DNA of 64,000 nt from Synaphobranchus kaupii (lineage: Eukaryota > Chordata > Actinopteri > Anguilliformes > Synaphobranchidae), in NCBI GenBank assembly GCA_029718625.1, contig CM056376.1:28488424-28552423 (forward strand), given 5' to 3'. Shown in pieces: positions 1 to 64,000 of this stretch. Made by a program: the position numbers and the translations under genes. Within the stretch, counting starts at the first letter, position 1, and each line of letters opens with the position of its first letter. The notes below the pieces were generated by a model that saw only the letters and a list, made by a program, of their open reading frames with translations, searched no databases and was not told the DNA's origin.

Positions 1-115
1 TCACCATCATCACCATCTTCATAATAATCATCGCCATCATTGCCATTTTGTTATCACTAGCATCGCCATCATGGTTATCGCCACCACCACAAAACCTTCT
101 GATTCCTGAATTTCA

Positions 116-257
116 GTGTGTTTGTGTCTGTGTATGCGTGCGTGTGTGAATGCATGTGTTTGTGTGAGTGCGTGTGTTTGTGTATGTGTGCGTGTGTGTG
201 AGTGCGTGTGTGTGTGTGTGTGTGTGTGTGAGCGCTTGTGATTGTGTATGTGTGCGT

Positions 258-318
<61 letters not shown>

Positions 319-536
319 TGCGTGTGTTTGTGTATGTGTGCGTGTGTGTGTGTGTGTGTGAGTGCGTGTGTTTGTGTATGTGTGCGTGTGTGTGTGTGTG
401 TGTGTGTAGAATGTGTGTGCGCGACACACACTCACTTGGACACCAGAGAGAAGGGCTCGTGCAGATGTGTGTGTGTGTAGAATGTGTGTGCGAGACACAC
501 ACTCACTTGGACACCAGGGAGAAGGGCTCGGTGCAG

Positions 537-577
<41 letters not shown>

Positions 578-633
578 ATGTGTGTGTGAGACACACACTC
601 ACTTGGACACCAGGGAGAAGGGCTCGGTGCAGA

Positions 634-673
<40 letters not shown>

Positions 674-675
674 AC
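116..675. repeat. TG microsatellite with three copies of a PITPNM2 exon edge
   Basis: Long TG tracts (116-412, 541-575, 634-668) separate blocks at 431-471, 502-538 and 598-634. Each block copies the last 35 or so exon bases and the donor of the exon at 680-924. The true copy is at 675-715. On the minus strand each block reads like exon end plus GTGAGT. Confidence 0.9.
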
Positions 676-679
676 TCAC

Positions 680-924
680 TTGGACACCAGGGAGAAGGGC
701 TCTGTGCAGATGGCGGGGCAGGGTACCAGGCGGATGGCGATGCGGCCCAGCGCGGTGGGGTAGTGCACACGCATCACTGTCTCAAACGCCGTGCTGATGG
801 TGTTCACATCAGCCTGCTTACTGCTCTGGTCCCCGCATCCCGTGTCCAGGATGTTCCCCCCGTGCAGAATCAGGATGAGGACGTGGATCTTAGAGGGCTG
901 CAAGGCCTGCTGGGTAGAGCCGTC
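680..924 (-). CDS. pitpnm2: PITPNM2 exon: start of pre-DDHD conserved region
   Basis: Encodes [60 protein letters not shown] and [15 protein letters not shown], plus two bases of the next codon. The acceptor follows a C-rich tract and the donor is CCAA|gtgagt. The HGG.ILDTG and [10 protein letters not shown] blocks are diagnostic for PITPNM. The last 35 or so bases of this exon and its donor are copied three more times at 431-640. Confidence 0.94.
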
Positions 925-3900
925 CTGTAGGGGAGGGGGGGAAGGGAAGTCACGACGCTTCATTTTACAGTCCAGTCAGCTCTGCTCGGCTTTCTCAAAC
1001 ACATTCGCACGAACAGCCAGGGCCCGTAATCCTGTCACTGCTGCTGAAACATGCCTTTGGACCGAACACAACTTTCACAGCTCAATTCAGGCTCGCCGTG
1101 AGACAAGAGGAGTGCCATTGCTCATTGAGCAATAAAGCAATTTAACGGCCTCTCCAACATTAGATTCATCACTACGACACAGGAGTAAGAAGGGCTGACC
1201 GTTTCAATTTTAACTGCTGATTACATATATTTGCTTATACCACCACATCATTCTCGTATGAAGGTGCTGCTTCTTAAATTCTTCCCAAAATACCCGAGGG
1301 CAAGGATGTGGGTCTGGAGAGGGGGAAAAGGCTGGGAAGTGTTCCCATTACAGTCAGCCTTGCACCTCCACTCTTGATAAGACTGTAATGTACAGCAGAC
1401 CGGAGGCCAAACAACCATTTGACACATTTTAATAACTCTTTAATCGCCAGTAAAATCCCTGCAGATTACAGCAGAGACTGTGACAAACACCTGCAGGCAA
1501 TTAACATAAAAACATAATTAAAAGAGCATGTTATTCAGCCATTGTACGCCTCGTCATTTACCTCCAAGCAAATTTAAAAATCAATATTCATACCAAACCT
1601 TTTCTTTCATATGGACTGTACATTGTACGGTGACATGTTTCATTGGAAATTCTCTGGGGTTATACAGGAGTGTTTTTCAAACATTACTGCCATTCAAAAA
1701 GTGTCTCAGAACAGCATATCTGACCCAGGTCTGGTGAGTAGGGTTTGGTAAAGTGAGGGACGGGCTAGTCTAATCCATATTATAAACACTGGTAATGATC
1801 ACACTCAACGAACCATACAGCGCCAAGGGGGGTGGGGTGTGGGGGGTTGCCAAAACAACACACAGAATGTTATGGGTGTTGACACAAGCACCCATTCTGG
1901 CGGTAACAAAAACTGCCTAAACACATCTCCACGGCACCACACATGAAGTCAACACATTCAATTTACCTTCTTGGCGGATGCCCACATCCACAGTGATTTA
2001 CGCCGCTTATATTCTCCTCCTATATTATCCACTACAGCTGGATATTTACTCATGCACTTTTAGGCAAAGGCACAGCAGCTCTCACCATCTGGGATTTGAA
2101 CCTGCAACCTCAGAGTTGCAAAGCCCAGTATAGCACACTGTTACAAACCTAGTCCCTTACACCCAGTTCCACTCTGTTGACTCTGAATATTGCATAGTGT
2201 GCCCTCTGTAACTAACAACATATGGAGAAAAGGGCATTAAAATATACTGCTCCTACAAACCATTACCGCCAATGGGAAGGACTCCAAAACTGGCTCCATA
2301 ACATATTTATCAAGCTTCCTGTTAAATTGGCAAGCGTCTGACAGCATTCAGTTGGCCACTGATTGAGCATAATTACCACGCATCAGCAGGAAGGTGTGTG
2401 AGCAGTGACCATACTGTCTGTGTTCCACCTCAATATGTCCTTGGTTCTTTAATCCGTCAACACGTCTGTCTAATTTGTATTTCACCCATGTTAAATAACC
2501 TTAAAGCGCGCATGAGGAGCGACAGTCCTTTTGGCCAGCCTGTTTTACTAAACCATATCTAACACTTCCAGCAATCTACAGCAACCACAGAACCCATTTA
2601 CAAACAAATCATACACTGTCAAGCAGATTACACAAATACTGTATTACAAACTGAAACACACACAGGTACACACACACACACACACACAATGTGCAGTTTC
2701 CAAGTGACTGCACATTTTCACAGGTTACAGGGCTCTACAGTGGAACTATGGGATGGCTCACACTTAGGGACACTAATGGGTTAGTACTGGGTCTAGGGAG
2801 GAGGGGGGGGGGGGGGTCTCTATTGCGGCTCCGGCCCACGATGCACTTGGGCCGTGTGTTTACTTACTGCCGAGGGGCTGGTTACCATGACGCAGGGAAT
2901 GGCGGCGCTACCGGCGGGGCAGCTAGCGTAGCCGCTCATCTGAACACAGAAGGACAGACAGGCTGTGGGAGGAGCCTCCACACCTCTGCACCTATCCCTA
3001 CACACCTGGGCCCCACCCTCTGCCCCACCCTCCTGCCACCACCCCCCCCCAAAAAAATACCACCTCCTCAGTTTGGCTTTGTGAAAGCAGAATCAGGGTG
3101 CTGTTCCAGTGTTGTAGCGACTGGATGCCGTTCTAAGTGTACTTCCTCTGAAACAGGAAGTTACTGAGTGCACACGCCATTCTGACCATCGCAATCCTGA
3201 CCGTGCTTACTGTGAGACAAACCAATGAAATCACCGTATCGGCGGCTGCAGCTTTCTATTTATATCTCAGTTCACGTCTCACGCACTTTCGCCAATACGA
3301 ATAACTTTTCAGCACAATATAACAATCGGGAGGCCTGGTATATTTAGGATTTTATCAGTAAGATTTTTTTTCAAATGTTGGATTTTTATCAAACTTGACA
3401 CATAACGACTATTAACAAAAAATGTACTCCATGCAAGCCTGCTTAGAGGCCCATATTGGCGCTAATAAACCCGTGTTGGCCCTTTAACGGAGGTACATAC
3501 CTCCTGAAGACTCTCCCCGCTCTCAGCCACTGCGTACTCTCCAGCCGATTCCTGGTACAGCTCTCCTGAAAACACAAACAGAAGGTTCCGTCCTATTCCA
3601 TCCTGCTCGGAACATTCAGGAGGTTTCCCTGCCCACTGGAACTATGAGTCGGAACCCATTGGTGTGTCACTACAGGTGTTGGGGTGGGTCGTGAGGTACC
3701 TTCCATTGATACTCACACCAGTCAAATTAAACACTGCACTTGCTGTGCCTGTGAACCTTATTCTTAGTTTCCATGTTTGAGAACATAGAACCTTAGGATA
3801 AATAATGACAAGAACAGGCCATTCAGCCCATGTAGGCTCGTCATTTATTTTATCGGGGGGGGGTTTCATTTCCCTTCCTTTTTTAATTTTTAAAATTAAC

Positions 3901-5734
3901 ATGCAACATTCAAGACATCACAATAAATTACACCGCATACAAAAATTCACACAACAGAAAGGAAATCACAAGACATTGAAAATGAAGGAGAAACATGCGT
4001 TCCCGGGTTGTTGGGCGGGCAAATGTTCAGGTTTTGTTTTCTCTCTCTTCCTTGGGATGGAGGGGGGTGGACTAGATGATCAGTTCTTTCCAATGGTCCA
4101 CCCCCCATTTCTCTCTCGCCAGACGCTTGTCCTTTACAAAATCCACCATAACACCGTCCTGGCTCATCATTTACTTACAGATTAGAGAGTATCCAGCACT
4201 GCTCAAGCCTGGACTCGATCAACCCAGAAAGTACCTCTACTGCATGACCTGGCAAGCAGTTCCACGCACGGTCTACTCTCTGTGTAAAAAAATACTTCCT
4301 GAAATTAGTTTTAAAGCAGGTTTCAAGTGCCTGTCCAAAACACACCTTGGGCCTCTTCTGTGTCCGCTGCCTCGATCTTATCCATCAGGTCGTTGGAGCT
4401 CCATTTGGTGATCTCCTTGGGAAAGACCTCCTCGTTATCAGAGAGATCCTCTGTTAGGGGGAGAAGAGGGAGAGAGAACCAGACCTGTCACTCACTAGCG
4501 AGGGGGGCGGGGCTTCTGCTTAAGCTCCTGCCATTGCGAAAGGATGTCATTTTGCATTTCAGTGTTTTTGTGTGATGGTCGTGTACCTGAAAGCTCTCCT
4601 AAATCTAATCTAATTCCTCGGCCACACCTTACAAATCACAACACTCAAGGTTGCAGCTGGAGATAATATATCTGTGCCAGCCCAAGGTCAAGCTGTTTTT
4701 TTCATGATTGGTTTTACTGCTGCCCTGATTACGAGAAAGATAGGGGGCCAAGACCAGGTTCAGGACTTCAGAATCCTCTGTTGTTGTGACCCCTCCAAGG
4801 GGCGGTTCTGAGATCCACCAATCCCTGCGCTGCTACCCAGAAAACAGCAGGTCTAACGGCCAGCTCAGGAATTTATAGGCCCCCAGCCCTGAACCTGTAG
4901 TTACAGGTAGGAAGTCCACCTTGGTTTGCTCAGCTTCACATAAAATCAAATCAATCGATCTTCTGTACAGTGCCATGTACAAACAGGCTGTCATTCCGTC
5001 CTTCATAAGGGACATTTTTCAGAGGGAATTTTAAAAAAAACGGAAAAAAGCACCAATTTCTGGAAAAACCAACCTCCCTGAACCCTTAAAAGGTGTTCCA
5101 TCTGAGGAACTGGAAATGGGGGGGGGGGGGGGGGGGGTTTGAAAAGATTACTGGCTCCGCAGTACAATGTTCTTTTACCAGCAGTTTTGGAAAATAGGGA
5201 CAGCCTTTTCAGCCTTACACGAAAGAGCCCTCAGTGCCAAGATCAATCACATAATTAGATGTGAGGAGGGGCCAAAAATAGGGACTGCCCTCTGTCATGA
5301 TTGACAGAAAACATTAGCAAAGACCTTCTAGAGCACAGCTGAAAAGCACTGAGCACTTCAGCCGCAGAAGAGTACCCTTCAGAACAGAGACGGTATGGTA
5401 AGCATAGTCCCCACACAAAACGTTTCCAGAAAGTTAGATTCCCATCTGTGATAACGTTGTGATGAGAACGTTACCAAAACTATTTCGTCCAAAACATTTA
5501 GTGGTTCCAAGCAAGTTCAGTGAAATTCACAGAAAGATGCTCCACACATGATTCATATAAATCTTCTGCCAGCATCCCGATGGTTATTATTGTGCCATGA
5601 ATAATCATCATCGAGAATGTGTGAAAACGAACATATTTAAATAGCGCAGTTAACGTTTAACATTGCCAACATTCCTGTTAAAATGAAAGCCAATGACCCT
5701 CCACAGTCCAATTTCTTTTCTAAGCACAACAAAA

Positions 5735-5813
<79 letters not shown>

Positions 5814-8800
5814 CCGTTTCTGTTTTCTTAAAGGGAAAAGCTCAGGGGACACACAGGAATCTGGAAAAATGGACAGGCCTGGAACTTTTCTAAGAGACAA
5901 AAATTGTTAGCGGGGGTCAGTAGGTGGCTGTCTCCTATCCAGCTGTGTTGATGTAATGGACTTGGGTTTGAGCCAGGAGGACCGGATGACACTGGTCCAA
6001 CACCAGTGCTTGTTTTCCTGTGCTTTCCGTGGTCCGGGACATTACTGGACCACAACGGCTACCACACAGGATGGCTGCCATAGTCTGTGGATTTTTACCC
6101 CTGATGCGAATTGAGAGGTGCATACGCTTCTGATTACGCATCTGCTTGTATACCGTTTGTGTAATTCTCTGGCTGAGTAAGAACATATAAGAGGTGTTTA
6201 ACCCTTTAAGGTGTAAGAGCAAAAATATGTCCAATGCTGACGTAACAATCACTAATGGAGTTCTAGAACACTGACTTTCCAAAAAAACCTACTCTTCAAA
6301 TCACTATTCACCGTTACACTCCATTTTATGCTACCCCTGGTACTGTGTTATAGATGTCAATTTTTTTTTTACCCACATGCGCCTTTTATTTTTCTTATAT
6401 ACACAATAAAATGTTGTGAGTCTAGTGAAAGCTGAGATTAATTAGATATAAGGAGATGGTATAAGGAGAAGCAGCTGACAAGCATGAAACATCGTTTATT
6501 TGTATAAAAGAAGACAAGCTGTAAAACTGGCTGTGAACTACTAAAAAAAAAAAAAAAAACTTAATATTTTAAAGGCTTAAACATTTCACACAAACCACAG
6601 ATTTTCCACCATCTACTTTATGTGATGGCAAAATATGTACAGGAAGAGTGAAGTTATTGGATAATTTAAAATAATGTTGTGATATGAAGTGTGAAAATAT
6701 GACATTTTTTAAAAATAAATGATTTCAGTCACTGGACTGTTTCTGTCTCATCACACACCAGCGCCCCCTCTGGACGATTATACACCCACAGTCTGCTTGC
6801 ACAAGCTACACATGAAGTGCCCTCCTCATCACTGTCTGTTGAACTCAATTGGTGAACTATTGGCTGTAATGAGGTCACAGCTAACATCACATCTGATTTG
6901 ACAGAGGGGGGGATTGCAGCATTGAGCTCAAACGCACAAACCAGGCAGAAAGCAGAGGCAATAGAAGGGCTACAACATGGCAGGACCCCGAGCGAGGCGG
7001 CGGCGTTACCGTGCGCGTCGAAGAACTCCTCGTCCGTGCTGTCCTCCGAGTCGCGGGCGATACTCTGCATCCTCCATTCTGAGATACTATGGCGGGAGGG
7101 GCTTCCTGGAACAGCCACACATGAGAGGCTACGATGAACTGTCAATCACTGACTTCTCTCGACCAATTAAAACACTTTGCTCTCTACAGCAGAACTCACT
7201 GATTGGTTCAAATCCGGGAGTCGCAGGTAACACAGAGTAGTTCCGCCTACTTTTTGATTATTCATTCTTCCATCATTTAACTACAGTGTGACTATGTTGA
7301 CGCCACGCCCACACTTCTTCCCAAAGAGATGCAAGCACAGATTCTTCAAACCAACCAGATGCTCAACTCCTCCATTTTAAACATTCAAAGCTGTGCCTCT
7401 GTACTGCTGAAGCCAAAACATTCCAATCTCATGTCCCTCCTGAATATTTACTAAGGGGGCATGGCTAAATGACAATAGTGTGGGCAGTGGATGTTCTGCA
7501 CTGTAAAATAACACCAGAATCTCCTGTTACCCACTGGAGCCTCCAGTATATTTAAGAAGCAGAGAGGACGGAAGTAACTCAGGAGCTGAGTATCCAGTGA
7601 GTCTATCAGCTCAGCTCAATCAGAGACACAGCAAGAGGCTTCATCTAAAAAAGAAAACCCTGGAAAAGCTTGTCCCTTCTAAGAGACTGGAAAATAAAAT
7701 GAAACACCACACAGGGTCAACATCCGCAGGTCCTCAAAGGCAGCCAAGGACAGCAAAATAAAACTAAAAGTTAAAAGGGACAGACACTTTTATAACACCC
7801 TGCAAATTACTGCGACAGTGTTTAAAACACATGCCTCCATGGAGGAGATAAATCAGTCCTCTTAACTCCTCTTAACTCCTGTGATTAAGAAATTATCTAC
7901 AGTTGGACACGTGTAAAGGCACCAGACTTGGGCCAGACCTATATTTTAAAACTTTAGATTCCAGTAAAATTAGAAAATTCTCCTCTGCAGATCCCTAAGG
8001 ATTGTAAACAAAGCATGGTGACTAACCGAAAAGTATAATCACGTGAATGTAAGCATTCAGTTCTGCACATTGTTGAAAATGGACTTTAACTGTTTTCTAA
8101 AGGGTTAAAGCACTTTCAAATAATTATTATTTGACCCAGATCTGACAGCCAAATAGGGCACAAAATACCCAAGTGAAAAAAAGTGTGGTGGTTTGTTTTT
8201 CTCCCGCCTCTGCCAAAAAAAAGGACCCCTCACTAGTCCCCTGCTGGCAGCAGGAGAGGGTGAGATTTCACACCCCACCCCCTCGGCCCGCCACCTCACT
8301 GCTAAAGTGGGAGATGGGAAGTAGGCCATAGGCCCGGCCGTGTACAGCAGTCTCCTACAGCAACACTGCTCAGGGTGGAGAGAGGAACAGAAGGAGGGGG
8401 GAGGGAGCAAATGAGAGAGGGAGGGAAAGAGAGAGGGAGGGAAGGTGAGAAGGAGGAACAGAGAAGGAGGGGAGAGGAAAAAAGGAGGGAAAGAGAGGGA
8501 GGGAGGGGTGCTCATACTTCATGAGAGACAGGTTCACAGCTGTGTCTCTGGCCCGGGGGGGCTGGTTCTCCCTTACCCCTGTGACATCAGAGCTGTTTCT
8601 AAAAATAGTGTGTGTGTGCGTATGTGTGCTGTCCACATGCGTGTACATGTGTGTGGTGTATGCGTTTGTGTGTGTGTATGTGTGCGTGTGTGTGTGCTTG
8701 CAGCTTGCCATCTGTCTGACAGGCGAGTGAGTGGCTTGGGGAAAAGCTGTCAATCAGCAGGTTTTAATCAGAATGAATGAACACTCTGTTCTTAATGTAT

Positions 8801-9168
8801 GACCCTGGGCCTAGAGGTCATTCACAGAGCACTGCTGAACCCTGCCGTGCCTGGAGTATGGAGTATCCCACAATCCCGTTCTACACACACTGCTGCCCAG
8901 TCAACAATATAACATCCGCACAATATACGACAAGCATCTCTATACACACACACACACACACCTACACACACAGTATAAATATACTATACTATATCAAATC
9001 CTCCTCTACAGTCCTACACCAATACACACACACATAAAAAGTAACATGGTGTACATCACAAAATCCAGTATAAGCAGTACAGTATAAACACACATCTACA
9101 CACACACACACACACACACACAAAGCGTTACATGGTGTAACAATATATCAAATCCTCATCTACAGTCC

Positions 9169-9206
<38 letters not shown>

Positions 9207-9267
9207 GCGTTACATGGTCTACATCACAAACTCCAGTGTAAGCAGTACAGTATAAACAGACACCTAC

Positions 9268-9364
<97 letters not shown>

Positions 9365-12300
9365 GAGTAACATGGTCTACATCACAAACTCCCTATTTAC
9401 AGTATAAACACACACAAAGGCCTGTTTACATTTCAAACCTCCTTTATCAACACTGAGACAAAGAAACACACCCCACCCTGACTGCTACAGCACAGAGCAG
9501 AGCGGGTAAAGCAGGGGTGCTGTGGGTTCTAACCCGGTAAGGACTGAGACAGCACAGCCGGGACTTACCGCCTCTCTTGGACGAGCGCGAAGACCTGGAG
9601 GACGTGGACCACTGCTTGGTGAGGACGCCGCGAGCCTGCAGCGAGTCCGCTGCTCCACCGGGGGGCGCCTCCTCCGCCTCGATGGAGCTGATGGCCTCCT
9701 TCACTTCCTGGTCCTTGTCCGGGGTGGTGGGGGCGGCGCCGTTGGGCTCGCCCCCCTCCTCTGCGCAGCTGAACTGCGCCATTTTCTGCGCCAGCATCAG
9801 CTGTGTCTCCAGCTCCAGCTGCCGAATGTCCTCCATGGTGAGCCCGTACCACTCGTCCTGCCAACACCAGGCCTGTCTGTGCGCTCGGACCATCACCTTC
9901 CGCAGCCCTGGGGGGGAGCAGGGAGGTGTTAAACACTACCTGTGCGCTCGGACCATCACCTTCCGCAGCCCTGGGGGGGAGCAGGGAGGTGTTAAACACT
10001 ACCTGTGCGCTCGGACCATCACCTTCCGCATCCCTGGGGGGGAGCAGGGAGGTGTTAAACACTACCTGTGCGCTCGGACCATCACCTTCCGCATCCCTGG
10101 GGGGGAGCAGGGAGGTGTTAAACACTACCTGTGCGCTCGGACCATCACCTTCCGCATCCCTGGGGGGGAGCAGGGAGGTGTTAAACACTACCTGTGCGCT
10201 CGGACCATCACCTTCCGCATCCCTGGGGGGGAGCAGGGAGGTGTTAAACACTACCTGTGCGCTCGGACCATCACCTTCCGCATCCCTGGGGGGGGAGCAG
10301 GGAGGTGTTAAACACTACCTGTGCGCTCGGACCATCACCTTCCGCATCCCTGGGGGGGAGCAGGGAGGTGTTAAACACTACCTGTGCGCTCGGACCATCA
10401 CCTTCCGCATCCCTGGGGGGGAGCAGGGAGGTGTTAAACACTACCTGTGTGCTCGGACCATCACCTTCCGCATCCCTGGGGGGGAGCAGGGAGGTGTTAA
10501 ACACTACCTGTGCGCTCGGACCATTACCAGTCTGGAAGTTGTTTAAGTGCATTCTAAACGTAAGTAAGGCACTGTCCACCCGGTACCTGTACCTGTGCCA
10601 AAAAGAGCCCCCTCTTCTACTCACCACTGTCAAAAACTAGATGAACATACAGCATGTCCCAAACAGAACACAGCAGAACATCGCCTGCATGCTGAGGCAG
10701 CGCTGGGGCTTTGGGTCAGCTCCATTTAAATAAAGAGTCCATTTAGAAAATTAACTGCAATTGCCAAAAAAAAGTTGCAAACTTTCCAATTACCAAATTG
10801 AATTTCTATTAATTTCCTGTTTTGGATGAAATGAAAGGGCATTGACCCCCCCCCCCCGCCCCCACCACCCGCCTCCCCCCTGCCAAAACGCCCCCACCCC
10901 CCCTGATTAAGACAGGGTAGTCCCTGTGTCTCTGGCAGGATGTCTGGGCCCAGTGCTGGGGAGGGGGGGGTGCGGGGGTGGAGAGAGGACCAGCATTTGA
11001 ACCCTGAGAGGGGGGGGAGGGTCAGCACCCCCCCAAACACTGGTAGGCTAAATGCCACTCCAGCCCGGGAAGCCCGGGGAGCACAGAGGAAGAGGACGAG
11101 GAAGAGGGCCTCGCTCTGTCATTAGCCTTGACAGCTGATTCGTGGGGCCGGCACAGCCATGACACTAATGGCCGACTGGGGCCAGAGGCCTAAGATTACT
11201 TCTGACTGCTGCTCCACCGACCACACCCCCTTCCCCCTGCCCAATCACCCCCCAAACACCTCCACCCCCTCCCCTCCAGAGCCGTTAGATTTCAGAGGAG
11301 CAAACCCGTGGAGCCTCAGGGCATGGGAAGGTTGTAACAGAGCAGTTGCAGGTTTGATTCCCGGGGGGGGGGGGGGGGGGGGGGGGGCAGTGCCATTGTA
11401 ACCTTGAGCAAAGGTGAATGACCTGAATTGCTTCTCTAAGGACTGCTGGGTAGAAACAGCAGGCTTTGTAAGTCAGAATGGACAAGAGCATCTGTTAAAT
11501 GTTTAAAATGTAAATTGTAAAATCAACGCGCCAAGCAGCGCAGATTCTCAGAGGCTGGAAATGCCTCAGCTGCTAAACAAATAAACAAAAAAGAAATCAG
11601 AATCAGAGCCCATTAACTAACACTCTGTCATCACATTCAAATTTACTAGATTGTTACACTGGAAAAATGAAGTGGTGTCAAGTGGGGCAAACTGGACTGC
11701 AAAAAAAAATCTGTGAGTAAACAGCAACTCTCCTGCTTACCCCCAAAAAATGAAAGCGGTATTAACGGGATTTCATTTCGAGTGGGTTAATGACTACGGA
11801 AATGAAGGGGGCTTTTTTTGGGTGGCTCCGCCCAGTTCTTTCTCGCACCCCCCCCCCCCCACCCCCATCCGCTAGAACACCTGCTATTCGCCCACACAGA
11901 GGAAGGGGGGGGGGGGGGGGTGCAGGGTGCTAGTCGCCCCAGCCCATAACCACACAGCAGTTCATCCGCGAGCAAACCCCCGAAGCGTGTTATTAGTGTC
12001 AGCCTGCGTTTATGTAAGCGCTCCAAAAACGGACTTCTCTGGCGCATCGATCCTGACGTTCAGAGGTGGGAGGTGGGCGGGGGAGCGATCGGGCACCGTG
12101 AGCGGGCGTGCTGAGGAGAAGCCAGGGACGGATTTAGAACCCGCAGCGTTCTCCGAAGTTTGGAAAGAAAAACTGAGAAAGCCTGCCCAATTCACTGAGC
12201 ATGACTAACGCTGAGTTTGCACTGAGTTTGAAACATCACTAACTCTGAGTTCTCCTTGCTGTAGTCTGCACTGTTAAAGTGTCAAAAGGCAAGAGAACAC

Positions 12301-12821
12301 CTTACAGCTCACCTTCTCTGAGGCCCCTTTGATATTATTGATATTATATATACACAAATCAAATGGCAGATGTTTATCTCATCTGGACAAATACTGAAGC
12401 GAGGCATTGGTCACTTCAATGGATCGGTCCTTCAGAACAACGCTAAAAGATGCACCAGACTCTGGAGATCCAGCAGAACCACCCTCTGACCTCTCCACTT
12501 CCTGTCTACAAAAGCAGTTCCTGTTGCTATGTCACAGCACATGTCCTTAACCAATGTCCATAACCACTGTAATGGTTGTGAATGTAACTGTAATTGTAAG
12601 TTGCTCTGGATAATGAAAATGTATTAATTTTCAGAAGATGCACAATACTGGAATATTTCTGCTTCAAAGGTTGGGGGGAGAAACTTTAAATGCAGGTGTA
12701 GAGCTGAGTAGCTGTGATGCTGCAGGGCCACTTACCGACACCGCTCCAGGGGTCACAAAGGTGTGTGTGTGTGTGTGTGCGCAAGTGCGAGTGTGCGTGT
12801 GTGTGTGTGTATACACGCGAA

Positions 12822-12853
<32 letters not shown>

Positions 12854-12910
12854 AGTGCGAGTGTTTGTGTGTGTGCGTGCGTGTGTGTGCGAATGTGTGT
12901 GTGTGCGCAG

Positions 12911-12955
<45 letters not shown>

Positions 12956-12990
12956 TGTGCGCGAGTGCGAGTGTTTGTGTGTGTGCGTGC

Positions 12991-13029
<39 letters not shown>

Positions 13030-13200
13030 TGTGCGCGAGTGCGAGTGTTTGTGTGTGTGCGTGCGTATGTGTGTGTGTGTGTGTGTGTGTGTGCGAATGT
13101 GTGTGTGTGCGCAGGTGCGTGTGTGTGTGTGTGTGCGCGCGCAAATGTGTGTGTGTGTATGTGTGTGTGCGCGAGTGCGAGTGTTTGTGTGTGTGCGTGC

Positions 13201-13247
<47 letters not shown>

Positions 13248-13340
13248 AATGTGTGTGTGTGTGTGTGTGTGCGCGAGTGCGAGTGTTTGTGTGTGTGCGT
13301 GCGTATGTGTGTGTGTGTGCGAATGTGTGTGTGTGCGCAG

Positions 13341-13377
<37 letters not shown>

Positions 13378-13378
13378 A

Positions 13379-13420
<42 letters not shown>

Positions 13421-15688
13421 AATAGATGAGGACTAAAAATTACCAAAGCGTGTTGAACAGGCAAGCGGATGCCAATTTCACACGTCTCCCTTCACCATGG
13501 CAACAGCCGGCTGCAGGTGCGCTGGCAGTGCCATCTCTGTAGGGATCCGTAATGGAGCATCTAACTGATATTAACAGCGCCTTACTGATTGGTGGACGGT
13601 AATTGACAGAGTGCCCCTAAATAAATTAGCAGGTTAATTTGCTTGTGAAGGTTACCCCCCCTCGCCCCTTCCCTCGCTGCCACCCCCATCTTTCAATCTG
13701 CTTGTCACTGCGCCCCCTGCACCCCCCCACCCCGTCCCGGGTCTTCTGAGTTCAGGGTGTATCGAACGGAACCGATCCGTTTCCATGCAGATCACTAATG
13801 ATAACGTAAGCTCCTTCTGTGGCTCTGTACCTCAACACCCGTGTGCCTGAACAGCTGTGTTCAGTCCAAACTGAACTACTCTTAACTCTAATGGAGTACA
13901 TATTACCTCTAGTGGACGTAAAAAAAATAAACACTGTTAGACGTGGTTTACACTGTTAGTATTGATTTAACGCAAGAAATTTCAGACTCCAAAATCCTGA
14001 CTCTTCTTCCCATAATGCCCTTTGTTCATCTTGACCATGTAACGCCTACATCAGGGAGCAGTTACACCTGTGTACACGCCTACAGCATGGCGCAGGTACG
14101 CACCTACGTCGTGGATGAAGCGCTCGATCTTTGACTGCATGCCCCAGTAGCGGAACTCCACCTTGCACAGCTTGTAGGCGCACATGATGGGCTCCTTTGT
14201 GGGGTCGCTGTCAAACTCCTCGATCCAGTCGTCCGTCAGGGGACCCCGCTGGGTCTTCAGCGACTTGTACAGCCGGGGGTCCTCTTCCGCTTTGTACTCG
14301 TGTGGCGGGATGGGGTCCTTCACGATGTCGATTGGGTCTAGGCCAATGAAAAAGGACGGGTTGTTAGACACGGCCTGCCGACGGAAAGATCTTCTCTAAT
14401 GCAAGTAATATGCCAGGCCTGGGTCAAATAATGCTTTCAAAAGCTTTAACCCTGGAGACATACCCATGATGGCTTTGCTAATCACTCAGTAATTTGAAAA
14501 TAAATATCTTTACTCAAAAATATCTTCTTTCAAAATTCTTCTTTCATGTCAATGTATGTGATTTTTTTCCACATTTTCGTTGAAAATTCTCAAGGATTCT
14601 GAAGGAGTGTTTACAAATTTTACCAGAATCGTTTTTCTACCCCCCAAGTATTTAAACTACATATTTGACCCAAATTTTTTAAGGGTCCATTAGACGCATT
14701 TCTTATCAGCGCTACAGTCAGAGACGGCCGTTTGGCCCCAACAAGATGGCCGTGATAAAGACACTTTGATGGAGCATCCATACCTAGGCTCCGCTGTCTC
14801 CTCTCCACAGCGGACATGTTGAAGACGTCCACCTGGTTCCCCGTGTCGGGCTTGTAGTACGTTTCAATGTCGATGGAGAACTTTTCCACAAAGGGGCACG
14901 TGTACCTGCAAAGATCCAAAATGTCCTTAAAACTACTGAGTCTATGAGGGGGGGCGGTGCCGGGAGTAGAGGTGAAGCCCAGCCCCCCAAAATAACACAC
15001 CTTTACTCACCCTACAGTACTAAATATACACACAGGCATGCACCGGCCACACAATACCAGTATATAAAATCCTATTAACTGCTTGATTAACCTATGACAG
15101 GGATTGGCAACTCCAGGCCTCGAGGGCCGGTGTGTATGCAGGTTTTTGCTGCCACCAGTTACCCTGCCTCAATCAGCTAATTAGTCATATACACCAACAC
15201 TGATTCACTCGTAAATTAGACCACAATAAAACGCTACAATACATGCATACAGGCACAAGAATCCACATCAGCTGCAGTTTATATCGTGGAATGTAGCTAA
15301 ATGATCAGATCATATAAATGTAGACTGGGCTAATTAAATAATTAAGAGCAGAAGTTAGTCTGAAAGCCAGAATTGGATGCAGCCCTCCTTGCCCATCCCT
15401 GACCTAAAAAAGGATGGTGAGGACCAGTCAGAATGACCCCAGGTCACTAGGGGGCGGTGTTGCAGGTTCTCACCGTGTGCGGGTATAGGGATACGCGTTC
15501 CATGACTCTTCCTCCACGCGTAGGGCGGCCTTGGGGAGGATGGAGCGGAACCAGCTGGGGATGTGCATGCCGATGTGGTACACCTTGTGCGTGTACTGGC
15601 CCGATCCGCCGGGCCCGTCCGTATACGGCCGGTTCTCCAGGATCTCCACACCGCTGCCCTCCCCGCACGTCTCCTCGCGGCTCTTCTT
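680..15688 (-). CDS. pitpnm2: PITPNM2-like (Nir3) membrane-associated phosphatidylinositol transfer protein, partial, nine exons
   Basis: Exons in transcript order are 15474-15688, 14784-14905, 14104-14337, 9569-9907, 7010-7105, 4346-4450, 3501-3565, 2868-2939 and 680-924 (1493 nt, about 497 codons). All have GT-AG borders and compatible phases. The protein shows PITP-domain blocks such as [20 protein letters not shown] and [20 protein letters not shown], then LTKQWSTSS, a FFAT motif (EFFDAHE) and the pre-DDHD block [16 protein letters not shown]. Family knowledge: these proteins exchange phosphatidylinositol and phosphatidic acid at ER-plasma membrane contacts, tethered to VAP through FFAT. 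The C-terminal DDHD and LNS2 domains lie left of the window and the start-codon exon was not located. PITPNM2 is preferred over PITPNM1/3 because MPHOSPH9 is the neighbour, as in human. A paralogue from the teleost genome duplication cannot be excluded. Confidence 0.88.
925..2867 (-). other. PITPNM2 intron
   Basis: No coding exon seen. Contains a reverse-oriented SINE-like remnant at about 2030-2160 (tRNA-like box GGGATTTGAACCTGCAACC on the plus strand), a CA tract at 2668-2688 and a G-run at 2803-2816. Confidence 0.6.
2868..2939 (-). CDS. pitpnm2: PITPNM2 probable exon: 24-codon variable linker
   Basis: Encodes [20 protein letters not shown], then SPSA. It is 72 nt, phase 0 on both sides, so it could be included or skipped without a frameshift. 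The acceptor is tgtgttcag|ATGAGC and the donor GGCA|gtaagt is strong. I do not recognise the peptide; the call rests on splice sites, phase and position. An alternative donor lies six codons earlier (CATG|gtaacc). Confidence 0.6.
3501..3565 (-). CDS. pitpnm2: PITPNM2 exon: short linker exon
   Basis: Encodes [20 protein letters not shown] then QE. It starts with two bases that complete a Gly codon and ends in phase 0. The acceptor is gttttcag|GAGAGC and the donor GGAG|gtatgt. The LYQ..AGEYAV pattern resembles the linker segment that precedes the DDHD region in PITPNM1/2. Confidence 0.82.
3780..4325. mobile_element. Dispersed teleost SINE-like repeat
   Basis: Starts with ATAATGACAAGAACAGGCCA and TTCAGCCCATGTAGGCTCGT and ends in a block with CTCTGTGTAAAAAAATACTT. 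The same head module recurs at about 51808-51875. It resembles a repeat I know from many fish genomes. It lies in the intron immediately downstream of the exon at 4346-4450 on the minus strand. Confidence 0.5.
4346..4450 (-). CDS. pitpnm2: PITPNM2 exon: post-FFAT linker
   Basis: Encodes [20 protein letters not shown], then [15 protein letters not shown]. The [10 protein letters not shown] block is conserved in PITPNM proteins. The acceptor is ctaacag|AGGATC and the donor CAAG|gtgtgt. The first residue, Glu, completes the FFAT core. Confidence 0.92.
4451..7009 (-). other. PITPNM2 intron
   Basis: No exon seen. Holds a G-run at 5119-5138, an AAT microsatellite at about 5740-5811, an A-run near 6543-6560 and otherwise unremarkable AT-rich sequence. 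Confidence 0.55.
5740..5811. repeat. (AAT)n microsatellite
   Basis: About 23 uninterrupted AAT units. Confidence 0.97.
7010..7105 (-). CDS. pitpnm2: PITPNM2 exon: FFAT motif exon
   Basis: Encodes [20 protein letters not shown] and [12 protein letters not shown], with one base carried into the next exon. Together with that exon it forms EFFDAHE preceded by an acidic tract, a canonical FFAT motif that in this family binds VAP-A/B on the ER. The acceptor is gttccag|GAAGC and the donor CACG|gtaacg. Confidence 0.93.
8395..8512. repeat. GA-rich polypurine tract
   Basis: Plus-strand purine-rich stretch of GAGGGA/GAAGGA units. On the transcribed minus strand it reads as a polypyrimidine tract inside the PITPNM2 intron. 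Confidence 0.9.
8940..9415. repeat. Compound CA microsatellite with a repeated spacer
   Basis: Four CA tracts, the longest about 9268-9362, alternate with diverged copies of a roughly 50-60 bp spacer containing CATGGTCTACATCACAAACT and GTAAGCAGTACAGTATAAAC. CA tracts and spacer have duplicated together. Confidence 0.9.
9569..9907 (-). CDS. pitpnm2: PITPNM2 exon: end of PITP domain and acidic linker
   Basis: Starts [20 protein letters not shown], runs through [37 protein letters not shown] and [14 protein letters not shown], and ends [18 protein letters not shown]. The acceptor is the lowest-coordinate member of ten near-identical C7-AG copies; the next one lies 63 bp upstream. The donor GGCG|gtaagt is strong. 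The serine-rich tail is typical of the PITPNM linker. Confidence 0.94.
9877..10528. repeat. 63-bp minisatellite made of a PITPNM2 splice acceptor and exon start
   Basis: Units start at 9877, 9940, 10003, 10066, 10129, 10192, 10255, 10319, 10382 and 10445, with a partial copy at 10508. One unit is 64 bp because of an extra G. The first unit is the real exon start (9877-9907) plus its acceptor; the other nine lie upstream in the intron. On the minus strand each unit carries C7, AG, 31 bp of exon sequence, then CAG|gtagtg. The units are almost identical. From the third unit on, CTG in the exon part becomes ATG. Confidence 0.97.
10529..12755 (-). other. PITPNM2 intron with homopolymer runs and a SINE remnant
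   Basis: No exon seen. Poly-C at 10848-10860 and poly-G at 11360-11387 and 11906-11920. A plus-oriented SINE fragment at about 11335-11515 has GGTTTGATTCCCGG then CCTTGAGCAAAGGTGAATGA, and an expanded poly-G lies inside it. Confidence 0.55.
12760..13418. repeat. Compound TG/CG repeat with a recurring module
   Basis: TG tracts alternate with GCGCGAGTGCGAGTGTTTGT, seen at about 12849, 12959, 13032, 13169 and 13270. Alternating purine-pyrimidine sequence is a candidate for Z-DNA. It lies in the intron between the PITPNM2 exons at 14104 and 9907. Confidence 0.95.
14104..14337 (-). CDS. pitpnm2: PITPNM2 exon: PITP domain, EYKAEEDP to IERFIHDVG
   Basis: Encodes [34 protein letters not shown] and [20 protein letters not shown] followed by RFIHDVG. 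The acceptor is ttggcctag|AC and the donor GTAG|gtgcgt. The WxxE and [10 protein letters not shown] blocks are PITP-family signatures. The intron after this exon (9908-14103) contains the acceptor-copy minisatellite and a long compound TG repeat. Confidence 0.94.
14784..14905 (-). CDS. pitpnm2: PITPNM2 exon: PITP domain, TCPFVEKF segment
   Basis: Encodes [20 protein letters not shown], then [20 protein letters not shown]. The acceptor is tttgcag|GTACAC and the donor CTAG|gtatgg. Entry uses one base to complete Arg and exit leaves one base. The segment matches the core of the lipid-binding PITP fold. Confidence 0.93.
15098..15401. mobile_element. Short non-autonomous DNA element
   Basis: Begins CAGGGATTGGCAACTCCAGG and ends CCTTGCCCATCCCTG, giving imperfect terminal inverted repeats. 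AT-rich inside, no ORF. It fills most of the intron between the PITPNM2 exons at 15474 and 14905. Confidence 0.6.
15474..15688 (-). CDS. pitpnm2: PITPNM2 exon: N-terminal PITP domain (after the start exon)
   Basis: Encodes [20 protein letters not shown], continues through [20 protein letters not shown] and ends [13 protein letters not shown] plus two bases of an Arg codon. The 3' splice site is preceded by ccccgtgcag and the donor is CG|gtgaga. It starts in phase 0, so the missing upstream exon should end after a complete codon; in the family this follows the first roughly 26 residues. This is one of the most conserved parts of the PITP fold. Confidence 0.93.
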
Positions 15689-17374
15689 CTGCACGGGGGA
15701 GAGAAGGTCAAAGGTCATTGTGTCTCCCCCCCGGTGACTCACGTATCATTTTTGGATTGGAAGTCCTGTCTGGAGAAGAGCACAGCCCCCCCTGGCCCTA
15801 CTGAACAAAAAAAAATGTCACATAAAATGGACATATATACAGTGCAGTCCAAAATGGGACTATGTATTAAAATTGCTATACAACTGCTACACGGTTCACC
15901 CAATATGGATGTAAACACCCTCGAATTAAAGCTGAAAGTCTGCACTTTAACCTCATAGTCACTGTTCCATTTCAAATACAATGTGCTGGAGTACAGAGCC
16001 AAACCAACAAAAAATGTGTCATTGTCCAAATACTTTTTGACTGCACTGTATGTCTAATCAAGCAAAAGGTGCATTATTATTCATTAAAACCGCAGTGCCC
16101 CACCTGGCAATGAAACCTGCATCACCTGAGTCACAAACCATTACACTGCACTGCTACCTGGGCTGTCATCTGCTGGCACAGGTCACCCAGGAAACAGAAG
16201 AATTAAGCCAATCAGCGCAGAGGGCCCCGCCCCCTCAGGATTCCCATTCCAATGACGTTTGCTGTTGATCTCTGCCACAGAGAAGGGGAGTGGTCGCCGT
16301 GCCAACCTGGGTTTTTACGATGTGGTGAATTTATCTAACTGAGCCGCTTGCATTTCCTGTCTGTTACTGATAAGGGCTGCAAGGAGACAGGAAGTGGGCG
16401 GAGAGACAAAGTTACGATGGGGCCGAAGTGCAGCATCAGAACACCTCTACACTCCTAGAATCCTCCTCTTCCTCCTTGCGGTCTGCCGCCCGATAGAGGT
16501 TCCATTTATCGGCTCTCTTCTCCGCGAGAAACCTGACAAACCCGACTGCGGCTACAACAAACGACACAATCCACACGCTGATTACCGCTACGCACCTCAG
16601 AGGCCTGTTAAGGTTCCAGTGAACTTAGGGGATAGTCTTTATGAACCAGAGCAAACATTTAACCCCTTAGATTCCCTGTAGAACACGGACAGTTTTAACA
16701 TCTCGGTCTGTCCACAGACACACACACACCTGTTATTTGTTCTGTTAGTCACAGAGCAGCTAGACAACCTTTGAAAATAAACAACTTCTGCTAATATCAA
16801 ACTTAAAATTCTGAACATATGATTGTACATCGTTTTTCATTGAATATGTTTCATTGAATATTCTGCAGAGATTCTACTGGAGTATTTTCAAATTTTATCA
16901 GCATCTAAGTTCTTAAAATATTTCAAATACATATGTCACACATTTGACCAGGTCTGTGATGAACATAAGAATCGTACATGACTAAACTTTGTGCCTGATA
17001 CACTCTAATCCCCCAATATGGGGAGCCAGAACCCAGCCAGCAAGCAGGGATTAAAGACAGGGGTTCCACTCAAGGCCCTGGTTGGTGCATCCGGGCACAA
17101 TCTGGCAACACCTACATCTACAGTGCTGAAACAATTAAGACTCCATGCTACTTGGGGTTAGCTAATGATTAGCCAGCCCAGTCTTACTGGGGAGTCCAAA
17201 GCCTGGTCGAAAGAGCTTGCAGCGAGTCAAGGAGCTTGGAAGCCGATGGCCATCCATGAGTAAACCCTGAGTGCCCATGTGAGCCAATCACTGCCCTCTC
17301 ATAGACTCTAAAGCTAAGCACACACCCATCTCAGCCATCTCTTACTTTGCCTTAACTGCTATGCCATACAATGC

Positions 17375-17555
17375 TTAGGGCCTGATTTACCAAAACCATT
17401 AGCACATGCAAAACATTTTAGCACATGAAAAACTAATAACATAACCAATGATTGGTGCAAAATAAATACCATGACCAATCACTGGTCATGTTATTGGTTT
17501 TGCGTGCGCTAAAAGGCTTTGCATCTGCTAAAGGTGTTAGTAAATCAGGCCCTTA
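17375..17555. mobile_element. Foldback MITE with GGGCCTGATTTAC termini
   Basis: The termini GGGCCTGATTTAC and GTAAATCAGGCCC are perfect inverse copies and are flanked by TTA on both sides. The interior is also largely palindromic, with ATAACCAATGATTGG facing CCAATCACTGGTCATGTTAT. No ORF. Confidence 0.75.
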
Positions 17556-18834
17556 GTGTGTAGACCTGTGGCGTTGGCTCTTAGCCCTGGAGAGCTGCAG
17601 AGTGTGCAGTGTTCACTTTAATTCAGCACTTACCTGACTGTATAAAGCGGTCCATTGCACAGCTAACTCGCCTCACCTCTTTTCCTGGGAATGAATCGGT
17701 CGCTCATTTTTTAGTGTGAAAAACTAGAAACCGGCACCTGCGGCTCTCCAAGGGCAAGAGCAAACACCACTGGGGTACAGTTTAGAACAAACACTTATGC
17801 ATTATGTAGTCCCACTATTGCTGCCTGTACTACATGAATTATGCAGTTCCTGCTTTTGGAGACATGGAGATATTTTCTCTGTGGTTTGCCCATCTCATCA
17901 GTCCTCTCCCGCTCACAGTTTCCCATCTCTCGGAGACAGAGCGAGGTGAACGCAGGTGGGTGTGCAGGAAGCTGTCAGCGGGAGACTGCTCTGCATTACA
18001 AAATATCATCTGCATGTGACATATTAAAAAAAAAACCTTCTGTGTGAGATAGAGCGCAAAAAAAAAGAAAGAAAACCTGCTCATTACATTTGGAATTCAG
18101 CAGATGCTCCGCTTCAGAGCGACTTGTACAGATTACACTTTAATATACAATCCGTTTACAAGGCTGGATGTTTTTACTGAAGCAAATCTGGTGCTCAAGT
18201 ACCGTGCTCAACAACCATGGCAGTGCAGTGCTTCACCTGGGAATCAAACCCGCAATCTCATTCAGTGGGAATGTGACTTAGGGGTACAGCGATGAATAAT
18301 CAGGCTTGAGTCTGGAGGCTGGTTACTTCACAGATTCTACAAAACCACCAGATATTCAACTCTGCATGCTTAACGCTGAAGGTTCTGTCTCTCTACTGTA
18401 TCAGATAGCGCCCACCAAGTATCCACCAATCACCATTAGCAATGTTCTGTTGGTACTCTGTGATTGGTGGAGCTCTTCCCTTCCCTATACTGTGACATCA
18501 CGGCTGGCTTATGTCTGTTTTATTACCCTTCCTGTGAATCAGGAGCGCGGAGCAGGAGCATTTGTCCAGCCCGCCCCTGCCCCCACACCGCCTTCATCGC
18601 TAACGACAGGCCCATTCATTAGCAGCTGAGCTGCTGTCAGCTCCCCGCCAGCCTGCGCAGACAGAGCCTGGGACACAACGCAGACGCAGGCCGCGCGCAG
18701 CCCGCCACACGCCACTTCATTAGCGCAATGACAGGAGCCGCCACCGCCCCAGGCCTGGCTGGCCTGCATCAATCCCACCGGAAGATTTATGCTTGGAGAC
18801 GCTAATGAACGAGCGGCAAGCTAAACTGGAGCGG

Positions 18835-19138
18835 GCATTTCAGCGCCTCTCTCTGCTCCTCCCAACTTCATCTCAGCGTCTCTCTCAGCTCCTCCCAACT
18901 GCATTTCAGCACCTCTGTCTGCCCCTCCCAACTATATCTCAGCGCCTCTCTCAGCTCCTCCCAACTGCATTTCAGCGCCTCTCTCTGCTCCTCCCAACTA
19001 CATTACAGAGCCTCTCTGCTCCTCCCAACTGCATTTCAGAGCCTCCCTGCTCCTCCAAACTGCATCTCTGCGCCTCTCTCAGCTCCTCCCAACTGCATCA
19101 CAGAGCCTCTCTCTGCACCTCCCAACTGCATCTCAGCG
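18835..19138. repeat. Minisatellite of about 34-36 bp running into the gap
   Basis: Repeats of TTTCAGCGCCTCTCTC followed by AGCTCCTCCCAACTGCA, in eight or nine diverged units. Pyrimidine rich on the plus strand. The true length is hidden by the adjacent gap. Confidence 0.9.
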
Positions 19139-19638
19139 NNNNNNNNNNNNNNNNNNNNNNNNNNNNNNNNNNNNNNNNNNNNNNNNNNNNNNNNNNNNNN
19201 NNNNNNNNNNNNNNNNNNNNNNNNNNNNNNNNNNNNNNNNNNNNNNNNNNNNNNNNNNNNNNNNNNNNNNNNNNNNNNNNNNNNNNNNNNNNNNNNNNNN
19301 NNNNNNNNNNNNNNNNNNNNNNNNNNNNNNNNNNNNNNNNNNNNNNNNNNNNNNNNNNNNNNNNNNNNNNNNNNNNNNNNNNNNNNNNNNNNNNNNNNNN
19401 NNNNNNNNNNNNNNNNNNNNNNNNNNNNNNNNNNNNNNNNNNNNNNNNNNNNNNNNNNNNNNNNNNNNNNNNNNNNNNNNNNNNNNNNNNNNNNNNNNNN
19501 NNNNNNNNNNNNNNNNNNNNNNNNNNNNNNNNNNNNNNNNNNNNNNNNNNNNNNNNNNNNNNNNNNNNNNNNNNNNNNNNNNNNNNNNNNNNNNNNNNNN
19601 NNNNNNNNNNNNNNNNNNNNNNNNNNNNNNNNNNNNNN
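19139..19638. other. Assembly gap of exactly 500 N
   Basis: A round-number run of N, the usual placeholder for a gap of unknown size. It directly follows a tandem repeat of about 34-36 bp (18835-19138), which probably caused the assembly break. Confidence 0.99.
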
Positions 19639-19761
19639 GCACTGGATAATTAGACAGGGATAGGACAGCCATCCATTACCCTATAGGCAGAAAATAGTGC
19701 CGAGCTCGACCAATCACACGGTACATTAGTAACAACCAACAAAACATGTACCTGGACCCTC

Positions 19762-19796
<35 letters not shown>

Positions 19797-20809
19797 ATCG
19801 TTAGTTATTAATCGCCTCGGGTGATGGAAATAGAGTTCGGTTACACAGTCCTGCAGAAAGCTTGACACACAAGATGTGCTTTGTTAGCAAGTAGGACATT
19901 TGCTATTCCCTGCTCTACCACCACCAGCCCCCCAGGGGGAGTCACGTTGACTGAGCAAATTTCATGGCAATACGACCATTACTTTTCCAGATATGTTGAT
20001 CAAAAATTCAAAGTTTAGCCTGATGGTGGCGCTAGAGGAAAGGTCATGGGGTCTCCAAAATCAATAGCTTTCTTCCTCTTGCGAACATAAATGTACACAG
20101 CAAATTCAAGGCAATCCGGCCATTACGGGGGGGAAACAGACGGTCGTGATGACATGACCTCCTTGGCGAGGTACTAAATGCATGAATAAGATGCAATGTA
20201 CACGTATGTATATGAACATAGATGCCTTCTTAGGACATGCGTAGGGTATTGCTTATTATTCTGACACTAGTGGGAGGCAAGCTAACACTGTGTAGATTCA
20301 GACCTGGGCACACTCAATCATTTCTGATGCATTTCAAAATATATTCAATATTTATTTTTTTCTTCTCAGTTATCAAAGGGCCACAGGTGTGTCTATGGTG
20401 GATTGCACATGGCTCCCTGGTCACCAGGTGTACAGTCACATTCCGCAGGACCTGCTATTCTATTCCCAGGGCCTACCTCCCGCTACCCTCTTTTAAAGCC
20501 AAATATATTCTACTCATAGTGCTGATCTTCCATGCATATCAGCAACCATCAACATGCTAATAAATAGAGCTTTCCTGTGCCACAATGCTCAAAATAGAGC
20601 AGGAGGTTATTAACTCTGCTACTGAGAGTTTAACTCAAAACCATCAACCTGTTGCATCCGAGGCAACTTAACTGTGTATTCAACAGGATAAACCTGGTTT
20701 TGAGTTGGCCCAAATTCAACATGAGCACACCTGCACAGAAAACCGTACTGCGTAAGCGTTTGGACTGATTCCCCTGCTGTCAGCATCTTGGCTTTCCAAA
20801 GTAGGGAAA

Positions 20810-21130
20810 GCGCAGTTATCCTCACCGGTAGGCAAAGGCCGTAGGTATTGTCGCAGACTCGGTTTACGCGTCGCATCAGAGTCAGATAACCGCGCTCACG
20901 GCTCAGATAGCTTCTGGCCCCAAATGTCACTGCTGCTCAAACGGAAACACAATCAAAGCAAAAACATCTTCTGACACCTGACAGGAAGCGCGAGGTCGTC
21001 GCCATGTAATGGTAGACGAGAAAAAAAAGTTGTTGCCAACGGATAAGCGGCAGCAGCAAAAAAAAAAGTGCTTCTTTTTGACAGCGGAAAAAAAAGAAGA
21101 AACGTTCAAGCAAGCGGAAAAAAAAAGCGA
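20810..21130. promoter_or_regulatory. Small CpG-enriched patch in the PITPNM2 5' intron
   Basis: CpGs cluster at about 20840-21050 in otherwise ordinary intron sequence. On the minus strand a CTACCG|gtgagg donor lies near 20824. It could be an alternative non-coding first exon of PITPNM2. No coding signal. Confidence 0.2.
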
Positions 21131-21724
21131 AAGAGGGCTCTAGCTATTTTCGAGTGCCTTCCTGTTTGTCATTTTAAGAGTGGTGGGGGGGGGGGGGGGG
21201 GGTGCTGAAAACCTGAGGTCTGGGTTCAGTCAGGGAGCTGACAGATGCAGCTCTGCAGACGTAAGAGAGGTGAAAATGGCCTAAAAATGCAACAGAGATG
21301 GGGCCAGAGGGATGTGGTGGCAGCTCCAGCTTAAATCCAGTCGACTGCACAGCCTCTTGTGATTCCATCCAGTGAGTCCTCACTGAAATAGTGCTGAGCT
21401 CTCCTTCGATTCAGGGGGCCTAGCTGGTTAAATAAAGGTCAAATAAATGTACAAATTGAACTCCTGCAACCCAACAACTGAGCTGGATCCTCAGAAAAAA
21501 AGAAGAGAAGGAGAAGAGAGAGAGAGAAAGGGAGAGTGAAAGGGGAGAGAGAAGGAGAGAAAGAAAGAGAGAGAGAGAGACTGGCCCGGGCTGGCAGCCG
21601 TGCCGGGTCGTTGAACGCACGTCAGAAAGAAACCACACTCTGGGTTTCCAGTTCCCTCGCCAGGCAGAGTACACCCCGCCCTCCATCTGACCTCCACCTG
21701 ATAGCCAGAAGCCAGCCTGAGTGC

Positions 21725-21960
21725 TATGCTAGTGTGATCTACCTGAGTGCTGGGTAAAGCAGCTACGCTAACGTGTTCACTGTAGAGCGCTAGCTAAAAC
21801 AGCTGTGCTAATACTGTAATTGTAGAGTGTTGGGTAAAGCAGCTACGCTAACGAGCTCAATGTAGAGCGCTAGCTAAAACAGCTGTGCTAATACTGTAAT
21901 TGTACAGTGTTGGGTAAAGCAGCTACGCTAACATGCTCACTGTAAAGCTCCTGCTAATAC
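21725..21960. repeat. 80-bp tandem repeat, three copies
   Basis: TGGGTAAAGCAGCTACGCTA recurs at 21751, 21831 and 21911, exactly 80 bp apart, alternating with GCTAGCTAAAACAGCTGTGC. The third unit is partial. Confidence 0.93.
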
Positions 21961-22339
21961 ATTGGTGTTAATGCATTGTGTTAATGTAGTGTTAATGTCA
22001 CTTTAGCAACAGGCTCACTCACACTCTCTAGCCCACCAACAGGACGTCCTGCTCTGGGTTTGAACCCGGGGCTCCTTCCTCCTTTGTAATGGCGAGCCAT
22101 CCAACGCTGCAACCTGGACGTCCTTACACTTTATGGCCAAATACATTCTTCACATGTTTACGTCAAACTTCTTCACGTTACCACAATTTTATGACCAGGT
22201 CTTATGACCATGACTTGATTGAATAAATGACTAAGCTTAATATTTTAGAAATTCTGTCATTTTTTATATCATATCATTTTTGCCTTAAGATGCAAAGCGG
22301 TCTTCAAAATTCAGACAATGGTATGCTAATAATGAGTGG

Positions 22340-22415
22340 TCTGTAAAATGGTAATAGCCATTAGTCAGTAAATGGTAATAGCCATTAGACTATAAATGGT
22401 AATAGCCATTAAAGT
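22340..22415. repeat. Short tandem repeat, about 26 bp, three copies
   Basis: AATGGTAATAGCCATTA is repeated three times with small spacers. Each unit is itself palindromic around TAATAGCCATTA. Confidence 0.85.
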
Positions 22416-24833
22416 GGCACAAGGTCACCACCAGCAGAACTATCATTAAAACCTGATGAAAATGGCCGATCAGAGTCATGTCCGCTTGACACTACTGCTT
22501 TGGCTCTGGGAGCCAAAGGAGAGAGAAAAGGCCGCTGTGCGTCGCATCGCTTCCTGTCCGCCGAGATGAAGGTGGAAAGCAGCGACACGGCGGCTCCAAG
22601 AGGAAGGAGATAAGAGACGTGCCGGAAGTGAGCGACTCGGCATGCTGGGAAGAGCCGGTGCTGCTATCTACCCATAAGGGGGGGGTTCCTTCCCTCTGTT
22701 GCCCTATCCTTGCTTCTGTAATGCTGGGGTCTGTAGTAATTGAAGAGAGAAATTTAATTTTCCAAACTTCACTCCAAGTCCAGTTTTGATAAACCATATT
22801 TTTTAAGGTGGGTATCATTTTTCTGATAAATGGTTAGACATTTGCCGTTTTACTTTTACACTATTTTTCTTCGGGAGTTAAGTATAAAAAATGTGATTTC
22901 TTCATGCAAAAAAAACTTATTTTAAACACCAATTTAAAATAAACAAAAATGTTGAAATGTGCTATATTAAAAAGATTTGACCGAAATTTGATTGCCTGAC
23001 ATCCAACAGACTGGGGTCGTCAAACGCTTTATCTGAAATACTTTTCATTTAGACACCAGTAAAACGTTCTGCAGATTTATGACAATTTTTAAAAAGAAAA
23101 TTATTCATTCACAAGATTCTCAGGGATCTGGATTTTTTTTCTGGCTCTAAAGAATTTAAGTTTTTATCCACGTATTCAACACATTCCTGACAACCACACG
23201 CCCCAAATTTAAGGGCTTTTAAGGACAGAATATTAAACTCTGTGGACTTCACTGGAAGGAAATGCTCAGTTTCCTTCACTCCCTGACTGCTCTGGGAATG
23301 CTGGTGATGTGACTGTTGATGAAGAAAATAACACTGAATTCCAAAATATTCTGGGAGCAAAGTTTCAGGAAACTCCTTCTAAGGATGTGTCAGAATTGAA
23401 AAGAAAAGGATGTTTTTCCCTCGTCTTCCACTGAAGCCTTCAACAATCTTCGAAAGAAACAAATCACAATATTAGCTCATATATTACGCTTAGAGGAACA
23501 AAAAGCAAGTAGAACTGATCAGAGAGGTGATTAGGCACAAGGGATTAGAAAACGGCAGAATCAAGAACAGTGGTCCAACTCAGCTGTTGTGTGACGAGCG
23601 TTCTGGCACAAAATGGCTGCCATACATAACCAAGGTGAGGGCCGGGGGGGGGGGTGTCCTCCTCTTACTGTGTAAAGCACTTTGAGACTGTGGAAAAATG
23701 CAAGATGAATAAAATCTGAGCACATGCGTAGGTATAGTAGCCTATATACAGTAGTTACTATTGAAGGAATCACTATGCACAGCTTGGCCTTGTCAAGTGA
23801 ATGAAGACTTTGTAGCACTGGCAGGTTGGAGAGACAGTGCGAGGTCACTGCTGTATGTACAGAAACTCTGTCGGAATGAATTCCCTCCTCAGCTTAAAAT
23901 GGAGGACGACTGGCGTGCGAATTAGCACTCCGCTGTCGGCTGTGTTAACATTTCAGCCAAACAAAAAAACAAGACCTTTGCCAGACAACAGCGCTCAAAT
24001 AAACCTGCTGTTTGGTACTTCTGCGAAAAGGGCAGGCATAGATCCTGACTTGAGTACCTCGGGAGTAAACACACACTGAGGGCTGAGAGGAAAGCACCAC
24101 AAATCACCGGGGAGGGTCCACCCACAACATGTGACCTTTCTCTGCAGCTTAAATAATGGGCGGGGTCAGAGAGGCAAGAAAAAAAGAAACCAAACCAAAA
24201 ACAAACCCGAAATCTGGTCCTGCTTCTGCAAACGCAGCACCGGGCAGCACCTCCGTACGTCACAATTACTGCTCGTTAGGTCTGAAAGCCGTCCGTGTTA
24301 CACAAACGTTGTAAATCTCAGACCACGATTAATTAACAAATTATACTAATGAATTAATTAGTTAATTACCTCTGGCACGAGACCGATGCACCCCTGTGCC
24401 GGCGGGGACGCAGGGTGACCTCTGAAACTATAGGGGGCGCCTGTCTTACTGTACAAGCCCTGCCCTGAGTCCTGGCTCAGCGAGAGCCGGGACAGGTTTT
24501 AAATTACAGCCCTCCTCAGAGTTCATCTAAAGCAGACCTGGGGTCAAATAATTATACATCCAAACTCCCAGCCATCGCAAAAAACCTCTTTAATGAGGTT
24601 CCTGCTTGTCTCTCAGCAGCCACTGGAGAGCAACGTTTGGCTCAAAACGGGCCTTGTAGGGGCTGGTGGGTTGGCCTATCCTGCTAAGGCACTGTTCTGG
24701 TGCATGCATGAGCCCCACGGTCTAGTAAAAATCCAAACCAGGGTTGGGATTGACATCTACAGGGATTGAGACAATCTATCATCTCCCTTCCTCACAGTTT
24801 TATCATTATTTATCTGCTTAGCACAGGGGTGTC

Positions 24834-25034
24834 CAATCTTGCCCGAAAAGGGCCGGTTGTGGGTGCAGGTTTTTTGTTTTAGCCCAGCACTATGACATCT
24901 GATTCAACTAATGAACTAATCATGGTCTTCACTCAAGACCTTGATAAGTATAATCAGGTGTCTTAGTGCTGGGCTAAAACGAAAAAAACCTGCACACACA
25001 CCGGCCCTTTTCTGGATAAGATTGGACACCCCTG
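24834..25034. mobile_element. Foldback MITE with CAGGGGTGTCCAATCTT termini
   Basis: A nearly complete inverted repeat: CAGGGGTGTCCAATCTT at the left and AAGATTGGACACCCCTG at the right. The inner parts (GGGCCGG, TGCAGGTTTTTT, TTTTAGCCCAGCACTA) are also mirrored. Flanks cttagca and ctcagca resemble a target duplication, suggesting hAT-type mobilisation. No ORF. Confidence 0.75.
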
Positions 25035-26191
25035 GCTCAGCACATGCTCTTATCCAGACCAACTTACGCTCAAAGGTACAAGAGTAATGCCCCCCCCCCC
25101 TGGAATTTGAAACTGTAACCTTAAGTTAAAGTCCTTTGTCCTTCCACTATCCAGCTACGCTTCCTTTCATAATGCAGTAAAAGCGAAGGCCTTTATTTGC
25201 TACAACGGTGCATTCACGGGAGGTGTGCTCTGCCTGCAGTGGGCAAATGGAAAAAACACCACAGTTCCTCATTCCGCAGAGTGACCTCCGACCCTGGAGA
25301 ACATCTTTTCTTGAACTTCTTTCAAAATCTCTCCAAGGTCTGAAGGAAAGGGCTATTAAACCTGGGGAAAGGTTAGAGCACTGCGCCGAAAAGGAATCCA
25401 CTGATCTTCAGTCTTAATTAAGGGCATCTTCCCAACTGTTCTCCATTGATCACTGAAGCTAGCACCCCCCCATACCCACAACACAGACCCAACATCACCC
25501 CCCAGGCCCCCAATGCCAGCAGGTGTGTGTTGACTGTAAAAATAAAACTCGTGCTCCCCAACACAAGCGGTAGGAGTTTGCATACACAACACAAAAGTGC
25601 ATTTAGAAACATGCCTTCTACCAAGAATGGCAGCCAACTGCGAAGAGCCCCATGCTTAACTCACCGGGCAATCAGCCTCCATTTCTGGGAGGCAGTAATT
25701 CCTCTATTAACAACGTACTATAAATAAAAACACCATCATCACCACACACACTCAGGGTAGAACCCAAAACCCTGGGTTCCGTTTGTTAGTGCTTTTTTCA
25801 CCCCCCCGTTTTACAATGTCAGCACACCATGTGACTCACACACGGTTATCAAGATTTAGATTTTTTTTATGGGGGGAATATTCTGGATCTTCTCCAGTTG
25901 CAGGCATAGCCTGTCTATGAGACAGAGGGACCGACCTCCCACCCTCCAGCGCGCGGGGGGGGGGCAGGCCAGCTTATCGAATGCACCATCACCCCCGTCA
26001 CATGACTCAGCCTCACCTCCGTCACATGACATGCTTTAACCAGTGGGGCGTGGGGAAATCAATATTGTGACTCATTCTTTCTGCTGTGGCTGCTTCATAA
26101 CAGGATTAATTAAGGCCAAACTTAATCATTTTGGGTGGCAATTGAAGGAAGGCCAGCTTTTCTTTTTCTTCTTTCACCACCCTCTGCGCAG

Positions 26192-26222
<31 letters not shown>

Positions 26223-27019
26223 AACACACACATATTCTCTCTCCTGACAAAGGATCAGAATAATATGAGGTAATCTAAAGTACCCTATAATGAAGCCATC
26301 ACTGGAATGCAGGAATGCATTCACATGCAGGCTTGAAACACTAAAGTTCTGCTGTCATGACGTACCAGCGCTTTGAGCACTTTGATAAATTTTTACATGG
26401 AAATATATATTTCTATCTGGGGTACGGTTACTCCAGGGAGTCTCCATACTATGAGAATGAGAGGTTTTGGACAAGGTCGCTAAAAAGCAGGCCAGCACAT
26501 CCATGTGGACCGGCGGTATTCACTACTGTGCCTGAAGAGCTACATTGTGGCTGGTTTTTTCCCACGGCCTGGTATCGAATCTGGGCCGACTGTGGCCAGA
26601 GCCCCCAGAGGATAATGGGCCCCATGGCCTCGTCCCAGTGCCGACTGCGGCCAGCACCCCCACAGCGTGACGTACAATTAATGCTCCTGTCGCCAAGTTA
26701 AAAGAGTTATCACAGCGTCTCGCACCGGTGACCCATGCTGGCCAATCGCAAGTCCACCTGTTGAACTGCACATGAAGCGTCTTCTTCTGACTCATTTCTA
26801 TGCCAGCCCAACTTGCAAACTATGGCGGCTGTTATCACATGCATAGCACATAGCAATACATAGCACACACTTGTCTGCACTCTCCCAAATCAACAGTGGA
26901 GGGTGAGCATGACAAACATTAAAATAAATGTTTTAATCACAAACCAACTGAGATGTGCGGTGAGCCAACCACATGCCTATTTGGAGTTATTGACATTTAT
27001 GACATTTATGCAGTACTTA

Positions 27020-27273
27020 CACTCTCAGAAAAAAAGGATGAAAAGTACCTAAAAAGGTTCAAACACTTGTCACTGGGGTCTCGGGTGGTGCCCTATGGGT
27101 ACATAAAATTGCACCCCAAGCCAGCAATACATAATTAATTTGCACCTTTTTTGCTTGAAAAGGTACTTATTAGTACCCAAATAGAACATTATTGTACTTT
27201 CAGGGTACATTTGGGAAATTTGTTCCTTGAAGAAGAAAAATGCACCTCCAGCGTTCCTTTATTTCTGAGAGTG
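27020..27273. mobile_element. MITE with CACTCTCAGAAA termini
   Basis: Left end CACTCTCAGAAAAAAAGG, right end CCTTTATTTCTGAGAGTG. GGTACTT/AAGTACC-like motifs occur inside in both orientations. No ORF. Confidence 0.65.
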
Positions 27274-27504
27274 CATGAAGGTGCTATGTAGGGCTTATTA
27301 AAGAGTTATATAGCTCTTATGAAGCACTATTCAAATAAACTGTTGCACCATATTCCTTGTCCAAAGCAGCCTGTGCTGAGAGTCTCAGTGCAGCACCATT
27401 ATACACCCATAGAAATGTATTTCAGCAGGAGTGAATTTTCTCTCTTCCTTACGGGTCCCTACAAAAAAACACCCACTTGGTATTCAAGCTTGCGTGCTGG
27501 GGTC

Positions 27505-27720
27505 TGCAAACCTGGTCTTGGAGAGCCGCCGGGGGCTGCTGGTTTTAGCCGTTACTCAGCGCTTAACTGATCAGCTAAAGCAATTCATTACACAGTTAAG
27601 AGCTCAAACGCTTCACCCGGTGTCTGGGGTGTGTATCAGTTGCTGATTTTAAGGTGGAAACAAAAAACCAGCAGACCATGAGTGCGGCTCTCTGGGTTGG
27701 CAGTTTTGCAGGCCGCAGAT
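27505..27720. mobile_element. Degenerate foldback element
   Basis: GGGTCTGCAAACCTGGTCTT faces a diverged inverse copy ending TTGGCAGTTTTGCAG. A related element with GTTCCCCAGCCCTGGTCCTG lies at 58666-58857. Confidence 0.45.
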
Positions 27721-28899
27721 TTTGCATTTAGGCAAAATGCTGCAAATTCAGTGGAAAGTTTCACCTTCACCAAAGAGGAGGCCTGCTGAGAATATCACAA
27801 ACTCTGCTTCAAAGCCCCTGCAGGCATAAGCACCGGCTCCTGTGGGCATAGGACTGTGAACTGCCATCAGTTTACGCTGTCCCCTGCCTCATTATCAGCC
27901 TTCTCTCTACCGCTGAGACTGTGGGTGGTTCTAGGAAGACTGGAGTATAGGTCAGGTGTTTTGAGCAGGTACAGGGCACAGGTAAATGTACAGGTACAAG
28001 CACATACACACACGCACATACGTACATGACATATAGGCTACGCATGCAAACACACACATAGAGACTCACACAAAAATACATGCATGCACATAAATACACA
28101 CACATGCAATGCACAAGCTAACAAGGCCACTTGTGGCCAAACGGAAGAGCTCAAATCTACAAGTTTAATAGGGGCACTGTGGTGAAAGCCTGGCATCCCA
28201 CTGCCTGTTAGCTTTACATCCCCAAAGCGTTTTTTTCCTTCTTTTGTAAATACGCAGGTGTGGCTCCATTGAAAAGCTAACAGTCTAAACTACTCTTCTC
28301 TGAATATGTAAATAACAGTGGCAGCCGAACAAAGGACAACATAGGACTAAAAAAATGAGTCCAGCCTGATGTGAAAAGCTTACAAAAAAGAGCGCAAACA
28401 AATTACAGTACACAATGCACCCTGTTACAACTTCAATGCTTTTGAATATTCCACAATAAGACCATGTTGCACAATAACCATCTGGTGGAGAGGCATCTAT
28501 AATTTACTAATATTTACAAAGTAAAGCAACACTGTTTATGCCATATGCAATACACAAAACATATTGGCTACTAAATGCCTATCCAATAGAAAATACAACA
28601 GAGAACACCACAGAAATGAGTGAAGCCTATTGTACTAACATTATATTCGTTATCTAAAGCACCACCATCAATACCTGCACCGTCTAACTTTACTCTCTTA
28701 TTAATCAACTGTCCTTGGCCCTCTTGACACTGTTATTAACTAAACCCTTCAGTAACGTGCGAGCTGCTCATCGCCGACGCTAATTAGACTTTAATGAGTC
28801 TATGAAAACGTGTCTGACAGCCTGCACGAAATTGCATTTAGCACAGTCGTAGGAAGTCGGTTAAAATATAGTTCTTATAACCTACTGTGCCACAAATAA

Positions 28900-30150
28900 C
28901 GCTACTGCGTATTAATGCAGTCGCCCGCCACCGACAGTGGTGATGACATGACATACGTACTTAAGCAGGATAACCCCAGCATTAGCTGCAATCCAATAAA
29001 CCAGACAGATACGGTCATGTCAGCGTCGGGTTTGGCGGATGGACGTCAACAAAATAAATACGAATATGTTAACGTTCACTACAAACGCGCGACTGCGACT
29101 GTACGTTATAATATAATAATATAGAAGGTTTGACAACACGGGCCATCTATTCACTTTAGTCCACTTCAATTTAAAAGCGCACACCTGACAAACATACATT
29201 TGCCGCAAATTCACCTGTTTTTATTATTATTAAAGGAAAAGCGCTTTTATTGACCCAGAGTAAACCCTGAGTTGGGTAGCTACATCAACTCAGTTTCCTA
29301 GCAACATCGCAGCATGGTCATCGCGGATTACGATATTCATCACATAACGTTATCCAACATAGCCTGCTGTAAACTAGAACAGGATATGCGCCAGAAACTC
29401 ACCGCAAATCAAAAGTTTATCTGCATCTCATTTGGTCACAATCTTCTTGTAATCCTCTGTTATCACCACGCGAAGGGTTCAGAACGAAACGTCACCGAGC
29501 ATCGCTAGACTGGCAAACCAGCAATGGCATTCACGTAGCCTACAAATGTAAATATCAGAGATTACAAATCGTGTCCAGGTTCCCGTTCCGTCGTTTCTGT
29601 GCCGTTTCACAGTCGCAGAACGTTTCATGAGAAACGCGTCGGGACGGGACTTCTGGCTAGCCTAGCCGATAAATATCTCGACACGATGCATCTGACTTCT
29701 GCCCTTTTACCTAAAATACATGAAAGTCTTCGGGATTTTTCTATTGAACTGGTCCAGGCTTGTAAGTTCACAACTTGTGCAACAGCAGAGGAAAAGCCAT
29801 GCAGTTTTGCTAGCAACGTCCTTGACTTGCTAGACTATCTCCATTCTGTACCGTTGCAGAGGTTCTGGTCCACACAGATTGTTCCCAAGACTGCAGCTGC
29901 TTGTGTACAACGCAGACCTGCCGGGGACCTCCGTTTCTTTCGTCTTCTGACTGTTAGTTTGGTGGCAAGGTAACGTAGACGATGATGGTGGGAGGGTTCT
30001 CGCTATCCTAAAAACGAAGTTAGCTCGCTAGCTGTCTCGCAAGCCATGCCCACTCTGCGTACGACATTGCGAGACATTAGCAGCTCTAGCATTAGCTACC
30101 CCGCGTTCAAGTCGGACAGATCGCGCCGTCTATTGGTCGCAGTTTGAAAC
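28900..30150. promoter_or_regulatory. CpG-richer intergenic region, candidate PITPNM2 promoter and first exon
   Basis: This stretch between the MPHOSPH9 3' end and the PITPNM2 5' intron has many more CpGs than its AT-rich flanks (for example near 29590-29650, 29980-30130). On the minus strand a consensus donor (TTGCG|gtgagt) sits near 29402. That would suit a non-coding first exon of PITPNM2 starting within roughly 29450-29650. No TATA box was identified. The call is inferred from position and composition only. Confidence 0.35.
29686..29973 (+). other. Unassigned plus-strand ORF (95 codons) in the CpG-richer region
   Basis: Runs from an ATG (MHLTSALLPKIHESLRDFSI) to a stop at 29971. A donor-like GCAAG|gtaacg sits at the very end, so it could be an exon rather than a complete ORF. 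I do not recognise the protein and found no partner exon on the plus strand. It may be chance. Confidence 0.15.
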
Positions 30151-30558
30151 TGCGGACCAAAGTGGCCAGTACTATTTCTGTACACATTCTATTTCCGTAT
30201 TGAAGCATCATTGAATACATCTTGTACAGTACTGAATTAACAGTGACCGTTTTTTTTTAAACCAGGCTTTCGTTCTTTAAAAAAAAACGATAAACCACTT
30301 GCATGTCTTCATGACAATTGAAATAAATTAAAGCACACAGTGCCATCCTAATAAAATATCAGAGCTGACTGAACAAAAAAAGAATATAAAATAAATATTA
30401 TTGTAATAGTAGTATATACAGGATATCGGATGAACCGTTTAGAAATTATAGAACCTTTTGTACATAGTCCCCCCATTTTCGGGCATCAAAAAATATTGGA
30501 CAGTTTAACTTAATGTAGAATAAAGTAATCATTTTTAATTATTGCATTGCATTGCATT

Positions 30559-30564
30559 TTTATT
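30559..30564 (-). terminator. Candidate polyadenylation signal AATAAA
   Basis: First canonical hexamer downstream of the MPHOSPH9 stop on the minus strand. It follows a short GCATT repeat. Weak evidence on its own. Confidence 0.35.
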
Positions 30565-31718
30565 GAAGGTGAAAAAAAGGGCTAGGAGTTTCAATAAATG
30601 AACCGATTACTCATTTTCAGTTAACATTTGTTTTTAATTTGGAAAGGCATTTTAAAGTGACATGTATTCAACATTTTTAACGTGGAAAGACATTTTAAAG
30701 TGACATGTATTAAACATTTCCAGATGCACGTCAGTGCAAACATGCCAATTGCCAGCAAAGTAAAAATAGCAAGTCAGAAGAGAAAATGATTTTTTTGTAA
30801 ACAGCGAGCTATGGTTCGGTTGCATCAGATATTGTTCTTCACAACTGTAGGGGCAGGAACCATAAAAGTAGTTTTTTTGCTAATGAGGTCAAGTGGAAGG
30901 CAGGAATGGAATGGAATGTTTGAGATGCAGGTGTTTATACATTTTACAAACTTTTGTAAAGTAAAAATGGCATGGCATAATTCACATTGTGTTCATTAGA
31001 ATGCTGCTGTACAGTTTCCTTTCTTCTTTAGCTGATAAACCGGATACTATATTTTGTGTCTCGCACCATTTGAGAGTTCTACACAAAGTCCGTTCTAGTA
31101 AATCCCAGATCTTTAAATTTTTCAGAAAACATTCATTTAAAAAAGTTGAATGAGCTGAAATACAAACATGAGATGACATATGTTTACATAAAAAATAAAA
31201 CATAAGAAAAAATAAATATTAATAAATATAAATGCGTGTGTTTTGGCCAATAATTATAAATAGTTCAGGATAAATAACAAAATACCTGTTAAAATGGAAG
31301 ACGGTTGATCGTTTCCTTTCATATTGACTACAATAGCGCAAATTACTCAGCTCGGATACCAATATTGCTCATTTATACTGATCAGGAAGTTTAAATGCTT
31401 CATAATTTACCTGAAACTGGTAAGTCAATCTTACAGTATATAATACTCATGTCTTCTTGTGTCTACAAAAGTAAAGATCATACAAATCTGTACATTATGA
31501 AAATATACTTTAAAAACATTTTGTGATTTCCTTCTATTTCTTGTAATAAATACTATAAAATATATCATAAAATAACAAAAGTAGAAATACTCTATGGACA
31601 TGTACAACATGGTTACTATGCAGAAGGTTTTTGCTAGAGATTTACACACAGTAGGAACCTGTATTCATTTAAGCAGAAAAAGTGCCAATTCCTAATTCTA
31701 AGTTGCGCAAAGAGATTG
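30559..31718 (-). other. mphosph9: Probable MPHOSPH9 3' UTR
   Basis: AT-rich sequence downstream of the stop codon without coding potential. The first AATAAA on the minus strand is at 30559-30564, giving a UTR of about 1.15 kb. The cleavage site was not tested; earlier non-canonical signals are possible. Confidence 0.4.
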
Positions 31719-60747
<29,029 letters not shown>

Positions 60748-61189
60748 CTGAAAGTCACAGAGCACAGGTAAAAACAATGAGTCAGTTTATATTCCGTTGC
60801 CAACCCCTTCTTTAGTAGCCCACCACAGACTCTATAGACTCACCAGATAGCCTACTTAGCTCCTGTATTGCTTCGGTCTCCTCTGCTTCTTAACTACAAG
60901 AGGCTCTGGTTGGTTTCCAGTGCTACAGTGGCTTCAGATATTCATACCCCATTGATTATTTCTCATTTTGCTGTGTTGCAGTCAAATTAAAACATATTTA
61001 CATGGGATTTTTTTGTAGAAGTAATTCTCTATAATGTGCAAATTAAATAAAGTATTTAGATATCTTCAGGATTATATTAAAAATAAAAAACTGAAATATC
61101 ACATTTGCTTTAACGTATTTTTAAAGTATCATATTTCATATTTGGTTGCATATCCTTTGCATGCTGTTACTTCCTGAAGTCTGTGACCC

Positions 61190-61490
61190 ATCAACATCAA
61201 AAGACTCTCAATATCTTATTTTCAGGTACTGTTACAAGTGATACTATAACCTTTCTGCATTCGAATGGATCTCTATGGGAATTGGGGGGTGATACTAGAT
61301 TCTGCTGTAAATTACATTGGTACAATATGGAACACATGGCTGGCTAAATGGCTGTAAGTCATCAAGGGTCTGAGCTATCGAACGAGCCCCAAACCATCAC
61401 TCTGTTGCCAGATATGGAGTAGATCACTGCAAGGGTTACTTCTCCTGACTCATTTTCCTATAGAACTCTATGGGGAAAAAGTCAAGAGAA
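61190..61490. repeat. Diverged dispersed module, copy 1
   Basis: Matches 62840-63130 in the same orientation, with shared phrases such as ATGGATC(T/A)CTATGGGAATT, TAAGTCATCAAGGGTCTGA-like and CAAACCATCACTCTG. A further short piece of it recurs at 62280-62308. No coding potential. Confidence 0.8.
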
Positions 61491-62304
61491 GAAATTGTTA
61501 AAGTGATCCATCCATATCTACTGCATATCTGGCCGCAGAGTAGGTTGACACGTGATAACAACAGTAATAACAGTAATAACTATTGCTATGTCCGTCAAGC
61601 TTTGCGTCCATCAAAGCAAACATAGCGTTCTCAACCATGAAAGTATAGGCTATGGCCCTTTGGGGAAAATGGTAACTTTAGGAACCTTTTGGAAAAATTG
61701 ATCTTCAATTTCATATTTGTAGTGTAGTTTAAATGCTAGCTGAAATGATTCAATGTAGATTTTATGATGCTAGGCAGCATTATTTCCATCACAGCGTGCT
61801 GTCTCATTTGCTAGGTATCTACCACAGTGACAGTGGAAACCTAACGTAGACATCAGCAGAGGGACTAGCTGGCTTGGCATCAAATAGCAAACCATATATC
61901 TTATTCATGAAGACGTTATTATCATCGGTTTGTTTACGAGATGGAGTCTGGTGATGTTAATGTTATTCGACGTTAGTGAACGTTAACGTTTTAAAAATAG
62001 ATCTGCAAACACTAACATATGGTCTTTTATATTAGTAAGCTAACCAAACGTCCAAATAAGTCCAGTTTCAGCACAGTAGCTAAGTGGTAACTAGCCAGCT
62101 AATGTTAGATGCACTCGCTTTGGCTTTAAAATGCCTAGTTACAACAGTAACGTTGATTTCACGCTACAGAAGTGGACATTCCTTTGTATTAAATACAAAT
62201 TCTGTCAATTTATATTTGAGGTGAGATTAAATTTACTGCTTTAAATGAAATGGTTCAAGCTAGAGTTATTATTTAAGGTATCAAACGAGCCCCAAACCAT
62301 CACT

Positions 62305-62410
62305 CTGCGGTAGGGTTGTCACGATATCCGATAATATCGGATATCACGATATTTGAAAATATCACCAAGATGACTGTCTATAGCCACGATATTTTAAAAA
62401 ATATATTATT
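62305..62410. repeat. Palindromic ATATC-rich repeat
   Basis: GGTTGTCACGATATCCGATA and ATATCGGATATCACGATATT form overlapping inverted repeats, typical of degenerate hAT-type ends. AT and AAT microsatellites follow. Confidence 0.5.
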
Positions 62411-62539
62411 TATATATATATATATATAATTTTTGTTAATAATAATAATAATAATAATAATTTAAAATCATGTATGTATGTTTTGTCCTTAGAATATCAA
62501 TAACAATGATAATAATAATTTAAAAAATTATATATATAC

Positions 62540-63237
62540 AAGTACCAGTCAAAAGTTTGGACACACCTACTCATAGAAGGTTTTTTTTCCCTTATTTTTA
62601 CTGTTTTCCACATTTTGGAATAGTAAAGACATCAAAACTATGAGATAACACAAATCAAATTATGCAAAAACCAAAAAAGGGTTAAACAAATAAAAAAAAG
62701 TCTTATATTTTAGATTCTTCAAAGTAGCCACCCTTTGCCTTGATAACGGCTTTGCACATTCTTGCCATTCTCTCAAACAACTTCTTTGGTAAACAGGTAT
62801 TCCACAGGTAAAAAGGTGATGCCATCATGACTGTATAAAAGGATATCAAAAGACTCCTGATATCTTATTTCCAGGTACTCTTAGAAGCGATATTATAACC
62901 TCTGCATTTGAATGGATCACTATGGGAATTCGGGGTGGGACTAGATTTAGCTTTAAATTACACTGGAACAGTGTGGAACACATAGTTGGCTAAATGGCTC
63001 CAAGTCATCAAGGGTCTGACGTATCAAACAAGCCTTAAACCATCACTCTGCTGCCAGAAATACAGTAGATATGGATGGATAACTTGAAGGGTTTCTTCTC
63101 ATGACTTATTTTTCCATAGAGTTCAATAGGAAAATTTGTCAGGAGAAACAACCCTTCAAAAAAAAACCTTGTTTAACCCTTTTTTGGTTTTTGCATAATT
63201 TAATTTGTGTTATCTCATAGTTTTGATGTCTTTACTA
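62540..63237. mobile_element. Second copy of the CAGTACCAGTC element, interrupted and right-truncated
   Basis: The left arm (AGTACCAGTCAAAAGTTTGG through CCTTTGCCTTGATAACGGCT) matches 47016 onward. The right arm resumes at about 63165 and stops at TTTACTAT near 63237, before the terminal repeat. Between the arms lies the module shared with 61190-61490. Confidence 0.8.
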
Positions 63238-64000
63238 TAAATACATAATAATAATAATTATAATAATAATAATACATTTTATTCAGTCTGTGCTTTTCAT
63301 AGACCCAAAGCAGTGGATGCAGACAATTGTTCAAACATGCCCTATAGTGTAGTAATTTTTCTATGAAATTTCTAAGTGCAACACATCTCAATCAGAGTAT
63401 TTCCACTATAAATTATTTTTATTTTGCAGTTTGATGTGGCACATACAGTTTCATTGACCACATTCTCTTGAGATGGTAAGATGAAGAAACACAGGGCCAA
63501 GTTGCATTAAATAATTTAGGAAAGTTTGGATAGCATTGCTTTGGAATAGAGCTAGTTTATTTAGTGTGAGCTACGATAGGCAATATTGTTAGTTGTAACT
63601 TGGCCACATTTTGATATCAAGACTTTTAAAGGCAGGCCTAGTTTTTGCAAGTTGGAATTAAGAACTTATGGACAGCGCTATGTAGGCTATGTGTGAGTAA
63701 CTTGGCTTTTTTTACGTCGTAGACGTTTTTGATCTGATATCACTTATTTTTTATAGCTAACTAATGATGAATAATGCATGAAGATAAACACGGCGAGAGA
63801 TGCATTCCAAAGAAATGTATGCAGACATTCGCTTAACCATAACGCCCTCCATTGACAAGAATGCGAACAGTTATCCTATTACAGACAGCACACAATTACA
63901 TTAAAAGAGTTTGTAGATGAGCAGTATTTAATGTGTAATGAAATACAATGAACAGCACCACCTGAGCTATGGATCATGAAGAAGCATGTAAATTAATGAA

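What the first reader, a model, noticed from the sequence alone, without database searches (positions are those of the whole stretch)
9877..10528. A splice acceptor and exon start amplified ten-fold in a 63-bp minisatellite
On the transcribed strand every unit contains a C7 tract, AG, the first 31 bases of a PITPNM2 exon and then CAG|gtagtg. The spliceosome would meet nine decoy acceptors before the true one at 9907/9908, each also offering a 31-nt micro-exon. Entry at a decoy gives ten exon-frame codons and then TAG; inclusion of one 31-nt cassette shifts the frame. Both outcomes would truncate the protein inside its PITP domain. The units are nearly identical, which suggests recent or ongoing expansion. 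If copy number varies, this VNTR could tune productive splicing of a lipid-transfer gene.
Basis: partly seen in the sequence, partly recalled or inferred. Interest (0 to 1): 0.75.

Follow-up and report, generated by a model that had tools for sequence, protein, structure and literature searches.

The report
Splice-acceptor minisatellite in a fish gene
In a fish lipid-transfer gene the junction where an intron ends and an exon begins has been copied ten times in a row, giving nine look-alike splice sites before the real one; such "mirage" repeats are known from lancelets, where they seem harmless, so this looks like a good natural test of how splicing picks the right copy rather than a proven switch.

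Summary
On the minus strand, 9877-10528 holds ten 63-bp units (one is 64 bp) plus a truncated eleventh. Each unit is intron end (TTTAAC branch-point-like motif, C7-8, CAG) plus the first 31 nt of a PITPNM2 exon. Nine decoy acceptors precede the true one at 9907; ten CAG|GTAGTG donor-like sites accompany them. The nine in-window exons give one open frame of 488 codons. Decoy 1 matches the true site over 60 nt upstream and 31 nt of exon, so no short-range signal separates them.

The kind is described: "mirages" in amphioxus, where splicing is reported as regular. Human factor VII intron 7 and IFI6 are donor-side analogues. But a human BRCA1 duplication of the same geometry does yield mRNA with the extra copy. 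A second such array, of donors, lies at exon I (430-712). Two of seven repeats touching exon edges is not above chance.

Most likely this is a young, largely silent mirage: the acceptor nearest the exon body wins by exon definition, with some leak to NMD. Copy-number "tuning" is untested but open. The claim that micro-exon inclusion truncates inside the PITP domain is wrong in detail: that stop comes 150 codons later.

The parts
9569..9907 (-). True exon D of the PITPNM2-like gene (339 nt, length a multiple of 3); donor GCG|GTAAGT at 9568
   Evidence: it encodes the end of the PITP domain (Pfam PF02121 covers residues 1-226 of the in-window protein)
9877..9939 (-). True unit: 32 nt intron end (9908-9939; branch-point-like TTTAAC with A at -22, C7, CAG) plus first 31 nt of exon D (9877-9907)
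9940..10002 (-). Decoy 1, acceptor 9970; identical to the true unit (exon +3 = C)
10003..10065 (-). Decoy 2, acceptor 10033; exon +3 C>A
10066..10128 (-). Decoy 3, acceptor 10096; exon +3 C>A
10129..10191 (-). Decoy 4, acceptor 10159; exon +3 C>A
10192..10254 (-). Decoy 5, acceptor 10222; exon +3 C>A
10255..10318 (-). Decoy 6, acceptor 10285; 64 bp, C8 tract, exon +3 C>A, branch-point-like A at -23
10319..10381 (-). Decoy 7, acceptor 10349; exon +3 C>A
10382..10444 (-). Decoy 8, acceptor 10412; exon +3 C>A
10445..10507 (-). Decoy 9, acceptor 10475; exon +3 C>A and exon +26 G>A
10508..10528 (-). Truncated eleventh unit: about 20 nt of exon sequence ending in a CAG|GTAGTG site (GT at 10507), without a unit acceptor
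14104..14337 (-). Upstream exon C (donor TAG|GTGCGT at 14103); intron C-D is 4196 nt to the true acceptor
430..712 (-). Second splice-edge array: end of exon I with AA|GTGAGT donor, true donor at 679 and three decoy donors at 602, 506 and 435 inside CA-repeat DNA

Best explanation
It is a 'mirage'-type minisatellite: a recent tandem amplification of a 63-bp segment that straddles the 3' splice site of exon D in a PITPNM2 gene of a teleost fish. Shown from sequence: every decoy keeps branch-point-like motif, pyrimidine tract and AG, and of the acceptors in the array only the copy joined to the exon body gives an open frame. Inferred: splicing mostly uses that copy, the last one transcribed, because exon definition pairs it with the strong GTAAGT donor of exon D, while 31-nt decoy exons and 32-nt decoy introns are too short and the decoy donors poor by consensus. 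Leakage to decoys 1-2 (exons of 402 and 465 nt) would carry a stop at least 367 nt before the exon end and go to NMD. The array is expected to be close to neutral and variable in length.
For: Anatomy and open 488-codon frame over nine exons. All nine extended exons stop at the 12th codon after the junction. The exon D donor has the best consensus score of nine true donors (9.64 bits) and the decoy donor the lowest of those ten sites (5.31; approximate recalled base frequencies). Exon +3 C>A is derived: of 185 related proteins with the upstream motif, 121 gave a captured junction stretch, 105 of these have Leu and 16 lack the stretch or differ; none of all 247 fetched proteins holds GMRK. Only decoy 1 shares C with the exon, so an A-type unit was amplified afterwards. 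Placement on exon edges is within chance: 2 of 7 minisatellites, P(2 or more) about 0.32. Precedents: amphioxus BflGb6 has the same 3'-boundary geometry with 6 and 3 units in two haplotypes, and its authors say the Adh3 data and their globin RT-PCR suggest no interference with regular splicing (PMC3087553 section 16); lancelet Adh, TnC and PGBD5 are reported likewise (PMC3902484 section 17).
Against: No transcript was seen. A human BRCA1 germline tandem duplication of 395 nt of intron 9 end plus 1617 nt of exon 10 start, the same geometry with one extra copy, gave cDNA with the whole duplicate including its intron part, and a stop 10 residues on (PMC11839443, abstract and passages): there the upstream acceptor is used, though that assay amplified only the altered allele and gave no proportions. 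Decoy 1 and the true acceptor are identical over 60 nt upstream and 31 nt of exon. Decoys score as high as the true site (6.0; decoy 6 scores 7.2) among 244 AGs of the intron. The decoy donor pairs with the U1 5' end as strongly as the best true donor if one U1 base bulges (-9.4 against -9.3 kcal/mol). In a 3' array the true site is transcribed last, so 'first come first served' works against it.
Confidence: 0.6

Rival explanations
1. A splicing rheostat: copy number sets the share of transcripts that enter at a decoy and are destroyed by NMD, so the VNTR tunes PITPNM2 output.
For: Each decoy is a complete 3' splice-site module, and all nine lead to the same early stop. Decoy 1 and the true site cannot be told apart locally. 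The array looks young. In the BRCA1 duplication the upstream acceptor is used (PMC11839443). In IFI6 repeat units serve as alternative donors (PMC4526556 passages).
Against: No RNA, expression or copy-number data. Amphioxus mirages and the F7 intron 7 repeats are reported to splice regularly. No sign of a selected RNA element: the true-site stretch folds less stably than shuffles (180 nt, z = +2.28), one unit is ordinary (z = -0.62) and there is no Rfam match.
Confidence: 0.2
2. Intron or exon birth in progress: the 31-nt piece with CAG|GTAGTG is being recruited as a new micro-exon, as proposed for amphioxus mirages.
For: Each decoy unit has an acceptor and a donor 31 nt apart. Skipping one unit gives a 95-nt intron, long enough to splice. 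The model is published for mirages (PMC3087553 section 16).
Against: One cassette shifts the frame, and two, three or four cassettes stop 25 codons after the junction. The decoy donor is weak by consensus.
Confidence: 0.07
3. Assembly artefact: the array or its copy number is a product of mis-assembly.
For: The assembly has a 500-N gap at 19139-19638. The amphioxus BflGb6 mirage appeared wrongly assembled in its draft genome (PMC3087553 supplementary legend).
Against: Units carry private variants in order (C at the true unit and decoy 1, C8 in decoy 6, G26A in decoy 9). The array is only 652 bp, and the same window holds an 8.9-kb 27-bp array, which suggests long reads (inference).
Confidence: 0.08

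Closest known systems
Amphioxus 'mirage' minisatellites (Adh3, TnC, globins BflGb6 and BflGb9, PGBD5)
   [quoted passage not shown]).
   Different: Here a vertebrate, ten units of 63 bp with near-perfect identity (BflGb6: 150-160 bp, 81-100%), and a 3' and a 5' array in one gene. Regular splicing and length instability, reported there, are untested here.
Human F7 intron 7 37-bp repeats
   Same: Highly homologous repeats bearing splice sites, only the productive copy used normally (PMC6627357 passages). The exon I array here (430-712) has the same donor-side geometry.
   Different: Donor, not acceptor: the true F7 site is the most upstream and is transcribed first; the true site here is transcribed last.
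Human BRCA1 partial exon 10 tandem duplication (intron 9 end plus exon 10 start)
   Same: Same 3'-boundary geometry: duplicated acceptor upstream of the true one, and use of it reads into an early stop (PMC11839443, abstract and passages).
   Different: One extra copy of 2012 bp with 1617 nt of exon, disease allele, and the duplicate is seen in mRNA. Here nine copies with 31 nt of exon each.
Human IFI6 (6-16) splice-donor minisatellite
   Same: A minisatellite providing several splice sites; downstream repeat units serve as alternative donors (PMC4526556 passages). The primary paper (Turri 1995) is not held; only its reference was seen.
   Different: Donor side, shorter unit (12 bp, recalled), and alternative use gives proteins.
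Human variable internal tandem repeats in segmental duplications
   Same: Minisatellite expansion in genes, in some cases at the exon-intron boundary, changing gene structure (PMC2812944 passages).
   Different: About half lie in coding sequence, and boundary cases are proposed to form new introns. Here the extra copies lie on the intron side and the exon is unchanged.

Membership tests
Mirage minisatellite | Tandem repeat whose unit spans an exon-intron boundary | tested here: met
   Intron end plus 31 nt of exon start in 10 of 10 units
Mirage minisatellite | Units carry AG/GT splice signals | tested here: met
   9 of 9 decoys keep CAG, the C7-8 tract and TTTAAC; ten CAG|GTAGTG sites
Mirage minisatellite | Does not disturb regular splicing | not testable with these tools
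   No RNA data at hand for this species
Mirage minisatellite | Length instability between haplotypes or cells | not testable with these tools
   One haplotype only; near-identity of units is indirect support
F7-type donor repeat | Repeat carries the 5' splice site, the true donor being the first copy | tested here: not met
   The 9877-10528 array repeats the acceptor and its true copy is last; the exon I array does meet it
PITPNM2 (membrane-associated PITP 2) | PITP domain | tested here: met
   PF02121 IP_trans, E 8.7e-97, 324 bits
PITPNM2 (membrane-associated PITP 2) | Closer to PITPNM2 than to PITPNM1 | tested here: met
   Over the first 240 residues: 93.3% to Paramormyrops PITPNM2, 92.9% and 91.7% to unnamed models of Synaphobranchus and Albula, 78.3% to each of two named PITPNM1 proteins (the only PITPNM1 rows I printed; names)
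PITPNM2 (membrane-associated PITP 2) | DDHD and LNS2 domains downstream | not tested
   The window ends soon after exon I

The most novel reading that the evidence does not exclude
A natural ten-rung acceptor ladder in a vertebrate gene acts as a copy-number rheostat: each added unit lowers productive splicing by a step through NMD, so PITPNM2 dose varies with VNTR length, and the ladder directly measures how far exon definition can override first-transcribed acceptors.
Probability: 0.15. Interest if true: 0.65.

Novelty: new member of a known kind. Interest (0 to 1): 0.42.

Why it matters
Ten near-identical 3' splice-site modules, of which only the last is productive, are a ready-made test of acceptor choice. 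If the last copy wins, proximity to the exon body and its donor must decide; if decoys are used, the array is a natural dose dial. It also suggests that exon-edge minisatellites, described in detail for lancelets, occur in fishes at both kinds of splice site in one gene, so a genome-wide count is worthwhile.

Tried and rejected
RNA structure as the selector of the true site: the true-site stretch folds less stably than shuffles (z +2.28) and one unit is ordinary (z -0.62); rejected. Known structured RNA: no Rfam match at gathering score in 9400-11000. Special targeting of exon edges: 2 of 7 minisatellites in 1-15700 touch an edge, P(2 or more) about 0.32 with random placement; the seven were merged by hand, leaving out mono- to hexanucleotide and CA/TG-rich tracts; rejected. 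Array copies in other species: the plus-strand array ORF found 15 proteins among the 7992 candidates scored, and none of the 15 holds the unit's words tested. A 30-base unit junction had 0 matches in viral contigs. Gene models of relatives with extra or missing residues at the C|D junction (such as P0137, P0172) were taken as gene-prediction errors, not as evidence of decoy use; this was not tested. Splice-site scores use base frequencies, and the U1 pairing a U1 5' end, recalled from memory; MaxEnt and SpliceAI were not run.

Papers: ten searches answered. Of the 15 papers I opened four; two concern splice-edge mirages, both lancelet, and in the other two the word means a transposon or stands in a reference title; the other 11 were seen as listings. 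One search found none. Of the three papers one was opened and mentions intronic SINE deletions only; two were seen as listings. I do not claim that no fish mirage is in print. On re-checking, the BRCA1 paper (first opened) proved to be a case against my reading; I added it and moved the odds of the silent reading from 0.66 to 0.60, of the rheostat from 0.15 to 0.20, and of the novel case from 0.12 to 0.15.

Full report
Gene and place. The minus strand of 680-15688 carries nine exons (A-I) that join into one open frame of 488 codons without a stop. Residues 1-226 match Pfam IP_trans (PF02121, E 8.7e-97), and five PITP alpha or beta chains of the PDB match at E 5e-61 to 3e-60. Over the first 240 residues it is 93.3% identical to Paramormyrops PITPNM2 and about 92% to gene models of Synaphobranchus and Albula, against 78.3% to each of two named PITPNM1 proteins. 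So it is PITPNM2 of a teleost, probably an early-branching one (inference). The first coding exon was not found in the window.

The array. Exon D (9907-9569, 339 nt) is preceded by a 63-bp minisatellite at 9877-10528. Ten units each hold 32 nt of intron end (33 in one, through a C8 tract) and 31 nt of exon start, and a truncated eleventh leaves about 20 nt of exon at the 5' edge. Ten of ten units have a TTTAAC branch-point-like motif, its A at -22 (at -23 in the C8 unit), a C7-8 tract and CAG. Ten CAG|GTAGTG sites follow the exon pieces. Variants are few: exon +3 is C in the true exon and decoy 1 and A in decoys 2-9; decoy 9 has one more substitution; decoy 6 has the extra C. The C (Leu) is ancestral: of 185 related proteins with the upstream motif, 64 gave no captured stretch, and of the other 121, 105 have Leu and 16 lack the stretch or differ; none of all 247 fetched proteins holds GMRK. 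These come from lists capped at the best 120. So an A-type unit arose and was then amplified. Mean difference among the nine decoys is 0.67 per unit, the extra C counted as one, which indicates recent turnover.

What splicing would see. Decoy 1 and the true acceptor are identical for 60 nt upstream and 31 nt downstream. Among 244 AGs of the 4196-nt intron, nine of the ten array sites score 6.0 and decoy 6 scores 7.2; two non-array sites, 11572 and 11569, score 7.45 and 6.39 (approximate recalled frequencies). Nothing close to the site can tell decoy 1 from the true one, so any choice must come from the exon body, its donor, or position.

Outcomes. Entry at any of nine decoys gives an exon of 402 to 907 nt whose TAG is the 12th codon after the junction, 367 to 872 nt before the exon end, an NMD substrate by known rules (recalled). 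One 31-nt cassette shifts the frame, with the stop in exon F, 150 codons after the junction. Two, three or four cassettes stop 25 codons after it; this holds with the decoy-3 and the decoy-1 type of copy. Skipping exon D is in frame and loses 113 residues. A unit-internal intron of 32 nt is too short for vertebrates (established knowledge), but skipping one unit makes it 95 nt. The decoy donor scores lowest by consensus (5.31 against 5.55-9.64 for nine true donors), yet pairs with U1 at -9.4 kcal/mol if one U1 base bulges, equal to the best true donor (-9.3). A 31-nt exon is therefore weak but not impossible.

A second array in the same gene. The end of exon I, with its AA|GTGAGT donor at 679, recurs three times downstream (donors at 602, 506 and 435) inside CA-repeat DNA. 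An exon extended to a downstream copy would read AAG TGA at once. Of the 18 edges of nine exons only these two have copies elsewhere in the window, apart from CA-repeat matches. In both arrays only the copy joined to the exon body is productive. With seven minisatellites in 1-15700, two or more on an edge is expected about one time in three, so no special targeting is needed.

What it is. The structure fits the 'mirage' minisatellites of amphioxus, described at Adh3, TnC, globin and PGBD5 genes (PMC3087553, abstract passage and section 16; PMC3902484, section 17). BflGb6 has the same 3'-boundary geometry, with 6 and 3 units in two haplotypes, and its authors report that the Adh3 data and their RT-PCR suggest regular splicing. 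Human F7 intron 7 and IFI6 are donor-side analogues (PMC6627357 and PMC4526556, passages only): in F7 only the first donor is used normally; in IFI6 downstream repeat units are used as alternative donors. Against silence stands a human BRCA1 tandem duplication of 395 nt of intron 9 plus 1617 nt of exon 10: cDNA held the whole duplicate with its intron part and an early stop (PMC11839443, abstract and passages). That assay was specific for the altered allele and gave no proportions, and the duplicated exon piece is far longer than 31 nt, so it shows that an upstream duplicated acceptor can be used, not how often. Silence is thus the reported outcome for mirages, but not for every duplicated splice site.

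Judgement. I take it as a young mirage minisatellite, mostly silent, with the acceptor nearest the exon body selected by exon definition and an NMD-bound leak that falls with distance. Shown: anatomy, open frame, coding consequences, derived variants, second array, chance-level placement. Inferred: which acceptor is used, NMD, and length variability. The window's own genome could not be searched, so whether such arrays are common in this species is unknown.

Noticed in passing
430-712: Second splice-edge repeat in the same gene: the end of exon I and its GTGAGT donor recur three times downstream inside CA repeats, making three decoy donors.
   Followed up: yes
36037-44893: Very long minisatellite: 27-bp unit, about 328 copies, 8.9 kb.
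   Followed up: no
19139-19638: Exactly 500 Ns (assembly gap) next to a 33-bp minisatellite (18835-19138). The first PITPNM2 coding exon, not found in the window, could lie there or outside the window.
   Followed up: partly
47826-53396: Minus-strand ORFs with coiled-coil-like sequence, perhaps MPHOSPH9, which neighbours PITPNM2 in human (recalled). The three of these ORFs that were scanned had no Pfam match.
   Followed up: partly
12761-13417: 657-bp CA-rich tract inside the same intron as the acceptor array.
   Followed up: no
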